Translations under genes and position numbers: made by a program | In this document: piece after piece, positions 1 to 64,000 of the stretch | Layout of the letters: every line of letters begins with the position of its first letter | Numbering within the stretch: the first letter of the stretch is position 1 | NCBI RefSeq assembly: GCF_000143985.1 | Contig: NC_014364.1 | Coordinates: forward strand, 248,001 to 312,000 | DNA: 64,000 nucleotides | Source of the DNA: Sediminispirochaeta smaragdinae DSM 11293 | GTDB lineage: Bacteria; Spirochaetota; Spirochaetia; DSM-16054; Sediminispirochaetaceae | Direction: 5' to 3' | Notes under the pieces: generated by a model | Told to the model about the DNA's origin: nothing | The model's database searches: none | The model's input: only the letters and a program-made list of their open reading frames with translations

Positions 1-948
1 ATGGAGGTCGAGAGTGATCTGGTCGTTCCTGTGCGGACTGCAAGTGGCAAAGAGGAGTATTCTGCTGCCACGATACGAAGAAAGATAACCCCTCTCCTTT
101 TTCGCTTCATGCAGCCCCTTAAACGGCAGTCGGCAAAAATCGATTCGACTGCTCTTGCCGGAAGGGCAGATGGTCTGGATAGTAAGGCGGCCGAGGAACT
201 CCTCAGGTTTTCCCAACCCGAGGTTGAGCCCGTCTCCTGGATTCACGGCGGCAGCGTTGAGGCGCATCGACGTTTGGACGCGTTTATCACTTCGGGTACG
301 TTGGAACGCTTTCACGAGGAACGGAACGATCCCTCAAAAGAGGGGCTTTCCTGCATGAGTCCCTATCTTCATTACGGACAGATTTCCGCCCTGGAAATCG
401 CCCTACGTGCCTCGGAGCATCCGGGGCCGGGATGTGAAGCATTCCTAGAAGAGCTGATTATCCGCCGGGAGCTTGCCTTTAATTTTGTCTTCTACAACCG
501 ATTCTACGATAGCTTTGAGGCCCTTCCCCGATGGGCGCGGGAGGATCTTGAGGCCCACGAAGGGGACAAGAGGGAAGTTCTCTACGACGACGCCCAGCTT
601 GAAGAGGCGAAGACGCACGATCCCTATTGGAATGCGGCCCAACGTGAGTTGACGCATAAAGGGAAGATGCACGGCTATATGAGGATGTATTGGGGAAAGA
701 AGATCCTTGAATGGTCAGCTTCTCCCAGGGAGGCCTTTGAGCGGGCCCTGCGTCTCAACGACCGCTATTCCCTCGATGGCCGTGATCCCAACGGCTACAC
801 CGGGGTTGCATGGTGCTTCGGAAAGCATGATCGTCCCTGGGCCTCGCGGCCGGTATTCGGAAAGATTCGGTACATGAATGATCGCGGCCTTGAGCGCAAA
901 TTCGATATTGCTTCCTATGTAAAACAGGTGCAAAAATCGTGTGAGTAG
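1..948 (+). CDS. phr: Class II deoxyribodipyrimidine photolyase, 5' end outside window
   Basis: Light-driven repair of cyclobutane pyrimidine dimers using FAD. The visible 315 residues match the second part of a class II photolyase: an SPYLHYGQIS segment (about residue 119), FLEELIIRRELAFNF, a THDPYWNAAQ stretch, HKGKMHGYMRMYWGKK, and the class II hallmark DGRDPNGYTG followed by a PVFGKIRYMN motif near the C terminus. Full-length class II enzymes are about 450-480 residues, and the first visible residues (VVPVRTASGKEEY) correspond to the middle of the N-terminal domain. The ATG at base 1 is therefore almost certainly internal and the gene starts upstream of the window. The stop codon at 946-948 is clear. 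Confidence 0.93.
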   Translation: MEVESDLVVPVRTASGKEEYSAATIRRKITPLLFRFMQPLKRQSAKIDSTALAGRADGLDSKAAEELLRFSQPEVEPVSWIHGGSVEAHRRLDAFITSGTLERFHEERNDPSKEGLSCMSPYLHYGQISALEIALRASEHPGPGCEAFLEELIIRRELAFNFVFYNRFYDSFEALPRWAREDLEAHEGDKREVLYDDAQLEEAKTHDPYWNAAQRELTHKGKMHGYMRMYWGKKILEWSASPREAFERALRLNDRYSLDGRDPNGYTGVAWCFGKHDRPWASRPVFGKIRYMNDRGLERKFDIASYVKQVQKSCE

Positions 949-978
949 TTGTTGTTCACGCTCCAGCCCGGCTATAAT
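949..978 (+). promoter_or_regulatory. Promoter for the FAH-family gene
   Basis: A perfect -10 TATAAT lies at 973-978 with TTGTTG at 949-954, an 18-nt spacer, directly after the photolyase stop codon. This gives the next gene its own transcript with a leader of about 27 nt. Confidence 0.55.
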
Positions 979-1012
979 CGCATATAGTTTGCATTGAATG
1001 AAGGAGCGCTCT

Positions 1013-1726
1013 ATGGTCGTTTTACCCGTCAAGGGCCGGGATGAATCCTATCAGGTTCGTCCTTCGAAGATTGTAGCCCTTGGTCTCAACTATCACGAAC
1101 ACGTAAAAGAAAGCGTCTTTTTGACGACGAGAAAAATTCCTTTGGACATTCCCTCTGAACCGGTACTTTTCCCAAAGACTCCCAATGTTCTGATTGGTGA
1201 CGGGGAGGCCATCGTCATTCCCGCATATCTTCAGGGGTACGATTTTGAGGAGGTTCGAGTCGATTACGAGGCAGAATTAGGTTTTTTTGTCGGAAAACGA
1301 TGTAAGGATGTTCCCGAAGAGAAGGCAATGGACTACATCCTTGGATATACCTGTTTCAACGATGTAAGTCAGCGTAATTTTCAGACCGAGGATAAATCGG
1401 GATGGTTCCGGGGAAAAAGTTTGGATACCTTCGGTCCTGTTGGCCCCGTAGTGGTACCCGCCTCGGATATTCCTGATCCCCAAAACCTTCATATTGAATG
1501 CAGGCTCAACGGGAAAGTGGTTCAGAGCGGAAACACATCCCAGATGATCTTTCCGATCCCGACCATCGTTGCCTTCATCAGCAGGCACTTTACCCTTGAA
1601 GAAGGGGATTTGATTATAACGGGAACTCCCAAAGGGGTTGGCAGAATCCATCATGGCGATGTGGTCGAGGTTGAAATCGAAGGAATCGGTACCCTTCGAA
1701 ATCCGGTACGTGAAGAGGGACGCTGA
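1013..1726 (+). CDS. Fumarylacetoacetate hydrolase (FAH) family protein
   Basis: FAH-family hydrolase/isomerase/decarboxylase acting on a 2-oxo acid or ring-cleavage product in the cytoplasm; the substrate cannot be read from sequence. The 237-residue protein shows the family layout: GLNYHEHVKE near the N terminus, the metal-ligand region YEAELGFFVGK, GYTCFNDVSQRN, KSLDTFGPVGP and the C-terminal GDLIITGTPKGVG. I chose ATG 1013 because AAGGAG at 1001-1006 sits 6 nt upstream. An in-frame ATG at 998 would place that Shine-Dalgarno inside the gene. The gene stands alone between the photolyase and a DHH phosphoesterase, so context gives no pathway. Confidence 0.88.
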   Translation: MVVLPVKGRDESYQVRPSKIVALGLNYHEHVKESVFLTTRKIPLDIPSEPVLFPKTPNVLIGDGEAIVIPAYLQGYDFEEVRVDYEAELGFFVGKRCKDVPEEKAMDYILGYTCFNDVSQRNFQTEDKSGWFRGKSLDTFGPVGPVVVPASDIPDPQNLHIECRLNGKVVQSGNTSQMIFPIPTIVAFISRHFTLEEGDLIITGTPKGVGRIHHGDVVEVEIEGIGTLRNPVREEGR

Positions 1727-1810
1727 AAAGGGTTCTCCCCGATCGATACAGCTCTGAGCATACGTTCGAACAGATTTGAAATGAAAATTCCATTGCCTGC
1801 ACAGCAATAA

Positions 1811-1839
1811 TTGGACATTTTCCTTTTTTTCTGTAAAAC
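1811..1839 (+). promoter_or_regulatory. Possible promoter, short or no leader
   Basis: TTGGAC (1811-1816), a 17-nt spacer and TAAAAC (1834-1839), ending 8 nt before ATG 1848. The -10 is weak, but no Shine-Dalgarno precedes the ATG, so a leaderless start is possible. Confidence 0.35.
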
Positions 1840-1847
1840 TGTCGAAT

Positions 1848-2885
1848 ATGGAAAATAGTAAGGATGCTCTGGAGAAACTTGGTTCCGTTGTTTCGGGGAA
1901 AAAAGAGCTTCTTATCCTTACTCATACCCATCCGGATCCCGATGCCATTGCTGCTGCGGTTGCCTTGCGCCTCCTTCTTAAGGAATTATTTCATGTCGGT
2001 GCAAGCATTGCCTACAGCGGAATTATCGCCAGGGCAGAAAATCGGGCCATGGTGAAGAAACTCAATCTTCCCCTTAAGCAGTACAGCCGAATCAAACTTT
2101 CACGTTACGACGGAATTGCTCTCGTGGATTCCCAGCCAGGTGCGGGCAACAATGTGCTTGATGCTTCATCTCCGTGTGATATCGTCATCGACCACCATCC
2201 CCGTCGGGATGATACCAAAGGTGCCTTTGTTGTGATCGAACCGGAACTTGGGGCTTCTGCCACGATGCTTATCGAATGGCTTGATGCCGCTGGAGTAGAT
2301 CTGTCGGCCGATATCGCCACAGCACTTGCCTATGCCATAAGTTCTGAGACCCAGAATATGTATCGGGAGGCCGCCCGCAGAGATATTCGGGCCTATCTAT
2401 CGGTCTATGTACGGGCCAGCATCAGAAAGTTGGCCGGAATTATCAATGCCAACTTGCCTCATTACTATTTTCTTCAGCTTGGAGATGCAATCAATAATGC
2501 CCTTATGTTCGGCACAATGATTACGACGCACCTGGACGAAATTCGTCACCCTGAGATTGTTGCCGAGATGGCTGATTTTCTTCTTAAGCATGAGCGGATA
2601 GGGACGGTTCTTGTTTCAGGGCGTTTTCGGAACCATCTAATCATCTCGATTCGCACTCGTAGTGAGGGGATTAATGCCGGCAGACTGATCAAGCAATTAC
2701 CGCTTGACCCTGATAATGTTGGAGGGCATGATCGAACCGCCGGAGGCTTCTTCGATCTTCACGGCAAGGATCGAAAAGAGGTTGAGGAGATTAATATCAC
2801 CATACGCAACGCCTTTGCCGCTCTTCTCGGTTATGAGAACCCCTCATGGCGGAAGCTCCTTGATCAGGTTCCACGTAAAAGCTGA
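1848..2885 (+). CDS. DHH/DHHA1 phosphoesterase (NrnA-like)
   Basis: Cytoplasmic manganese-dependent phosphoesterase of the RecJ/NrnA superfamily, expected to degrade nano-RNA, pAp or a cyclic dinucleotide product. The 345-residue protein has the DHH motifs in order: THTHPDPDAIAAA (about residue 25), DSQPG (about 93), the signature DHHPR (about 114), and the DHHA1 motif GGHDRTAGG near residue 290. Length and layout fit NrnA/OrnA-type proteins without extra CBS or membrane domains, so a GdpP-type c-di-AMP phosphodiesterase is unlikely. The start ATG 1848 has no Shine-Dalgarno and lies 8 nt after a candidate -10 box. The downstream gene is convergent. Confidence 0.88.
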   Translation: MENSKDALEKLGSVVSGKKELLILTHTHPDPDAIAAAVALRLLLKELFHVGASIAYSGIIARAENRAMVKKLNLPLKQYSRIKLSRYDGIALVDSQPGAGNNVLDASSPCDIVIDHHPRRDDTKGAFVVIEPELGASATMLIEWLDAAGVDLSADIATALAYAISSETQNMYREAARRDIRAYLSVYVRASIRKLAGIINANLPHYYFLQLGDAINNALMFGTMITTHLDEIRHPEIVAEMADFLLKHERIGTVLVSGRFRNHLIISIRTRSEGINAGRLIKQLPLDPDNVGGHDRTAGGFFDLHGKDRKEVEEINITIRNAFAALLGYENPSWRKLLDQVPRKS

Positions 2886-2895
2886 TGTGAGGCGC

Positions 2896-3363
2896 TTATC
2901 TGTCTTCCTCTGAAACGGCCTGGCTCAACTGCTTTGCAAGATCTGCTAGGCGTTTTTCATAACCCTTCGATAAGGGGCCTTGCTGTCTCTCTACCTGCAG
3001 GAAGAGAGGCTCGGTAATTCGAACCATTTCCTTGCGTTCCAAGTGCCGTTCCAGTTTCTTTGTCGCTGGAACCGGGGAGAAAAAGTGGTCCAGAGCCGCA
3101 CCGTGACTTACGACCAGGGCATAACGGAGATCTTTTTCTCCGATCTTTCGGAGAAATTTCTTGCTTGGCCCGACAATCTTCCGTACCCTGACAGGCGTTA
3201 CAAGGACGAGGATATCTGGTTTTTCCGGGAGGGTTTCCGATTCAAGAATGGGATAAAGGCTTGTCTCCATGCCTTCCTCGTCACAACTTGCGGCAAGGGT
3301 GGATGCCGCTTTCTTGCAGTTCCCGAAATAGGAACTATATGCAATTAAAATTTTCTTCACCAT
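2896..3363 (-). CDS. Small flavodoxin-like protein
   Basis: A 155-residue protein with a flavodoxin-type first strand and loop (KKILIAYSSYFGN followed by a helix KKAASTLA), a second strand ILVLVTPVRV, and a third YALVVSHGA. This suggests FMN binding or a flavodoxin-like fold, though the loop is not the classic T/SxTGNT sequence. I start it at the ATG whose complement lies at 3361-3363, because the reading frame upstream encodes nothing flavodoxin-like. The gene converges on the DHH phosphoesterase and diverges from the next gene, so its partner is unknown. Function as an electron carrier or quinone/flavin reductase is inference. Confidence 0.6.
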   Translation of the reverse strand: MVKKILIAYSSYFGNCKKAASTLAASCDEEGMETSLYPILESETLPEKPDILVLVTPVRVRKIVGPSKKFLRKIGEKDLRYALVVSHGAALDHFFSPVPATKKLERHLERKEMVRITEPLFLQVERQQGPLSKGYEKRLADLAKQLSQAVSEEDR

Positions 3364-3418
3364 GATGATACAATAACACGTAATACCTACAGGTCTGTGA
3401 AAAAACCTTGTGAATCTG

Positions 3419-3424
3419 TATAAT
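3419..3424 (+). promoter_or_regulatory. TATAAT -10 box immediately before a start codon
   Basis: A perfect TATAAT ends 7 nt before ATG 3432. I see only a weak -35 (CTGTGA near 3396). With this spacing transcription would begin at or next to the ATG, predicting a leaderless mRNA. Confidence 0.5.
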
Positions 3425-3431
3425 TGTCGAT

Positions 3432-3896
3432 ATGGCAGGATCAACGATAAGTTATCCGGTTTCGCTTAAGGCGATCGATAAATGGAATCATGAACGGCTG
3501 GAACTCATCGAACAGATTCACGAATACCGTCATTACCGCTTCCGCTACAACGGGAGTAGTTGTACAGATGGTGGTGCCTCGTTTCTGGCTTACCTTCATG
3601 CAGAGGTTTCCGGTACCGGTAAAAAGCTCAGGCTCAGGCGAGCCTGGATCGACATCCCCATGGAAGAGAGAGAAGCCGCTTCAAAGATGTGTGCAGCTTC
3701 TCGTTCGGGGGCAACGGCTTTTTTTGCATCCCTGTCCGGTCTTTCCGGGCTTGAGGGGCGTTTGGTCGAAGAATATCTGTCCGAAGAGGCGCCGGTTAAC
3801 TATGCCGGCTGTTTTTGTGCTCCTCCCATGCTGCGGGATAAATGGAATATGGTGCTATCTACCATCCATTTTCGGGAGAGCGAAAACGGATCATGA
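3432..3896 (+). CDS. Hypothetical protein, 154 aa
   Basis: I do not recognise a family. The protein is soluble, with no signal peptide or membrane segment. It begins with a helical, charged segment (IDKWNHERLELIEQIHEYRHYRFRYN in part) and ends with a Cys-containing YAGCFCAPP stretch followed by a WNMVLSTIHF strand. Its codon use resembles its neighbours. The start ATG 3432 lies 7 nt after a TATAAT and has no Shine-Dalgarno. The next gene is convergent and starts only 10 nt after the stop. Likely a lineage-restricted spirochaete protein. Confidence 0.6.
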   Translation: MAGSTISYPVSLKAIDKWNHERLELIEQIHEYRHYRFRYNGSSCTDGGASFLAYLHAEVSGTGKKLRLRRAWIDIPMEEREAASKMCAASRSGATAFFASLSGLSGLEGRLVEEYLSEEAPVNYAGCFCAPPMLRDKWNMVLSTIHFRESENGS

Positions 3897-3905
3897 ATAC
3901 GGAGA

Positions 3906-4343
3906 TCATGGTCCCACGGCATTTGTGTTGTGTTTATCCTCCCGAAGCTGTTTTAGCTCTTTTTCCATTCCTCTGACCATCTTATGCATATTATTGATAC
4001 GAAATTCGATCGAGTTGAGAACCCAAAACTGGAAGTGATTGAATCGATGCTGGCTGTGGATCATCCAGACAATCTTAATCGAAACCAGAAGAACACTGAC
4101 TTCCAGGGATATGAAAGCCGGTAGAAAGTGTGTCGTTAGTTCGAGAATAAAAAGCAATAAAATAATGGTTAGAAAGACAATATTGATAATCATGTCGGTC
4201 TTTGAGTAACTTTTTCCGCCGATTTTTCCCAACATTGCGCGAATTTGGTCTCGTTCCCGGTTGTATTCGTTAATCTCACGTATAATCTCTTCACGTTTTT
4301 CCTCAAGACCTTCCATAATATTGCTGTCATCAACTTTTTTCAT
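3906..4343 (-). CDS. Two-helix membrane protein with coiled coils
   Basis: A 145-residue protein of no family I recognise. It has an N-terminal acidic/basic coiled coil (about residues 8-40), two membrane segments (about 50-70 and 74-92), and a C-terminal amphipathic helix rich in Lys, Glu and Arg. This layout suggests a small inner-membrane protein with both ends on the same side of the membrane. An AAGGAGG Shine-Dalgarno lies 9 nt before the ATG. It is encoded just downstream of the DUF401 permease-like gene on the same strand, so the two may be co-transcribed. No function is assigned. Confidence 0.65.
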   Translation of the reverse strand: MKKVDDSNIMEGLEEKREEIIREINEYNRERDQIRAMLGKIGGKSYSKTDMIINIVFLTIILLLFILELTTHFLPAFISLEVSVLLVSIKIVWMIHSQHRFNHFQFWVLNSIEFRINNMHKMVRGMEKELKQLREDKHNTNAVGP

Positions 4344-4372
4344 GACGTAAGCCTCCTTGGTATGTAATCAAG

Positions 4373-5653
4373 CTATACTATAAACGGAACGATGTAGGAG
4401 ATCAGTAAACTTCCGGCCATAACGAAAATTGCCGGTGGAATTACTGCGCCGATACTTGGGCCGAGGTTTGTTCCGTAGTGTTCATTTGTGACAATGAGAC
4501 AGACGTGGACCGGGCTCATCATGGTTCCCATGAAACCAAAGGGATAGGCAAGGGCCAGGGTTGAGAGGGTCGAAGCAAGCGTGGGAGAGGGGCCGAGGAG
4601 GCTAAAAACGATGGGAAAGCATGCGCCGACAAACCCCACGGAGACCCCTGTCGTCATGCCGCTGATAAAGGGTATGAGAAGGACAAGTAGACGAAGGGGC
4701 ACTCCTGCCGCGGTGAGCTCCAGCCGAAGTTGTTCCATCAGCAAGATCCCGTTCGGCAGCGGTGCCTCGATGAATGCCCCGTAGACTCGTACCACCAATA
4801 CAATGAGAACCATTTGTAAGGTCCTGTGGCTCAATGCAATCTTTTTCCACTCCTTCCGCGTCAACGGAGAGATGATCTGCAGGTAGAGTATTGAGGAGAG
4901 CAATCCGATGATCATGGGGAGATACTTAGAGAGGGTTCCCACTGCCGGGAGAAAAACCATTATCAGGAAATAGATTACCACAACGATCATAATGGGTGCG
5001 AGTAGAGATACGAGCGATGGGCCGTTGCTTTTACTGTTGCTCTCTCTTCTTTCTGCCGTGAGCTTGAGAGGACGCAGATAGAACAGATATCCTACCGTGA
5101 TCGATACCAACGAGAGCGGCAAACCAAGAAAAAAGATCTGCCATACTTCAACATGTGCTATATCGGAGGCTAGGATAACCCCGGGATAGAGGGGCCAGGT
5201 GAACTCCCACACGTGGCGAAACCAATAGTTGATCTTTGTTTTTTGCATCGGGCTCAGTTCTCCCCTGTCGTCGCAGTCGTCGAGAAGCGGAGCGGAAAAG
5301 AGGGCGCCTCCAGGCATGGGTAGAAGTCCTATCACCGCAGGTAAAGCCGCCAAAGCCTCTTTCTGACTTACCCGGGCCTTAAGACCTCCTACCAGCTGCT
5401 TCATCATTCCGGTTTGGTTCATCTGATTCGAAAGAGTGATGACCAATGCGATCAGAAGCAAAAGGGCAAAATTGTCAAAACTGAGCATTCGTTTGCTTGC
5501 AATGACTCCTGCCGTTACGATGGTCTGGCCGCTCCAGAAAGCGATGAGGAGGGCACCGGCGGCAACCGATATGGCAAGGTTCCGAACGATCTTATTGAGG
5601 ACAAGAATCAAGGCAAGCGAAAGGATAATCTTAAGCATAAGTGGTATGGTCAT
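4373..5653 (-). CDS. DUF401 family integral membrane protein
   Basis: A polytopic inner-membrane protein of about 426 residues with ten or more hydrophobic segments. The family hallmark is the loop LPMPGGALFSAPLLDD near residue 115, followed by a Trp-rich region (NYWFRHVWEFTWPLYPG), as in DUF401 proteins related to GntP/DcuC-type transporters. The substrate is unknown. Three starts are possible: TTG 5659, ATG 5653 and ATG 5638. I chose ATG 5653 because a perfect TATAAT on this strand ends 8 nt before it and there is no Shine-Dalgarno, pointing to a leaderless start. The gene diverges from the Fur-family regulator, whose operator lies about 100 bases away. Confidence 0.82.
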   Translation of the reverse strand: MTIPLMLKIILSLALILVLNKIVRNLAISVAAGALLIAFWSGQTIVTAGVIASKRMLSFDNFALLLLIALVITLSNQMNQTGMMKQLVGGLKARVSQKEALAALPAVIGLLPMPGGALFSAPLLDDCDDRGELSPMQKTKINYWFRHVWEFTWPLYPGVILASDIAHVEVWQIFFLGLPLSLVSITVGYLFYLRPLKLTAERRESNSKSNGPSLVSLLAPIMIVVVIYFLIMVFLPAVGTLSKYLPMIIGLLSSILYLQIISPLTRKEWKKIALSHRTLQMVLIVLVVRVYGAFIEAPLPNGILLMEQLRLELTAAGVPLRLLVLLIPFISGMTTGVSVGFVGACFPIVFSLLGPSPTLASTLSTLALAYPFGFMGTMMSPVHVCLIVTNEHYGTNLGPSIGAVIPPAIFVMAGSLLISYIVPFIV

Positions 5654-5661
5654 GGTCAAAG

Positions 5662-5667
5662 ATTATA
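5662..5667 (-). promoter_or_regulatory. TATAAT -10 box for the DUF401 gene
   Basis: On the minus strand TATAAT occupies 5667-5662, 8 nt before ATG 5653. A -35 is only weakly visible (TTTCCT about 17 nt upstream). The spacing predicts a leaderless or nearly leaderless mRNA. Confidence 0.5.
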
Positions 5668-5716
5668 AAGGCTTCCGGGCCCGAAGGAAAAGAGAAGAAA
5701 TCGTATGAAAATCTTA

Positions 5717-5745
5717 TTGACTTCTGATTCCTGTTGTTGTATATT
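5717..5745 (+). promoter_or_regulatory. Promoter of the Fur-family gene
   Basis: TTGACT (5717-5722), a 17-nt spacer and TATATT (5740-5745). Transcription would start near 5752, inside the palindrome at 5750-5768, so a protein bound there should block initiation. Confidence 0.7.
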
Positions 5746-5749
5746 CTTA

Positions 5750-5768
5750 ATTGATAATCATTATCAAT
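5750..5768 (+). promoter_or_regulatory. Fur-type operator, perfect 19-bp palindrome
   Basis: The core TTGATAATCATTATCAA (5751-5767), plus one more pair on each side, is a perfect palindrome centred on 5759. It contains the classic 7-1-7 Fur box (TGATAAT-N-ATTATCA). It overlaps the predicted transcription start of the Fur-family gene, which indicates autoregulation. Confidence 0.85.
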
Positions 5769-5777
5769 GAGGTGGAG

Positions 5778-6299
5778 ATGGATTATTCCAGTCGTGGATA
5801 TGGAAGAGGATTCGGCAGGGGCTGTTCCCGTGCCGAGGGGCCGTTTCAACGGAAAGGGGTACGAATGACATTGACACGTCGGGTCATCATCGAGGCCCTT
5901 GATCGTGCCGATGGTTACCTTTCTGCCGAAGAGCTCTTTCTCATCGTACGCGAAGAATACCCGGGAATCGGGGTCGCCACCATCTACCGAACCCTGCAGC
6001 TCCTTGAAGAGCTCGCTCTTGTCCAGCGAGTAGAGACGGGGGAGGGGCGCGCGCGATATGCCATGAGCCGTGATAAAGATGCGGGAGAGGCTGGTGTCGG
6101 CAACGAGGTGGTATTGATTTGCGACCGATGCGGAAAGGTTATCCGGCAGCCGAAAGCGGCCGCTCGCTGCTCTGAACTTTTCGATTCTTTGAGTCGGAAA
6201 GCGGAAGAGAACTATCGCTTTCACACCGAACGGCAGGTTTTGCAAATCCACGGGCTTTGTGCGGGATGCACGGGTGCGCCTTCGGAGAAAAGCCGATGA
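5778..6299 (+). CDS. Fur-family transcriptional regulator with Gly/Arg N-terminal extension
   Basis: A DNA-binding metalloregulator of the Fur superfamily, 173 residues. After an unusual 29-residue Gly/Arg-rich extension (RGYGRGFGRG), it has the winged helix (about 30-95, with GVATIYRTLQLLEEL as recognition region) and the dimerisation domain with two structural zinc CxxC pairs, C115/C118 and C161/C164. The His-rich HHxH motif that normally precedes the first CxxC and binds the sensory metal is absent, the sequence there being AGVGNEVVLIC. H149 and H158 remain. I chose ATG 5778, preceded by GAGGTG. The reading frame continues upstream to a TTG at 5751, but that lies inside the operator. It is followed by an operon carrying the same operator. 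Confidence 0.85.
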   Translation: MDYSSRGYGRGFGRGCSRAEGPFQRKGVRMTLTRRVIIEALDRADGYLSAEELFLIVREEYPGIGVATIYRTLQLLEELALVQRVETGEGRARYAMSRDKDAGEAGVGNEVVLICDRCGKVIRQPKAAARCSELFDSLSRKAEENYRFHTERQVLQIHGLCAGCTGAPSEKSR

Positions 6300-6321
6300 G
6301 TGCTCTTTTTTTCTGCCAAAA

Positions 6322-6350
6322 TTGATAATGATTATCAAGAGATATTATAT
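6322..6350 (+). promoter_or_regulatory. Second Fur-type operator overlapping a promoter
   Basis: TTGATAATGATTATCAA (6322-6338) is a perfect 17-bp palindrome, identical to the first operator except for its central base. Its first half also forms the best -35 (TTGATA), 17 nt before TTATAT (6345-6350). This would make the DUF5320-NifX-MinD-Mrp operon a direct target of the upstream regulator. Confidence 0.8.
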
Positions 6351-6378
6351 GCCGGTATCACCGGAAAGGAGAAAAACA

Positions 6379-6678
6379 ATGCCAGGAAGAGACGGACGAG
6401 GACCTATTGGTTATGGTCCACAAACAGGACGCGGATTGGGAATGTGCGGAGGAGGCTACGGCCTAGGCAGTGGCTTTGGTCGTGGAGGCTACGGCCGAGG
6501 AGGATGCGGTTACGGTGCCTATGGCCGCGGGGGATATGCTTACCCGCATCCTGTTTCGAAAGAGGAACGAGAGGCTGGTCTTGCAGCCAGGGAATTAGCC
6601 TTGGAAGAGGAGCTAAAATGGATTCGCAGCATGCGAACCGAAGAAGGTGAAGGGGCGAATAAGGGGGCCGAAGCATGA
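6379..6678 (+). CDS. DUF5320 Gly/Arg-rich small protein
   Basis: A 99-residue DUF5320-type protein. The N-terminal half has the family signature PGRDGRGPIGYGPQTGRG, then Gly/Tyr/Arg-rich repeats with two Cys residues (CGG and GGCGYG). The C-terminal third is a charged helix (SKEEREAGLAARELALEEEL). In anaerobes these proteins are typically encoded with NifX-like proteins and MinD-type ATPases, as here, but their job is not known; a scaffold or metal-cluster role is inference. ATG 6379 is chosen for AAAGGAG 7 nt upstream. The stop overlaps the next start by 4 nt. Its Gly/Arg repeats resemble the N-terminal extension of the Fur-family protein before it. Confidence 0.82.
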   Translation: MPGRDGRGPIGYGPQTGRGLGMCGGGYGLGSGFGRGGYGRGGCGYGAYGRGGYAYPHPVSKEEREAGLAARELALEEELKWIRSMRTEEGEGANKGAEA

Positions 6679-7043
6679 AGGTTGCTGTTGCCGCTGATGG
6701 AACCATGGTCTCCGGCCATTTTGGTCACTGTGAACAATTTGTAGTGGCCGATATTGCAAACGGGAGGGTGGAATCGACCACACCGGTTGCAAATCCCGGA
6801 CATACTCCCGGAGCTCTCCCGCCCTTTGTCGCTTCACTTGGGGCTTCCAAGATTGTTGCCGGCGGTATGGGACCTCGGGCCATCGAGCTTTTTGAGGCAA
6901 ACGGGGTTGGTTGTATCCTCGGTATTTCGGGCCCTATTTCCGATGCACTGGAAAAACTTGCAAAGGGTGAACTTGAAGGTGGGGAGAGTAGCTGTACCGG
7001 TAGCCATGATCACGATTGCGACCATGAAGAGGGGAGGATCTGA
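6675..7043 (+). CDS. NifX/NifB-type (dinitrogenase iron-molybdenum cofactor family) protein with His/Cys tail
   Basis: A small cytoplasmic protein (122 residues) of the NifX/NafY/orange-protein fold, known to hold metal-sulfur clusters or their precursors. Conserved features are KVAVAADG at the start, the SGHFGHCEQF motif (about residue 12), a glycine-rich KIVAGGMGPRA (about 59) and a C-terminal tail rich in Cys, His and Asp (SSCTGSHDHDCDHE) likely to bind metal. It overlaps the DUF5320 gene by 4 nt and is followed 3 nt later by a second NifX-like gene. No nitrogenase genes are visible, so a role outside nitrogen fixation, as in the ORP complex, is more likely. Confidence 0.85.
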   Translation: MKVAVAADGTMVSGHFGHCEQFVVADIANGRVESTTPVANPGHTPGALPPFVASLGASKIVAGGMGPRAIELFEANGVGCILGISGPISDALEKLAKGELEGGESSCTGSHDHDCDHEEGRI

Positions 7044-7046
7044 GCC

Positions 7047-7403
7047 TTGATTATCTGTATCACAGCATCAGGACGAGAAGAGTCGTCGCAACAGGATCCC
7101 CGCTTCGGCCGATGCGAGGCGTTTTATCTCTTTGATGATACGAAGAAAGAGGGGCGTTTTATCGATAACCCCTTTAAGAACGCAGTCGGGGGAGCCGGTG
7201 TACGAGCCGCCGAGCTCATTGTAAAAGAGGGGGCCAGTCGCCTTGTTTCAGGACAGATCGGGCCCAATGCCTGGGATGTCCTGAAAGAGGCCGGTATTCG
7301 TGTCTTCAGTTCCAAGGAGGCAAATATTCGAGCCGCTCTTGAGGCCTTTCTCGCGGGAAATCTTTCTGAAGTCGAGGCTCCGGGGCCGGCGGGACATAAA
7401 TGA
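7047..7403 (+). CDS. Second NifX-type (dinitrogenase iron-molybdenum cofactor family) protein
   Basis: A 118-residue NifX-like protein, about as long as orange protein. It shows an IICITASGRE first strand, DPRFGRCEAFYLFD (the counterpart of the HFGHCEQF motif), a GGAGVRAAELIVKEG helix, and RLVSGQIGPNAWDVLKEAGI. It lacks the His/Cys tail of its neighbour. The start is TTG 7047, supported by GGGGAGG 9 nt upstream; no ATG fits. The stop overlaps the next gene by 4 nt, so translation is coupled. Two divergent NifX copies side by side suggest a hetero-oligomeric cluster carrier, which is inference. Confidence 0.83.
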   Translation: MIICITASGREESSQQDPRFGRCEAFYLFDDTKKEGRFIDNPFKNAVGGAGVRAAELIVKEGASRLVSGQIGPNAWDVLKEAGIRVFSSKEANIRAALEAFLAGNLSEVEAPGPAGHK

Positions 7404-8272
7404 CCATAACGGTTGCCAGCGGAAAGGGAGGAACGGGAAAAACCACGATTGCAACGGCCCTGGCCATGCTTTGGCCGGAGCCTGTTGCATTGCTTGATGC
7501 CGATGTAGAGGAACCCAATTGCCGTTTTTTTCTCGATACAACGGAGGGAAAGCAGCGGGAGGTTTTCCTCCCCGTCCCTCAAATTGATGAGGCGATCTGT
7601 ACCGGCTGCGGTGCCTGCAGTAGTTTTTGCCGCTATGGTGCTTTGGTAAGAATAGGCAAAAAGGTCATGACCTTTCCTAATCTTTGCCACAGCTGCGGAG
7701 CCTGTATGATGGTCTGTCCCGAAGGGGCCATCAGCGAAAAACCCTCTTTCATCGGCACCATAGATTCGGCCCAGTTCCGAGCTTTAGACGGCAGCCTTCG
7801 TACCCATCGTTGGGGGACCTTGAAGCTGGGAGCTGCTATGGCTCCTCCGCTCATCAGGGAGCTGCGCAGGGAAAAAGACAAAGAGCCTCTTCAGCTGATC
7901 GATTCGCCGCCGGGGGCCAGTTGTCCGATGGCAAATGCTGTTAAAAATGCAGATCTCGTACTTATGGTCGCGGAAAATACCCCCTTTGGCGCACATGATT
8001 TGGAGAAGGCCATTTCGACCCTCGAAGAGATGGACCTCCCGGTCCTGGCTCTTATCAACCGGGCCGACCTGGGCGGAGGAGAGGCCGAAGCGGTATGCCG
8101 GCGGAAAGGTATTGATATCATTGGCCGTGTTCCCTTTGACCGAAAGGTTGCCGAATCCTATGCCCGTGGAGTACATCCGATCCTTGAGGTCCCTGCCTTT
8201 CGTCAGGCGGTAGAACAGGTCGTTGGCCATCTTATCGCTTTTTTACAAACCAGTATCGAGCAAAAAACATGA
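7400..8272 (+). CDS. MinD-superfamily ATPase with inserted 2[4Fe-4S] ferredoxin domain (1)
   Basis: A P-loop ATPase of the Mrp/MinD/SIMIBI class, 290 residues. The deviant Walker A SGKGGTGKTT is at residues 7-16. A bacterial-type double-cluster ferredoxin domain is inserted at about 60-110 (CTGCGACSSFC and CHSCGACMMVCPEGA). The switch/Walker B region LIDSPPGASCP comes near residue 170. Members of this architecture lie beside orange-protein genes in sulfate reducers and beside NifX genes in other anaerobes, where they are thought to supply ATP-driven or redox-driven cluster assembly. Start and stop both overlap the neighbouring genes by 4 nt. Confidence 0.88.
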   Translation: MTITVASGKGGTGKTTIATALAMLWPEPVALLDADVEEPNCRFFLDTTEGKQREVFLPVPQIDEAICTGCGACSSFCRYGALVRIGKKVMTFPNLCHSCGACMMVCPEGAISEKPSFIGTIDSAQFRALDGSLRTHRWGTLKLGAAMAPPLIRELRREKDKEPLQLIDSPPGASCPMANAVKNADLVLMVAENTPFGAHDLEKAISTLEEMDLPVLALINRADLGGGEAEAVCRRKGIDIIGRVPFDRKVAESYARGVHPILEVPAFRQAVEQVVGHLIAFLQTSIEQKT

Positions 8273-9195
8273 AACATGAAAAAGCAAAACGCATAGTTGT
8301 CATCAGTGGGAAGGGAGGAACCGGAAAGACCTTTTTTACTTCGGCTATCGCTTCTCTCGTTTCCGGAAGAAGTGTTTTTGCCGACTGCGACGTGGACGCA
8401 GCGAATCTTGCTCTTGCCCTTGGAGGAGCTGCTCCGGCAGCCTCAAGGAGGCAGGAACGCTTCTTCGGTGGAGAGCGTGCAGTGGTTGATGCCGGGCTCT
8501 GTACCGGTTGCGGCAAGTGCATTTCATTTTGCAGATTTGATGCCATACACATGGAGAATTCTGTGGCGCAGGTGGATCCTGTCGGTTGTGAAGGTTGCGG
8601 AGTGTGCACCCTTGTCTGCCCCAGTTCGGCTTTTACTCTGGAGGAGGAGATGGCCGGGCAGTGGTTTGTCACCGATACCCAGGATGGCCCGCTTATTCAC
8701 GCTGAATTACAAGCCGGTGGCGAGAATTCAGGCAAATTGGTCCACAAGGTAAGAAGTGTCGCAGAACAGGAAGCCGAACGGGTCGGCGCTTCGCTTATTC
8801 TGATCGACGGCCCTCCGGGGACCGGCTGTCCTGTACTTGCCGCCGCCTCGGATACGGATGCGATACTACTCGTTACCGAGGCAACTACCACGGCGCTTCA
8901 CGACCTTGAGCGGGCAGCTGAGGTTGCAAGCACTTTCGGAACCCCCATAGGTGTTCTTGTAAACAAAAGCGACCTTAATCCTGAGGTTGTAAAGAAAGCC
9001 CGGATTCTGTGTGATGAGAAAGGGTACCGCTGGATTGGTGATTTCCCCTACGACCGCATGGCTGCAGAGGCTTCGGCTCGTCTTCTCGATCCCTTTTCGC
9101 TTCTGGAGGATACGACGGCCGATAAACTTCGTGCACTGGTTGCAAATGCGCTCAACATGGTCGGTCTTGATGTGGTATCATCAGCGGTCGGTTGA
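8269..9195 (+). CDS. MinD-superfamily ATPase with inserted 2[4Fe-4S] ferredoxin domain (2)
   Basis: A paralogue of the preceding protein, 308 residues. Walker A SGKGGTGKTF is at about residues 14-23, the ferredoxin insert at about 75-120 (CTGCGKCISFC and CEGCGVCTLVCPSSA), and the LIDGPPGTGCP motif near residue 180. The two proteins differ enough to suggest a heterodimer, as expected for such pairs. It begins 4 nt inside the previous gene and is followed after 40 nt by mrp with its own Shine-Dalgarno. Expected location is the cytoplasm. Confidence 0.88.
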   Translation: MKHEKAKRIVVISGKGGTGKTFFTSAIASLVSGRSVFADCDVDAANLALALGGAAPAASRRQERFFGGERAVVDAGLCTGCGKCISFCRFDAIHMENSVAQVDPVGCEGCGVCTLVCPSSAFTLEEEMAGQWFVTDTQDGPLIHAELQAGGENSGKLVHKVRSVAEQEAERVGASLILIDGPPGTGCPVLAAASDTDAILLVTEATTTALHDLERAAEVASTFGTPIGVLVNKSDLNPEVVKKARILCDEKGYRWIGDFPYDRMAAEASARLLDPFSLLEDTTADKLRALVANALNMVGLDVVSSAVG

Positions 9196-9235
9196 TAAAT
9201 AAAAACAAACGAAACAACAGAGTAAAGGAGACGAT

Positions 9236-10060
9236 ATGGCATTCCCTCCGTCCGAAGAACAAAAAGCGCAAAATGAGCGCTTAAAAAAACGTATGAGCGG
9301 GATCAAACATAAGGTTCTGGTTATGAGCGGTAAGGGAGGTGTCGGCAAAAGCTCGGTTTCTGCCAACCTTGCCCTTGAAATGGCATCCAGAGGTGTGAAG
9401 GTGGGAATTCTCGACACCGATCTTCACGGTCCGAATATACCGAAGATGCTTGGTGTTGATGATGCAAAACTGATTGCCTACGATGAAGGTATCGAGCCCT
9501 TTGCGGTGACGAAAAACCTTGTAGCCGTCAGTCTCGCCATGGCCGGCCATGATGTCGATGCTCCCATCATCTGGCGTGGTCCGGTAAAGATTGGTGTTAT
9601 TCGGCAGTTCCTGGCCGATGTCGAATGGGGCGACCTCGATCTTCTGGTCATCGACACCCCGCCGGGAACCGGAGATGAGCCTCTTACGGTTGCCCAGATG
9701 ATTCCTGAACTTGACGGTGCAATCGTTGTTACGACGCCTCAAGAGGTGGCGATTTTAGACAGCCGAAAAAGTGTGAATTTCGCCAAACAGCTTAATCTTC
9801 CTCTTATCGGTATCGTTGAAAATATGAGTGGTTTTATCTGCCCGAATTGCGGTACCGAACATCAGCTTTTCGGAAGCGGGGGAGGAGAGAGAGCAGCCAA
9901 AGAGATGGGGGTGCCTTTTCTTGGAAAAATTCCCATTGATCCTCTTCTGATGAATGCGGAAGATAGTGGTCGTTCATACCTCTCTCTTCCTGATACCGGA
10001 CCTGCAGCAGCAGCTCTCCGTTCCCTTGTGGACAAGACCGCCGCTTTTATCGGGCTTTAG
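9236..10060 (+). CDS. mrp: Mrp/NBP35-type iron-sulfur cluster carrier ATPase
   Basis: An ATP-dependent carrier that transfers [4Fe-4S] clusters to target proteins. The 274-residue protein has the Walker A SGKGGVGKSS at residues 31-40, the DTDLHGPNIPKMLG signature at about 60-73, the IDTPPGTGDEPL motif at 139-150, and the bridging-cluster pair C202xxC205 (CPNCGTEH). It lacks the N-terminal DUF59 domain found in many Mrp proteins. An AAAGGAG precedes the ATG. It is the last gene of the Fur-box operon and is followed directly by a strong terminator. Confidence 0.92.
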   Translation: MAFPPSEEQKAQNERLKKRMSGIKHKVLVMSGKGGVGKSSVSANLALEMASRGVKVGILDTDLHGPNIPKMLGVDDAKLIAYDEGIEPFAVTKNLVAVSLAMAGHDVDAPIIWRGPVKIGVIRQFLADVEWGDLDLLVIDTPPGTGDEPLTVAQMIPELDGAIVVTTPQEVAILDSRKSVNFAKQLNLPLIGIVENMSGFICPNCGTEHQLFGSGGGERAAKEMGVPFLGKIPIDPLLMNAEDSGRSYLSLPDTGPAAAALRSLVDKTAAFIGL

Positions 10061-10071
10061 AAAAACAATAC

Positions 10072-10111
10072 AGCCGAATCACGTTTTTTTCCTTCCGTGA
10101 TTCGGCTTTTC
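10072..10111 (+). terminator. Intrinsic terminator of the Fur-box/Mrp operon
   Basis: A perfect 12-bp stem, AGCCGAATCACG (10072-10083) with its complement at 10096-10107, encloses a 12-nt loop and is followed by TTTT. It begins 12 nt after the mrp stop codon. Confidence 0.88.
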
Positions 10112-10115
10112 CTGT

Positions 10116-10145
10116 TTGCTATTCCCCTCTGCTTTCCTTTATACT
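10116..10145 (+). promoter_or_regulatory. Promoter of the chemoreceptor-cheW operon
   Basis: TTGCTA (10116-10121), an 18-nt spacer and TATACT (10140-10145). It lies between the terminator and the chemoreceptor gene and gives a leader of about 38 nt. No sigma28-type sequence is visible. Confidence 0.6.
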
Positions 10146-10189
10146 TTACCTCAACAGTTTAGATTAAAAACGCTTTGGGGGTTATCTCG

Positions 10190-12424
10190 ATGCTGAAGAA
10201 TATCAGAATGGGAGTGAAGCTCGTAGGAGCCTTTTTCATTGTTGCGCTCCTTGTGCTGGTGGTCGGGTTCGTCGGAATGATCGGTCTGCGACGGCTGAAT
10301 GTCTTTATAAGTGATATAGGCCAGGGGCGGCTTCCTGCAGTGGAGTCGCTTCTCAGGATGGAGAATGAAGTTCAGAACATTCGGGGTTCCGTTCGTACCC
10401 TTCTCAGTTCTCGGTTGACGCTCGATGATCGTCAGCGACAGTACGATAATATCGATTCGGCAAGGGCCGATTACGGGGAGTATCGCACCGTATACGAAAA
10501 ATTTCCAAAAGCCAGTGAAGAGAGCCGTAAATGGACGGAAGCTACAAGGCTGCTTGGCGAACTGACCGATCTCAATAATTCCATAGTTGATCTTTCAAAA
10601 AAGGTGGAAGAATCAGGAATCATACATCCCGATTCCTTCAAAAGTACCATTATAGAGTTAGTGAACGATCATCATGTGCTGATGGAGCAGGCGATTGCCG
10701 CCATCGGTTCCGGCACGGTTTTTACCGGTGGAGATGATGCGGAAAGCTGTGATTTGGGTCAGTTCCTTTTAACCTTCAAAACCGATAATCCTGTTTTGCT
10801 GCGGGTTCTAAAGGAGGTCCCCAAATACCACGATGCCTTTCATGAGGGGATTAGTGAGGTCCAGGACGCTCTGAGCCGGGGGGATCGGGATACGGCTTTT
10901 GCCCTCTACCAGGATAAAGTGGTTCGAAATGCAACAAGGGTATTTGAGTTGCTTAATCAGATGCTTGGCGAGGCTGATCGAGTCGTCCAGCTTTACGATG
11001 AGATGAATCTCATCGCAATGGGGGATGCTGCAACCGTTCAGCGTTCTTTTGTTGATGCCCTCGGTTGGGTCGTTTCGTATAACAGCGACCTTGCTGCTAA
11101 TACGGTCGATCAAGCCATAGTGAACAGCGGTCAGGCGATTCGCTTTACCATCGTCGGCATGGTGGTTGCCTCCCTTCTTGCGCTCATTCTCGGTCTCGGC
11201 CTTACTCAGGCGATTACCGCCCCCATGCGGCTTGGAGTAAATTTTGCCAAGGCCATCAGCCTTGGGGACCTCGGCATCGAGCTGTCGATACGCCAAAAAG
11301 ATGAGGTCGGGCAGTTGGCTGAGGCCATGCGGGAGATGCAAATTGCTCTTCAGGATAAGGCAAGGGTGCTCGAACGCATTGCGGATGGGGATCTGTCGGT
11401 AGATGCTAAAAAGGCTTCCGAAAAGGATGGCTTGGGAGAATCGATGCTCCGCATGAAAAAGAACCTGAACGATTTGCTTGGCCAGGTTCATATGGCCGTT
11501 GAGCAGGTAACTGCGGGAGCGGACCAGGTGAGTCAGGCAAGTCAAAGTCTTAGCCAGGGAGCAACCGAACAGGCCAGCAGCCTTGAAGAGGTCTCGTCAA
11601 GTGCTACCGAGATCAATAGCCAGGCTCGCCAGAATGCGGAGAATGCTACCGAAGCGAATGCTTTGGCAAAGAAAGCCGCGGCCGATGCAAAGAACGGTAA
11701 CAGCCAGATGATGGACTTGAAGGAAGCGATGGCCAAGATCAACGTCTCCAGCGATCAGATCAAAAAGGTTGTGAAGGTAATAGACGATATTGCATTCCAG
11801 ATCAATTTGCTCGCTCTTAATGCCAATGTCGAGGCTGCTCGTGCCGGAAAGTACGGTAAGGGATTTGCCGTTGTTGCGGAAGAGGTCCGAAATCTTGCGG
11901 TTCGCAGTGCAAGTGCGGTTCAGGAAACTACTTCTATGGTTGAGGAATCAATACGAAATATCGAACTTGGTAATGCGGCAGTCGGGACAACAGCCGGCCA
12001 GCTTGAATCTATTGTCGACGGGGCTGGGAAGGTTGCTGATTTTCTCGAAGAGATTGCGACCGCAAGCCGTGAGCAGGCTCAGGCCATTGATCAAATTTCA
12101 GAAGGATTGGATCAGATCGATCAGGTTACCCAGAGTAATACGGCTAGTGCCGAGGAGAGTGCCTCGGCTTCCGAGGAACTTGCCGGACAGGCTCAGCAGC
12201 TGCAGGGTCTTATTCGTCAGTTTATTCTCGACGAACGGTATGTCTCGGGTTTGCGTTCTTCCGGAAGCCGTTCCCTCCCCGCTCCCGGAGGACGTCGTGT
12301 CCCTCGTCCCTCAAAGGAGCGGACTGTAAAAGAGCATCCACGGGAAGAGTTTGAAACAGGTATCGCACCGGTAAGTCCCGAGGATGTCATCAAACTGGAC
12401 GATGATGATTTCGATCGGTTTTGA
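10190..12424 (+). CDS. Methyl-accepting chemotaxis protein with periplasmic CZB-like domain
   Basis: An inner-membrane chemoreceptor of 744 residues. TM1 spans about 10-33 and TM2 about 319-341, followed by HAMP (about 342-395) and a signalling domain with the hairpin tip IDDIAFQINLLALNANVEAARAG. The periplasmic part carries a chemoreceptor zinc-binding (CZB) pattern: H162, then C187 in CDLGQF, then H214 and H218 (HxxxH). CZB domains are more often cytoplasmic. The last five residues, DFDRF, after a long Pro/Arg-rich linker, fit the x-[aromatic]-x-x-[aromatic] pattern of CheR-docking pentapeptides. ATG 10190 is chosen over an upstream in-frame TTG because GGGGG lies 8 nt before it. It is coupled to cheW. 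Confidence 0.92.
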   Translation: MLKNIRMGVKLVGAFFIVALLVLVVGFVGMIGLRRLNVFISDIGQGRLPAVESLLRMENEVQNIRGSVRTLLSSRLTLDDRQRQYDNIDSARADYGEYRTVYEKFPKASEESRKWTEATRLLGELTDLNNSIVDLSKKVEESGIIHPDSFKSTIIELVNDHHVLMEQAIAAIGSGTVFTGGDDAESCDLGQFLLTFKTDNPVLLRVLKEVPKYHDAFHEGISEVQDALSRGDRDTAFALYQDKVVRNATRVFELLNQMLGEADRVVQLYDEMNLIAMGDAATVQRSFVDALGWVVSYNSDLAANTVDQAIVNSGQAIRFTIVGMVVASLLALILGLGLTQAITAPMRLGVNFAKAISLGDLGIELSIRQKDEVGQLAEAMREMQIALQDKARVLERIADGDLSVDAKKASEKDGLGESMLRMKKNLNDLLGQVHMAVEQVTAGADQVSQASQSLSQGATEQASSLEEVSSSATEINSQARQNAENATEANALAKKAAADAKNGNSQMMDLKEAMAKINVSSDQIKKVVKVIDDIAFQINLLALNANVEAARAGKYGKGFAVVAEEVRNLAVRSASAVQETTSMVEESIRNIELGNAAVGTTAGQLESIVDGAGKVADFLEEIATASREQAQAIDQISEGLDQIDQVTQSNTASAEESASASEELAGQAQQLQGLIRQFILDERYVSGLRSSGSRSLPAPGGRRVPRPSKERTVKEHPREEFETGIAPVSPEDVIKLDDDDFDRF

Positions 12425-12435
12425 AGGAGAAGAGG

Positions 12436-12930
12436 ATGAGCGATCAAGTTTCTGGATCCGGAGATGTCATGATTGATGAAGAAGATGATATTGTTGCGAA
12501 TAAGTATCTTCTCTCCAAGATAGGGAACGAACTCTACGGAATAGATATTCGCTTTGTCACCGACATCATTGAGATGCAAAAAATCACCGAAGTACCTGAT
12601 ATGGAAGAATATGTCCGGGGAGTGATCAACCTTCGCGGCCAGGTCATTCCTGTTATCGATCTTCGCTTGCGTTTTGGTATGGCTTTCCGGGAATATGATG
12701 ATCGTACCTGTATTATTATTGTCAACGTCGGGGAGAGTTCCATCGGTTTTATCGTCGATACGGTTTCCGAGGTGATCGATATCCCCGATGGAAGCATCGA
12801 TCCTCCGCCTGAGTATAAGAGTGAGGGTGGCTCTTCCCGCCGTTTTGTCTCCGGACTTGGGAAGGTCGGAGACTCGGTAAAACTTCTTCTTGATGTGGAG
12901 GCTATTGTTTCTCATACGACATCGACATAA
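12436..12930 (+). CDS. cheW: Chemotaxis coupling protein CheW
   Basis: Links chemoreceptors to the CheA kinase. The 164-residue protein has the CheW-like SH3 folds: NKYLLSKIGNELYGIDIRFVTDIIE, the EYVRGVINLRGQVIPVIDLRLRFG signature, and the CIIIVNVGESSIGFIVDTVSEVIDIP segment. A short acidic N-terminal extension precedes the domain. ATG 12436 is chosen because the AAGGAG and GAAGAGG purine tract directly precedes it. It begins 11 nt after the receptor stop codon and ends before a strong terminator, so receptor and CheW form a two-gene unit. Confidence 0.93.
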   Translation: MSDQVSGSGDVMIDEEDDIVANKYLLSKIGNELYGIDIRFVTDIIEMQKITEVPDMEEYVRGVINLRGQVIPVIDLRLRFGMAFREYDDRTCIIIVNVGESSIGFIVDTVSEVIDIPDGSIDPPPEYKSEGGSSRRFVSGLGKVGDSVKLLLDVEAIVSHTTST

Positions 12931-12946
12931 TCGTGGCATTTTTACT

Positions 12947-12985
12947 ACGGAAGAGTGTCTGAAAAAATAGACACTCTTCCGTTTT
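12947..12985 (+). terminator. Intrinsic terminator after cheW
   Basis: A perfect 14-bp stem (ACGGAAGAGTGTCT at 12947-12960 with its complement at 12969-12982) and an 8-nt A-rich loop, followed by a short T run. Confidence 0.88.
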
Positions 12986-13015
12986 AGAATTCTATTGAAC
13001 TATTGTAGCGAGCTT

Positions 13016-13036
13016 ACTATTTGTATGATAAATAGT
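13016..13036 (+). repeat. AT-rich inverted repeat upstream of the lipid-kinase-like gene
   Basis: ACTATTT (13016-13022) and AAATAGT (13030-13036) are separated by 7 nt. It lies between the cheW terminator and the next gene and could be an operator. Confidence 0.4.
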
Positions 13037-13065
13037 TATATAAAAAGATATTTGTCTTGTCTTTT

Positions 13066-13080
13066 TGGCATGAAATGTGC
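13066..13080 (+). promoter_or_regulatory. Weak sigma54-like -24/-12 element
   Basis: TGGCATG-N4-GTGC: the GG and GC dinucleotides are separated by exactly 10 nt as in sigma54 promoters, but two consensus positions are missed. It lies about 16-25 nt before the possible starts, closer than usual. Confidence 0.25.
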
Positions 13081-13104
13081 AAAATATAGAAAGAAGTGAA
13101 AGAT

Positions 13105-13710
13105 ATGCGTACAACATTCCAAGGTGATACCGAAAAAATACGAACGGAGATTATCCGAAAAAGTATTCATATGATGGTTGCTTTTGTCCCGGCCTTTGCA
13201 AGGATCAATATTGGCTTAACCATGGCCCTTCTGGCTGCTTCCGTTGTCGCATATTCTGTTGCCGAACTTTTGCGAGTCAACGGAAAAAAGATATTTCTGA
13301 TCTCCACCATTACCGAAGCCGCCAATAGAAATCGCAACAACAGTGCCTTTGTTTTCGGGCCGGTAACCCTTGCCTTGGGGGCAATGATGACGCTTTTGCT
13401 TTATCCCTCTCAGGTTGCCGCCATTGCTGTCTATGCCCTTGCTTTTGGGGATGGTTTTAGTAGCCTTTTTGGAAGACTTTACGGACGGGTGAGGGTTCCC
13501 TTTACCGAAGGGAAGACCTTTGCCGGTAGTTTTGCTTGTCTTCTCGCGGTTTTCTTTTCATCGCTTTCGGTAAGCGGTAATATCGAACAATCCGTTCTCA
13601 TCGCCATTGCCGCCACACTCCTTGAAATATCTATTTCCGGAGACCTCGACAATCTCGTACTTCCGATCGGAACCGGCTTTGTCGCCTGGCTTGTTGGTGT
13701 AGGGATATAA
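13105..13710 (+). CDS. Dolichol/phytol kinase-like CTP-dependent membrane kinase
   Basis: An integral membrane protein (201 residues, about six hydrophobic segments) of the CTP-dependent polyprenol/phytol kinase (SEC59/VTE5-like) and CDP-lipid superfamily. Signs are the N-terminal EIIRKSIHMMVAF motif, ALAFGDGFSSLFGRLYGR with the conserved Gly-Asp-Gly, the GKTFAGSFAC loop, and the C-terminal SGDLDNLVLPIGTG motif. Substrate is unknown; an isoprenoid alcohol or diacylglycerol is likely. A GTG at 13096 in the same frame is an alternative start. Neither start has a strong Shine-Dalgarno. The next gene is convergent. Confidence 0.75.
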   Translation: MRTTFQGDTEKIRTEIIRKSIHMMVAFVPAFARINIGLTMALLAASVVAYSVAELLRVNGKKIFLISTITEAANRNRNNSAFVFGPVTLALGAMMTLLLYPSQVAAIAVYALAFGDGFSSLFGRLYGRVRVPFTEGKTFAGSFACLLAVFFSSLSVSGNIEQSVLIAIAATLLEISISGDLDNLVLPIGTGFVAWLVGVGI

Positions 13711-13719
13711 CGTTCCTTT

Positions 13720-14487
13720 TCAAAGCCAGAGATATATGGTATGCGTTCTGCTGCCGAATAGATAAGCACCCACGATCATGCAAAGAAGGCCTATCGCCGC
13801 TGCCTCCGGAGCGATGGATCGATAGACAAATTCCTTCCCTATGATCATGAAGAAAACCCCGCAGGCAACCAGGTAATAGTTTCGATTCCCCTGATGCAAG
13901 GCTGCTATGAGATAGTTTGCCGTCGAGAGCACGGCGATGACCCCGTAGCCAAGAAACATGCTACTGCGTGCTCCGATGGAAAAAAGCAGTTGCGGGGTGT
14001 ATTCCGATATATCAACGGGCAGAACCGCCGCAAGCGTAAGGGCCATGAAGAAAGCCGATCCGAACATGATGGTCCGTCGCTGGAGTGCGAGACCTGCCGC
14101 GAAAAGGCCGGAGATGAAGAGGGCAAGAATCGAAAGAAACCGTCCGAAGTAGTAGGCACGTGTTATTGCGGCAGGTATCTGATATGAATAATTGAGTGAG
14201 AAAAGTGCGGCAGATAGGGGTCTGAGCGCGCCGAAGGCGGTCGCTTGTACGGCAAGAATAAAAAAAAGGACGCCTGGACTTGGTGTATTCCTAAAAAAAA
14301 GCATCAAAAAGAGCGAACCGATAATGGCGAAGGCTCCTTCTCCAAGCAGAAGGATCTGTCGGATCAGCTCGTCCCCCACTGTTGTTCCCGTGCGAAACTG
14401 AAGAAGTATTCCGTATACCCCCACACCTGTGAGCAGTATCGAAATGAGCAGACCGAAAATTTGTAAACTGTTTCGCCTCGAGATCAT
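13720..14487 (-). CDS. Multi-pass membrane protein of unknown family
   Basis: A 255-residue protein made of seven or eight hydrophobic helices with short Arg-containing loops (RRNS, RTG, QRRT, HQGNRN, SRTH) and no extramembrane domain. I recognise no family; the layout recalls small 7TM sensor-type or histidine-kinase membrane modules but without any output domain. It starts at ATG 14487, 7 nt downstream of a -10 box that is paired with a perfect TTGACA, and has no Shine-Dalgarno, so a leaderless mRNA is likely. It lies just downstream of the GH79 gene on the same strand. Confidence 0.65.
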   Translation of the reverse strand: MISRRNSLQIFGLLISILLTGVGVYGILLQFRTGTTVGDELIRQILLLGEGAFAIIGSLFLMLFFRNTPSPGVLFFILAVQATAFGALRPLSAALFSLNYSYQIPAAITRAYYFGRFLSILALFISGLFAAGLALQRRTIMFGSAFFMALTLAAVLPVDISEYTPQLLFSIGARSSMFLGYGVIAVLSTANYLIAALHQGNRNYYLVACGVFFMIIGKEFVYRSIAPEAAAIGLLCMIVGAYLFGSRTHTIYLWL

Positions 14488-14494
14488 CGCTCAT

Positions 14495-14523
14495 ACCATA
14501 TTGCGTTGGCGTTGATCTGTCAA
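14495..14523 (-). promoter_or_regulatory. Strong promoter ending at the start codon of the 255-aa membrane protein
   Basis: On the minus strand TTGACA (14523-14518), a 17-nt spacer and TATGGT (14500-14495), followed by 7 nt and ATG. The -35 overlaps the stop codon region of the upstream GH79 gene. Confidence 0.65.
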
Positions 14524-16109
14524 TTTTCAGGCCGTGCAAAGAGGTAGAAAAGAGCAGAAAGAGGAGGCAGCGAGAGCTCTTTTGTTATTCGTTCATTCTT
14601 CTTTCCGCTGATCTTGTATTTTTTCATGACCTTCTTGGTTCCCCAGGAAAAGACCAAATCATCTTCCGCAGGAACTCCGTTTACAAGCATGCTTTTGGAA
14701 GTGAAGCCTCCATCTGCCTGTAAAAGAATTGTGTGGCCTATGGAAAAGGGTGCATCGGGTGTGGTTATTTCGACATGTGCCGATGTCTTCCTGTTAAGGT
14801 TGATAAGGAGTAGAGCCTCGGCAGCGCTTCCTGCGAAATAGGCCCCCGTGGTGTGACGGTAATAACGTAATTTCTTATTGGTGCCGATGGTCGTGCCCGT
14901 TTCGAGAACCAGGTTTCCCATGAGCTTTTTCCAGAGAAAGGAGGCGTAATAGTCGGGCTTTGGTTTCATACTCTCCTGGTCCAGGAGCCCGTATCGTGCT
15001 CCGATGAGCGATTGTCGAAACACCTTGTCGACTCCGTTCCGCGCTAAAACTCCCAGCTCATCAAGCCACCAAAGGGTGGAAACAAAGCTGTCTGAAAGGC
15101 CAGGCTCCCCTCCGTAGAGAGCATGAGCGGTCTCTGTCAACCAGTTCTCCGTGCTTGTAGGGTGCTCTCTGCTTTTTTTTAGGTATCTTTGTATATTTCG
15201 GTTCCAGCGTACTATGTCGTTAAGGTTTCCGGGCGACAGCATCCGGTAGGTTCCGGCTCTTCTGACGGCTATCGGTCCGTGGTGAGACTGTTGGGGATAA
15301 TAGTGCCAGGAAACCGCATCCAGGTGTCGCGCTGCGGGAGAGACACAGAGCTTTTTTATGATGGGGTTGGGTTCCCCGATGATCGGCCATATTGCCGAAG
15401 CGGGACCGATAATCTTGGCCTGCGGATCAATATGCTTCACACTTTCCGAAAAGTATTCGAAGTCACGAGAATACTGGGATGCCGAAACCCGCTTTTTCGG
15501 CCCGTAAAGAAACGGAAAGCCGTTTACCTCATTGCCGAATTCCCATGCCGCAACGCGGAATCCTTTTTGCACCGAATAGGCCACCAGTCTCATGGCGTTA
15601 TCTGACCTCCAGGCTCCATTTGAATCCCTATCGGCGGGCCCGGCACTTAACGTGAAAAGGAGATCAAAACCCGATTCCTTGATAAAACGGTTTAATCGCT
15701 TCCATACTCCCTTTTTGAGTACCAATTCATAAGCGGGGCGATCGTTGCTATTTCCTATCCGGTGGCTGGCCGGCTTGGCTCCCCTTAGCTTTCGAAGTGC
15801 CTTTTTTCCCATCTTATATCTGACCCAATCCGCTTCGGTTCCTCCGATCCGTAACATGGCAGGAGCGAGCTGTGCTGCGTAGGCAACAAGTTGTGAGTGT
15901 TCAAGGTCAAGGGGCGCAACCTGCTCACCGGAGACTCCTTTTGCGAATGATCGGCTTTTTCCCCACCAATGACCGCCCAGCAGGAGGGAGCTGTCGATGG
16001 TAAGGGAAAGAAAATCTGCAGGTAAACTTCGTATCGGCTTTCTGCTGCCGATACATATTGTATAATGGCGAGGTGAGCTCATAGATACAGGATAATAATT
16101 CCCATTCAT
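14520..16109 (-). CDS. Heparanase-like GH79 glycoside hydrolase
   Basis: A retaining glycosidase of the GH79/heparanase type (clan GH-A), 529 residues. The acid/base motif appears as WEFGNEVNG with E194, and the nucleophile motif as NWLTETAHALYGGEPGLSD with E326, followed by the conserved WWLDELGVLARNGVDKVFRQSLIGARYGLLD region in part, very close in order and spacing to animal heparanase. A C-terminal beta-sandwich follows. No signal peptide is visible, so either it acts inside the cell or the start is misjudged: ATG 16109 and ATG 16082 both follow a GTATCT sequence and neither has a Shine-Dalgarno. Likely substrate is a glucuronide-containing polysaccharide or glycoside. Confidence 0.82.
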   Translation of the reverse strand: MNGNYYPVSMSSPRHYTICIGSRKPIRSLPADFLSLTIDSSLLLGGHWWGKSRSFAKGVSGEQVAPLDLEHSQLVAYAAQLAPAMLRIGGTEADWVRYKMGKKALRKLRGAKPASHRIGNSNDRPAYELVLKKGVWKRLNRFIKESGFDLLFTLSAGPADRDSNGAWRSDNAMRLVAYSVQKGFRVAAWEFGNEVNGFPFLYGPKKRVSASQYSRDFEYFSESVKHIDPQAKIIGPASAIWPIIGEPNPIIKKLCVSPAARHLDAVSWHYYPQQSHHGPIAVRRAGTYRMLSPGNLNDIVRWNRNIQRYLKKSREHPTSTENWLTETAHALYGGEPGLSDSFVSTLWWLDELGVLARNGVDKVFRQSLIGARYGLLDQESMKPKPDYYASFLWKKLMGNLVLETGTTIGTNKKLRYYRHTTGAYFAGSAAEALLLINLNRKTSAHVEITTPDAPFSIGHTILLQADGGFTSKSMLVNGVPAEDDLVFSWGTKKVMKKYKISGKKNERITKELSLPPLSALFYLFARPEN

Positions 16110-16201
16110 AGATACCAGTTAGATTTCGATTTGCAGAGAAAAAGCTTCAGTCGTCAAGTTTCCCAGACGATACTAATACTAATAACGGGAGGATGTGTAC
16201 G

Positions 16202-16897
16202 ATGCATAAACGAGCACTGTTGGCAGCGTTCCTGCTTACCCTTGCCTGTAGCGGGGCTTTCGCCGGAGATGTTGCGGTCTTTGAAAACCTAGGCTTTTCT
16301 GATGACTCCCGATATCTTCTTTTCGGGCAGTACGGTATTCTTTCTGATGAAACCAGGGCCTATGCGGAGCTCTATGCCGTCGATGTGGCAAAAAATAGTT
16401 ATCTTTCTGGTGGTGTTCTCAAAAAGGTCTATTCTGACGAAATTTTTCCGGGCCAAGATGGTTCCGGAGCCCTTTATATGGCACTTCGGGAGTTTTCTCC
16501 CATTGTTTCCAAATACAAATTCAATCATCTGGCCACCGGACGGATGGTCTATCTTTTGCTCAATGGAGCAGAGCCGCAGGATCGGCTTGAGTTTCGTGAC
16601 TTTCAGCGAGGCGACAGCTTTTCTGTCGATCTTATCCAGCATCGCTATGGTGAAGGGGAAGGGACGAATCTATCCTCATCTTTCCACATCTCGGTAATGA
16701 TTACCGATGCCGCGGGGAAAAGCAGGACCTATCAGGTCGGTCATCCCGATTTCAAACGGAAGGGCGTGTTGGAATATCGCATCAAAGAGGTCTTTTTCTC
16801 TCCCGACGAGAAGGGACTCGTTTTCGTCGTGGAACGGGACGAGGTCGACGGTAATGGAAACAATATTCGCTATATGGTGGAGACTCTGCGCTGGTAG
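16202..16897 (+). CDS. Secreted DUF2259 protein
   Basis: A predicted exported protein of 231 residues with a clear signal peptide (MHKRALLAAFLLTLACSGAFAG, cleavage expected after AFA at about residue 21). The mature part begins FENLGFSDDSRYLLFGQYG and ends with DEKGLVFVVERDEVDGNGNNIRY, as in the DUF2259 family, common in spirochaetes. It seems to hold several beta strands with propeller-like SDDSRYLLF and SPDEKGLVF motifs. ATG 16202 is chosen because GGGAGG (16186-16191) is 10 nt upstream; an ATG at 16193 is too close. It diverges from the GH79 gene and ends before a terminator. Confidence 0.8.
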   Translation: MHKRALLAAFLLTLACSGAFAGDVAVFENLGFSDDSRYLLFGQYGILSDETRAYAELYAVDVAKNSYLSGGVLKKVYSDEIFPGQDGSGALYMALREFSPIVSKYKFNHLATGRMVYLLLNGAEPQDRLEFRDFQRGDSFSVDLIQHRYGEGEGTNLSSSFHISVMITDAAGKSRTYQVGHPDFKRKGVLEYRIKEVFFSPDEKGLVFVVERDEVDGNGNNIRYMVETLRW

Positions 16898-16928
16898 AAA
16901 GGCTGCGGTCCCTGTTCGTGTGTTCATG

Positions 16929-16956
16929 GAGCGGGTCTTCTTGACCCGCTCTTTTT
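16929..16956 (+). terminator. Intrinsic terminator after the DUF2259 gene
   Basis: A 9-bp stem GAGCGGGTC (16929-16937) and GACCCGCTC (16943-16951) with a TTCTT loop, followed by TTTTT. Its right arm contains the -35 of the proS promoter. Confidence 0.85.
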
Positions 16957-16969
16957 CTGTCTGTACAAT
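16941..16969 (+). promoter_or_regulatory. proS promoter
   Basis: TTGACC (16941-16946), a 17-nt spacer and TACAAT (16964-16969), with a leader of about 40 nt to ATG 17017. The -35 is shared with the loop and right arm of the upstream terminator. Confidence 0.7.
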
Positions 16970-17016
16970 ATCCTTCGCAAGTCAATTTTGATCTGATCAT
17001 AGGAAAAGAGGTTTCA

Positions 17017-18447
17017 ATGGCCGAGAAAATCACCCCAAGAAGCGAAAACTATTCACAGTGGTATGTGGATATCATTCTCAATGCAAAACTTGCCGACTAC
17101 TCCCCGGTAAAGGGTTCCATGGTTATCCGGCCGCATGGCTATGCCTTATGGGAAGCTATCCAGCGAAACCTTGATGATATGTTTAAGGCAACCGGGCATA
17201 CGAATGCCTATTTCCCGTTGCTCATTCCCGAAAGCTTCATTAAGAAGGAAGCAGAACATGTCGAGGGCTTTAGCCCGGAACTGGCGGTAGTGACCCATGC
17301 CGGGGGAGAGGAGCTTGAAGAGCCGCTGGTCATTCGTCCTACTTCCGAGACGATTATCTGGAGCATGTATAAAAAGTGGATCCAGTCCTACAGGGATCTT
17401 CCGCTTTTGATTAATCAATGGGCTAATGTCCTGCGATGGGAAAAGCGAACACGGCTTTTTCTCAGGACCTCCGAATTCCTCTGGCAGGAGGGGCATACCG
17501 CTCATGCTACCGAAAAGGAAGCACGGGAAGAGACGCTCAGGATGTTGAACGTCTACAAGGAGTTTGCCGAAAAGTGGATGGCCATCCCGGTTCTGACCGG
17601 TGTGAAAAGCCCCAGCGAGAAGTTTGCCGGAGCCATCGACACCTATGCCATCGAAGCGATGATGCAGGACCACAAGGCCTTACAGGCAGGAACCAGTCAC
17701 TTCCTCGGGCAAAATTTTGCAAAGGCCTTTGACGTTACCTTTCAGAACGATACGGGTAGTCTTGAGTATGTGTGGGCAACCAGTTGGGGAGTTTCCACAC
17801 GCTTGGTCGGTGCCTTGATCATGACCCATTCCGATGACAAGGGGCTTGTCGTTCCTCCTAAACTGTCCCCTGTCGAAGCGGTTATTATTCCGATTTTCCG
17901 TAACAAAAATAAAGAAGAGGTTGTGGGGTATGCTCGCAAACTCTACGATCGCATGAAGGATGAGTTCCGGGTTAAGCTTGATGCCGATGATTCCAACAGC
18001 CCCGGATGGAAATTCGCCGAATGGGAGATGTTGGGTTGTCCCGTCCGGATAGAGCTTGGTCCGAGAGATATGGAAAACGGCAAGGCCGTACTTGTTCGCC
18101 GTGATAACGGTGAGAAGGAGATTGTCGATATCGAGGCTGTACCCGCGAGAGTAGGGGAATTGTTAGAATCGATACAGACAACTCTTTTCCAGAGGGCCCT
18201 TGAAAATAGAGAGACTCATACCTACGATGTCGATAGCTACGATCGCTTTAAGGCGATCTTCGACGGTGAGGGCGGCTTTATTCGAATGCCCTGGTGTGGA
18301 GATGCCGAGTGCGAAGCTGCGATCAAAGAGGAGACAAAGGCTACCATTAGGCTTATCCCCTTTGAACAGCCGGAGCTGAAAGGGGCTGTCTGTCCCCGTT
18401 GTGGAAAGCCTGCCGATAAAATTGCAGTCTATGCCCGCTCTTATTGA
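17017..18447 (+). CDS. proS: Prolyl-tRNA synthetase, archaeal/eukaryal type
   Basis: Charges tRNA-Pro with proline. The 476-residue length and sequence fit the archaeal/eukaryal type without the editing insertion of the E. coli type: [26 protein letters not shown] at the start in part, motif 2 around [39 protein letters not shown] in the active site, and a C-terminal anticodon-binding and zinc-like domain ([13 protein letters not shown] and [10 protein letters not shown]). This type is known in spirochaetes. An AAAAGAGG precedes the ATG. It has its own promoter and no T-box leader. Confidence 0.96.
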
Positions 18448-18474
18448 GCAAATCAGAGGGCCTCGTGTTATACT
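18444..18474 (+). promoter_or_regulatory. Promoter next to the start of an exported protein gene
   Basis: TTGAGC (18444-18449) and TATACT (18469-18474) with a 19-nt spacer, ending 9 nt before ATG 18484. The -35 overlaps the proS stop codon. No Shine-Dalgarno is present. Confidence 0.5.
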
Positions 18475-18483
18475 TTTGATATC

Positions 18484-19131
18484 ATGAGGTCCACGTTTCA
18501 TTTTCTTGCGCTTTTTTCTATTCTTTGCACAGTTGCCGTGTCGTCGATTTCGGCTTCTCCCCATATGGAAGGGGTCGAACTTTTCGGCGGGGGTATTTGG
18601 ACCGGAAATAGTCGAAGCGATGCGGGAGCTCCCTCTCCTATCTATCCAAGCCTGACGATCGGACTGCCCCTGCGACTGGGGAATGGCCCTTTTTCATTTG
18701 TCCCTGCTCTGACCCTTTACAAGGCGTGGTATCTTTACGATGAATCCGAGGAAGCGGCGATTCCCGCAGAGCTCGAACAGCGTGATATTACCGCTGTCGA
18801 GATCATTATCGATTCATCGTTTCGATTCGATATGATAAAGCGTAAGAGCTTTGTGACCGGACCTGAGCTTTCTCTCTCTTTTGATCTTCCCGTCCCTATT
18901 GTGGTCTGGGAGAATGAGGACGAGAGCTCTTCTCTCGTTTCCGACTTGTACGACAGCGGAAAATTCTTTCTACCCGGAGTTGGCTGGCACTGGACTGTCA
19001 TACTCCACGATACGCATCCCCTGCTTTTCAATCTGAAAAGTTACCTCCCCCTTCACCGTTTCTGGGATGGTGAGGACCTCCCCTTTTACGATCGCCTGAA
19101 AATTGCTCTTCGGGTCGGTTATCGTTTCTGA
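18484..19131 (+). CDS. Exported protein, probable small beta-barrel
   Basis: A 215-residue protein with a signal peptide (MRSTFHFLALFSILCTVAVSSISAS, cleavage near residue 25). The mature part alternates hydrophobic and polar residues in strand-like segments (VELFGGGIWTGN, PSLTIGLPLRLG, FSFVPALTLYKAWYL, SFRFDMIKRKSFVTGPELSLSFD) and ends in LKIALRVGYRF with a C-terminal Phe. This is typical of outer-membrane beta-barrels such as spirochaetal OmpA/OmpW-like proteins. No family name is certain. The start has no Shine-Dalgarno and sits 9 nt after a TATACT. The next gene is convergent. Confidence 0.65.
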   Translation: MRSTFHFLALFSILCTVAVSSISASPHMEGVELFGGGIWTGNSRSDAGAPSPIYPSLTIGLPLRLGNGPFSFVPALTLYKAWYLYDESEEAAIPAELEQRDITAVEIIIDSSFRFDMIKRKSFVTGPELSLSFDLPVPIVVWENEDESSSLVSDLYDSGKFFLPGVGWHWTVILHDTHPLLFNLKSYLPLHRFWDGEDLPFYDRLKIALRVGYRF

Positions 19132-19155
19132 TTACCGATCTGAGATTACCGGTGC

Positions 19156-20391
19156 TTAAATAAAATCTTTCAACGGCACTTCTTTCGTTCCCGATTCTCC
19201 CTTTGCAACAACGACGGTTCCAAGCCCGGCCGTGACGGTGTCGATAAGAGCGGAAAAGCTCATGAGTATGGGGAGTGCCGGAAGTAGGATAAGATATGCC
19301 TCTTCTATCCCCTTCCCGTAATGGGTGCACATCATGGCAATGACGGTTAATACCCCGGCCTGAGGGGCCGATGCAGCCAGAAAAGAGGCACCGAAGCTGA
19401 AGAAAATGATCCAAACGACTTCTGAAAACTCTATGCCGAGGCTCGAATAGGAGCTGAGGAGCACGATAAAGCTGACGGAGGAAACCATCGCGGTTCCTGC
19501 TTTCCCCAGAAGCGTGAAAAGGGGGAGGGTGACAGCCCCTACCGGACGGGGAATGCCAAGATTGGCCTTGACGTGGTTTGCCAGATTGATATAGGAAAAA
19601 CGATCGCTGCCGGATAGGAAGGCGGCCAGCATCGGTGCGGTCAATCCGTAGAGAAGGCGGTAGGGATTACGTTCTCTGGTCAGCAGGAAGAGTAGCAAAG
19701 GGTAAATTCCCAAAAGAACAATGATGGTGTCAACGGTCAGAAGCAGGAAAAGTTGAGAGAAGAGGGCCAACTCTGGGGTCGAAACAATGGTGATGGTATA
19801 CCCGGCTGCAAAGAAAAGCATACCGATGCTAAGAAGCTCAACAAAAAGCCGCGCAAGGTGAAAGAAAATACGGGAAAGGCTGTCGAATAACTGTACTGCC
19901 GGTCGTGTCAGGACCCGGTCGAAGGTAAAACCAAAACCGAGCAACAGACCTAATACGATGAAAGAGAGCAAATAAGGGCTTTCTCCGCCGAAAATCGAAA
20001 AAAGATTGGGTGGAAAGGCTGCTTCCAGGAGCTCCATGGCGCCGGGAAGGGAGAAGGCCTTTTCGCTTTCGATGATAACCGGAATACGGTCGGGGCTGAA
20101 AAGGAGTACCGTAGCCACTCCGACAAGGGTGAGCAGCAAGCCAGAGGCGACAATAACCAAGAGGGTCTTCAGTAGAACAGGAAAAAACCTTCGTTCGTAC
20201 TGAAGTTTATATACGGCGTAGGCCATCCCGAAAAAAAGCAGGGGCAAAGAGAGATAGGTCCCTATTCTCGTAATGATCGCTATGGCCTTCGGCAGAAAAG
20301 AACTCAGAACGGCAAGAAATGGTTCAGGAAGAAAAAGAGCCGCCGCCGTACCGAGGATAATTGCAAATAAATATTTTAACCAGATTTTCAT
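19156..20391 (-). CDS. Dicarboxylate/amino acid:cation symporter (DAACS family)
   Basis: A sodium- or proton-coupled transporter for glutamate, aspartate or C4-dicarboxylates, 411 residues in the inner membrane. It shows the family's eight membrane helices and two re-entrant hairpins; the C-terminal half has FGASFLAASAPQAG (hairpin 2 region), then SALIDTVTAGLGTVVVAK with the family's conserved Asp-rich last segment. The N-terminal part is more divergent than GltP, so substrate assignment is open. The ATG is 6 nt after a weak TAATCT preceded at 18 nt by TTGACC, so this may also be a leaderless mRNA. It lies downstream of the SDR-like gene on the same strand. Confidence 0.82.
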   Translation of the reverse strand: MKIWLKYLFAIILGTAAALFLPEPFLAVLSSFLPKAIAIITRIGTYLSLPLLFFGMAYAVYKLQYERRFFPVLLKTLLVIVASGLLLTLVGVATVLLFSPDRIPVIIESEKAFSLPGAMELLEAAFPPNLFSIFGGESPYLLSFIVLGLLLGFGFTFDRVLTRPAVQLFDSLSRIFFHLARLFVELLSIGMLFFAAGYTITIVSTPELALFSQLFLLLTVDTIIVLLGIYPLLLFLLTRERNPYRLLYGLTAPMLAAFLSGSDRFSYINLANHVKANLGIPRPVGAVTLPLFTLLGKAGTAMVSSVSFIVLLSSYSSLGIEFSEVVWIIFFSFGASFLAASAPQAGVLTVIAMMCTHYGKGIEEAYLILLPALPILMSFSALIDTVTAGLGTVVVAKGESGTKEVPLKDFI

Positions 20392-20435
20392 GTGAAGAGA
20401 TTACCTCAAGCGTTGCTTATAGGTCAATCATGAAG

Positions 20436-21101
20436 CTATTTCCGCAAATTCCTGCCGAGAGCTCCCAAGACACCCTTGTCATGGAATCTATACATTTTCC
20501 CATGCTGATCTCTTGCCTTCTCGTCCAGGGTCTTCATGATGAAATCGACAAATCCCTTTGCATCTCCTGTTGATGATTCAAAGCTATTTATGTATACCTT
20601 TTCATTTTGGTAAAAGGTAAAAAGGCTTCTTGAAAGGGCCTGAAAACTGCCTGAACAGATAGCTTCCAGGGGTGGTAAAACATCTGCGCCTTCGTTATTC
20701 CTGATAAGTGAGAGCTGCCCTCTTTTTTCTTTTTGAAAATAGGCGAGCACCTCCTTTACCATAAAAAGCTGGCTTTTAATTTGCCCGTCGATGGCGGCTT
20801 CTATTGCGGCCGATGGAAGTTCATGAAGCGGCCTGTTTTCTCCGTCCACAGGGAAGATGATGATTGCCTCATCTATGCCTCCAAAGTGATTGATGCCGCC
20901 AAGTAAAACATTTTTTGCGGCCAGAGGACTTCTGCGGTTCCAGGTCCTGATGAGGAGGTTCGAATCGATCTCCGTATCATTCCGCTTTTCTTCATCCTGC
21001 TTGACCGTCGCAACGACCTGCCATCCTTGTGAAAGATAGTGTTCGACGAGAAGATTTCCCAGCTTTGTTGTTTTCCCGGTGATGAGCACCCGCTTACCCA
21101 T
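20436..21101 (-). CDS. Degenerate SDR-like Rossmann-fold protein
   Basis: A 221-residue protein starting KRVLITGKTTKLGNLLVEHYLSQGWQVVATV, a short-chain dehydrogenase-type Rossmann opening in which the usual TGxxxGxG is altered to TGKTTKLG. The catalytic Ser-Tyr-Lys set is not apparent; the place where YxxxK is expected reads EAICSGSFQALS. It may bind a nucleotide without catalysing reduction, or be a structural relative. ATG 21101 is preferred to upstream frames because the start of the Rossmann strand follows at once and a promoter ends 6 nt before it. Confidence 0.6.
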   Translation of the reverse strand: MGKRVLITGKTTKLGNLLVEHYLSQGWQVVATVKQDEEKRNDTEIDSNLLIRTWNRRSPLAAKNVLLGGINHFGGIDEAIIIFPVDGENRPLHELPSAAIEAAIDGQIKSQLFMVKEVLAYFQKEKRGQLSLIRNNEGADVLPPLEAICSGSFQALSRSLFTFYQNEKVYINSFESSTGDAKGFVDFIMKTLDEKARDQHGKMYRFHDKGVLGALGRNLRK

Positions 21102-21107
21102 GCTTCT

Positions 21108-21137
21108 ATAGTAGCCGTTCGTTGTCGGCCGGGTCAA
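21108..21137 (-). promoter_or_regulatory. Promoter with predicted leaderless start
   Basis: On the minus strand TTGACC (21137-21132), an 18-nt spacer and TACTAT (21113-21108), then 6 nt and ATG 21101. There is no Shine-Dalgarno. Confidence 0.65.
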
Positions 21138-21164
21138 GTTGGTGCCGATCCCCAGTCCGGAACG

Positions 21165-21194
21165 TTGAAACAGAAAGAGACCTTGTGGTACCCT
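21165..21194 (+). promoter_or_regulatory. Possible nadE promoter
   Basis: TTGAAA (21165-21170), an 18-nt spacer and a weak TACCCT (21189-21194). It diverges from the SDR-like gene's promoter within the same 130-base gap. Confidence 0.35.
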
Positions 21195-21232
21195 AATCCA
21201 TGATTGCTGAGCCACGAGAGGAGGCGCATGAG

Positions 21233-22891
21233 ATGAAGATAGCTCTTGGACAGATGAATGCGGTGATTGGGGATTTTTCCGGTAATCGGAAAAAGATCTT
21301 GGACTACGCCGAAAAGGCGGCCGGTCAGGGGAGCGATTTGCTGATTACCCCGGAATTGAGCCTTTGCGGATATCCTCCGATGGATCTGCTGGACTATGCC
21401 AGTTTTTCCCGGGAAAATATCCACTCTCTCCGCATCCTTCAACGTGATTTGCCCAAGGGGATCGCTGTCGCTGTCGGTTATGTTTCGGTAAACAACGAGG
21501 CGGGAAAGGGCTTGCGCAATTGTGTATCGGTGATCCGCGACGGAGAGGTTCTCTTTAGCCAGGCAAAGAGTCTGCTCCCGACCTACGATGTTTTTGATGA
21601 GGCCCGCTATTTTGAACCGGCCTCCACGCGAAAGGTTTTTCCCTTCATGGGACGTAAGATCGGTTTTGCTATTTGTGAGGATATTTGGTGGGAAACCGAG
21701 GAAGCCGCCGGTACCAGGTATCCTGTTGATCCCGTAGCCGAACTCCTTGATGCCGGTGCCGACATGATTATCTCTCCTTCGGCAAGCCCCTACTACAATG
21801 GAAAGCTTGGGGTCCGGTATCGACTTTTATCCCGGATCGGGAGCATGGGAGATGTCCCTGTTGTCTATGTAAATATGGTAGGGGGAAATGATAATCTGAT
21901 TTTCGACGGTGCTTCCATGCTTGTTTCACCGGACGGCAGGCTTTGCCATATTTCTCCATCCTGGGAGGAAGATCTCAGCTTTATCGATCCCGATTCCTCG
22001 ATTTCCTCTTCACTTGCTCTGCCGGAGGAGGGGATGGAAGCGGTTCGTCGTGCTCTGGTTCTTGGAATTCGGGACTACGTAGAAAAATGCGGTTTCTCCC
22101 GGGTGCATTTGGGCCTTTCCGGCGGGATAGATTCAGCCTTGGTCGCAACCCTTGCGGTGGAGGCTCTGGGGCGGGAGCAGGTAAGGGTTTTTGCCATGCC
22201 CAGCCGTTATTCGAGCGAAGGCAGCCTAAGCGATGCCCGGAAACTGGCCGATAATCTCGGCATTTCCCTGGAGACCATTCCTATCGAGCCTATGTTTGTA
22301 TCTTCTCTTGATTCTCTTACGCCCCATTTTGCCGGGCGGCAGCCGGATGTCGCAGAGGAGAATGTGCAGGCGAGAATTCGCGGACTCCTGATGATGGCCT
22401 ACTCCAACAAATGGGGCTCGCTCCTTTTGACCACCGGCAACAAATCGGAACTTGCCACCGGTTACTGCACATTGTACGGCGATATGTGTGGCGGCCTTTC
22501 GGTCATAGGCGATCTTTTCAAGGTGGAGGTCTTTGCCCTCTGTAAGCACATCAACGAGAGGTCGATAGAAAGGGGCGGTAATGAAATCATTCCCCAGGCA
22601 ATCATCAGCAAGCCTCCCTCTGCAGAACTGCGGGAGGATCAGAAGGACGAGGATTCCCTCCCTCCTTATGAGGTACTCGACGGAATCCTATTCCACTACT
22701 TGTTGAAGAATGAGAGCGCAGATGAGATTGCCCGGGCGGGATTCGACCGCGAACAGGTGGGACAAATTCTCTCCCTTGTGGGAAAAAATGAGTACAAACG
22801 ACGGCAGGCCCCGCCTGTTTTGAAGATAAGCCCCCGGGCTTTCGGCACGGGGCGCAGGATGCCTATTGCCCGTAAAATCTACGAGGCCTGA
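21233..22891 (+). CDS. nadE: Glutamine-dependent NAD+ synthetase
   Basis: Last step of NAD biosynthesis, amidation of deamido-NAD using glutamine. The 552-residue protein has an N-terminal nitrilase-type glutaminase domain (about 1-270) with the triad E41 (TPELSLCGYPP), K112 (QAKSLLPTYDVFDE) and C148 (FAICEDIWW). A C-terminal ammonia-dependent synthetase domain follows, with the PP-loop LGLSGGIDSAL near residue 290 and the LLTTGNKSELATGYCTLYGD motif. I chose ATG 21233, with GAGAGGAGG just upstream, rather than ATG 21200, because the conserved domain begins MKIALGQ. The stop overlaps the convergent GH13 gene by 13 nt. Confidence 0.95.
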   Translation: MKIALGQMNAVIGDFSGNRKKILDYAEKAAGQGSDLLITPELSLCGYPPMDLLDYASFSRENIHSLRILQRDLPKGIAVAVGYVSVNNEAGKGLRNCVSVIRDGEVLFSQAKSLLPTYDVFDEARYFEPASTRKVFPFMGRKIGFAICEDIWWETEEAAGTRYPVDPVAELLDAGADMIISPSASPYYNGKLGVRYRLLSRIGSMGDVPVVYVNMVGGNDNLIFDGASMLVSPDGRLCHISPSWEEDLSFIDPDSSISSSLALPEEGMEAVRRALVLGIRDYVEKCGFSRVHLGLSGGIDSALVATLAVEALGREQVRVFAMPSRYSSEGSLSDARKLADNLGISLETIPIEPMFVSSLDSLTPHFAGRQPDVAEENVQARIRGLLMMAYSNKWGSLLLTTGNKSELATGYCTLYGDMCGGLSVIGDLFKVEVFALCKHINERSIERGGNEIIPQAIISKPPSAELREDQKDEDSLPPYEVLDGILFHYLLKNESADEIARAGFDREQVGQILSLVGKNEYKRRQAPPVLKISPRAFGTGRRMPIARKIYEA

Positions 22892-25800
22892 TTTTCCAGC
22901 AGCTCAAAAAGCTGATCAAGGCGGTAGTCGGCTTCTTCTTCCGCCACATGCCAGCGGCGTACTATCTCATATCCCAAGGCTCTGTCGTCGGGCATTGCCA
23001 GAACGGCAAGATACCAGAAAAGCTGTTGGAGGCTCTCCCCCCCGTACCAGCGGATTCCTTCGTATTCGTTAATGCCGCAGTACCGGGCCACTTCCGGTAT
23101 CGATAGTATCTGTTTGAGTCGCTCCGCAGGGGAACCTTGCAGCGTGAGCCTTGTCCAGTTTTCCAATCGCGGCAACAGGGAAATAAGGAGCCTGAGCTCT
23201 GGCAGGAACGGCTCGGCAACTCCTACCGCCAGCAGTGCTTCATCGAAGAGCTCGGGAAGAAGTAGCTCCTCAATTGCCTCGGCCGCATCGCAGAGTGCAA
23301 AGGTTCCGGCCTTTTCCGCCTTGCTGTCTAAAAGGCGCCAAAGAGGGGTTAAAAGCGCCTTTGCATAGAGTACAACGGCTGCTTCCGGTGCAATGGAAAG
23401 CCCCCGCAGTAGGTATCCCTCAGCCCCTGATGGCAGGGACGGCTCCTCTTCGGTCTTACAGGCAAGCAGAAGATCAAGCCTGATCATCTGATCCCTATAT
23501 TCTTCCTCTGCCGCAGTGATAGCGTCTCCATACCCGACCTGTCTGCATCCTGCCAGGAAAGCGCGGTAGTCTTCGATCGTATCGTCAAGAAGCGTAAGCA
23601 GGCTGGAGTCTCCGCTTCGAAAGGAGTCTTCAACCTGTGCAATGCGCTCTTTTGAAAGAAGGCGTCGGAAAGGCTCTCTTACCGGTGCCGCGCGTAGCTC
23701 TTTCTCCATTCGTTCTATATCCTTTGTTCCGCTTCCACCCAGCTTTTCGCAAAGATAACGGTATATACCTAAGCTATCGTACACTTCCCGAAAGTTTAAG
23801 AAGAGCTGGCTCTGATATCCTGCGAGAATCAGGCCGAATCCCTCACCGAAGAGATTTTTATTTTCTCTGATGAACCAGAGTCCCGATCGCTGCTCCTGAA
23901 AGATGAGAAACCAGTTGTCATCGCTTGTAAAGTCGAGATTTGCGGCAAGAAAGCCTGTTACCAGCTCTCTCCTTCCGTTTTCTCGACGACGGTTAACCGG
24001 GACCGATTCCGAAAAGCTCCCAGTGCTTGATTGATAACAGTTGTTGTATGCGACAATTGCGCGTTCTTCTCCCTTTTTATTCGACCAGACAAAAACATTT
24101 TCATTGACCCGCCCCTCTGTTTCGTGGAAATCGTAAAAATTGAAGTGCTCTACTTCGGCAAAGAGGCTGCGAATTCTGGTGAGGGGAAAAATCTCCCGCT
24201 CGTGGCGTTCGATAAGCATTCTGTCCGGTTCTTCGCTGAGATATGCTTTCCGAAATTCCATGCCGTATTTTTCACGAAACCCTTCGATCTGTCCGTGCCC
24301 GAACATGGGCAGGCCCGGCATAGCGGTCATCATGGTACAGACGCCGAAATACTTGTCGCCGTCGCCGAACTGAGCGTAGGCGGTATCTTCGTCCGGATTA
24401 TTCATGAAATTGACAAAACGCTTGAGAATTTCCGGATCGTACTCAAGGGTGTTTTTTATGGTTTGTCGATACTTTGCGTTTTCTTCATTTTTGAGCATGT
24501 TCATGAATGCGCTGTTATAGACTCTATGCATACCGAGGGTTCGAACGAAGTAGCCCTCCATCATCCAAAAGGCCTCGGCAAGGAGAAGAGTATCCGGCAC
24601 CTCGGCCGCAACCCTGTCCACTACCTCTCTCCAAAATTCCTCGGGAATCCGTTCGTGAAATTCCGTCTCATCGATTCCGAACCGGCTGCGGCTTGGAATA
24701 TCGCCGCCGTGCCCCGGTTGAGGGTACCAGAGCCGTTGAATGTGCTTCTTTGCAAGGGTCATAGCGGCGTCAAACCTGATGATGGGAAAGTTGCGAGCCA
24801 CATGCAGGATGGTCTGAATCACCACCTCCCTGACATGGGGATTGAGATAATCGAGCTGTGCGGTATCGTTCCACGGCATGCTTGTTCCGTCGTTACCATG
24901 ATAGATATAGCGACAGCTTCCAGAGCGTCGATCAACATACTGGAAGGTTACAGCGGCATCGCTTCTATCCCAGTAATGGTCCTCGAGGTGCACCTCGATA
25001 TCGGGGTGGTCCACGACGCTTTCTCCGCTGTAGGTATAGCCCGGAAAAGGAGGGGCACTGCATTGGATGAACCACTCGGGATGTTCGAAGAGCCAGTCGG
25101 AATCGAGCCCCGTATGGTTCGGAACCATGTCGCTGGCCAAGCGAATCCCTCTTTGTCTGCATCGCTCCCGCAGATTATCCAGGGCTTCCCATCCTCCCAG
25201 CTCCTCGGCAATTTCGTATCGTTTCAGACTGTAGGCCGATGCGGCCGCTTCCTGGTTCCCGCTCCACTGTTTTATTTTCCGACTTGCATCGCTTCGTTCC
25301 CATAGCCCAATGAGCCAAAGAGCGGTGAATCCTCGCTCTGCCAGAACATCGAGCTCCTGATCGGGAATCTGGTCCAGCCTGTGAATTTCACGGTGGTAGA
25401 ACCGAGAGAGCTGGTTAAGCCACACAAGCGTACTTTTTGCGATCAGAACCACTTCCGGCATCCAGTGACTATCACTTGAAAAGCGCTCATATTCTTCGCT
25501 TCCCTTTCTGAAGATGGGGATACGGCTTGGCCCTGGTCCCGGCGGGAAAAAAGGTCGTTGTTCTTCTTTTAGGTAGTCGATTCCTCGGAGGAGAAGCTCG
25601 AGAAAGGAGCCGAGAAGAGGACCCCAATGATCTCGGATGTATTCCAGCTGGGCAAGCAGATTATCCGGATAGTTTATGGCTGGGCTTCTGAGCATGTCCA
25701 TGAGATGAAGATTTCCGGGACCGAAGCCCTGTAGTTTACTAAAAAAGAGGTAACAACTGGCAATGACCTCTTGATAGGAGGTGTGGCGTTCGAGATCCCT

Positions 25801-26286
25801 GTCGCTGAAAAGGCCGCGCATAAAACGGGCGGCTCTGTTTTGATTTGTCAGCCAGAGGAGTAGTAACTCTTCAATCTGTTCTTCTTCGGTCCTTGCCGAG
25901 TGCGAGGGTTTGAAGAATTCCGTTTCGAAAGAAGAAAGGGTCGATTCGGTTTCCTTTCTCCCGGGGCTTTGTGCAAGATGTTTCAGCAGCTGGAGAGAAA
26001 CCTCTCCTCCGTTTTTTTCCGAGTAAAGCTTTATGATAATGTACTGGAAGGTCCTGATGAGTCCCAAGGCGAAGACGGAAGCAGTGGAGACTCGATGCTC
26101 GGGATATCGATCGGCCTTATTCTTCCGGTTGAGTAGCTGAGCTATCTCCTGGGCTTCTGCATAGGTGGTTCCAGGCTCTTTTTCCCTTCTTCCTTCCTTT
26201 TGTTCCGGGAAAAGGTCCGCGATTCGAAATTGCTCACGGGCCTTTACCGAGATGGGCATACCTTTCCTGTACTTTTCTACACTCAT
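22879..26286 (-). CDS. Very large GH13-type alpha-amylase family protein
   Basis: A 1135-residue protein with a GH13 catalytic domain at about 300-760. The four conserved regions are visible: DMVPNH (386-391), IRFDAAMT with nucleophile D506, LLAEAFW with acid/base E571, and FMNNPDED (627-634) where the transition-state Asp is expected. The first 300 residues are helical and unlike a known carbohydrate module; the last 350 are also helical and unassigned. There is no signal peptide, so it is cytoplasmic, perhaps acting on stored glucans or maltose/trehalose-type sugars. AAGGAGC precedes the ATG. No other glycogen gene is adjacent. Confidence 0.85.
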   Translation of the reverse strand: MSVEKYRKGMPISVKAREQFRIADLFPEQKEGRREKEPGTTYAEAQEIAQLLNRKNKADRYPEHRVSTASVFALGLIRTFQYIIIKLYSEKNGGEVSLQLLKHLAQSPGRKETESTLSSFETEFFKPSHSARTEEEQIEELLLLWLTNQNRAARFMRGLFSDRDLERHTSYQEVIASCYLFFSKLQGFGPGNLHLMDMLRSPAINYPDNLLAQLEYIRDHWGPLLGSFLELLLRGIDYLKEEQRPFFPPGPGPSRIPIFRKGSEEYERFSSDSHWMPEVVLIAKSTLVWLNQLSRFYHREIHRLDQIPDQELDVLAERGFTALWLIGLWERSDASRKIKQWSGNQEAAASAYSLKRYEIAEELGGWEALDNLRERCRQRGIRLASDMVPNHTGLDSDWLFEHPEWFIQCSAPPFPGYTYSGESVVDHPDIEVHLEDHYWDRSDAAVTFQYVDRRSGSCRYIYHGNDGTSMPWNDTAQLDYLNPHVREVVIQTILHVARNFPIIRFDAAMTLAKKHIQRLWYPQPGHGGDIPSRSRFGIDETEFHERIPEEFWREVVDRVAAEVPDTLLLAEAFWMMEGYFVRTLGMHRVYNSAFMNMLKNEENAKYRQTIKNTLEYDPEILKRFVNFMNNPDEDTAYAQFGDGDKYFGVCTMMTAMPGLPMFGHGQIEGFREKYGMEFRKAYLSEEPDRMLIERHEREIFPLTRIRSLFAEVEHFNFYDFHETEGRVNENVFVWSNKKGEERAIVAYNNCYQSSTGSFSESVPVNRRRENGRRELVTGFLAANLDFTSDDNWFLIFQEQRSGLWFIRENKNLFGEGFGLILAGYQSQLFLNFREVYDSLGIYRYLCEKLGGSGTKDIERMEKELRAAPVREPFRRLLSKERIAQVEDSFRSGDSSLLTLLDDTIEDYRAFLAGCRQVGYGDAITAAEEEYRDQMIRLDLLLACKTEEEPSLPSGAEGYLLRGLSIAPEAAVVLYAKALLTPLWRLLDSKAEKAGTFALCDAAEAIEELLLPELFDEALLAVGVAEPFLPELRLLISLLPRLENWTRLTLQGSPAERLKQILSIPEVARYCGINEYEGIRWYGGESLQQLFWYLAVLAMPDDRALGYEIVRRWHVAEEEADYRLDQLFELLENQAS

Positions 26287-26311
26287 GGGAACTGCTCCTT
26301 CCTTCGGACGG

Positions 26312-26890
26312 TTAGCTGTTCCGGTTCTGCTCGTTGTCCAGTTCTTTCAGAAGATCTCGCAGGCGGGCAGCTTCTTCATAATTTTCACTTTCTACGGCAA
26401 GTTTCAACTCATTTTCGAGGGACTCGCGTTCATTTTCCGTTCCTGCTGTTTCCCCGCCTTCAGTGGCCTGTTCGGTAATCGATGTAATGGGAATACCAGC
26501 CTCGTCTACAACCGCTTCGCTAATGAAGATGGGACACTTTGTCCGAACGGCGATACCCAATGCATCGGAAGGCCTCACATCCAACGTTATTTCTTCCTCT
26601 TCTTCCTTTTTCAGAAGGAGTTGGGCAAAGAAGGTTCCCTCGTTGAGGTTTGTGATCTCAACCCGATCTATTTCAACCGAAAGACTTTTTAGAAGAGTAA
26701 TGAATAAATCATGTGTCAATGGTCTCGGCATAGGAACGTTTCCCAGGCCGATGAGAATAGATTGAGTTTCCAATTGCCCTATAAAAATCGGAACGGCTAC
26801 TTCACTTCCGAGGGGACGGACAAGAACCGCGTTTCCCTGATCGGTTCGTGCAACCGTCCAGATTTCCGCTTCAACAAGCATCGATGCCAT
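26312..26890 (-). CDS. Bifunctional nuclease-type DUF151 protein with UVR motif
   Basis: A 192-residue protein with an N-terminal DUF151 domain (VEAEIWTVARTDQGNAVLV, then ITLDVRPSDALGIAVR, about residues 3-130), a short acidic linker, and a C-terminal UVR motif (LENELKLAVESENYEEAARLRDLLKEL in part) like that of UvrB/UvrC and Clp proteins. DUF151 proteins have reported DNase/RNase activity in plants and occur widely in bacteria; their role is uncertain. Of the stacked ATGs I chose 26890, 6 nt from AAAAGGGG. It follows the GH13 gene in gene order but has its own Shine-Dalgarno. Confidence 0.82.
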   Translation of the reverse strand: MASMLVEAEIWTVARTDQGNAVLVRPLGSEVAVPIFIGQLETQSILIGLGNVPMPRPLTHDLFITLLKSLSVEIDRVEITNLNEGTFFAQLLLKKEEEEEITLDVRPSDALGIAVRTKCPIFISEAVVDEAGIPITSITEQATEGGETAGTENERESLENELKLAVESENYEEAARLRDLLKELDNEQNRNS

Positions 26891-26963
26891 CATGAACCCC
26901 TTTTATGAAGCATATCCGATTTAGTGTGTGAATACAACACGGAGGTTTCCTTTTTGAATAGCT

Positions 26964-27503
26964 TTATGCCTTTGTCTCGTTCGTCGAGATTTTCTCGATT
27001 TCCTCCTGGGTTCGAAAGGTGAGGCTCGTACGATCCTTTACCACTCCGGGAAACGGAAGAAGTCTGTTGTGCATAACTGCATAAATACCAGGACTCGCAA
27101 CCTTAGCGGCAAAAAGGGCTTCGGTAATGTTCTGGAGAGCATCGGAATCCCGAAATTCATAGGGCCGCATGGCACCGGTCAGGATAATGGGGATGGTGGA
27201 ATCCTGGATGTTTTGGTAAATACACTCTCCGGTTTTCGACAGGGTATCGGTCCCGTGAACGATGATGATTGCATCGGAGACCGGGAGGGCGGCGCGAACC
27301 TCCCTGAGGATTAATTCGCGGTCGGCATCCACCATCTCCAGAGAATCCTTACTCATAACGGCCACATGACGAATGAAAAGATCCGGAAGTCTAAGTGATT
27401 TCAGGATGGTGTCCAATACCGTCCGTTCGTTTCGCAGGCTACCGGCGTGTTCATCATAGGTTTTGTCGATGGTCCCGCCGGTAGTGAGAATGGTTATCTT
27501 CAT
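26964..27503 (-). CDS. Short asparaginase-like protein
   Basis: A 179-residue protein matching only the N-terminal domain of L-asparaginase/glutaminase. TTGGTIDKTYDE with the catalytic Thr is at residues 7-18 and IIVHGTDTLSKTGE with the second Thr-Asp pair near residue 82. Full asparaginases are about 330 residues with a second domain; here the reading frame closes with a normal stop and charged tail, and such one-domain versions exist elsewhere. The ATG is 1 nt after the buk stop codon (TGACATG) without a Shine-Dalgarno, so translation probably depends on coupling to buk. Whether it hydrolyses asparagine is open. Confidence 0.78.
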   Translation of the reverse strand: MKITILTTGGTIDKTYDEHAGSLRNERTVLDTILKSLRLPDLFIRHVAVMSKDSLEMVDADRELILREVRAALPVSDAIIIVHGTDTLSKTGECIYQNIQDSTIPIILTGAMRPYEFRDSDALQNITEALFAAKVASPGIYAVMHNRLLPFPGVVKDRTSLTFRTQEEIEKISTNETKA

Positions 27504-27504
27504 G

Positions 27505-28575
27505 TCATTGATATTGTTGAACTTCGCTTTCTCCTGTCAAGGCTCTCAGTCCCGCATCTCTCAACGCCTCCAATTCATCTTCGCCCGGATAGATGAATAT
27601 TCGTCCGAGAAAACTGATTCTTTTATGAAGTATTTCCATAAGCCATTTGTCGTTGGCAAGCCCTCCTGTGAGAACGATTCCGTCGATCCGTCCTTCCAAT
27701 ACCGTTGCATGAGCTCCGATCTCTTTAGCAACCTGGTAGGCAAGGGTTCGAAAAAGCAAATTCGCCTTGGCATCTCCGGCGGCCGCTCTGTTTGCTACCT
27801 CTTTCCCATTGGATGTTCCCAGGTAGGCCTGAAAACCGCCGCCGCCCTTGATCATTTTTTGAATTTCCTGTTTGGTTTTTGTTCCCGAAAAACAGAGATC
27901 CACCAGCTGCCCTACCGGAAGCCCCCCTGAGCGTTCGGTGGAGAAGGGGCCTTCACCGTTGAGAGCGTTGTTTACGTCGATAACCCGACCCTCTACATGG
28001 CTGCCGACGGAAATTCCTCCTCCTATATGGGCCACAATGAGACGGCATTCCTCGTATTTTTTTCCCATTTCGCCGGCGGCTCTCCTTGCTGTTGCTTTCT
28101 GGTTAAGTGCATGAAAGATGGACCGGCGGGGGAACTCTGGGTGACCGGAAATACGTGCTTCATCACACATTTCGTCTACCACCACGGGATCTGCTATGAA
28201 AGCGGGGGCTTTCGATTTTTTCGCCATTTCAAAGGCCATGATTCCTCCGAGATTGCATGCATGCTGGCCTGAAACTCCGATTTGTAAATCCCGCAACATA
28301 AGCTCGTTGACAGCCCAGACCCCGCCGCGGATCGGTTTGAGAAGGCCTCCCCGACCGATGACCGCATCGAACCCGGCCGGATCGATCCCTTCCTCACGAA
28401 GGACCGACAGAATCAGATTTGTACGAAATTCAAACTGATCGGTGATGGCTTCAAAAGGAGCGAGTTCTTCAGCCGTGTGCTCCATAGAGCGGGAAAACAG
28501 TGTTTTCGTTCCTTCATACACGGCGAATTTTGTTGTCGAACTACCCGGATTGATGACAAGGGTTCTTTTGTTCAT
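27505..28575 (-). CDS. buk: Butyrate kinase
   Basis: Converts butyryl phosphate and ADP to butyrate and ATP (or the reverse, or branched-chain acyl equivalents) in the cytoplasm. The 356-residue ASKHA-fold protein has VINPGSSTTKFAVYEG at the start, the HALNQKATARRAA segment, LIVAHIGGGISVGSH, and the IVLTGGLANDKW region near the C terminus. These match butyrate kinase rather than acetate kinase, which is about 400 residues. Its usual partner phosphotransbutyrylase is not in the window. AGGGGA lies 6-7 nt before the ATG. The short asparaginase follows immediately. Confidence 0.93.
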   Translation of the reverse strand: MNKRTLVINPGSSTTKFAVYEGTKTLFSRSMEHTAEELAPFEAITDQFEFRTNLILSVLREEGIDPAGFDAVIGRGGLLKPIRGGVWAVNELMLRDLQIGVSGQHACNLGGIMAFEMAKKSKAPAFIADPVVVDEMCDEARISGHPEFPRRSIFHALNQKATARRAAGEMGKKYEECRLIVAHIGGGISVGSHVEGRVIDVNNALNGEGPFSTERSGGLPVGQLVDLCFSGTKTKQEIQKMIKGGGGFQAYLGTSNGKEVANRAAAGDAKANLLFRTLAYQVAKEIGAHATVLEGRIDGIVLTGGLANDKWLMEILHKRISFLGRIFIYPGEDELEALRDAGLRALTGESEVQQYQ

Positions 28576-28643
28576 TTTATTGTCCCCTATTTCATTATGG
28601 TGAACACATTATGCAGGGGAATGCTTAATGAGGCAACGATATT

Positions 28644-29225
28644 CTACAATAATTGTTCTTTAAAAGCCGATATGCTTGCATGCCCTTCGGTGAAGAGTTT
28701 CTCCAGGAAAGGAGCCGTCCTCTTAAGGTATTTCGGCAGTAACAGCTCTTCGTCTTCGGAAAAACGGGAGAGAACCCATGATGATACAGTGCCTCGTGGC
28801 GGTCGGCCGACCCCCAACCTGAGCCTGAGAAAATCGGAGCTGCCCGTCTGCTGGTTAATCGAGCGGAGGCCGTTGTGCCCTGCCGTTCCGCCGCCGCGTT
28901 TTAGTTCGATCGTTCCAAAGGGAAGCTCTATCTCATCGTGCACGACCAAAAGGTTGCTCCCCTCTTTTTTGGGGTCGATCTTAAAAAAGGAGCAGGCTGA
29001 CGATACCGAATCTCCGCTTTTGTTCATATAGGTTTCGGGAAAAAGGAGGACTTCCCGATATGTACCCGTTTTTATGTCGGCCCACCTTCCGTGAAATTTC
29101 TTTTGAAAGCGAAGATCTACGATACTAGGAATCGCTTCTGCTGCCATCCAGGCGAGATTGTGCCTTGTTTTTGCATACATTTTGCCCGGATTTCCCAAAA
29201 ACACGGTGAGATTGATTGTCGACAT
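28644..29225 (-). CDS. pth: Peptidyl-tRNA hydrolase
   Basis: Recycles peptidyl-tRNA dropped by ribosomes. The 193-residue protein has the Pth signature FLGNPGKMYAKTRHNLAWM with the catalytic His (about residue 22), FPETYMNKSGDSV, LVVHDEIELPFGTIELKRGGGTAGHNGLRSI, and FLRLRLGVGRPPRG. AGGAG is 6 nt before the ATG. The gene diverges from the lipase gene across a 40-nt gap. Confidence 0.95.
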   Translation of the reverse strand: MSTINLTVFLGNPGKMYAKTRHNLAWMAAEAIPSIVDLRFQKKFHGRWADIKTGTYREVLLFPETYMNKSGDSVSSACSFFKIDPKKEGSNLLVVHDEIELPFGTIELKRGGGTAGHNGLRSINQQTGSSDFLRLRLGVGRPPRGTVSSWVLSRFSEDEELLLPKYLKRTAPFLEKLFTEGHASISAFKEQLL

Positions 29226-29265
29226 ATCATTCTCCTATGCTATATGGTGATGAGGATAAGAGAAT

Positions 29266-30453
29266 ATGGAAATGAGAGCAAGCGGGCGTCCTATACGAAA
29301 CAACTTCCCCATTGTCCTTGTGTACGGCTTCATGGGGTACGTTGAGCTTCCTTTTTCCGGCTTCCACCATTGGGGCGGAACCATAGACCTGGCCGAAGAG
29401 CTCCGAAAGGCGGGATATACGGTATACGTAGCCCCCATTGGCCCTGTATCGAGCCTCCATGATCGGGCATGTGAGTTATATTCCTTCATAAAGGGGGGAA
29501 GGGTGGACTATGGTGCTGCCCATTCCGCCGCCGCCGGCCATAATCGATGGGGCAGGAATTATCCGGGGGTTTTCCCCCAGTGGGGTGAGTTCGATCCGAA
29601 TAGCGGTAGCCCCCGCAAGGTCCATCTGATCTGCCACAGCATGGGAGGACAAACCGCCCGTGTATTGGCACACCTGCTCGGCGACCGGGAGTGGATCGCT
29701 TCGGTTTTTACCATCTCCACCCCTCACGACGGAACAACTCTGACCTACCGTTACCACGATCCCGGGAGGATGATAAAGCTCTTTGCCTCTTTACTTGTCT
29801 TACAGAGTGATAAACAGGATGATCCTGTTTTTGATATGCAGTTGGAGCATTGGAAGGGGGCAACGGAACCGGGAGAGACCCTTTCCGCCTTTCTTGAGCG
29901 GGTAATCAAGGACGATGCATGGTTGGGAACAAAGGATTTTGGCTTTTACGATCTTACACCAAAGGGTGCGGCGGAAATAAACAGGGAGACTCCGGCCCTT
30001 CCTGGTATCTATTACTTTTCGCTTGCCACTAGTCGGACCCAATATGATGAAAAGCGTGATCGATGGATACCGGCACCGGGTATGCTGCTTCCTCTTCGTA
30101 GTACGGCTCGATCCATCGGCTCTTGCATCCCGGAAAGCGGAAAGGATTCCTTATGGGAAGGAACGGATGCCTCATGGCGGGAGAACGACGGATTAGTCAA
30201 CACCATCAGTATGGATGGCCCATCTCTTTCTTCCTGCGATCCAATTCGACGCTGGTCCCTGGACCGAATGGAAGTTCCTGATGTGGGAGTGTGGAATTTC
30301 CTCGGTACCCTTGGTTTGGATCATTGGCAGGTCCATCTTCAATTGCCTGTTGGGAGCACCTGTCCCGAGGGCTACGATTCGCTTCTTGATTATTATATCG
30401 ATATCTGTTCCTTTCTCAGGGCTCTTCCCCCCGTCCCCATCATAGGCGGCTAA
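29266..30453 (+). CDS. Family I.5-type lipase
   Basis: An alpha/beta hydrolase of 395 residues resembling the Geobacillus/Staphylococcus lipases. It opens with PIVLVYGFMGYVELPFSGFHHWGG (in part), has the nucleophile elbow CHSMGGQTAR, a family-typical TISTPHDGTTL, the ENDGLVNTISMDGP segment that precedes the catalytic Asp/His region, and DHWQVH near the C terminus. Related enzymes are secreted and bind zinc and calcium. Here no signal peptide is visible, so it may be intracellular or exported in an unrecognised way. GAGGATAAGAG precedes the ATG. The stop overlaps the convergent yigZ by 4 nt. Confidence 0.85.
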   Translation: MEMRASGRPIRNNFPIVLVYGFMGYVELPFSGFHHWGGTIDLAEELRKAGYTVYVAPIGPVSSLHDRACELYSFIKGGRVDYGAAHSAAAGHNRWGRNYPGVFPQWGEFDPNSGSPRKVHLICHSMGGQTARVLAHLLGDREWIASVFTISTPHDGTTLTYRYHDPGRMIKLFASLLVLQSDKQDDPVFDMQLEHWKGATEPGETLSAFLERVIKDDAWLGTKDFGFYDLTPKGAAEINRETPALPGIYYFSLATSRTQYDEKRDRWIPAPGMLLPLRSTARSIGSCIPESGKDSLWEGTDASWRENDGLVNTISMDGPSLSSCDPIRRWSLDRMEVPDVGVWNFLGTLGLDHWQVHLQLPVGSTCPEGYDSLLDYYIDICSFLRALPPVPIIGG

Positions 30454-31064
30454 GCTGAACCGCTGCTGTCCTTGTCGAGAATTTCAAGGGTTGATCTGCC
30501 TGCACTGATCTCGCTGACCACCCCCGCAGCCCAATCGGCATCCTTGCTGGCGATCTTGCCCGTGATGATAACCTGCTCCATAAAGGTCTCTTTCGGTGGC
30601 TCCAGGAGCAATGGTCCAAGCTCTTTTTTTATTGGCTCATATTGATCGTAGGAAAGAACTACTCTGAAACTGATGCTTTCAATCAAAGGCCGTGTCGGTA
30701 GGACCTTGAGCACCGCCTGAGCCGCTTCGGTGTAGGCCTTTACCAACCCTCCGGTTCCCAATTTTGTGCCTCCAAAGTAACGAACGACCATTACCAGAAG
30801 GTTGTCGATACCGCTGCCTCTGACCACCTCAAGTACGGGCCTGCCCGCAGTTCCTTTTGGTTCCCGGTCGTCACTCATACCGAAGATATCACCTCCTGAG
30901 GTGACAAAGGCATGGACGACATGATTTGCTCCTGGATGAAGCTCCCTTGTCTCTTTGATGCGCCGACGGACCTCCTCGGCACCGGAGACCCGCTGTGCCA
31001 GGGCGATGAAACGGCTTTTCTTGATCTCAATTTCGGCCTCGGCAGCTTCTTTGGGTTCAAGCAT
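30450..31064 (-). CDS. yigZ: YigZ/IMPACT family protein
   Basis: A 204-residue protein of the UPF0029/IMPACT family. The N-terminal IMPACT domain carries KKSRFIALAQRV and the hallmark VRYFGGTKLGTGGLVKAYTEAA, and a C-terminal DUF1949 domain follows (YDQYEPIKKELG onward). The eukaryotic relative modulates Gcn2; the bacterial role is unclear, possibly translation-linked. I start it at ATG 31064 because GGGAGG lies 4 nt upstream. This overlaps the end of the aldo/keto reductase gene by 8 nt and implies coupled translation. Confidence 0.88.
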   Translation of the reverse strand: MLEPKEAAEAEIEIKKSRFIALAQRVSGAEEVRRRIKETRELHPGANHVVHAFVTSGGDIFGMSDDREPKGTAGRPVLEVVRGSGIDNLLVMVVRYFGGTKLGTGGLVKAYTEAAQAVLKVLPTRPLIESISFRVVLSYDQYEPIKKELGPLLLEPPKETFMEQVIITGKIASKDADWAAGVVSEISAGRSTLEILDKDSSGSA

Positions 31065-32016
31065 GCTTCCTCCCATGGCCGAAGATGTTGTCCTGTGCCG
31101 AAAAATCCGCAAGCTCTTCGCATGCTTTTCTAAAACGCAGAGAGATTGTTTCCAAATTTGCCTCGGTTTGCGGGGGCAGCATGAAGGATCGGGCGGCTGC
31201 GGCCTCCTCTACCTGCTTTCTGTTTCTGGCACCGACGACGACGGCCTGGAGAAAGGGCCGCGATAGACTCCAGGCCAGGGCGAGCCCGGCGGGTGGAACT
31301 CCTATGTTGTCGGCCTCATGTTCGAAGGATTCGAGAAAACGGCTCAGGGCCCCGGAAAGGATAGGATCCATCGGAAGCAGCTTGTTTCGCCTGTCATCTT
31401 TGTTGCTGTGAATCTTTTCAAAGGATCCTGCAAGGAGTCCCTGGGCAAGGGGGGCATAGGCTATAACCGGGATGTTGTGCTCTCTGCACCACGGAATGAT
31501 GCCCCCTTCGGCGTGGCGCCAAAGAAGGGAGTGGCCTATCTGGCAGGCATCGATCTTTCCCACCGTCAGAACCTTATCCGCCTGCTCCACAGTGAAATTG
31601 CTTAGACCGATTCCTGCAATACTGCCTTTGCGACGTTCACTTTCAAGAGCCTCCATCATCGGCCTCGGATCCTCTCCCTCTTTAGGCCAGTGGATGTAGA
31701 GCAGATCGATGCTCTCACGAAACAGTCGTCTCCGGCTCAATGCTATTCGCTTTTCCACCGATGAAGGGGGACAGGGAAAAAGCTTTGTCGCCAGAAAAAG
31801 CTCGTCGTTCCTTTTTCTCAGACGTTGGCCGATCAATTGCTCGGCTCTGCCGTTCCCGTACACCTGCGCCGTGTCGAAATGAATGATGCCTGCCCGCAGG
31901 GCCGCATCTATTGCCTTCAGACTTTCTTTCCTCTGCTGGCCGGGCCAGTAAGGATCATCTCCGAATTGCCAGGTCCCGATTCCCAATCCTCCCGGGATCT
32001 TGCATTTTTCTCCCAT
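31057..32016 (-). CDS. Aldo/keto reductase
   Basis: An NADPH-dependent reductase of the TIM-barrel AKR family, 319 residues. The catalytic tetrad is visible: D and Y in IHFDTAQVYGNG, K in FLATKLFPCP, and H in DLLYIHWP. Later motifs GIGLSNF and the cofactor-binding VVVGARNRKQVEEAAA are also present. The physiological substrate cannot be told. A TAAACT sequence ends 6 nt before the ATG and there is no Shine-Dalgarno, so it may be leaderless, though the -35 is poor. It is the first gene of a two-gene unit with yigZ. Confidence 0.9.
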   Translation of the reverse strand: MGEKCKIPGGLGIGTWQFGDDPYWPGQQRKESLKAIDAALRAGIIHFDTAQVYGNGRAEQLIGQRLRKRNDELFLATKLFPCPPSSVEKRIALSRRRLFRESIDLLYIHWPKEGEDPRPMMEALESERRKGSIAGIGLSNFTVEQADKVLTVGKIDACQIGHSLLWRHAEGGIIPWCREHNIPVIAYAPLAQGLLAGSFEKIHSNKDDRRNKLLPMDPILSGALSRFLESFEHEADNIGVPPAGLALAWSLSRPFLQAVVVGARNRKQVEEAAAARSFMLPPQTEANLETISLRFRKACEELADFSAQDNIFGHGRKHA

Positions 32017-32063
32017 TTCGCTAGTTTATCATAAAAATATGGTGTGAACAGCGCCTTTGCCCG

Positions 32064-32092
32064 TTGATCTTTCCTCATTCTATCGCTATAAA
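32064..32092 (+). promoter_or_regulatory. Promoter of the lytic transglycosylase gene
   Basis: TTGATC (32064-32069), a 17-nt spacer and TATAAA (32087-32092). Transcription should start near 32099, which rules out in-frame starts further upstream. Confidence 0.65.
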
Positions 32093-32194
32093 TGGAGCCC
32101 GAAAATCCCGAACAGCACAGATTTTCCACCGCTTTTCATCAGTTTCGGGTACATATTTTTGTTACCTTTGAAGATTGATTTAAGGAGGCCCACC

Positions 32195-32914
32195 ATCAGA
32201 ACGTTTCCATTTTTTCTACTGATGGTACCGATTACCCTTACCTGTGCTCATATTGTTTCCAGAAATGAGATGCCGCCGGAGCCGGTTGCCGATCTTGTTG
32301 ATGTGGAAGCTGTTTCCGGTGCTGCGGATGAGATGTCTTATTCCATAGATGTGGCGGCGGATGATGATATTGTTCTTGCACTTTACGGTAATCCGATGTT
32401 TCATCAGCAAGTGAAGGATTTCTTTACCGCAGAAACCGGTTCTCAGCGTATCGCCGATATCGTCTTACAGGAGGCTGAGGAGAACGACATTCCCCCCACC
32501 CTTGCCTTTGCCCTTGCATGGGTGGAAAGCCGCTATCGAACCGATGCCGTAAACCGTAATTCCGGTTCCGTCGACAGAGGATTATTCCAACTGAATAGTC
32601 GTAGTTTTCCCAACCTTTCCGAAGAGCAGTTTTTTGATCCGGTGACAAATGCCAAGGAAGGCTTACACTATTTACGCTACTGCCTGGATGTCGGAGAAAA
32701 TCGAGTGGTCGCTCTTGCCATGTATAATGCCGGGAGAAGCAGGGTCACTGGCAAGGGAACCCCGAAGATGACCTTGGATTACATATCAAGGATCCTTGAT
32801 TATCAGGAAGAACTCAATGAGCGCTTTGCACATCTCCATCTCCGGGAAAAGAGTGCCGTGAAAGAGGCGGGGAAGGTTCGTTATGTACTTGACAGAGGGA
32901 AGGGAAGTAAATAG
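32195..32914 (+). CDS. Lytic murein transglycosylase (SLT domain), probable ATC start
   Basis: A peptidoglycan-cleaving lytic transglycosylase acting outside the inner membrane, about 239 residues. The SLT domain spans about 85-205: LAFALAWVESRYRTDAVNRN with the catalytic Glu, GSVDRGLFQLNSRSF, and VVALAMYNAGRSRV. A hydrophobic N terminus (RTFPFFLLMVPITLTCAH) is a signal or lipoprotein-type leader. The start is unusual: a perfect TTAAGGAGG is followed after 6 nt by ATC 32195. The only other in-frame choices are TTG 32168, without a Shine-Dalgarno, and ATG 32222, which would cut the leader in half. The next gene follows after 9 nt. Confidence 0.82.
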   Translation: MRTFPFFLLMVPITLTCAHIVSRNEMPPEPVADLVDVEAVSGAADEMSYSIDVAADDDIVLALYGNPMFHQQVKDFFTAETGSQRIADIVLQEAEENDIPPTLAFALAWVESRYRTDAVNRNSGSVDRGLFQLNSRSFPNLSEEQFFDPVTNAKEGLHYLRYCLDVGENRVVALAMYNAGRSRVTGKGTPKMTLDYISRILDYQEELNERFAHLHLREKSAVKEAGKVRYVLDRGKGSK

Positions 32915-32923
32915 CGTTTCTTT

Positions 32924-34813
32924 ATGATTGTTGTACTGAAACAAAATATATCTCCCGAAAATAAAGAACATGCCCGGCAGTTTCTCTCCCGGAAAGGGTT
33001 TTCGGTGAGGGAGATCGTCGGTGAAGAGGAAACTATCCTCGGTGCTGTTGGAAAAGCTCGGATCGATCAACGTGAAGTCGAACTGCTGCCTGGGGTTGAC
33101 CGGGTCATTCCGATAAGCAAACCATACAAACTTGCAAGTCGTGAGTTGAAAAAGCAGGATACCATTGTCCCGGTAGGCCGGGTCAGGATCGGCGGTAACC
33201 GTGTCGTCGTTATTGCCGGACCTTGTGCCGTGGAGTCTCGTGAACAGATTATGGAAGCCGCCCAGGCGGTCCGTGAAGGCGGGGCTGTCTTGCTTCGCGG
33301 CGGGGCATTTAAACCTCGAACCAGTCCCTACTCCTTTCAGGGCCTTGGAGAAGAGGGGTTGAAACTCCTTAAGGAAGCGGGGGAAAAGTACGACCTTCCG
33401 ATCGTGACCGAGATTGTGGGAACCGACTACGCCGACCTGATGAACGATTATGTCGATGTTTTTCAGATCGGAGCCAGAAATATGCAGAATTTTGAGCTCC
33501 TGAAACGGGTTGGGTCTCTGGGAAAGCCTGTTATCCTGAAGCGGGGGCTTTCCGCTACCATTGAGGAATGGCTGATGGCGGCGGAGTACCTTATGGCTCA
33601 CGGCAGCGATAATGTGATTCTATGTGAACGGGGAATCAGGACGTTTGAGACCTATACCAGAAACACCCTTGACCTCTCTGCTATTCCCGTGGTTAAGAAA
33701 TTGAGCCATCTGCCGGTGCTGGTCGATCCCAGTCATGGCACGGGACTCAGGGAAAAGGTCCATCCCATGGCTCTGGCCGCAGTTGCAGCAGGGGCGGACG
33801 GCCTCATGGTCGAGGTCCATCCCCATCCTGAACAGGCCCTCTCCGACGGCCCGCAGTCCCTTCTTCCTGATCAATTTGAAAAACTGATGCGTGATCTCCA
33901 GGCCCTGAGTCCTGTCATCGAACGGGAAATAGAACGGGTTCCGGTCTCGATTGCATCGCCGACTGTTTCCGTAAACGGAAAATCTTCCGGAAAGATCGCT
34001 TTTCAGGGAATGCATGGGGCCTACAGCGAACGGGCCATTGTGCGTTATTTTGGGGAAGAGGCATCCACGCTTCCTTGCCCCTCTTTCAGATCGGTTTTCG
34101 AAACGGTTTTAAGTGGGCAGGTTCGTTTCGGTGTGGTACCGATTGAGAATAGCCTGGCCGGTACCATCTACGAAAATATCGATCTTCTGCAGCAGTATCC
34201 CGATATCACCATTGTTGGGGAACAGAAGGTCCGGATCATCCATAACCTTATTGGGCAAAAAGGAGCGGATATCGCCGAAGTTCGTAAGGTCTTTAGTCAT
34301 CCCCAGGGGCTTGCCCAATGTTCGGCATTTTTTGACAGGCATCCTGAGATGGAGCGGGTTCCTTTCTATGATACCGCCGGGGCTGTGGCCACGGTTTCTC
34401 AAATGAATGATCCGCAGTGTGCGGCTATTGCAGGGGAAGAGGCAGCAAAGACCTACAACATGGAGATCCTTCAGAAGGGGATCGAGACGAATCCGAGAAA
34501 CTACACCCGCTTTTTCGTTGTTACGAGGAGCGATGATCCCATTACCGCTCTCCGGGAGAGGGTAAATATGGCTGCTGTTTCTTTTGCAACCCCGGATCAG
34601 CCAGGAGCCCTCTTTGCTTGTCTCAAGGTCTTTGCCGATAATGGTCTGAACATGAAAAAACTTGAAAGCCGTCCCATCGAGGGGAAACCGTGGCAGTATC
34701 GTTTTTTTGTTGCGCTTGAGGTCACAGATGAAGAGGTTCTGAAAAAGAGCCTCACGGCGTTGGAGCCGGTAAGCGATGACCTGCGATTTCTCGGAGTGTA
34801 CGAATCGAGATAG
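32924..34813 (+). CDS. Fused DAHP synthase - prephenate dehydratase - ACT
   Basis: A bifunctional aromatic amino acid enzyme of 629 residues. Residues 1-90 are the ferredoxin-like regulatory domain of Thermotoga-type (type I-beta) DAHP synthase. Residues 91-335 are its catalytic barrel ([46 protein letters not shown]). After a Ser/Val-rich linker, residues 356-535 are prephenate dehydratase ([33 protein letters not shown]). Residues 548-626 are an ACT domain with PGALF and ESRP for phenylalanine feedback. The enzyme thus joins the first step of the shikimate pathway to the phenylalanine branch. It lies 9 nt after the transglycosylase; no aro genes adjoin. Confidence 0.93.
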
Positions 34814-34817
34814 GACC

Positions 34818-36236
34818 TTATTCGAGATCGGGCTGGACACCCAATTTCTTGAGCTGTTCTATCTCTTCTTTTTGGCTGACATATTCGTGGCGTTTTTGAT
34901 TAGCTTTCACCACGCTGTTTTTGATGGCGGTGATCTCAAGTTTGATGCCGCGAATCATTTGCCGCTGGAGTCGGGGGACCTCACTTTTGAAGTAGGTATC
35001 CAGAGCCGGCAGCTTGTTGTTCAGTTTAATGATCTCATCGATCTTGCTGCTTAAAAACTCGAAGAGCTTTTCTTCGGAAAAGCCTTCGAGACGTTTGTAG
35101 GTCGGCCCCATTTTATTTCCCATAACCGCAAGCATTCGCGCAAGTTTCTGTGTCTCTTCCACAAAAAGGTCAAAATCGAGTTTGACGGTTCGCGAGGTTC
35201 CCGTATTTTGGTCGAACAGCTCTATCTCATAGATTCGTTTCTCGTCCTCTTTCATTACCAGACTGCGAACCCATCGTTTGAATCGTTCTCCCATGGTAAC
35301 TGGCTGCTCTGCCAGAATCATGGCATTATGGTTGAGTTTGCGGACGGCCTGCTCCACAGGCGTCGAAGCGGTTGAAAGGATGCGGCAACCGTCGAGGAGG
35401 TGGGGTTTGAAGGATTGCTGTGCCTTGTTGTGCTGTTTTTCCCGGCGGATCTGAAGCTTGTCGATCAGCTCCTTTCTTCTTTTCTCAAAATCATAGGCAG
35501 CATCTTCGTCGAGAATTTCTTCCACCAACTCTGGAAAATAAGGGGTATCACCTAGAACCTGGGGAAATTTACGCTTAATTGCTTTGATAACCTCTTCCCT
35601 GCGTTCCCGAATTGCCTCGGTCTTGAGTTCCATGGTGGCAAGCAGATTCCTGCGGAGTTCAAGCTTGTAGCGCTCCCTCTGATATATCGTTGTCTTTTTT
35701 AGAACGGTGAGAATTTGCTTTGTCGCTTTCGCCATCTGCAGCACCGAATCGTTGATCACACCGCTGCTTATGGGGTCGCTTCCCTGCCTCATCCTGCCCA
35801 AAAGTTCGGCGATAATTCGTGTGGTCATATTCGATGAGCTTTCGGCAAGGCTTTCCCAATGGATATAGGTGATCAACTCTTTAATTCGTTTGATGCGTGG
35901 CATGGTCAGAAAGTCGGCACTAAACTGGTAGTAGTGATTGAGAAAATCAAGCTGGCTGTCGAACATGGAAAGGCGCTGGCTCATGCGGTCGGCCTTTTCG
36001 CTTTCGATGATGGGGCCGCTCTCCGGGGCCTCGACCTCGGAAATTTTCATGTCGTGCTTGTAAGGGTCCTCATGTACAAGACTCTTACGCAGCATGACAT
36101 TGTAGAAAGCTTGAAAGGAGGCGTAATAGCTACGTGACGCATCTTTCAGCTTCGGAAGCTCATTTCCTTCAAGATGGTTGCGGTAAGAGAGAATTGCCTC
36201 TTCCAGCTGTTCAAGAAAACCGTCTGTCCCTTCCAT
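34818..36236 (-). CDS. Coiled-coil hypothetical protein, 472 aa
   Basis: I do not recognise a named family. The protein is soluble, strongly helical and rich in Arg, Lys, Glu and Leu, with several coiled-coil stretches (about 150-290 and 390-465) and no signal peptide or membrane helix. Segments such as RYKLELRRNLLATMELKTEAIRERREEV (in part) and the final KRHEYVSQKEEIEQLKKLG suggest a long rod or a protein-binding scaffold. It converges on the aroF-pheA fusion 5 nt away. The start lies 9 nt after GATAAT and lacks a Shine-Dalgarno. Probably restricted to spirochaetes. Confidence 0.65.
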   Translation of the reverse strand: MEGTDGFLEQLEEAILSYRNHLEGNELPKLKDASRSYYASFQAFYNVMLRKSLVHEDPYKHDMKISEVEAPESGPIIESEKADRMSQRLSMFDSQLDFLNHYYQFSADFLTMPRIKRIKELITYIHWESLAESSSNMTTRIIAELLGRMRQGSDPISSGVINDSVLQMAKATKQILTVLKKTTIYQRERYKLELRRNLLATMELKTEAIRERREEVIKAIKRKFPQVLGDTPYFPELVEEILDEDAAYDFEKRRKELIDKLQIRREKQHNKAQQSFKPHLLDGCRILSTASTPVEQAVRKLNHNAMILAEQPVTMGERFKRWVRSLVMKEDEKRIYEIELFDQNTGTSRTVKLDFDLFVEETQKLARMLAVMGNKMGPTYKRLEGFSEEKLFEFLSSKIDEIIKLNNKLPALDTYFKSEVPRLQRQMIRGIKLEITAIKNSVVKANQKRHEYVSQKEEIEQLKKLGVQPDLE

Positions 36237-36245
36237 AGGGTTACT

Positions 36246-36274
36246 ATTATCACGTAAAATAGAAAAATCAGCAA
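36246..36274 (-). promoter_or_regulatory. Promoter of the 472-aa coiled-coil gene
   Basis: On the minus strand TTGCTG (36274-36269), a 17-nt spacer and GATAAT (36251-36246), 9 nt before ATG 36236. The leader would be 2-3 nt at most. Confidence 0.45.
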
Positions 36275-36294
36275 CAAGCTGTTTGGGGGCTATC

Positions 36295-36837
36295 GTGGGA
36301 ACTATTACAGATTTTATGCCCGAGAAGCTTATTATCGGGGTACTTTCTTCGTTGCCCGACCGTTTTGTTCGGGTTGAGCCGCAATTAAGAGAGGAGTTCG
36401 GTGCTATCGACTACAGTAGCGAAGAGCTTCCTTTTACCTATACCACCTACTATGACAACGAGATGGGGACACCGATCTTCCGCAGGTTTTATGCCTTTCG
36501 TGAGCCGATCGATCCGCAACGCCTTGCTTCTGTAAAAAGGAGATCCAACAAACTTGAAGGGGTGTGGGGCGAGGCTGGCCACCGTCGCATAAACCTTGAT
36601 CCCGGGCTTCTTGGTTTGGGGCGGCTTATTCTTGCTTCTACAAAAGGTCCTGGGCACAGAATCCCCCTTTCCGAAGGCATCTATGCAGAAGTAACCCTTT
36701 TTTTCCGGGCAGGATCATATCAGGCCCTTCCCTGGACCTATCCCGATTTTAGGAGTGAGGCGTACCAAAAGATACTGAAAGATATTCGTGATATTTACCA
36801 CAGGCAGTTAAAGGAGCTTGGCTTTTCTGTTTCTTAG
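36295..36837 (+). CDS. DUF4416 family protein
   Basis: A 180-residue soluble protein of the DUF4416 family, recognisable by PEKLIIGVLSSLPD near the N terminus, the YYDNEMGTPIFRRFYAFREPIDP segment, and KRRSNKLEGVWGEAGHRRINLDPGLLG. The function of the family is unknown. I chose GTG 36295 because it gives the usual MGxI...PEKL opening and GGGGG lies 5 nt upstream; a TTG 12 nt earlier is less likely. The gene is divergent from the coiled-coil gene and is followed after 45 nt by a lipoprotein gene. Confidence 0.82.
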   Translation: MGTITDFMPEKLIIGVLSSLPDRFVRVEPQLREEFGAIDYSSEELPFTYTTYYDNEMGTPIFRRFYAFREPIDPQRLASVKRRSNKLEGVWGEAGHRRINLDPGLLGLGRLILASTKGPGHRIPLSEGIYAEVTLFFRAGSYQALPWTYPDFRSEAYQKILKDIRDIYHRQLKELGFSVS

Positions 36838-36882
36838 CATGTTTCTGAAGTGCCTGGGCTTTTTCTGCTGTGTAAAAGGTAC

Positions 36883-37662
36883 ATGAGATGTCTTCGTTTC
36901 CTGGTTTTCGCTTTTCTTGTCCTTGGGTTTTCTTCTTGTACGTTTTTCTCAGGGGATGTTTCCCTGCTTGTCCGATTGCCCGATGCAGAGGGATGGGAGG
37001 TGTACTTCCCCGATTGCAACGAAATCGTTCGTTCGGCAGCAGTACCTGCTGGGGTCTCCTCTATTCGTCTGGCAATCTGTAGGGGTGTTTTGCAGCCCGT
37101 ATGGGCCTGTTCACCCAACAGGCCATGGCTTGAGGCGGGAGGAATCCTTTGGAGGGGCGGATGTGGACCTTCGGGAGAGCCCCCGTTCTGGCGCTTCTCA
37201 GGAGATGATAATCCCGATGCATCCCCTGAGCTTTCTTTATGCCGAGAGGGGGCTGTGGTTGCAGATATCATGCTTACCTTGTGGAAGCGGCGGCAGGATT
37301 TCGAAGATCTAAACATCGAACGCCTCTATGTGCGTATGGTCGCCGTATCGGGCGGAGAGATGCGGGCCATAGATTGCAGACGGATTCAATGTGATCTTCT
37401 CTTTCGTTGTTTTTCCGCATATTCCGTTCGCCTTCTGCCCCGTTTCGACACGATCCTTTATCTTCCTGCTTTCCTTTCTTCCAATATTGATTCTGCTCTT
37501 GATCCCTTGGATGCTTCTTCTTGCGTTGCTGCAACCCTTCTTGTCGACGGAACGCTGATTCTGAAAGATATCTACAAAGGGCGTCATTACTTTCGTCTGC
37601 CCGAATGCATACTTATTATCGATTGCGACGGATCGGAATGTGTATGGGGGGTATTACACTAG
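36883..37662 (+). CDS. Lipoprotein of unknown function
   Basis: A 259-residue predicted lipoprotein: the leader MRCLRFLVFAFLVLGFSSC ends in a lipobox-type LGFSSC with C19 as the lipidated residue. The mature protein is unusually rich in Cys (about fifteen, many in short pairs such as RRIQCDLLFRC) and has strand-like segments, so disulfides or metal binding are possible. I recognise no domain. ATG 36883 is preferred to a GTG at 36850 because it gives a compact leader and AAAAGG lies just upstream. It follows the DUF4416 gene closely. Confidence 0.68.
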   Translation: MRCLRFLVFAFLVLGFSSCTFFSGDVSLLVRLPDAEGWEVYFPDCNEIVRSAAVPAGVSSIRLAICRGVLQPVWACSPNRPWLEAGGILWRGGCGPSGEPPFWRFSGDDNPDASPELSLCREGAVVADIMLTLWKRRQDFEDLNIERLYVRMVAVSGGEMRAIDCRRIQCDLLFRCFSAYSVRLLPRFDTILYLPAFLSSNIDSALDPLDASSCVAATLLVDGTLILKDIYKGRHYFRLPECILIIDCDGSECVWGVLH

Positions 37663-37670
37663 GTGCTTTC

Positions 37671-37711
37671 TATCGGCACCGAAATATATATCGGCAGACA
37701 TATAGCCGATA
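37671..37711 (+). repeat. Three TATCGGC copies, two direct and one inverted
   Basis: TATCGGCA occurs at 37671-37678 and 37689-37696 (18-bp spacing), with the inverted GCCGATA at 37705-37711, making a 7-bp stem with the second copy. It lies in the 134-base gap between convergent genes. It could be a regulator site or a weak terminator; no long T run follows directly. Confidence 0.45.
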
Positions 37712-37796
37712 CGTGCTGCAGCATCTCTCGTTTTTTTAATAGGGCTGACCCATGGCATAGCATGAAGCAGCCCGTGTTCGTTTTATAAAGACCTTG

Positions 37797-39329
37797 TTAT
37801 TCTTTCCCTAAGAATATAGCAGCATCTTTTGCGGCGAAACGACCTGAGTTTACAGCCCAGCCCTGCTGTGATCCGGCACAGTACACGACATCATAGGAAT
37901 CGCCATAGAGGCCGCCTGCATCGCTTCCTGCAGCATACAATCCGGGAATAACCTTGCCATCCAGATCGAGAACCTGAGCATCCTTGTTCACAGTCAATCC
38001 ACCGACTGTAGTGAAATATCCTACCTCCAAGGCAAAGGCATAATATGGTCCCTCGGACATTGATACCAAAAACGTTGGTGCCTTATCGAATTCTTCATCA
38101 TTTCCTGCTTCACAATAGGAGTTGTAATTGTTCATGGTTGTAAGCAGAGCGTTTTTATCTACATGAATCAGAGCAGCCAGTTTTTCAAGAGAATCGGCAA
38201 TAAAAATACCTGAATCCGATTTGCTCAACTGTTCATTCATCTCTTTATACAGATCAGTCAGTTTGGTCCCGGTCACGGTATATTCACCGGTTCCGAAAAT
38301 GCAGCCTTTTTCCACAAGATAGTCCAGATTTGCCTTATTCATGATGCTGTATACCTTGTCCTGACTCTTAATGGCATTGCCGGAGTAAGAAAAATTACGG
38401 CCGGCAATACTCTCATCGGCAAAACGGACGCCGTCCTGATTTACCCAAACCATGGTAGGCTGAAAGGCCGATGCCGTATACAGATGAGTACCATAGGGAA
38501 CCCCTTTCAGATTTCCTCCGTAGAACACAACGGTCCCGAGATTGGAAGTGGCTGCACCGACATCGATACCCATATTGATTCCGTCCCCGGTACGTCCGGG
38601 CATTCCGATTTGAACGGCGTTTTCCGGGTTAATACCGGCATATTTTCTCATCATTTCAGGATTATCTGAATATCCGCCGGTAGCAAGGATTACAGCAGGC
38701 GCCTCTATGCTCAGCTTTGTACCGTCCTTCTTTTCCGCAATAATGCCTTTGACCTTTCCTTTTTCCATGACAAGCTCTTTTCCGGGAGTTTCGAGCATCA
38801 GGTTTACTCCCGCTTCAATGGCAGCCTTATGCAGTGAGCTTACATACTCTTCTCCCTTTCCCTTAAAAAGATGCCAGGTTTGTACGGAATCCCCCATAAA
38901 GGAGACCCCTGTAAACTTGACGCCGAGACTTTCCAGCCAGTCGATGGTTTCTGCGGAGCTTTCAAAAAATTTCTTTAAAAGAGTACTGTCTGGTATCCAG
39001 TGGTGGTACTCTTCGACAGATTTCAGAACATCTCTCGAGCTTGTTTTTACACCAGCCTCTTTCTGAAAGTGAGAACCCACGGCAAACATCCCTTCTGCCA
39101 TGATCGTACTTCCGCCTGGATAACCGTTTTTTTCCAAGAGAACTACATCCAAACCCAGTTGTCGAGCCTGAATTGCTGCCGACAATCCGGCTCCGCCGGC
39201 TCCTACAACGACAAGATCGGCATGTAAATCCGGATGATTCAAGGTTGCGACGTTCTCCGTCTTCGAACAGGACAGCATCGTCAGCAGGATAAGAAGCGAG
39301 ACCACGATCTTTTTTGAACTACTTTTCAT
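37797..39329 (-). CDS. Lipoprotein FAD-dependent reductase of the fumarate/urocanate reductase type
   Basis: A flavoprotein of 510 residues anchored outside the inner membrane by a lipoprotein leader (LLTMLSC, C21). It has the FAD dinucleotide fold DLVVVGAGGAGLSAAIQA (about 38-55), LLEKNGYPGGSTIMAEGM, an active-site-like HxxGxxx region, and the C-terminal FAD contact VIPGLYAAGSDAGGLYGDSYD. This places it with flavocytochrome c-type fumarate, urocanate and related reductases, but no cytochrome or FMN-binding domain is attached. It may use an unsaturated organic acid as terminal electron acceptor; the substrate is not readable. GGAGGAG precedes the ATG. The divergent LysR gene is its likely regulator. 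Confidence 0.85.
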   Translation of the reverse strand: MKSSSKKIVVSLLILLTMLSCSKTENVATLNHPDLHADLVVVGAGGAGLSAAIQARQLGLDVVLLEKNGYPGGSTIMAEGMFAVGSHFQKEAGVKTSSRDVLKSVEEYHHWIPDSTLLKKFFESSAETIDWLESLGVKFTGVSFMGDSVQTWHLFKGKGEEYVSSLHKAAIEAGVNLMLETPGKELVMEKGKVKGIIAEKKDGTKLSIEAPAVILATGGYSDNPEMMRKYAGINPENAVQIGMPGRTGDGINMGIDVGAATSNLGTVVFYGGNLKGVPYGTHLYTASAFQPTMVWVNQDGVRFADESIAGRNFSYSGNAIKSQDKVYSIMNKANLDYLVEKGCIFGTGEYTVTGTKLTDLYKEMNEQLSKSDSGIFIADSLEKLAALIHVDKNALLTTMNNYNSYCEAGNDEEFDKAPTFLVSMSEGPYYAFALEVGYFTTVGGLTVNKDAQVLDLDGKVIPGLYAAGSDAGGLYGDSYDVVYCAGSQQGWAVNSGRFAAKDAAIFLGKE

Positions 39330-39446
39330 ACGATACGTTACTCCTCCAATGTTCTCAGCATTTTTGTTATCAATAAAAATTTAACTAATATTGGTATATA
39401 TACACCACTTTCTGAAAGATAAGAAATTAATTATTTTGCTGACACT

Positions 39447-39461
39447 ATCGGAATTACCGAT
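39447..39461 (+). promoter_or_regulatory. Candidate LysR operator
   Basis: ATCGG-N5-CCGAT (39447-39461), a perfect 5-bp dyad within a T-N11-A frame, in the 222-base gap between the divergent flavoprotein and LysR genes. The rest of the gap is AT-rich. A possible LysR-gene promoter is TTGACT (39487-39492) with TATAAA (39508-39513), spacing 15. Confidence 0.5.
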
Positions 39462-39551
39462 TATTTACATCGGCGGTCCATTCCTCTTGACTTAGGAGCA
39501 GGCTTGGTATAAAAATTTACGGTTTTATGTAATGTGGAAAAGGAAAAAGTC

Positions 39552-40463
39552 ATGGATATACACCGTATACGCTGTTTTTTAAGTCTGGCGGAACTTATGA
39601 ATTTTACCCGTGCAGCGGAAAAACAGTGTATTACCCAGTCTTCCATGAGCCAGCAGATTCAGGGACTTGAAAATGAAATCGGCGTCCAGTTGTTTGTAAG
39701 GAACAAACGGAATGTTATGCTGACTCCTGCCGGAGAATTTCTGAAGCAGGAATTTCTTGAGTTAATTGAGAAATACGAAGCGGTGTTGGCCCAAACCAGG
39801 CGAATTGCAAATAGAGAAAATAATCACCTTTCTATTTGCTATCATGGTCCCCCAAACTGGGCCTTTCTCCTGCCGATAATTCAGAAATTTCAGAAAGAAA
39901 ATGAGGATTTCCAACTGGAGCTATCCGTTGAAAACTGGGGAGAGATGCCCAACGGCTTGATCACAAGGCAGTTTGATGTGGCCTTTGTCGAAGGAGCCGA
40001 GATCGTGCATAATAACCAAATCGAAAGTTTTTATTTATACCGGGATTATACCTGTTTTGCCATGCATACATCCCACCCTCTAGCAAGAAAGACAAAATTG
40101 ACGGAAGAGGATATCAAAGGGGAGCAGATCGTTATGGTTGACCAGCATGTGGGTGCCAAAAGTATGCACGGGGTCCATGAACGGTTGTTCCGGAGCGGCG
40201 TTGATATGAGCAAAGTTACATTAGTAAAAAAATTTGAAAACTGTATGGCCATGGTTTCGTCGGGCATGGCCATAGTTCCTATGCCGAGGTCGTTCAGAGA
40301 ACCTGATCAGTCGAAAATCGTCTATATCGACTATGACAGAAAAGAAACCTATACGGATATCTATATTGCTTGGTTGAAATGTAATACCACTCCTTCCTTG
40401 TTTGCGTTCATTGAGTTCATCAAAGACAGTATTCGAGGCTTGCTCCCGAGTCTTTCGTTTTAG
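39552..40463 (+). CDS. LysR-family transcriptional regulator
   Basis: A 303-residue LysR regulator. The N-terminal helix-turn-helix is MDIHRIRCFLSLAELMNFTRAAEKQCITQSSMSQQIQGLENEIG in part, followed by LFVRNKRNVMLTPAGE, then a periplasmic-binding-type effector domain (about 90-295). ATG 39552 is chosen because the AAAGGA purine tract lies just upstream; a GTG 18 nt earlier is the alternative. It is divergent from the lipoprotein flavoprotein, the standard arrangement for a LysR activator of the neighbour, probably sensing the flavoprotein's substrate. Confidence 0.9.
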   Translation: MDIHRIRCFLSLAELMNFTRAAEKQCITQSSMSQQIQGLENEIGVQLFVRNKRNVMLTPAGEFLKQEFLELIEKYEAVLAQTRRIANRENNHLSICYHGPPNWAFLLPIIQKFQKENEDFQLELSVENWGEMPNGLITRQFDVAFVEGAEIVHNNQIESFYLYRDYTCFAMHTSHPLARKTKLTEEDIKGEQIVMVDQHVGAKSMHGVHERLFRSGVDMSKVTLVKKFENCMAMVSSGMAIVPMPRSFREPDQSKIVYIDYDRKETYTDIYIAWLKCNTTPSLFAFIEFIKDSIRGLLPSLSF

Positions 40464-40498
40464 CATGGCGATGTTTCGATTACGAAGCGATTCTTAAC

Positions 40499-40527
40499 TT
40501 GTATAGGGAAAACTCTTCGCTTACAAT
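40499..40527 (+). promoter_or_regulatory. Promoter of the adenylate cyclase-HEAT operon
   Basis: TTGTAT (40499-40504), a 17-nt spacer and TACAAT (40522-40527), 6 nt before ATG 40534. Transcription should start on the A of the ATG; no Shine-Dalgarno is present. Confidence 0.7.
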
Positions 40528-40533
40528 AATACC

Positions 40534-42120
40534 ATGACGAAATCCCACGTTTTTGGTGAGCTGGTCCGTGCCGGTTCCCGTCTTTCGGACGAGACCCGCT
40601 ATACCAGTCAGATCTCTATTCTAGTCGAGCAGGCGATTGATGTCTCCCGCTCATCCGTTGCGGCCCTTTTTGCCTATTCCGATCCGGAGAATCCTTCTGC
40701 ATTGTTGCGCAATGTATATCAGCGGGGGGATTATGAAATTCCGAATAGTATCGATCGTACTAGTGAAAGTGTTGCCTTCGTTGAAGAATGCGGCGAGAGT
40801 CTGATTCTTCATGATAGAGATCGCCCCTTCTTTTCAGATGCCTTTCTTCATCCGGATATGCGTAGCGGTATTATTTTGCCGCTCTTTACCCCACGATCGA
40901 AGCTTGCGCTTCTCTATCTTAATTCCATTCATCCCCGACACTACATGCAGGATCGTTTTTTGTTTCTTGATTCTCTTTCCACGCTTGCGGGTGGAATGCT
41001 TCACAGTTCCTTGCTCTATCGGGAACTTGATCGACAGCTGAAGTATACCGAAGCCCTTGAGCGATATCAGGAAAGCATCTTTTCTTCGATGACCGATCTT
41101 CTAATCACTACCGATGAAAGCGGTGCCATTCACTATTTCAACCGGGCCGCTGTCGAGCGATTCGGCCTGGATGAGAGTGCCTATGGGAAAAGTGTACGAG
41201 ATCTCTTTTCTTCCAATCTGAGTAAGGCTGTGTTGAGTGCCATCGCCGAATCGGATCGGGACGGGAAGGAACGGCCGGGGATTCAGGGAATTGCAAAGGG
41301 GATCATCATGGGCGATGGTCGGAAAGAGGATATCGACTTTGCCCTTACCATTGCTCCGTTACGAGGCAAGCGCGGCCGAAAAGAGGGGCTGACCTTGTTG
41401 TTTACCGATCAGAGCAGGGAACGAAAACTTCAAGACGATATGAAGGTTGCGGTGGAAGAGCGACGCGTCATTAAAAACATGTTCAGTCGCTATCTTTCCA
41501 GGGATATTGTTCAGGCCCTAACCGAACATCCCGAGCTTGTCCGACCGGGAGGAGCAAAGAAAATCGCGACCGTATTTTTTGCCGATATACGTGGTTATAC
41601 CTCCTTTTCCGAATCAAAAGAGCCTGAATATATCATCGAAGTCTTAAATGAGTACTTCAGCCAAGCGGTAGAGGTGGTGATCAAACATCGGGGCTACATC
41701 GATAAATTCATAGGTGATTGTATTATGGCTGCCTGGGGTGTCCCCGTATATTCCGATGAACAGGATGCAATTTCCGCCGTTTCCTGTGCAGTGGAAATTC
41801 AGGAACTGGTCAAGTCCAAAAAGCGTACCTTTTTTACCGGTGCCGCTTCGAAGCTTTCTATTGGTATCGGCATGCATACCGGCAGGCTTGTCGCCGGTAA
41901 CCTCGGCAGCAGCCGGAGAATGGATTATTCGGTTATCGGTGATACCGTCAATGTTGCTGCGCGATTGGAAGGGGTTGCGGGAAAGGGTGAGGTCATCATC
42001 ACCGAAGATACCAGATCCCTTATAGGAGAGCGTTTTAAACTTAAGGAGTTAGAGCCTGTCAAGGTTAAGGGAAAAGAGAAACCTATCCATATTTTCAATG
42101 TTCTGAAGCAGGTAAGCTAA
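40534..42120 (+). CDS. GAF-PAS class III adenylate cyclase
   Basis: A soluble class III nucleotide cyclase of 528 residues. A GAF domain spans about 1-170, a PAS domain about 185-300, and the cyclase domain about 340-525. Metal-binding Asp residues are D351 (FFADIRGYTSFSE) and D395 (KFIGDCIMAAWG). K391 and D464 (RRMDYSVIGDTVN) are the Lys-Asp pair that selects ATP, and N473/R477 lie in the transition-state motif NVAAR. This predicts cAMP production controlled by a small ligand or redox signal. The start is predicted leaderless. It is 10 nt upstream of, and probably co-transcribed with, the HEAT-repeat gene. Confidence 0.92.
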   Translation: MTKSHVFGELVRAGSRLSDETRYTSQISILVEQAIDVSRSSVAALFAYSDPENPSALLRNVYQRGDYEIPNSIDRTSESVAFVEECGESLILHDRDRPFFSDAFLHPDMRSGIILPLFTPRSKLALLYLNSIHPRHYMQDRFLFLDSLSTLAGGMLHSSLLYRELDRQLKYTEALERYQESIFSSMTDLLITTDESGAIHYFNRAAVERFGLDESAYGKSVRDLFSSNLSKAVLSAIAESDRDGKERPGIQGIAKGIIMGDGRKEDIDFALTIAPLRGKRGRKEGLTLLFTDQSRERKLQDDMKVAVEERRVIKNMFSRYLSRDIVQALTEHPELVRPGGAKKIATVFFADIRGYTSFSESKEPEYIIEVLNEYFSQAVEVVIKHRGYIDKFIGDCIMAAWGVPVYSDEQDAISAVSCAVEIQELVKSKKRTFFTGAASKLSIGIGMHTGRLVAGNLGSSRRMDYSVIGDTVNVAARLEGVAGKGEVIITEDTRSLIGERFKLKELEPVKVKGKEKPIHIFNVLKQVS

Positions 42121-42130
42121 AGGAGCGAAT

Positions 42131-44629
42131 ATGAACAGTGATTTTCTATCGATCAGAGTCGGAAATTTTCCTGTCTGGACGATTGCTGCGGCTGTTCTCG
42201 CGGTTATCGTTTGCATTGTCGTGATATTTCTGGCGATGAAAAGAAGATCAGCGGAAAAAAGTGTTAAGGAAAGAATCGATTCATTTCTTCGTCGTCCGGC
42301 CAAAAAAACGGCTCTTTGGATTTTGGAAGAGGCCCCGGATACGGGACTGTTTTCCGTTTTTTTGGCTGCGCTCGGTAATGAGAAAATCGCCACAGTGTTA
42401 CGAGCCTGGATTGAGGCCAGCGATGATCTTTTTGTATTTAGGCGAATTGCCCTCACAGGCAGGGGCGAATCCTTCGATGGAACAGAGGCCTTTCGCTTCT
42501 TTTCCCAGCAGCTTGACCGCATCCGGGAGATGACTGGTGATCCGGAATGGCCGGCCCGCTATATGGCGGTAAAGACCTTGCTTGCCGATGATGAGGAACG
42601 CTCCCGCCGTGCGCTTATTGAGCTGTTTCACGATCCCCATCCGCTTATCCGGCGAACCCTCATTGCGGAATTTCAGCCCAAGGATGATCAGGAGAAAGAT
42701 GAATTCTATAATCGTCTGATTGTTTTTCTTACCGATGATACGGCGTTTGAGGTTCGCAGTGAGGCGAAAAAACGACTCCTTTCGTCGTTTCCTGATCGTT
42801 ATGTTATCGATTTTTCCGACCTCTCGCCCGCTGCCGTACTTCATGTGGTCGAACAATTCGATCTTTCATCTGCCGAAGATCGAAAAAAAGCCTTTGCGCT
42901 GCTGGAGCATAAGGATTTGGAGATTCGCTTTGCCGCGGCCCAGTTCCTCCAGGAATCAGGGAGTTTGGATGCTCTTTTTACCGAGGCCGATGGAGAGGAT
43001 GTCGAGGGGCTGAAACGGGTGGAAATGCTTCTCGGTAATGCCGTCGAAGTGAATGTCGTCGGCTTCCTTAATAGCTTGCCCTCCTCTGAGAGCAGGGTGT
43101 CGCTTCAGATTGCTGCCGATCTTCTGCAAGATTCGGGGGATCGCGGTTTGATCGCCGATCTGCTTCGAAAGGTATTTCCTCTTGTTGGAGCAATCCGTGA
43201 AGAGAATGGGGTTTTTCGTGCGGACGATCCTGATCTGTTTCGGCTCTTTTCTTCCTCCCTTACCGCGGTGTGGGAGCGAGGGACCGAATCTTCCGTTTCT
43301 ATGGTGGTGGAAGAGCTGGATCGTCGGTGTCGACTCTCGGATGCCGGGGCTATATTAATACTTGATGCTTTGCCGCCGGGTTTCCCTCATCTCGTTCTTC
43401 CCGAATTACTCAAGATTCTTGAGGAAAATTTGTGTGATGAAAAAAATAGAAATGCTCTCCATGATGCTTTCCTGCGTTATTCTCCATCCCTGTACCTTGA
43501 TCGCCTGATGGATATCCTGAAAAGCGGTAGAGAAGGGTATGTCCATGCCGTTCGAATCTCCGCTCTGGTATTGCTTGGCAAACTGAAGGTGCCGTATTGC
43601 ATGCAGTTTCTTCTTGAACAGATGCCCGTGCTTCCTTTTGATGAGGCACGAGATTTTTCCCTCCATCTGAAAGAGTATGCCGGTACATTATTCCAGCAGC
43701 GTGTTCTCGACACACTGGAAAAAGATGATGGTAAGGTTCGTGCCGCACTCATCTCTGCAATCCCAGCCACAGGAGTAAAGGATTTTCTGATACCGATTCG
43801 TGATGCTGTGGGAGATGCCGATCCCGAGGTCAGACGGGCTGCCGTATGGGCGCTGCTTGAGTACGGCGACCAGAAGTCGATAAAATCTTCCTTCGATCTT
43901 CTTAGGGATCCCGTTGAACGGGTGCGGATGGAAGCTGCAAGGGCTCTTGGTTCCAAAGCCAGTGACTCAATGCTTGGAAATTTTGAAGATCTTATAGCCG
44001 ATGAAAACGAGGTTGAATCGGTAAAACTTGCTGCAATCAAAGGTCTCTCCCAATCTACCGGTCAGAGGGCCGTGGATATTCTTGTAAAATTTCTCAAAGA
44101 TCCTTCCGATGATTTGGCCGATCCCCTGATTGAGGCCCTTTCGAAGTTGCGGGAGAAAAAACAGGTTAAACAACTTATCGAGAAAATGAAGGACGCCGGA
44201 CCCGAGCTGCGGGAGCGTATCACTGTTGCCTTCGGACGGATGGGGAAAGAGGCTGAAGGACCATTGCTGGCCCTGCTTTCCGAGGAGATCGGCTCTTTAA
44301 CTCCTCTCATAACCGAGGTTCTTGAGGCAACAGGCTATGTCGAGCATGCGATTAGGAAACTAAACCATCGGGATCCTCGGGTGCGTAGGGAGGCTGCCGA
44401 AACCCTTTCCAAGATTGGAACCCTCGCGGCTTTTCGCGGAATCGTTCTTGCCGGACGCGATCCCGATCAGGAGGTTCGCGTGATGGTAACAAAGGCCCTT
44501 GAAAAGCTTGGGACCGAAAGCGGTAGGGAAATACTGGAGGCCTTGAAAGAGGATCCTGACAAGAAAATCAGGAAATACACACTTTGGGCCCTGGAACGGG
44601 TTGAAGCAAGATCCGGGGATGCGAAATAA
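42131..44629 (+). CDS. Membrane-anchored HEAT-repeat protein
   Basis: An 832-residue protein with one N-terminal membrane helix (about 15-37) and a long cytoplasmic part made of tandem HEAT/armadillo-type helical repeats. Clear ones are DAVGDADPEVRRAAVWALLEYG, RDPVERVRMEAARALGSKA, NHRDPRVRREAAETLSKIG and DPDKKIRKYTLWALERV in part. Such solenoids bind other proteins. AAAGGAG precedes the ATG. It is in an operon with the adenylate cyclase, which suggests a scaffold linking cAMP signalling to the membrane, although this is inference. It ends before a terminator shared with leuS. Confidence 0.83.
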   Translation: MNSDFLSIRVGNFPVWTIAAAVLAVIVCIVVIFLAMKRRSAEKSVKERIDSFLRRPAKKTALWILEEAPDTGLFSVFLAALGNEKIATVLRAWIEASDDLFVFRRIALTGRGESFDGTEAFRFFSQQLDRIREMTGDPEWPARYMAVKTLLADDEERSRRALIELFHDPHPLIRRTLIAEFQPKDDQEKDEFYNRLIVFLTDDTAFEVRSEAKKRLLSSFPDRYVIDFSDLSPAAVLHVVEQFDLSSAEDRKKAFALLEHKDLEIRFAAAQFLQESGSLDALFTEADGEDVEGLKRVEMLLGNAVEVNVVGFLNSLPSSESRVSLQIAADLLQDSGDRGLIADLLRKVFPLVGAIREENGVFRADDPDLFRLFSSSLTAVWERGTESSVSMVVEELDRRCRLSDAGAILILDALPPGFPHLVLPELLKILEENLCDEKNRNALHDAFLRYSPSLYLDRLMDILKSGREGYVHAVRISALVLLGKLKVPYCMQFLLEQMPVLPFDEARDFSLHLKEYAGTLFQQRVLDTLEKDDGKVRAALISAIPATGVKDFLIPIRDAVGDADPEVRRAAVWALLEYGDQKSIKSSFDLLRDPVERVRMEAARALGSKASDSMLGNFEDLIADENEVESVKLAAIKGLSQSTGQRAVDILVKFLKDPSDDLADPLIEALSKLREKKQVKQLIEKMKDAGPELRERITVAFGRMGKEAEGPLLALLSEEIGSLTPLITEVLEATGYVEHAIRKLNHRDPRVRREAAETLSKIGTLAAFRGIVLAGRDPDQEVRVMVTKALEKLGTESGREILEALKEDPDKKIRKYTLWALERVEARSGDAK

Positions 44630-44658
44630 AAAAAGCCCCTGCCGTTTTCGGCAGGGGC
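44628..44658 (-). terminator. Intrinsic terminator of leuS
   Basis: A perfect 10-bp GC-rich stem (44635-44644 with 44649-44658) and a 4-nt loop. On the minus strand it is followed by seven T residues, so it mainly terminates leuS. It may also stop transcripts of the HEAT-repeat gene arriving from the other side. Confidence 0.88.
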
Positions 44659-44676
44659 ACTGCTATGCTTTTGTGA

Positions 44677-47088
44677 TTATTTTCCAATAACGATATTGAC
44701 CAGCTTATCGGGAACGGCAATCACCTTCATTACCCTTTTCCCGTCGATCAGCTCTTGTATCCGTTCGTTGGCCATGGCCTGTTTTTCAAGTTCTTCTTTT
44801 GCCATACCGACGGGAAGCATGCACTTGGCCCGTACCTTTCCGTTTACCTGAAAAACAACTTCGGTTTCATTTTCCTGGCACAATGCTTCGTCCCACTGGG
44901 GCCATGGCTCGTAGGCCAGCGTCTCGTTATGACCGAGACGATCCCAGAGTTCTTCGGCAAGATGGGGAGCATACGGAGCAATGATCAACACAAAGGGCTC
45001 CCATATTTCCCGGTACAGTTTCTCACTTTTGAACATCTCATTGATGAAAATCATCATCTGAGCGATGGCCGTATTAAACTCCAAGGCGGCGGTATCCTGA
45101 CTTACCTTACGGATGGTCTGATGAAGTATCTTTTTCTGATCATCAGGGGCAGGGCCATCGATCACATCCCGTTCCCCAAGGCGCCAGACTCGGTCGAGAA
45201 AGCGGTGGACACCTGCTAATCCGTTGGTCGACCACGGCTTTGAAACCTGCAGCGGTCCCATGAACATCTCATAGACCCGCATCGAATCGGCACCGTACTC
45301 CTTGATAATATCATCGGGATTAATGACATTACCGAGGCTCTTGGACATCTTGACGCCACCTTCTCCCAGGATCATGCCCTGATTGACCAGGCGCTGAAAG
45401 GGTTCGGTGGTATTAACGGCGCCGATTTCATGCAACACCTTGTGCCAGAAACGGCTGTAGAGAAGGTGCAGTACCGCATGTTCGGCACCTCCGACGTAGA
45501 GGTCAACCGGCATCCAATAATCGATCTTGTCCCGTGAAGCAAATTTTTTATCGTTATGTGGATCAAGATAGCGAAGATAGTACCAGCAGCTACCGGCCCA
45601 CTGGGGCATGGTGTTTGTTTCCCGCTTTGCCGGTCCCCCGCATTTCGGACAGGTCGTATTGACCCATTCATTAATGGCAGCAAGGGGCGATTCTCCGGTT
45701 CCTGTCGGCGCATAACTTTCGACTTCTGGAAGAGTCAGAGGCAGATCTTCTTCCGCCAGTGGAACGACACCGCACTTTTCACAGTGTACGATGGGAATCG
45801 GCTCACCCCAGTAGCGCTGACGGCTGAAGATCCAGTCTCTGAGCTTGTAGTTGATAGAACGTTTGCCCAGCTTTCGTTCTTCGAGCCAGTCGAGCATCTT
45901 GGCAATGGCTTCTTCCTTACCAAGGCCGTCGAGAAAGCCGGAATTAACATGAACACCGTCGCCTGTATAGGCTTCGGACTCGATATCGCCGCCTTCAAGA
46001 ACGCGAATAATCGGGATATCGAACTTTTTTGCAAACTCCCAGTCTCGCTGATCATGGGCCGGGACCGCCATAATGGCACCGGAACCGTATGATATCAGAA
46101 CGTAGTCCGCAATCCATACCGGAATTTTTTCTCCGTTGACAGGATTGACGGCATAGGCGCCGGAAAAAACACCGGTTTTATCTTTTGCAAGATCGGTTCT
46201 TTCAAGATCCGATTTCTTCGCCGCTTCATCCAGGTATGCTTGTACCGCAGCCTTCTGCCCCTCTGTAGTGATTTTGGCAACCAGCGGATGTTCGGGGGCA
46301 AGCACCATATAGGTTGCTCCGAACAGGGTGTCGGGACGGGTCGTGTAGACCGTTATTTCATCCTCGGTACCTTCGACAGTGAAGACCACATCGGCCCCTT
46401 CACTGCGACCGATCCAGTTTCGTTGCATCGTTTTGATCGCTTCCGACCAGTTGAGGTCCTCTAAGCCCTCAAGAAGCTGATCGGCATAGGTGGTGATCTT
46501 TAGAATCCACTGTCGAATATTCTTTCTTGTCACCTGAGCACCGCAACGCTCGCATTTCCCCTCTTTTACCTCTTCGTTGGCAAGCCCTGTCTTACAGGAT
46601 GGGCACCAGTTGATAGGTGTTTGCGATTCGTACGCCAGTCCTTTTTTGAAGAGCTGAAGAAATATCCACTGGGTCCAGCGGTAGTACTCGATTTTATGGG
46701 TTGATATTTCCCGATCCCAGTCGTAAGAAAAACCCAGCCGTTTAATCTGGGAGCGGAACATATCGATATTTGATTCGGTGGTAGCCTTCGGGTGCGTACC
46801 CGTCTTGATGGCATAGTTTTCCGCCGGTAGACCAAAAGAGTCGAAACCCATAGGGTGTAGGACGTTGTAGCCGTTCATCCTCAAGTATCTGCAATATATG
46901 TCGGTGGCGGTATAGCCTTCCGGATGGCCGACATGAAGCCCTTGACTGGAGGGATAGGGAAACATATCAAGGACATAAACCCGCTTTTCCGGCGGGATCG
47001 CAGGATCTTCAACAACGTGAAAACTCTTGTTACGTTCCCAGTAATCCTGCCATTTTTTCTCGATATCTGCGAAGGGATATTTGCTCAT
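44677..47088 (-). CDS. leuS: Leucyl-tRNA synthetase
   Basis: Charges tRNA-Leu. The 803-residue class I synthetase has the HIGH-type motif in [21 protein letters not shown], the zinc-type [13 protein letters not shown] and CERCGAQV pairs, the editing domain ([20 protein letters not shown] in part), and KMSKSLGNV for the KMSKS loop. I chose ATG 47088 ([13 protein letters not shown]). The same frame continues upstream to TTG 47124, but that codon is itself part of a TTGACG -35 whose TATCAT -10 ends 7 nt before ATG 47088. This predicts a leaderless leuS mRNA. The terminator lies just downstream. Confidence 0.95.
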
Positions 47089-47095
47089 AATCGTC

Positions 47096-47124
47096 ATGAT
47101 ATCGTCACGATCGGTGTGCGTCAA
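47096..47124 (-). promoter_or_regulatory. leuS promoter with predicted leaderless start
   Basis: On the minus strand TTGACG (47124-47119), a 17-nt spacer and TATCAT (47101-47096), then 7 nt and ATG 47088. Confidence 0.68.
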
Positions 47125-47143
47125 TGAGCCTATGCTTACGGAC

Positions 47144-48406
47144 CTATTCTTCTTCCTTGTCGGCCGGTTCGAATATAAGCGACTCGATTCTGTTACCGCT
47201 ACGACTTTCGATGGTAAAACACCCTGCTCCGGTATCTATCCGCTGCCCCTTTTCCGGAATTATTCCAAGGTATTCGGTCAAAAATCCCGCAATAGTCTGG
47301 ACATACTTGCTGTGAGGCAAGACCACTTCAAAACGGTCGGTTACTTGCAGAAGGCTGGTGTCTCCCATGATTCTGAAACGTCCCGGTTCGATTTGAGTAA
47401 TCTTCTCAAACCCCTTTATCTCGTTTTCATCGTAGAGTTCGCCAAAAAGTTCCTCGGCAATATCTTCAAGCGTGACCACTCCTGCCAAACCTCCGTATTC
47501 ATCCATGACTACCGCAAGATTCAGCTTTTCTTTTTTGAATTGGAAAAAGAGCTCACTTACCTTTCTGTTCTCAAAAACAAAGATCGGCTCCACCATCAAC
47601 TCTTTTGCCTTACGCTTTCGTGCTTTATCTGCTCCTTCCGCCAGAGCCTCCATGATGTTCCGGTATAAAAGGATTCCGACTATATGTTCAGGATCTTCCT
47701 GGTAGACTGGGATTCTACTGAAGCCGTTCTCGATGATCTTGGGGAGCAGAACCTCTATCGTTGCTTCCTGGTCAACAAGAAAGAGGTCCGTTCTGTGAGT
47801 CATAATCGAACCGACGGTGATATCGTTGAAACGGAAGACTCCACGGACCATCCTTGTCTCGTAATCCTCAACCACTCCCTCGTGTTCCGCAAGACTTACC
47901 ATGTGAAGTATTCCCTCCAGGCTGATCTTTGAACTGCGCTCTTTCGGTGTGAACAGCTTGGTAATAGCCATGCTGATGGTACCGATCATTGCAATGAAGG
48001 GCAGCAGGATGATGGAAAGTATGCGGATCGGATAAGCCATGGCGAGGCATATCCGTTCATTGTGGATAATTGCTATCTGTTTTGGGGTGACTTCGGCAAA
48101 GATAAGAATGACGAGGGTAAGGACCCCTGTCATAATACCGACGGCGGCACTGCCGAAGGTTTTGATGGTGAGCTGAGTGGCCAATGCCGAAGCTGCTATA
48201 TTTACCAAATTATTACCGAAAAGAATGGTTGTCAGCAGCGTATCCGGTCGTTTCGATAGGTGTGCAACCAGTTTTCCCGTTTTTCCCTGTCTGCTGGACA
48301 GAATTTGGAGCTGCACAATCGACAAACTGGTAAAGGCTGTTTCCGTGGAAGAAAAGACCGCGGACAAAAAAATGAGTACTATTAATGTGAATAGTGGAAC
48401 GACCAT
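47144..48406 (-). CDS. CNNM/CorC (HlyC/TlyC-type) membrane protein
   Basis: A 420-residue protein with an N-terminal DUF21/CNNM membrane domain (about 1-140, four hydrophobic segments, [12 protein letters not shown] and [14 protein letters not shown] motifs). A CBS-pair follows (about 195-320, with [12 protein letters not shown] and [10 protein letters not shown]), then a C-terminal CorC/HlyC domain (about 335-415, [12 protein letters not shown]). Relatives transport or sense Mg2+ and divalent cations, although spirochaetal versions were named haemolysins. A possible role in cation balance is therefore the safer call. ATG 48406 is 8 nt after a GATAAT and lacks a Shine-Dalgarno. It is followed by the leuS promoter. 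Confidence 0.9.
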
Positions 48407-48414
48407 AGAGTTTT

Positions 48415-48442
48415 ATTATCATAGCAGTTTTTTTCCGAACAA
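48415..48442 (-). promoter_or_regulatory. Promoter of the CNNM/CorC-type gene
   Basis: On the minus strand TTGTTC (48442-48437), a 16-nt spacer and GATAAT (48420-48415), 8 nt before ATG 48406. It is back-to-back with the htpG promoter. Confidence 0.55.
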
Positions 48443-48456
48443 TCCAATCTCGGAAT

Positions 48457-48486
48457 TTGCCGATCGAAGAGGATTATCAGTATATT
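48457..48486 (+). promoter_or_regulatory. htpG promoter
   Basis: TTGCCG (48457-48462), an 18-nt spacer and TATATT (48481-48486), giving a leader of about 35 nt. No CIRCE inverted repeat is visible nearby. Confidence 0.55.
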
Positions 48487-48528
48487 TTCTTCAACCTCAA
48501 GAAAAAACTGAATTCAGGAGATCTGTTT

Positions 48529-50400
48529 ATGTCAAAGCACACATTTAAGACTGAGGTGTCCCAGCTTCTTCACCTCATCATCCACTCTCTCTACTCACAT
48601 AAGGAGATATTTTTGCGGGAGTTGGTATCCAATGCTTCCGATGCGCTGGATAAGCTGAAATACCTCACCCTTACGGATGACGCCTATAAGGAAATTGCCT
48701 TTGACCCAAAAATCGATATTTCCTTCCGGGAGAGCCCTTCCAAAACTATTACCATATCCGATGACGGAATTGGTATGAATAAAGAAGATCTCACCAACCA
48801 GCTTGGTACCATTGCTCGATCCGGAACCAAGGCCTTTATCGATCAGCTGTCAGGGGATGCGAAAAAGGATGCAAACCTAATCGGTCAATTCGGAGTCGGC
48901 TTTTACAGCTGCTTCATGGTCGCCGACAGGGTGGAAGTTCTGACGCGGAAGGCAGGAGAAGAACAGGCATGGCTGTGGAAAAGCGATGGGAAAAGCAATT
49001 TTACCATTGAAGAGGGACAGCGTGAGGAGCCCGGGACAACTATTACGCTTTTCCTGAACGACGAAGGTGCGGAATACGCCAGTCGTTGGGAGATTGATCA
49101 ACTGGTGAAGAAGTATTCCAACCATATTCCTTTTCCGATTTTTCTTAGCTACGACCAGAAGAAATACGACGATAAAGGTAAAGAGACTGGAGAGATCGAA
49201 CATAAACGGGAGCAGATCAATAGTGCCGCGGCACTCTGGAAGCGTCCCAAAAATGAGCTTACCGATGAAGATTATCACGAGTTCTACAAAAGTATCGGCC
49301 ACGACAGCGAGGAGCCGCTTCTCTATATTCATACGAAAGCGGAAGGAACCCTTGAGTACACGACCCTGTTTTTTGTTCCCAAGCATGCCCCCTTTGATCT
49401 TTATCAGGCCGATTACCGTCCCGGTGTAAAACTCTATGTGAAGCGGGTCTTCATTACCGATGATGAAAAGGAGTTGATGCCTACCTATCTCCGCTTCCTC
49501 CGCGGTGTGATCGATTCCGAGGATCTGCCCTTGAATGTAAGCCGGGAAATTCTTCAGCAAAACAGGGTTCTGAACAGTATCAGGACCGCATCGGTTAAGA
49601 AAGTTTTGGGCGAATTTAAAAGCCTGGCCGAGAACAATCCTGAAACATACAACGAGTTTATTACCGAGTATAACAGGCCCTTGAAAGAGGGGCTCTATTC
49701 TGATTTCGCTAACCGGGATCTTCTGTTGGAACTTGTTCGCTTTAAGTCAACATCGCAAGAAGGCTTTACCAGTCTTGCCGCATACAAAGAGCGCATGAAA
49801 GAGGATCAGAAGGCGATCTATTATATTACCGGAGGTGATGAAGAAACCCTTCGCAACAGCCCGCTTCTTGAGGCCTATAAGGGGAAGGGTGTCGAGGTTC
49901 TCGTCATGAATGATGAGATTGATGAGATCGTGGTACCTTCCATCGGTAAGTTTAACGATGTGGAATTAAAGGCTGTTAATCGCACAGGTGCTGCAGACGA
50001 CCTGAAAAGTGACGACGATAAGAAAACTGAAGAATCGGCAAAGCCCTTGATGGAGAAACTGAAAAAGGCCCTTGGTGATCGCGTTAAGGATGTTGTCGCC
50101 TCTACCCGTCTTTCCGACAGTCCCTCCTGTATCGTGGCCGACGAGGATGATCCCACGGCCCAGCTTCAGCAGATGCTCAAGGCGATGGGACAAAAAAACA
50201 TGCCCGAGTTCAAACCCATTCTTGAGGTAAACCCGACCCATCCCATAGTAAAAGGGCTTGAATCCTCCGGTGATGACGCTCTGATCGATGATGTTGCCCA
50301 GCTCTTGCTTGATCAGGCGTTGTTGATCGAAGGGGTAGAATTAAAAAAACCTGCAGAATTTGTAAGGCATCTCAACCGCATTCTGGAGAAAGCTCTCTGA
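48529..50400 (+). CDS. htpG: Chaperone HtpG (Hsp90)
   Basis: ATP-dependent Hsp90 chaperone, 623 residues. It has the GHKL ATP-binding motifs LRELVSNASDALDK (about 33-46), ISDDGIGMN and GQFGVGFYSCFMV, a middle domain with PLNVSREILQQNRVL, and a C-terminal dimerisation domain ending at NRILEKAL. The length matches bacterial HtpG. ATG 48529 is chosen because AGGAG is 9 nt upstream and homologues begin at this MSKHTFKTEV position; the upstream frame overlaps the promoter. A small NusG_II-type gene follows 19 nt later. Confidence 0.96.
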   Translation: MSKHTFKTEVSQLLHLIIHSLYSHKEIFLRELVSNASDALDKLKYLTLTDDAYKEIAFDPKIDISFRESPSKTITISDDGIGMNKEDLTNQLGTIARSGTKAFIDQLSGDAKKDANLIGQFGVGFYSCFMVADRVEVLTRKAGEEQAWLWKSDGKSNFTIEEGQREEPGTTITLFLNDEGAEYASRWEIDQLVKKYSNHIPFPIFLSYDQKKYDDKGKETGEIEHKREQINSAAALWKRPKNELTDEDYHEFYKSIGHDSEEPLLYIHTKAEGTLEYTTLFFVPKHAPFDLYQADYRPGVKLYVKRVFITDDEKELMPTYLRFLRGVIDSEDLPLNVSREILQQNRVLNSIRTASVKKVLGEFKSLAENNPETYNEFITEYNRPLKEGLYSDFANRDLLLELVRFKSTSQEGFTSLAAYKERMKEDQKAIYYITGGDEETLRNSPLLEAYKGKGVEVLVMNDEIDEIVVPSIGKFNDVELKAVNRTGAADDLKSDDDKKTEESAKPLMEKLKKALGDRVKDVVASTRLSDSPSCIVADEDDPTAQLQQMLKAMGQKNMPEFKPILEVNPTHPIVKGLESSGDDALIDDVAQLLLDQALLIEGVELKKPAEFVRHLNRILEKAL

Positions 50401-50419
50401 TTTGTGGTAGAGTCGTGGT

Positions 50420-50812
50420 ATGAATACCACCCGGCTGAAACGGTGGCCGCGTCCTTTGGACGCGGTCATTATCATTATAGCGGTACTTGTTATCGTTTTG
50501 ATTTCCATTGAGGTGTACGGAGGCAGGGGGAGTGCTGCTCGTCTGCTTGTTCAGAGTGAGGGGCGTACCTTTGTCTATCCCCTCGACCAGGACCGCATCC
50601 TTGAGGTAAAAGGCCCCCTGGGCATAACTACCATAGAGATACGTGACGGGCGGGCCAGATTTGTCGATTCTCCGTGTCGAGATAAGATATGTGTTGCCTA
50701 TGGGTGGCTTGAGAATCCCGGTGAATGGACCGCCTGCCTTCCCAATAAGGTCCTTGCTGCCATTGAGGACAATTCGTCGAAGGAAGCGTCAATTGACTTT
50801 CTTAGCTATTAA
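50420..50812 (+). CDS. NusG domain II-type membrane-anchored protein
   Basis: A 130-residue protein with one N-terminal membrane helix (about 14-34) and an exported NusG_II-like domain. It shows the family's paired-Cys pattern DSPCRDKICVAYGWLENPGEWTACLPN with three Cys. Such proteins are often encoded with ResB/CcsA or electron-transport genes and may handle thiols or haem, but the role is not established. It heads the cytochrome c assembly cassette: the ResB start lies 20 nt inside its 3' end. A weak extended -10 (TGGTAGAGT) ends 6 nt before the ATG. Confidence 0.72.
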   Translation: MNTTRLKRWPRPLDAVIIIIAVLVIVLISIEVYGGRGSAARLLVQSEGRTFVYPLDQDRILEVKGPLGITTIEIRDGRARFVDSPCRDKICVAYGWLENPGEWTACLPNKVLAAIEDNSSKEASIDFLSY

Positions 50813-51461
50813 AAAATTTTTGCGCTCCATGAAACTCGCTCTCATCCTTATTATCTTCCTTGCCCTTTATGCTGCTGTTTCCGGCATTACAGGAAAAGGA
50901 TCCGAGGCGTTTCGCTCTCCCTTCTTTTTGTTTCCCCTTGGATTGTTCGCTCTGAATTTAATTTCGTGTACGGCATACCGTTTGTACCGAGAGATTTCGG
51001 GGCGGCAGGTGTGGCATATCGGTCCGGATCTGGTCCATATTGCGCTTATTCTGATGATCATATCAGGGTTGATTTCGTTATTCGGTCGTTGGGAAGGGCA
51101 GGTTGCTCTTTCGCCCGGTGAGGCGGCTCGCCTCGATGAGACGTATGTGGTCGTTCTCGAGGAATTTCGAATTGAACATTATGAAAACGGGGCACCGAAA
51201 GAATGGGTTTCGGTGCTTGCCGTATCTTCCCAAGAAGGAGAGATAAAACATGCGGAGGTGCGGGTTAATCATCCGGCCCACGTTGGTCCCTATTTGGTAT
51301 ACCAGTCCTCTTGGCAGGAACGTGAACAAGGTGTTGTGAGTGTTCTCCTTGCGGTAAAAGATCCATCTTCTCCCCTTGTCTTTGTCTCCATTGCTTTTAT
51401 GGTAATAGGGCTGGGTATGACCTATGTTCCGAAATTGCGATCGCTTCTGGAGGCATCATGA
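50793..51461 (+). CDS. ResB/CcsB-like cytochrome c assembly protein
   Basis: System II haem delivery/ligation component, 222 residues. It has the ResB layout: three N-terminal membrane helices (about 14-32, 43-60, 78-97), a large periplasmic domain, and a last helix (about 196-213). Motifs include KKFLRSMKLALILI at the start and HPAHVGPYLVYQSSW, typical of the ResB periplasmic domain. It is shorter than usual ResB proteins (about 330-550). The start is TTG 50793 with AGGAAG 6 nt upstream; there is no ATG before the first helix. It overlaps the previous gene by 20 nt and CcsA by 4 nt. Confidence 0.83.
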   Translation: MTFLAIKKFLRSMKLALILIIFLALYAAVSGITGKGSEAFRSPFFLFPLGLFALNLISCTAYRLYREISGRQVWHIGPDLVHIALILMIISGLISLFGRWEGQVALSPGEAARLDETYVVVLEEFRIEHYENGAPKEWVSVLAVSSQEGEIKHAEVRVNHPAHVGPYLVYQSSWQEREQGVVSVLLAVKDPSSPLVFVSIAFMVIGLGMTYVPKLRSLLEAS

Positions 51462-52246
51462 ACGCTACCCTCTCTTTCTTCTTGTTTCTTGCGGCAACGG
51501 CTGTATCTGCTTGCTCCCTTTTTACAAAACGCGCTACTTCTTTTTGCGATCTGATCGCTCGTATTCTTGCAGCCATAGCCGTGATTTGGCTTTTCATCCT
51601 CCTTCTTTGGCGTTCATTTTCCATCGGTTTTCCTGCGTTGACCGGTATGTATGAGGGTTTGACCTTTTTCTCTGGGGCTGTCGGCGGCTTGACTCTCTGT
51701 ATGATTAGAAAGGGAGAGCAGGCATCTCGGATGATCAGGCTATGGGGCTTCTTGGTGGCTGCGATACTTCTTGCTCTTGCCTCCAGCCCTCTTGCCCCTT
51801 CATCTCTTTCCTATCCGGTCCCGGCTCTTCGGTCCGGTTGGCTCGTACTGCATGTTTCCTTCAGTTTTCTCGGTGAAGCCGCCTTTACCGTCTCCTTTGC
51901 TGCAGCAATCACCTGGTTTCTTGCGAGGCAACCGGAAACGAAGAATAGGGCTGAGGCTGTTGCCTCGGCTGCTGTTGCTCTCGGTTATCCCGTTTATACT
52001 TTGGGAGCACTTCTGTTCGGAGCCATCTGGGCTCAGTATGCCTGGGGGCGATTCTGGGGGTGGGATCCCAAAGAGATTTGGGCCTTGGTAACCTGGCTTG
52101 TCTACACCCTGTATCTTCATGTTCGGCTGGGAAAAAAGCGTCGGGGAGCTTTTCCCATGGCTGTTTTGGTTCTCGGTTTTGCACTTACGCTTTTTACTTT
52201 TCTTGGAGTTAATTTTCTCGCCAGCGGACTCCATTCCTACCGGTAG
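51458..52246 (+). CDS. CcsA/ResC-like cytochrome c assembly protein
   Basis: Haem-handling membrane protein of System II cytochrome c maturation, 262 residues with about eight hydrophobic segments. The signature is the tryptophan-rich WWD-type motif AWGRFWGWDPKEIWALVTW near residue 200, with a nearby YLHVR, and conserved His in VLHVSFSFLGEAAF. With the ResB-like protein it would form the complete haem lyase CcsBA split over two chains. It overlaps ResB by 4 nt. No c-type cytochrome gene is visible in the window, so its client is elsewhere. Confidence 0.9.
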   Translation: MNATLSFFLFLAATAVSACSLFTKRATSFCDLIARILAAIAVIWLFILLLWRSFSIGFPALTGMYEGLTFFSGAVGGLTLCMIRKGEQASRMIRLWGFLVAAILLALASSPLAPSSLSYPVPALRSGWLVLHVSFSFLGEAAFTVSFAAAITWFLARQPETKNRAEAVASAAVALGYPVYTLGALLFGAIWAQYAWGRFWGWDPKEIWALVTWLVYTLYLHVRLGKKRRGAFPMAVLVLGFALTLFTFLGVNFLASGLHSYR

Positions 52247-52261
52247 ACTACAAACACCCTG

Positions 52262-52290
52262 TTGACTTCCTTGCGCCTCCTTCCTATTCT
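52262..52290 (+). promoter_or_regulatory. Promoter of the phosphatase/STAS signalling operon
   Basis: TTGACT (52262-52267), a 17-nt spacer and TATTCT (52285-52290), followed by 6 nt and GTG 52297. The predicted first transcribed base is the G of the start codon. Confidence 0.68.
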
Positions 52291-52296
52291 GGAACT

Positions 52297-52707
52297 GTGG
52301 CACAAGTCGAGGGCATTGGCACCGACAAAAGGCGTTTGATTCTTCTCTGCGATGATGAGCTTATCTTACGGAAAGTTGCACGGAAAATGATCATTGCGTG
52401 TGGTTATGATGCGGAGGTATTCGACACAGGCAGAGATTTGATCGATTATGTCGAAAAAAAGCAGGGTAAAGAGGCCTCTGCGGTTATTATCGATCTTCAA
52501 ATGCCGGATATGGATGGGGTTGCGCTTTTCCGCTATTTTCGGAGAACCTTCCCTTTGCTTCCTGTGATCATTTCCACAGGGCACGTAGATGAAGAGAGTA
52601 TCAGTTCGGCAAAGGCGGTAGGAGTTTTTTATCTTTTATACAAGCCGTATTCGATTCTTGAATTGAGTCGGGTGTTAAATTTGGCGCTGGCATCCACGGA
52701 GCATTAG
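52297..52707 (+). CDS. Single-domain response regulator
   Basis: A CheY-like receiver of 136 residues with no output domain: acidic pair in LLCDDELIL, phospho-acceptor Asp in VIIDLQMPDMDG (about residue 66), Thr/Ser in ISTGH and Lys in LYKPYS. It probably passes phosphate or a signal to the next gene product. The start is GTG 52297, six nucleotides after a strong promoter's -10 and without a Shine-Dalgarno, so it is a good leaderless candidate. It is 4 nt before the RR-phosphatase gene. No histidine kinase is nearby. Confidence 0.88.
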   Translation: MAQVEGIGTDKRRLILLCDDELILRKVARKMIIACGYDAEVFDTGRDLIDYVEKKQGKEASAVIIDLQMPDMDGVALFRYFRRTFPLLPVIISTGHVDEESISSAKAVGVFYLLYKPYSILELSRVLNLALASTEH

Positions 52708-52711
52708 TGAT

Positions 52712-53980
52712 ATGAGCGGAAATTCGAAGAGCCCTTGGAAAATTCTCATTGTTGATGATGAGGAAGAGGTTCATATCGTCACCAGGATGGTTTTGAAAGG
52801 GCTTGAATTTAGGGATAAGCCCCTGGAACTGATAAGTGCGCATACTGCAGAAGAAGCATTCGATATTTGCGAGCGGCAGCGGGATATTGCCGTCGCTCTT
52901 GTTGATGTCGTCCTGGAGAGGGATGATGCCGGTCTGACATTTGTCAGGGCCGTAAGAGATAAGCTCCATGATAAGCTCATGCGTGTCATCCTTCGTACCG
53001 GTCAGCCCGGTCAGGCCCCCGAAGCCCGAGTTGTTATTGATTATGATATTAATGACTACAAAGAAAAGGTTGATCTTACCTCGCAAAAGCTGATCACCTC
53101 GGTGATCGCGGCGATTCGAAGTTATGCCGATTTGCTGACCATTGCGGATTTGAACAGGGAGCTGGAACAGAAGGTTGCAGATCGTACCCGTGCACTGAAT
53201 GATGCAAACTTGAAGCTTCGTTCCTATATCGCAAAGCTCGAAAGCGACCACGCGGCAGGTGGCAGAATGCAGCAACGACTTTTACCGGACCAGGACCGTC
53301 GTTTCGGTGACTATACCTTTTCAAGTCGGCTTTTTTCCTCGATGTCTCTCAGCGGCGATTTCCTTGATTACTATGAAATAGATGATCAACATATCGGATT
53401 TTACATTGCCGATGTTTCAGGACATGGCATCGGGTCGGCTATTGTTACGGTTTTGCTGAAGAATTTTATGGACACGTATCTTGAACTTTATAAAGAAGAG
53501 GGTGTTGATCTCGTTCTTCGTCCGCTCGATCTTGCTTCCAGGATAAATTCGGAGCTTTTACGCGAAAACCTTGGTAAGTATTTAACGATTTTCCTCGGAG
53601 TGCTTGATACGAATTCCGGACGGATCGACTACTGTAATTGCGGACAGTTTCCCTATCCGATGAGGATTGCAGGGGGCAGGCAGGAGACCTTGGAAGAAAG
53701 TGGAACACCTGTGGGGCTTTTTTCCGCTCCTGATTTTATCGAAGCAGGTACCGTACTGCCGGAGGGCGGATCGCTCTTGATTATCTCGGATGGGATTCTC
53801 GAGTTTATGAAAGAGGGGAGCATCGAAGAAAAGCAGCAGAAATTGCTTACGCTTTTCGGAGAACACGAGCCTGATATTGGCGATGCGCTGCAAAAACTTG
53901 GGCTTGCAATGCCTGCTGCGCTGCCGGACGATATTACTCTATTGCTTGTTCGTAGGGAGGTGCCTCTTGGAGCGCGGTAG
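52712..53980 (+). CDS. Response regulator with PP2C/SpoIIE-type phosphatase output
   Basis: A 422-residue regulator. The receiver domain (about 10-135) has LIVDDEEEV, phospho-acceptor Asp in VALVDVVLE, and the RTGQPGQAPE/YDINDYKEK segment usually seen in receivers coupled to DUF3369. A coiled-coil linker (about 145-185) follows, then an RsbU/SpoIIE-type PP2C domain (about 190-415) with metal ligands in SGDFLDYYEI, FYIADVSGHGIGSA, IISDGILEF and LPDDITLLLV. It should dephosphorylate a STAS protein when its receiver is phosphorylated. The STAS gene starts 14 nt inside its 3' end, the obvious partner. Confidence 0.9.
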   Translation: MSGNSKSPWKILIVDDEEEVHIVTRMVLKGLEFRDKPLELISAHTAEEAFDICERQRDIAVALVDVVLERDDAGLTFVRAVRDKLHDKLMRVILRTGQPGQAPEARVVIDYDINDYKEKVDLTSQKLITSVIAAIRSYADLLTIADLNRELEQKVADRTRALNDANLKLRSYIAKLESDHAAGGRMQQRLLPDQDRRFGDYTFSSRLFSSMSLSGDFLDYYEIDDQHIGFYIADVSGHGIGSAIVTVLLKNFMDTYLELYKEEGVDLVLRPLDLASRINSELLRENLGKYLTIFLGVLDTNSGRIDYCNCGQFPYPMRIAGGRQETLEESGTPVGLFSAPDFIEAGTVLPEGGSLLIISDGILEFMKEGSIEEKQQKLLTLFGEHEPDIGDALQKLGLAMPAALPDDITLLLVRREVPLGAR

Positions 53981-54473
53981 ATACTTTGTGGCTGAACGCG
54001 AGGGCATCACCTTTATTCGAATGGTAGGGAATTTGAAGTATACCGGAAGTTCCGGTTTTGATATGTTTTTAGATGATTTTCTTTCCCAGGAATACCGTGA
54101 TGTTGTTGTCGATCTTTCCGATGCGGTCTTTATCGACTCAACGAATCTTGGCCTCCTTGCTCGAATTGCAGAGCGTTCCCGACGCATGGGCAAACCCCCC
54201 GTTACCCTCATAAGCCCCCATAACGATATCAACAGAATACTTCGTAGTGTCAGGTTTGATCGCATTTTTCATATCGTTTCATCCCTCGATACCCCGGAAA
54301 GCCTTGAGGAACTTGAAGTGGGAGGCTCTCATACCGCCTCCCAGCAGAATGATAATCTCAACATGATCCTTCGAGCCCACAAAGCCCTAATTAATCTTGA
54401 TGATGCGAACCGGCATGAGTTCCAAGATGTGGTAGATCTGCTGGAACAGCATCAACAGAAGCAGAACGGCTGA
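53967..54473 (+). CDS. STAS-domain anti-sigma factor antagonist
   Basis: A 168-residue protein with a STAS domain (about 5-100). The site VVVDLSDAVFIDSTNLGLL carries the Ser that kinases phosphorylate in SpoIIAA/RsbV-type antagonists. A C-terminal helical extension (about 115-168, rich in Gln and Asn) is unusual for RsbV. The start is TTG 53967 with GGGAGG 6 nt upstream; the frame upstream lies inside the phosphatase gene. It is the expected substrate of the preceding PP2C phosphatase. No RsbW-type kinase is encoded next to it. Confidence 0.83.
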   Translation: MERGRYFVAEREGITFIRMVGNLKYTGSSGFDMFLDDFLSQEYRDVVVDLSDAVFIDSTNLGLLARIAERSRRMGKPPVTLISPHNDINRILRSVRFDRIFHIVSSLDTPESLEELEVGGSHTASQQNDNLNMILRAHKALINLDDANRHEFQDVVDLLEQHQQKQNG

Positions 54474-54543
54474 CGAATTACCTACCAGTTACCAGACAGC
54501 GCTTTTTTTGAGTTAGGAATCGCCTCCGTATTGTAACGCGGTG

Positions 54544-54572
54544 TTGTCAAAAAGGTCTTTGTAGTTTACTAT
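54544..54572 (+). promoter_or_regulatory. Promoter of the padR-flavodoxin operon
   Basis: TTGTCA (54544-54549), a 17-nt spacer and TACTAT (54567-54572). The transcription start falls inside the palindrome at 54571-54600. Confidence 0.68.
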
Positions 54573-54600
54573 ATATTTTAGATATATATCTTAAATATAT
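54571..54600 (+). promoter_or_regulatory. 30-bp near-perfect palindrome, candidate PadR operator
   Basis: Fourteen of 15 base pairs match across the centre (54585/54586), with a single mismatch at 54579/54592. The core AGATATATATCT (54580-54591) is a perfect palindrome. It covers the -10/+1 region of the padR promoter, so PadR binding there should repress its own operon. Confidence 0.7.
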
Positions 54601-54619
54601 TCATGCGCAAGGAGACATC

Positions 54620-55213
54620 ATGGCACGTACAAATAAAACGCAATATGCCATTCTCGGCATGCTGAATTATCAACCAATGAGCGGATACGACATAAAAAAG
54701 ATAAGTGATCACAGCATTGGACATTTCTGGAATGAAAACTACGGCAACATTTATCCAGTCCTTAAACGAATGATGAGAGAGGGCCTTGTTACTATGGATA
54801 TCCAGCAAGGCGGCTCCGCTCCGCCTCGAAAGGTGTACACCATAACGGCGAAGGGGCGACAGTTTTTTCTGGATTGGCTTGCCGGAAGTCCGGAAAGGCA
54901 AATCCTGCGGGAAGAATTGCTGTTGCAACTTTTTTTCGGACAATGGATATCTCCTAACATTATTGAAGACAAGCTTCACAATGAATCCGCATTTTGCTCT
55001 GCCATGATCAAAAATCTTCAGCAGATTAAGGCTCATCTGGAGGAAGATCATGGAAAAAACCTTCCTGAGCAGTCGGTAGGTACGTTTGCGGCAGGACGAC
55101 CGTATTGGAAAATGACAGTCGAATTTGGACTTCGGTATTACCAAGGCATCCGGGAGTGGTGTGATGCTTCCCTGCATGAACTTTCTCAAATTGATAAGGG
55201 GGAAAAGAGATGA
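54620..55213 (+). CDS. PadR-family transcriptional regulator
   Basis: A 197-residue PadR regulator. The N-terminal winged helix starts QYAILGMLNYQPMSGYDIKK and contains GNIYPVLKRMMREGLV and APPRKVYTITAKGRQFF. The C-terminal dimerisation helices (about 100-195) are of the Vir/PadR-s2 type. PadR proteins usually repress neighbouring detoxification genes and are released by phenolic or other small molecules. GCAAGGAGACATC precedes the ATG. It is translationally coupled by a 4-nt overlap to the double-flavodoxin gene, its likely target. Confidence 0.9.
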   Translation: MARTNKTQYAILGMLNYQPMSGYDIKKISDHSIGHFWNENYGNIYPVLKRMMREGLVTMDIQQGGSAPPRKVYTITAKGRQFFLDWLAGSPERQILREELLLQLFFGQWISPNIIEDKLHNESAFCSAMIKNLQQIKAHLEEDHGKNLPEQSVGTFAAGRPYWKMTVEFGLRYYQGIREWCDASLHELSQIDKGEKR

Positions 55214-56667
55214 AGATGATTGTTTTGGGAGGAAGCCCCAAGGGTGAAATCAGTGTAACAATGCAGTATGTACATTATCTTGAGATACAATATCCCGAGA
55301 TTATATTTCAGAAGCGATTTCCCGCACATGATATCCGGCGTCTTGAAGAAAATGAAGAGGCCTTTGAGCAGTTAATAGAGGATATCCGCCGGGCGGATGC
55401 AATTCTTTGGGCTTTTCCCCTCTATATTCTCTGCGTTTGTTCCCAGTATCTTCGTTTTGTCGAATTAGTGGAGGAACGAGGTGTTGTTGAGGCTTTTGCA
55501 GGAAAGCCTGCGGCGAGTCTCTCTACCTCAATCCACTTTTTCGACCACATTGCTCATGACTATATCAAGGCGGTCTGCGAAGATTGGAAAATGAACTTCA
55601 TTGCCATGCACTCTCCCGCCATGGATGATTTGACAAAGGCCGAAGGTCGTCAGGCCCTTGAACACTTTTTTTCCTTTTTTCTTCATCTTGCAGGACAAAA
55701 ACATCCTGCCTGCCAGCAGTTTCCTTCGATTCCTCCGCAGAAACCAAGGTATCACTCAGTTTCAACGCCAGTGAGCATCCACTCTGTAGAAGCTTGTAAC
55801 ATAACGGTAATTGCGGACTCTACGGAAGGCAGCCTTGGGAACATGATAGAACGTTTTGCCTCCTGCTTTTCCGGTGGAGTGGAGATTGTCGATTTGAATC
55901 GTATCAAGATGCTTAGTGGTTGTATGGGCTGCCTTCATTGCGGGCCCAAAAATATGTGCCGGTACGACAAGGCCGACGAAGTTCGGCGGATCTATGAGGA
56001 AAAGATCCATCCTGCAGATGTGTTAGTCATTGCCGGGACCATCCGGGGACGTTGGGTTTCCTCTCTTTTGAAAGCCTTTATTGATCGAGGTTTTTTTCAT
56101 ACCCACCAGCCGTTCCTGACGGGAAAGCAGGTTGCGCTTTTTCTGGATGGAAGCTTGACCTCCAACCCTGTTTTGCATTCAGGACTTTCCGACTACATAG
56201 CGTGCCAGGGGGGAAGCCTTATCGATACCATATGTGATGAGACGGAAGATTGCTCCTTTATCGACGGCTGTATTGACACCCTGGCCGAAAAGATAGACAC
56301 GGCACAGGAATATTCCTACCGGAAATCGCAAACCTTTCCTGCAATCGCAGGCATGAACCTTTTTCGCGATGAAGTATATATGCATCTTCGGATGGTGTTC
56401 CACGGGGATCATCGATTTTATCATCGGAACAAGATCTATAAAACCTTGCCTCACAAACGTCCTCTTGCCTTATTGGGATATCGATTAATCGGGGGAATAA
56501 CATCATTACCTCCCGTTCAACGGAAGATGGTCAGGAATATGAAGACATTCATGCTTACCCCCTATAAACCGGTCCTTGCCTCGGCGGCTCGGGAGGCAAG
56601 AAGGGGACAAAAGGAAAACGGTCCGGAAGCGACAGATGAGAGGTGTACAAAAAGGAAGGGCCCATGA
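55210..56667 (+). CDS. Tandem flavodoxin-fold (FMN reductase-like) protein
   Basis: A 485-residue protein with two NAD(P)H-dependent FMN reductase/flavodoxin-like folds. The first (about 1-165) begins MIVLGGSPKGEI and includes WAFPLYIL. The second (about 196-370) begins ITVIADSTEGSLGNMIERF and has a four-Cys cluster C238xxC241xxC244x5C250 at the flavin site, a pattern seen in iron-sulfur flavoprotein-like and quinone reductases. The last 100 residues are basic, with a hydrophobic patch, and unassigned. It likely reduces quinones, nitro compounds or similar toxic substrates. Regulation by the coupled PadR is inferred. Confidence 0.78.
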   Translation: MKMIVLGGSPKGEISVTMQYVHYLEIQYPEIIFQKRFPAHDIRRLEENEEAFEQLIEDIRRADAILWAFPLYILCVCSQYLRFVELVEERGVVEAFAGKPAASLSTSIHFFDHIAHDYIKAVCEDWKMNFIAMHSPAMDDLTKAEGRQALEHFFSFFLHLAGQKHPACQQFPSIPPQKPRYHSVSTPVSIHSVEACNITVIADSTEGSLGNMIERFASCFSGGVEIVDLNRIKMLSGCMGCLHCGPKNMCRYDKADEVRRIYEEKIHPADVLVIAGTIRGRWVSSLLKAFIDRGFFHTHQPFLTGKQVALFLDGSLTSNPVLHSGLSDYIACQGGSLIDTICDETEDCSFIDGCIDTLAEKIDTAQEYSYRKSQTFPAIAGMNLFRDEVYMHLRMVFHGDHRFYHRNKIYKTLPHKRPLALLGYRLIGGITSLPPVQRKMVRNMKTFMLTPYKPVLASAAREARRGQKENGPEATDERCTKRKGP

Positions 56668-56691
56668 CATCTTCTTAGTGTCACAGGCCCT
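56657..56691 (-). terminator. Probable terminator between convergent genes
   Basis: AGGGCC and TGACA arms with their complements (TGTCA, GGCCCT) form 6+5 bp around a 2x2 internal loop and a 9-nt loop. On the minus strand it is followed by TTCCTTTTT, so it most likely ends the marR-wrbA transcript. Its left edge overlaps the end of the double-flavodoxin gene. Confidence 0.6.
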
Positions 56692-56716
56692 GTTATGCGT
56701 GTTGCGGAAGATGGTG

Positions 56717-57328
56717 TTATGTGCTCAGTTTTTTTGCAATCTCGGCCACGTATTCCCCTTGGAACCGCGCCGCTGACAGCTCATTCTCACTGGGCATGCG
56801 TTCCCCCTTTCCTCCGGTAATCGTCGAGGCTCCATAAGGAGAGCTTCCTGATATTTCGTCTATGGTCATTTGTCCCTGGAATGAGTAGGGGAGCCCAACA
56901 ATAACCATTCCGTGGTGCATAAGTGTTACGATGGAGGTGAGGATTGTGCTTTCCTGACCACCGTGCTGGGTAGACGAGCTGGACATCACACTACCAACCT
57001 TACCGATCAAAGCTCCCTGGGCCCAAAGCTGACCGGTCGTATCAAAAAAAGCGCGAGCCTGGCCAGGCATGTTTCCAAATCTGGTGGGAATGCCGAAAAT
57101 GATACCGTCCGCATCTTTGATGACATCAAGGGTCACTTCCGGTATCGACGACAATTTTTTCTGTACTTCAGTAGCTCCCAGCATCTCCAGAACCTTGGGA
57201 TCAAGCGTTTCGGGAAATCGATAGAGGCCTCCCTCTGTTCCCGGCACGGTTACGGCTCCTTCCAGGGCTGCCTCTGCCATGGCATGCATGTGACCGTACA
57301 TTGAATAAAATACAACGGCGATTTTCAT
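56717..57328 (-). CDS. wrbA: NAD(P)H:quinone oxidoreductase WrbA
   Basis: A flavodoxin-fold FMN enzyme that reduces quinones by two electrons and so avoids radical formation; 203 residues. Features are AVVFYSMYGHMHAMAEA (the phosphate loop), IIFGIPTRFGNMPGQARAFFD, SSSSTQHGGQESTIL and the PYGASTITGG motif, all typical of WrbA. AAGGAGGAG precedes the ATG. The gene is coupled by a 4-nt overlap to the upstream marR, indicating a MarR-controlled quinone stress unit. Confidence 0.94.
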   Translation of the reverse strand: MKIAVVFYSMYGHMHAMAEAALEGAVTVPGTEGGLYRFPETLDPKVLEMLGATEVQKKLSSIPEVTLDVIKDADGIIFGIPTRFGNMPGQARAFFDTTGQLWAQGALIGKVGSVMSSSSTQHGGQESTILTSIVTLMHHGMVIVGLPYSFQGQMTIDEISGSSPYGASTITGGKGERMPSENELSAARFQGEYVAEIAKKLST

Positions 57329-57783
57329 TTTTGCTCCTCCTTCTTTCCGAGCTTTTTCGCCAAATTTCCTAATAATCGCTGTTCTTCGATGGTCAGCGAT
57401 TCCATCTCCTTGGTTAGTGCTGCCGTATACTGCGGAAAGTAGGCACTAATCAATCCTGTTCCCTCTTCGGTAATAGCCACCTTACGAAACCTGCGATCTT
57501 CGTTTCCCTCGCTCCGTGACACCAAGCCGGCTCGCTCAAGCTGCTCGACAGAGATTGAAACGGTTCCCTTCGACTTAAGGAGCTTCTCTCTTAACTCGTT
57601 CTGATACAACGGACCAAGGTGATAGAGCGTCTCAAGGATTCCGAATCGTACAGGAGAAAGCGAAGCCGGTAACGGTGCTTTTGCAAAGGTTCGATCGGAA
57701 AGGTCCTGGAGGGCCCTGTTTAGTTTTATAAAGGTATCCAGGGCGACTCGTTCCTTTTCGCTACCAATGTAATGTGTGCTCAT
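57325..57783 (-). CDS. MarR-family transcriptional regulator
   Basis: A 152-residue MarR regulator with the winged-helix core (LSPVRFGILETLYHLGPLYQNELREKLLKSKGTVSISVEQLERAGLV in part; wing RSEGNEDRRFRKVAITEEG) and flanking dimerisation helices. It lacks Cys, so a thiol-based OhrR/DUF24-type redox sensor is unlikely and ligand control is more probable. It is the first gene of an operon with wrbA. Two inverted repeats sit in its promoter region, suggesting autorepression. Confidence 0.9.
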   Translation of the reverse strand: MSTHYIGSEKERVALDTFIKLNRALQDLSDRTFAKAPLPASLSPVRFGILETLYHLGPLYQNELREKLLKSKGTVSISVEQLERAGLVSRSEGNEDRRFRKVAITEEGTGLISAYFPQYTAALTKEMESLTIEEQRLLGNLAKKLGKKEEQK

Positions 57784-57818
57784 GCTGTGTTCCTCCGACC
57801 GATGACCATTAGTTCCGT

Positions 57819-57833
57819 ATTGAACTATTCAAT
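57819..57833 (-). promoter_or_regulatory. Candidate MarR operator downstream of the promoter
   Basis: ATTGAA-CTA-TTCAAT (57819-57833) is a perfect 6-3-6 inverted repeat just downstream of the -10 of the marR-wrbA promoter, near the transcription start. Confidence 0.55.
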
Positions 57834-57839
57834 GAGAGT

Positions 57840-57868
57840 AAAATACTATTAAAACAGTATGATATCAA
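57840..57868 (-). promoter_or_regulatory. marR-wrbA promoter with internal inverted repeat
   Basis: On the minus strand TTGATA (57868-57863), a 17-nt spacer and TATTTT (57845-57840). A second inverted repeat, ATACT-N8-AGTAT (57843-57860), lies between the two promoter boxes and is a plausible repressor site. Confidence 0.6.
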
Positions 57869-57886
57869 GTCCTATAGTGTTTTTTT

Positions 57887-58038
57887 GTTAGTGTTACGAA
57901 TATTGGTGGTTCACAGCATGCAATTCTTTTTCTTATTGGCACTTACAAAGATACACATATAAAAATCAGGTAAGAGGGAAAAATCAAGGAGCTTTCCTGC
58001 AAAAAGAACACATTACCACCAGGATTCGGAACACTAGC
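57887..58038. repeat. 152-bp element bounded by 24-bp imperfect inverted repeats
   Basis: The left arm (57887-57910) and the reverse complement of the right arm (58015-58038) match at 20 of 24 bases (shared blocks TAGTGTT, CGAAT and TGGTGGT). The 104-base interior is AT-rich with no reading frame. The right arm ends exactly at the last base of the NlpC/P60-type gene's stop codon. It could be a MITE-like relic, a structured RNA or a long hairpin terminator. It fills most of the 254-base gap between marR and the next gene. Confidence 0.6.
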
Positions 58039-58748
58039 TAATAGGCAAGAAGGTAGGCATGGCCCCAGGCATGCACGAGCTCTCCCGACAAGGTCTTATC
58101 GTATGCCGGACTTCCCCGCATACGCATTGGGCTGTTGACAATAATGGTCTTACCATTCTCTTTCCTTGTGTATAAGGATGGAGTCTTATGATTCATCTTT
58201 TCGAGGACTATGCCCTTTCGATAATTGTGATGAATATACTCAAGATCGCCGTTTTCCCAAACGTTAACAACCATACCAATATGGGTAAGAGAATCATCAA
58301 CTTTGCCATTGCCGTTCCGATCGTAGGTATCGTCCCAGAAGATGAGATCTCCTGGACTCGGAGTGCTTGCTTCTTCAAGTAGTCCTTGATCGTTGAGATA
58401 GGCATATAATCGTGACACACCGTTTCCCGTATAGCGGGAAAGAGGGGCTACGAGATCGATACCGGCTCCCCAGTAGACTGCCTGCACGACTCCAGTGCAA
58501 TCCAGGCGAAAGTTTTTACCTCTTACGGCAAGCCGCTTTTTTCCGAGTAGGGTATAGGCGGAATCGATCAGTGCTTGCTGGGTTTTTGCGGCAGGGCCTG
58601 TGAGCATGTTTCCCGCTGCGGATGGTGAGGTTCTCGAAGAACCGACTGGGGACAGGGACGCACAGGAGGAGAAGATGAGGGCGGTATAGGTTCCTAGTAC
58701 GAGGAAAAGTAATGTGGAACCACGTGCGGCGATTTTTGCGTCACCCAT
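58038..58748 (-). CDS. NlpC/P60-like cysteine peptidase lipoprotein
   Basis: A 236-residue putative cell-wall hydrolase with a lipoprotein leader (ALIFSSC, C29) and an NlpC/P60- or CHAP-like papain fold. The catalytic Cys is in FRLDCTGVVQAVYWGAG (C84), followed by PSPGDLIFWDD and the His in SLTHIGMVVNV (H156). An EF-hand-like loop, DRNGNGKVDD (143-152), fits the DxNxNGxxD calcium pattern just before the catalytic His. Expected activity is cleavage of peptidoglycan stem peptides in the periplasm. It overlaps the rlmE stop by 8 nt. Confidence 0.78.
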   Translation of the reverse strand: MGDAKIAARGSTLLFLVLGTYTALIFSSCASLSPVGSSRTSPSAAGNMLTGPAAKTQQALIDSAYTLLGKKRLAVRGKNFRLDCTGVVQAVYWGAGIDLVAPLSRYTGNGVSRLYAYLNDQGLLEEASTPSPGDLIFWDDTYDRNGNGKVDDSLTHIGMVVNVWENGDLEYIHHNYRKGIVLEKMNHKTPSLYTRKENGKTIIVNSPMRMRGSPAYDKTLSGELVHAWGHAYLLAY

Positions 58749-59352
58749 TGTGTTTTTTCCTTAGTCCGATCAAATAGGTCTCAAAAGAGTCTTTACGACA
58801 CGCTTTAGGCTTGAGGGTTTTCAGCTGAGAAAAGCGGCTGCGCACCATCTCCATCAACTCTTGCTCATCTCCTCCCTGGAAAATCTTAACAACCAGGTTT
58901 CCACCCGGGGCGAGAAGTTCTTCTGCAAGGGTGATAACCGATGATGCAAGCGAAAACGATCTTCCCGTATCGACGATACGGTTGCCGGTCGTAGCCGGAG
59001 CCGCATCGGAGACAATGGTACCATAGGGGCCCATGCCTCGAATGCTTTGGTATGCATCTCCCGCAAAGGCATCTCCGGTGATGACGGTGATACCGCTTTT
59101 TTTTGAGACCGTCATTTCTTTTAAATCAACAGAAACAATGGTCGGTTGTAATCCCTTAGCTTTGATTAATCTGGAAATGAAGAGACTCCAACTACCGGGT
59201 GCTGCTCCGACATCCAGGATGGGAAGTTCTGTGTTGATCACCCCAAAACGTTTCTCGATCTCTTCAAGCTTGTAGATCGACCGAGCGGGATATCCCTCTT
59301 TTTTTGCCAACTGGCTGTAGTAGTCGGCTGTTGCACGCTTATTTGAAGCTAT
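58741..59352 (-). CDS. rlmE: 23S rRNA (uridine-2'-O-)-methyltransferase RlmE/FtsJ, probable ATA start
   Basis: Methylates the ribose of a uridine in the 23S rRNA A-loop using SAM. The protein has the SAM motif ILDVGAAPGSWSLF, the catalytic-region residues TIVSDAAPATTGN, and GGNLVVKIFQGGDEQEL; the K-D-K-E set appears in order. The first usable standard start, TTG 59310, would cut off DYYSQLAKKEG, which aligns with the conserved N-terminal helix of RlmE. The frame is open further upstream, where AAAGGAG (59365-59359) is followed after 6 nt by ATA 59352. I therefore annotate an ATA start (203 residues). A promoter at 59388-59417 supports this. Confidence 0.85.
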   Translation of the reverse strand: MASNKRATADYYSQLAKKEGYPARSIYKLEEIEKRFGVINTELPILDVGAAPGSWSLFISRLIKAKGLQPTIVSVDLKEMTVSKKSGITVITGDAFAGDAYQSIRGMGPYGTIVSDAAPATTGNRIVDTGRSFSLASSVITLAEELLAPGGNLVVKIFQGGDEQELMEMVRSRFSQLKTLKPKACRKDSFETYLIGLRKKHNG

Positions 59353-59387
59353 CTGTCTCTCCTTTTTCCGTTTAGTGGTTTTCTCTT

Positions 59388-59417
59388 AGCATACGAACAG
59401 AAGGCCTTATCGGTCAA
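59388..59417 (-). promoter_or_regulatory. rlmE promoter
   Basis: On the minus strand TTGACC (59417-59412), an 18-nt spacer and TATGCT (59393-59388). Transcription should start near 59381, leaving room for only the ATA start (with Shine-Dalgarno) before the conserved N-terminal helix. Confidence 0.65.
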
Positions 59418-59454
59418 CGATAGAGCCGCCTCCTTCTCTTTTCTTTTTATCCGG

Positions 59455-59483
59455 TTGACCCGAGGAGAAAAACTGACTACTTT
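59455..59483 (+). promoter_or_regulatory. Promoter of the rhomboid operon
   Basis: TTGACC (59455-59460), a 17-nt spacer and TACTTT (59478-59483), with a short leader carrying GGAAGGAAAG before ATG 59502. Confidence 0.6.
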
Positions 59484-59501
59484 CTTTGTAGGAAGGAAAG
59501 C

Positions 59502-60146
59502 ATGGATAACAGATCGATCATCAGAAGACCGTTCCGCTATCGTTATTACAACGCGGCATTCGGCATTATCATCGTCAATATCGTTTTTTTTGTTTTTAAT
59601 ACCATATCGCCCCAAAGCCGCTATTATACCGCCCTGATTCCCGGTTTAATTATCGGTAAAGGCTTCTACTGGCAGTTTTTTACCTATATGTTTACGCATG
59701 CCAATATAAGCCACATCTTTTTTAACATGCTCGGCCTCTTTTTCTTTGGAACCCAGGTCGAACGCCGCATAGGGAGCAGTGAATTCCTGCTTTTCTATCT
59801 TTTGACGGGATTCCTGGCCGGTCTCTTCTCTTTTATTGTCTATACGCTCACCGGAATGTACGGCGCTGTTTTGTTAGGAGCCTCAGGAGCGATTTTTGCG
59901 GTTCTTCTTGCCTTTGCCGTCTACTTTCCGTATGCAAACATCTACATTATGGGAATTATTCCGGTAAAGGCCCCGCTTTTGGTCATCGGATATACCGCTA
60001 TCGAACTTTTTAGCCAACTTTTATCCATTAACTCGGGTGTGGCTCATCTCACGCATCTGGCAGGTTTCGTTTTCGCATTTTTCTACTTCCTCATTCGTCT
60101 TAACATCAATCCCATAGAGGTGTTTCGCGGCGGCAGAAGGAGATGA
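59502..60146 (+). CDS. Rhomboid-family intramembrane serine protease
   Basis: A six-helix intramembrane protease of 214 residues. The catalytic Ser is S128 in LLGASGAIF and the partner His is H185 in AHLTHLAGF. H71 and N75 in FTHANISHIFFNMLG form the oxyanion site, and the L1-loop WQFFTYMF is present. The substrate is unknown. AAGGAAAG precedes the ATG. Its stop overlaps the start of the next gene by 4 nt, suggesting functional or at least translational coupling with the exported protein. Confidence 0.92.
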   Translation: MDNRSIIRRPFRYRYYNAAFGIIIVNIVFFVFNTISPQSRYYTALIPGLIIGKGFYWQFFTYMFTHANISHIFFNMLGLFFFGTQVERRIGSSEFLLFYLLTGFLAGLFSFIVYTLTGMYGAVLLGASGAIFAVLLAFAVYFPYANIYIMGIIPVKAPLLVIGYTAIELFSQLLSINSGVAHLTHLAGFVFAFFYFLIRLNINPIEVFRGGRRR

Positions 60147-60889
60147 GGATTGGTTTTTCCCTAAAAAGAATTGGGTGGCCGCTTCTTTTCTTTTTTCTTG
60201 TTGTTCCCCTTTGGGCGTATGATGGGCAAGTCGATTTTCTTACTGCGGAATTATGGGTCGAACTTACACCCTCTGTTTCCATTCCCACGACTGATAAAGG
60301 CGATTCCCAAGAGAGTAAGTCTCAGAAGCCTGAGATTCTTCCGATCGCTCCTGTTCCGTTAAAACGGGAGGAGGCAATTCATCGGCTTCTTGAGGAGGCT
60401 CAGTTTGTGATTTCGGGGATGATCTACGGTTATCGACTGGAGTATACTCCTCTTGATCGTAGCCGAGGGGTCAGCGAGGTTTTTCATGCCGATCCTGTGG
60501 CGACTATCCCCTGGGGTGATCCTGCCTTGCGCGTACTCGATACCTGGATGCGCGGGAATAAATTTTTTGCCAGGATCCGCTACGATCTCTCGTCGGATCA
60601 GATGCTTCGTCTGCGGTTCTGGAATAGCGGGGTGCACGCTTCTGCGTCGGCTAGTGCGGAGGCGGCACTCTCTCTCGGGTATCTCGGCCGCATCGAGGCT
60701 CATCGGCAGGCAATCAAACAGGCCTTCCGGGACTATCTGCGCTCCATAGAACCGAATAAACCTCGCGTCGCTACCGGACGTGCCGTGTTGACCGAAGCAC
60801 CGATATCCGCAGTTTCTGCGGGCGGATATCGGAGCACCGTTCGCATCAGAATCGATCTTGAAGATCTCCATCCCTATGGGGCCTTTTAG
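60143..60889 (+). CDS. Exported protein of unknown function
   Basis: A 248-residue protein with a signal peptide (RIGWPLLFFFLVVPLWAYDG, cleavage after about residue 25). The mature part has a Lys/Ser/Pro linker (about 50-65), then a helix-strand region with FVISGMIYGYRLEYTPLDRSRGV (in part) and a repetitive ASASASAEAALSLGY segment, ending in RVRIDLEDLHPYGAF-like strands. I recognise no family; similar short exported proteins are common in spirochaetes. It is coupled to the rhomboid gene by a 4-nt overlap and is convergent with adenosine deaminase. Confidence 0.62.
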   Translation: MRIGFSLKRIGWPLLFFFLVVPLWAYDGQVDFLTAELWVELTPSVSIPTTDKGDSQESKSQKPEILPIAPVPLKREEAIHRLLEEAQFVISGMIYGYRLEYTPLDRSRGVSEVFHADPVATIPWGDPALRVLDTWMRGNKFFARIRYDLSSDQMLRLRFWNSGVHASASASAEAALSLGYLGRIEAHRQAIKQAFRDYLRSIEPNKPRVATGRAVLTEAPISAVSAGGYRSTVRIRIDLEDLHPYGAF

Positions 60890-60903
60890 AATCCGCCTTC
60901 TGC

Positions 60904-61992
60904 TTAATGTCCATTATAACCTGATGTTTTTTCCACCTCAGCGTATCCCGGTTTCAGAACATCATAGATGATTTTGATTCGTTCATCGTAGTGAGCAAAT
61001 GAACTTTTCATGGCGTTTATGGTCAGCCGTTCAAGATCCTTTAGGCTTAGATTGTAGTGCTTTACCGCCAATTCCATCTCTTTGCTGAGGGTCGTATTGC
61101 TCATAAGGCGGTTATCCGTATTGAGAAAAACACGAAAACCGTTGCGAAAGTAGATGTGAAAGGGATGATCGTCGAAATTGGGGGCGGCACCGGTTTGGAT
61201 ATTGCTTGAGAGGCACACCTCAAGCGGAATACGTTTATCCCGGATGAAATGGGCAAGTGTCCCCATTTTTTCGATCCTGGTACCGTGGACCGACATATCC
61301 TCAATGAGGCGGGTCGCATGGCCTATGCGGTGAGCTCCACAGATTTGAATGGCCTGCCAGATCGATTCCAAACCAAAGGCTTCCCCTGCGTGAATGGTGA
61401 TGTTGAAATTCCGATTGCGTATATATTGAAAGGCTTCAAGGTGTTTTTTAGGGGGATGTCCATTTTCGTCACCTGCAATATCGAAGCCGACGACGCCACG
61501 GTCGCTGAAGGCAACGGCAAGCTCGGCGATTTCAAGGCTGATGGCGACACTTTGATCTCGCATGGCGCAGAGAATCAACCCGTATTCGGTCCCCGTTTCC
61601 CTGCGGCCTCGCTCAAGTCCTTTAAGAACGGATTCAACTACCGCTTCCACGTTCAGTCCCTCTTTGAGGTGCAGTACCGGAGAAAAGCGTATTTCGATGT
61701 AGACCACATGTTCCTTTGCCACATCGAGAATCGCCTCGTAAGCAGCGCGTTCAAGGGCCTCGGCTTTCTGTAGAACAGCCACCGTCACCCCGAAACTTTC
61801 GAGGTAGAGGGGCAGGCTTTTTCTGTCGGAACCCCGGTGAAGCCACTGAGCAAGGCGTTCGGGATCTTTTTCGGGAAGAGCAATGCCATATTCATCAGCA
61901 AGTTCGACAATGGTTTCTGGCCGCAATCCTCCATCCAGGTGGTCATGCAGCTCCACTTTGGGAATCTGCCGTATCATTTCTTTCGTAACCAT
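60904..61992 (-). CDS. add: Adenosine deaminase
   Basis: Converts adenosine to inosine in purine salvage. The 362-residue TIM-barrel metalloenzyme has the zinc ligands in KVELHDHLDGG and HAGEAFG, the proton-donor region with HRIGHATRL, and the late metal ligand in FLNTDNRLMSNTTLSKE. I chose ATG 61992 (MVTKEMIRQIPKVELH). It is 6 nt after a TACAAT, while upstream frames reach into the divergent radical SAM promoter. ATG 62010 is the alternative. No Shine-Dalgarno is visible before either. Confidence 0.92.
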   Translation of the reverse strand: MVTKEMIRQIPKVELHDHLDGGLRPETIVELADEYGIALPEKDPERLAQWLHRGSDRKSLPLYLESFGVTVAVLQKAEALERAAYEAILDVAKEHVVYIEIRFSPVLHLKEGLNVEAVVESVLKGLERGRRETGTEYGLILCAMRDQSVAISLEIAELAVAFSDRGVVGFDIAGDENGHPPKKHLEAFQYIRNRNFNITIHAGEAFGLESIWQAIQICGAHRIGHATRLIEDMSVHGTRIEKMGTLAHFIRDKRIPLEVCLSSNIQTGAAPNFDDHPFHIYFRNGFRVFLNTDNRLMSNTTLSKEMELAVKHYNLSLKDLERLTINAMKSSFAHYDERIKIIYDVLKPGYAEVEKTSGYNGH

Positions 61993-61998
61993 GCTGAT

Positions 61999-62004
61999 AT
62001 TGTA
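61999..62004 (-). promoter_or_regulatory. TACAAT -10 box for add
   Basis: On the minus strand TACAAT (62004-61999) ends 6 nt before ATG 61992; the -35 is poor (TTCCCC about 17 nt upstream). The spacing fits a leaderless start. Confidence 0.4.
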
Positions 62005-62033
62005 ATTCATGAAAGCTTTGCGGGGAAGGGCCG

Positions 62034-62064
62034 TTGACACGCTTTTCTTTTCCACGTATATACT
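62034..62064 (+). promoter_or_regulatory. Promoter of the radical SAM gene
   Basis: A perfect TTGACA (62034-62039) with TATATA 17 nt later (62057-62062) or the overlapping TATACT (62059-62064), which ends 7 nt before ATG 62072. There is no Shine-Dalgarno. Confidence 0.68.
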
Positions 62065-62071
62065 CTCGGCT

Positions 62072-63700
62072 ATGCCTAGTTCCATAAAAAAGCTTGTTAT
62101 GGTCTCGATTCATATCGATCGGGGATCCCGTGCCGTTCCTCTCGGTGCGGCTTCGGTTGCGGCCCTCGTTCATGCACGCCACGGGGACCGGGTTAAACCG
62201 ATTATTCTTGATTGTTTCCTTGATCAGGATATAGCCTTTTGTGTAGCGGCTATTAAGGAACTGCGGCCCGATATCCTTGCTTTTTCCATATACCTCTGGA
62301 ATAGGCGGAAAAGTATTGAAATCGCTCGGCAGATAAAAAAGGAACTGCCCGATCTTCCGATCTTTGCGGGAGGACCGGAGGTAACGGCTGATTGGCATCG
62401 CCTCGGTGAAACATACCCGGGCTGTTTTGATCTTTTCCTCCCCGGAGAAGGTGAGGGATCGATTCTTCAGGGACTGGATATGCTTCTTGCCGGTAGACCC
62501 AGTACCTCAGTCCTTTTCCCGCAGAGCGTTGATCTTACCGTTCTTCCTTCTCCTTATTTGGACGGGATGCTGGATCCGGCTGCTTATACCGGTTTGCTGT
62601 GGGAACTCTCCAGGGGCTGTCCCTTCCGTTGCCATTTTTGTTTTGAATCCAAGGGCTCCGAACAGGTCAGATATTTCTCCATGGAGCGGATTACTCGTGA
62701 ACTTGAGCTCTTCGCCCGTTCCGGAGTCCGGGAACTTTTTATTCTCGACCCTACCTTTAATCACAATCGTACAAGGGCAAAGAAACTACTGCGCTTGATG
62801 CAAGAAGTTGCGCCCGATATTCATTACAACATTGAAGTCAGAAGTGAATTTCTTGATCAGGAACTCGCCGAACTCTTTTCCTGCCTCTCCTGTTCCCTCC
62901 AAATTGGGCTGCAGAGTGCCGATCCAAAGGTACTCCGTAACATCAATCGAAGCATCAAACAGGATGATTTCCGCCGAAAAGTACTCTTCCTGCACGAAGC
63001 CGAAGTCGTGTATGGTTTTGATCTCATCTACGGTTTACCCGGGGATTCCCTTGAGGGGTTTCTTGCAAGCATTGACTTTGCCTTCTCCATGGTACCGAAC
63101 CATATCGATATCTTTCCTCTTGCTGTTCTTCCGGGAACCGTACTATTCGATAACGCTGACTCTTTCGGTCTTGTCCGAGATAGCGATGATCCCTATCTTG
63201 TCCGCTCATCATCCGGCTTTCATTCCGAAGATATGGCTGTTGCTTCACGTATCGCTTCTGCAATTGATCTGTTCTACAACCAGGGAAATGCTGTTCCGTG
63301 GTTTGACATTATTATCGAAAGACTTGGAATCACCCCTTCCCGATTTTTTCTTGATTTTTCTCTCTGGCTGGAAGGCAGAATATCAGATGAGCCTGATCAG
63401 GCAATGAGCGAGGTTCAGCAGATATACCTTTTAAAGCTTTTTATTGACAGGGGATTACAGGCAGAAGGCGAGATCGTTCATGATATTATTGAAATTTTTG
63501 CCCTCTGGGATCGCATAGATGAAGCCGCTTCAGGCAATGTGTCGGAACTATCGGGATTTTTCTACTTTTCACCCTCCCAGCTTTTTGAATATTTGGAAGA
63601 GGGGGTTAGAGATTTGGGGGAGCTTGCATTCTTTTTGCCCCGACTTGAAAAAACTATCCTTGTATCTTCCTCTGAAGGCGTTCTTCTGTTTCAGGAGTAA
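62072..63700 (+). CDS. B12-binding domain radical SAM protein
   Basis: A cobalamin-dependent-type radical SAM protein of 542 residues. The N-terminal B12-binding-like Rossmann domain (about 1-140) has IIAFSIYLWNRRKSIEIA-like strands and FAGGPEVT, but no DxHxxG motif is evident. The radical SAM domain (about 165-360) has CPFRCHFC as the CxxxCxxC cluster motif, then ELFILDPTFNHN, LQIGLQSADPKVL and GFDLIYGLPGD. The C-terminal 180 residues resemble DUF4080-type tails. Substrate is unknown. ATG 62072 is chosen on promoter spacing; the conserved domain starts immediately. The stop overlaps a convergent kinase gene by 10 nt. Confidence 0.87.
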   Translation: MPSSIKKLVMVSIHIDRGSRAVPLGAASVAALVHARHGDRVKPIILDCFLDQDIAFCVAAIKELRPDILAFSIYLWNRRKSIEIARQIKKELPDLPIFAGGPEVTADWHRLGETYPGCFDLFLPGEGEGSILQGLDMLLAGRPSTSVLFPQSVDLTVLPSPYLDGMLDPAAYTGLLWELSRGCPFRCHFCFESKGSEQVRYFSMERITRELELFARSGVRELFILDPTFNHNRTRAKKLLRLMQEVAPDIHYNIEVRSEFLDQELAELFSCLSCSLQIGLQSADPKVLRNINRSIKQDDFRRKVLFLHEAEVVYGFDLIYGLPGDSLEGFLASIDFAFSMVPNHIDIFPLAVLPGTVLFDNADSFGLVRDSDDPYLVRSSSGFHSEDMAVASRIASAIDLFYNQGNAVPWFDIIIERLGITPSRFFLDFSLWLEGRISDEPDQAMSEVQQIYLLKLFIDRGLQAEGEIVHDIIEIFALWDRIDEAASGNVSELSGFFYFSPSQLFEYLEEGVRDLGELAFFLPRLEKTILVSSSEGVLLFQE

Positions 63701-64000
63701 CCAAGGGCTTTCATTGTTTGTTTACGCCTTTCCAATATGCTGCGGTATAACGCGGAGTGCTTTTTATGAGGGAGGTAGATGTCGGCTTCCGCTGCTTTCA
63801 TGCTGTCAGAAAATTTTACACCTGTTTGAGACGCCGTGAATGCCCGGTTTGTATTCAGCCATGCCCCGAATGCAGTTGCTTCCCCGTTTTTCATGCTTGT
63901 TACGGGCCTTTGAAATATATCGGCAAGGATCTGATTGTATAGGGGGAATCTTGTCATGCCTCCTGATGCAAAAATTCGATTATGAGTGTTGGTTTGTGAT
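63691..64000 (-). CDS. FGGY-family carbohydrate kinase, 5' part outside window
   Basis: Only the last 103 residues lie in the window. They read NRIFASGGMTRFPLYNQILADIFQRPV in part, the conserved C-terminal nucleotide-binding segment of xylulokinase/gluconokinase/ribulokinase-type enzymes, followed by EATAFGAWLNTNRAF and a terminal helix ending LERRKQTMKALGYS. The reading frame is open to the window edge, so the start is beyond 64000, and the internal ATG at 63957 is not the start. The sugar cannot be told from this part. It converges on and overlaps the radical SAM gene by 10 nt. Confidence 0.8.
   Translation of the reverse strand, partial: SQTNTHNRIFASGGMTRFPLYNQILADIFQRPVTSMKNGEATAFGAWLNTNRAFTASQTGVKFSDSMKAAEADIYLPHKKHSALYRSILERRKQTMKALGYS

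Follow-up and report, generated by a model that had tools for sequence, protein, structure and literature searches.

The rlmE gene of Sediminispirochaeta smaragdinae DSM 11293 is very probably translated from an AUA codon at position 59352, a reading to which a probability of roughly 0.88 may be attached on the basis of sequence comparison. The window, meaning the whole 64,000-nt stretch of DNA that was analyzed (G000:C1:248001-312000), belongs to a single-contig genome of 4,653,970 bp, in which a search with the gene's own sequence revealed one copy of rlmE. The gene encodes an FtsJ methyltransferase and runs on the minus strand as 203 codons plus a stop from ATA to TGA (58741-59352, with the TGA at 58743-58741). 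The proposed start codon (59350-59352, minus strand), read as fMet, predicts the N-terminal peptide (M)ASNKRATADYYSQ and is preceded by the Shine-Dalgarno (SD) sequence AAAGGAG (59359-59365, minus strand), the minus-strand arrangement being TTGACC-18-TATGCTAAGAGAAAACCACTAAACGGAAAAAGGAGAGACAG-ATA-GCTTCAAATAAGCGTGCAACAGCCGACTACTACAGCCAGTTGGCA. The open frame is limited upstream by an in-frame TAA (59386-59388, minus strand) and contains no ATG, GTG or TTG from that stop down to a TTG at 59308-59310, so that no AUG, GUG or UUG is available at the true N-terminus, as is demanded of AUH-class starts. An earlier note on this DNA had placed AAAGGAG 6 nt ahead of ATA 59352 and had reported the lack of a standard start codon above TTG 59310 in the open frame; both statements agree with the positions given here. 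Downstream, the rlmE stop is overlapped by the ATG (58748-58746) of an NlpC/P60-domain gene (58038-58748, minus strand), which is probably translationally coupled to rlmE through this overlap. A divergent rhomboid-family gene (59502-60146, plus strand) forms the other limit of the intergenic region.

The product scored 137.9 bits against PF01728 (FtsJ), above the Pfam cut-off of 24.1, while its scores of 144.9 bits against TIGR00438 and 110 against PRK11188 lie below the respective cut-offs of 300.15 (NCBIfam equivalog) and 269. Alignment to E. coli FtsJ/RrmJ (1EIZ) over the domain matches the K in YKLEEI, the D in VSDAAP, the K in VVKIFQG and the E in SFETYL, and the K-D-K-E combination at these four positions is taken here to be the catalytic tetrad of the FtsJ family. 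Since the scores fall below the equivalog cut-offs, the name RlmE, which denotes the 23S Um2552 methyltransferase, is based on the best family fit and on the RlmE homologues reported in Spirochaetia (PMC12123411), and "RlmE-like FtsJ protein" is the more fitting description of the product. A second FtsJ-domain protein, TlyA-like by sequence, is encoded at 3.438 Mb (L213, G000:C1:3438049-3438537).

Within the genus, two genomes were compared, that of the window species and that of a second species (G001) at about 5.5% nucleotide divergence. The block comprising the SD, the spacer and ATA, GGAAAAAGGAGAGACAGATAGCTTCAAATAA, is identical in G001, with ATA thus present in 2 of 2 genomes of the genus. 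Over the 612 nt of rlmE, 35 differences were counted, distributed over 23 synonymous and 11 nonsynonymous codons. Three of the changes fall within codons 1-15, at the 5th, 9th and 15th codons counted from ATA, and all three are synonymous, the third being a TTG to CTG change located exactly at the alternative start, TTG 59310. This CTG removes the annotatable alternative start from G001, where the next canonical codon is a GTG 37 codons after ATA, beyond the catalytic-lysine motif YKLEEI. On the upstream side, a 1-nt insertion difference between the genomes lies immediately 5' of the SD, near 59368, and because of it the upstream frame is not common to both species; in G001 only, an in-frame TTG occurs 31 codons upstream of the conserved N-terminal motif, within the putative -35 box and without a good SD. 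Coding constraint thus sets in somewhere between the indel and the earliest synonymous changes, which leaves ATA as the sole plausible initiation codon from the upstream stop or indel to the N-terminal motif. The identity of ATA in the two species would by itself be no proof of selection, given that most neutral sites are unchanged at this degree of divergence.

A wider set of orthologues comprised 63 distinct sequences with a readable 5' end, two of them from this genus. In all 61 sequences from outside the genus a canonical start stands upstream of the N-terminal D(Y/H/F)Y(S/T) motif, ATG being used in 52 of them; most of these starts lie 5-9 codons before the D of the motif, and ATA lies 9 codons before it. 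For another genus of the same family two genomes were compared (G002 and G003), and the RlmE-like protein of G002 (L013) begins MKRSQPDHYT at an ATG. The view of the earlier note that the conserved RlmE N-terminus is encoded upstream of TTG 59310 is borne out by these orthologues, in which homology extends into that region, and in none of them is an ATG aligned with TTG 59310, which the note had named, together with a lack of upstream homology, as contrary to its proposal. The check that it had suggested, whether an ATH codon is conserved across related spirochaetes, gave a split result, with ATA kept within the genus and ATG or GTG used elsewhere. As canonical starts precede the motif in every outside orthologue, ATA is, judged from the alignment, a derived state specific to this genus.

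The 3' end of the 16S rRNA reads CACCTCCTTTCT, with CCTCCTTTCT as its pairing tail, and AAAGGAG forms 7 contiguous pairs with this tail, which at a spacing of 6 nt to ATA constitutes a strong and well-spaced SD. An SD match of at least 7 was observed in 64 of 403 sampled genes (16%), and in rlmE orthologues from other genera the match at the nearest canonical start is at most 6 and never 7 bp. Considering this difference, the sequences fit a strong rlmE SD that compensates for a weak start codon. Further upstream, a promoter-like TTGACC-18-TATGCT (59388-59417, minus strand) is unchanged in G001. The earlier note had described a good promoter with an mRNA start near 59381; a promoter-like sequence is indeed present, but it is a 9/12 match, weak when taken alone, and about 2.6 matches of this quality are expected in the region searched. 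With this putative promoter, the leader would measure about 30 nt. A search of the leader against Rfam gave no match and its folding was no better than that of shuffled sequences, which argues against a structured leader or riboswitch. A frame of 22 codons also opens at the TTG within the putative -35 box; it ends at TAG 59351-59349, overlapping ATA (ATAG), and in G001 it is fused to rlmE by the 1-nt indel.

The whole genome was scanned for two patterns with 7-base SDs, AAAGGAG-N4-7-ATA and AAGGAGG-N3-6-ATA, and 137 sites were read. The first pattern yielded 95 matches genome-wide versus 77 for a reversed control pattern; the combination of SD and ATA alone is not significant, and becomes significant through its context. 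The rlmE site was the only one of the 137 with a conserved long ORF, no upstream canonical start and no ATG, GTG or TTG beside the SD. The other sites with long ORFs were rejected as gene-internal, antisense to better ORFs or carrying an ATG or GTG directly after the ATA, with the next-best site, at 4.2176 Mb, situated on a terminator-like hairpin and running antisense to an ORF that resembles an aminotransferase. The idea of a genome-wide class of ATA starts was consequently dismissed, rlmE being the sole credible ATA-started gene behind a strong SD among these sites. In a 500-kb sample holding 440 ORFs, a list was also drawn up of ATA, ATT, ATC and CTG codons that follow an SD and precede the first canonical start (ATT, ATC and CTG in this sample only), and no credible ATH or CTG start was detected there besides the ATA of rlmE. 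The remaining candidates in the sample had an adjacent canonical start or a better-placed start, or lay inside another gene.

The ancestral start of rlmE was very probably ATG, and a single transition would have produced ATA before the two species of the genus separated. In vivo, fMet-tRNA would initiate at AUA through a weak third-position pair, aided by the 7-bp SD, the good spacing and the unstructured leader. By analogy with non-canonical starts in S. aureus, the rate of RlmE synthesis would be lowered to about 10-30% of that from an AUG start, and translation of the overlapping NlpC/P60 gene would also be lowered if it is coupled to rlmE. Sensitivity to the level of IF3 may be expected as a by-product of such a start, as distinct from a demonstrated control circuit.

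AUA should nonetheless be a codon that IF3 generally disfavours, and tuning of rlmE by IF3, as the earlier note suggested, is possible. It is rather unlikely, however, that AUA constitutes a dedicated IF3-controlled switch matching RlmE supply to ribosome or IF3 status, an idea that would add to translation from AUA rather than replace it. Starts that are not AUG, GUG or UUG are subject to repression by IF3, and the GTC start of Streptomyces sigR has been shown to be repressed by IF3 in vivo (PMC5472188). Against a switch stand the restriction of the AUA start to one genus, the lack of any further gene in the genome that pairs an AUA start with a strong SD, and the start codon of infC, which is UUG here and leaves IF3 itself without AUH feedback. 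An AUH start on infC of the same organism would support IF3 regulation of other genes; infC instead begins at a conserved TTG that follows a GGAGG-type SD, both in this genus and in almost all of some 30 further spirochaetes examined, and with this UUG start classical AUH-infC autoregulation is absent here. Across the infC loci (L076, L077 and L117-L146) TTG is near-invariant, and in L117-L119 a stop directly precedes it; the conserved UUG, in place of AUU, AUA or AUC, could be the spirochaetal form of a weak infC start. A broader proposal, in which an rRNA methyltransferase has been placed under initiation fidelity and RlmE and the coupled NlpC/P60 protein are made in response to ribosome quality, is quite improbable. 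It would require that Um2552 status, IF3 supply or the assembly state of the ribosome alters the acceptance of AUA, and would amount to a translational feedback as for infC.

Other readings concern the start codon itself. It is very improbable that initiation occurs at a nearby near-cognate codon such as AAG 59340, or that a leader ORF beginning at the -35-box TTG is translated and couples its termination to a restart at the overlapping ATA. The 22-codon frame provides this overlap and has an AAGGAGG upstream of its TTG, but the AAGGAGG is not kept in G001, the TTG belongs to the putative promoter, and the indel in G001 puts the frame in phase with rlmE instead. The upstream TTG or leader ORF was rejected as a common start on account of this frame shift between the species. 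Codons such as AAG initiate far more weakly, and their spacing from the SD is worse than that of ATA. Fainter still is the prospect of a start at TTG 59310, which would yield an RlmE 14 residues shorter and make the upstream similarity fortuitous or part of a leader. Although no canonical start codon comes earlier in the frame, and a protein beginning there would keep the YKLEEI motif, it was rejected because it is CTG in G001, has no SD and is found at the aligned position in 0 of the 62 other orthologues, most of which have AAG or AAA. All 62 encode the N-terminal motif upstream of that position, a start there would cut into the conserved helix, and the codons ahead of it differ from those of G001 only synonymously. 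An assembly or sequencing error by which ATG was read as ATA, a general possibility that the earlier note had allowed for, is of negligible probability considering the identical base in the separately assembled second species.

With translation of rlmE from AUA as the preferred reading, a gene caller limited to ATG, GTG and TTG would drop 14 conserved residues here and would misplace the start further in G001. Few bacterial AUA starts are well supported, and rlmE would add one on a ribosome-assembly enzyme. A literature search for a non-canonical start of rlmE found none in the collection of papers covered, and an AUA start has not been described in Spirochaetota as far as the present searches show.

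Several known systems offer a comparison. In S. aureus, AUA starts with extended SDs have been shown to work for infC, ccpN and citZ, where the output of the three non-canonical reporters tested was about 10% of that from their AUG counterparts in poor medium, and as much as 30% for ccpN in rich medium (PMC13009471). Like these genes, rlmE is a chromosomal housekeeping or regulatory gene whose AUA follows a strong SD, and the ccpN start is likewise conserved between species, namely S. aureus and B. subtilis (PMC13009471). The S. aureus starts were established by ribosome profiling and reporters, whereas that of rlmE is proposed from sequence, in another gene and another phylum. The AUU of E. 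coli infC is similarly an AUH-class start on a translation-related gene and is discriminated by IF3; infC is, however, autoregulated by its own product, while RlmE is no initiation factor and a comparable loop for it would be hypothetical. The GTC start of Streptomyces sigR resembles that of rlmE in being non-canonical, previously mis-annotated and carried by the leading gene of a pair joined by translational coupling, although coupling is only probable for rlmE (PMC5472188). It differs in its codon, in the experimental demonstration of IF3 repression and in its known functional reason, the sigma/anti-sigma ratio, so that the non-canonical start is a true control point in Streptomyces (PMC5472188). 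As regards the protein, E. coli RlmE/FtsJ (1EIZ) and the mitochondrial MRM2 belong to the same FtsJ methyltransferase family and match the sequence across the domain, the MRM2 alignment covering the N-terminal region ahead of the catalytic lysine from query residue 9 on. Unlike rlmE in this genus, the spirochaetal orthologues outside it start at canonical codons, and an ATA that arose in a small clade whose relatives use ATG would provide a natural before-and-after pair for studying the cost and regulation of an AUA start.
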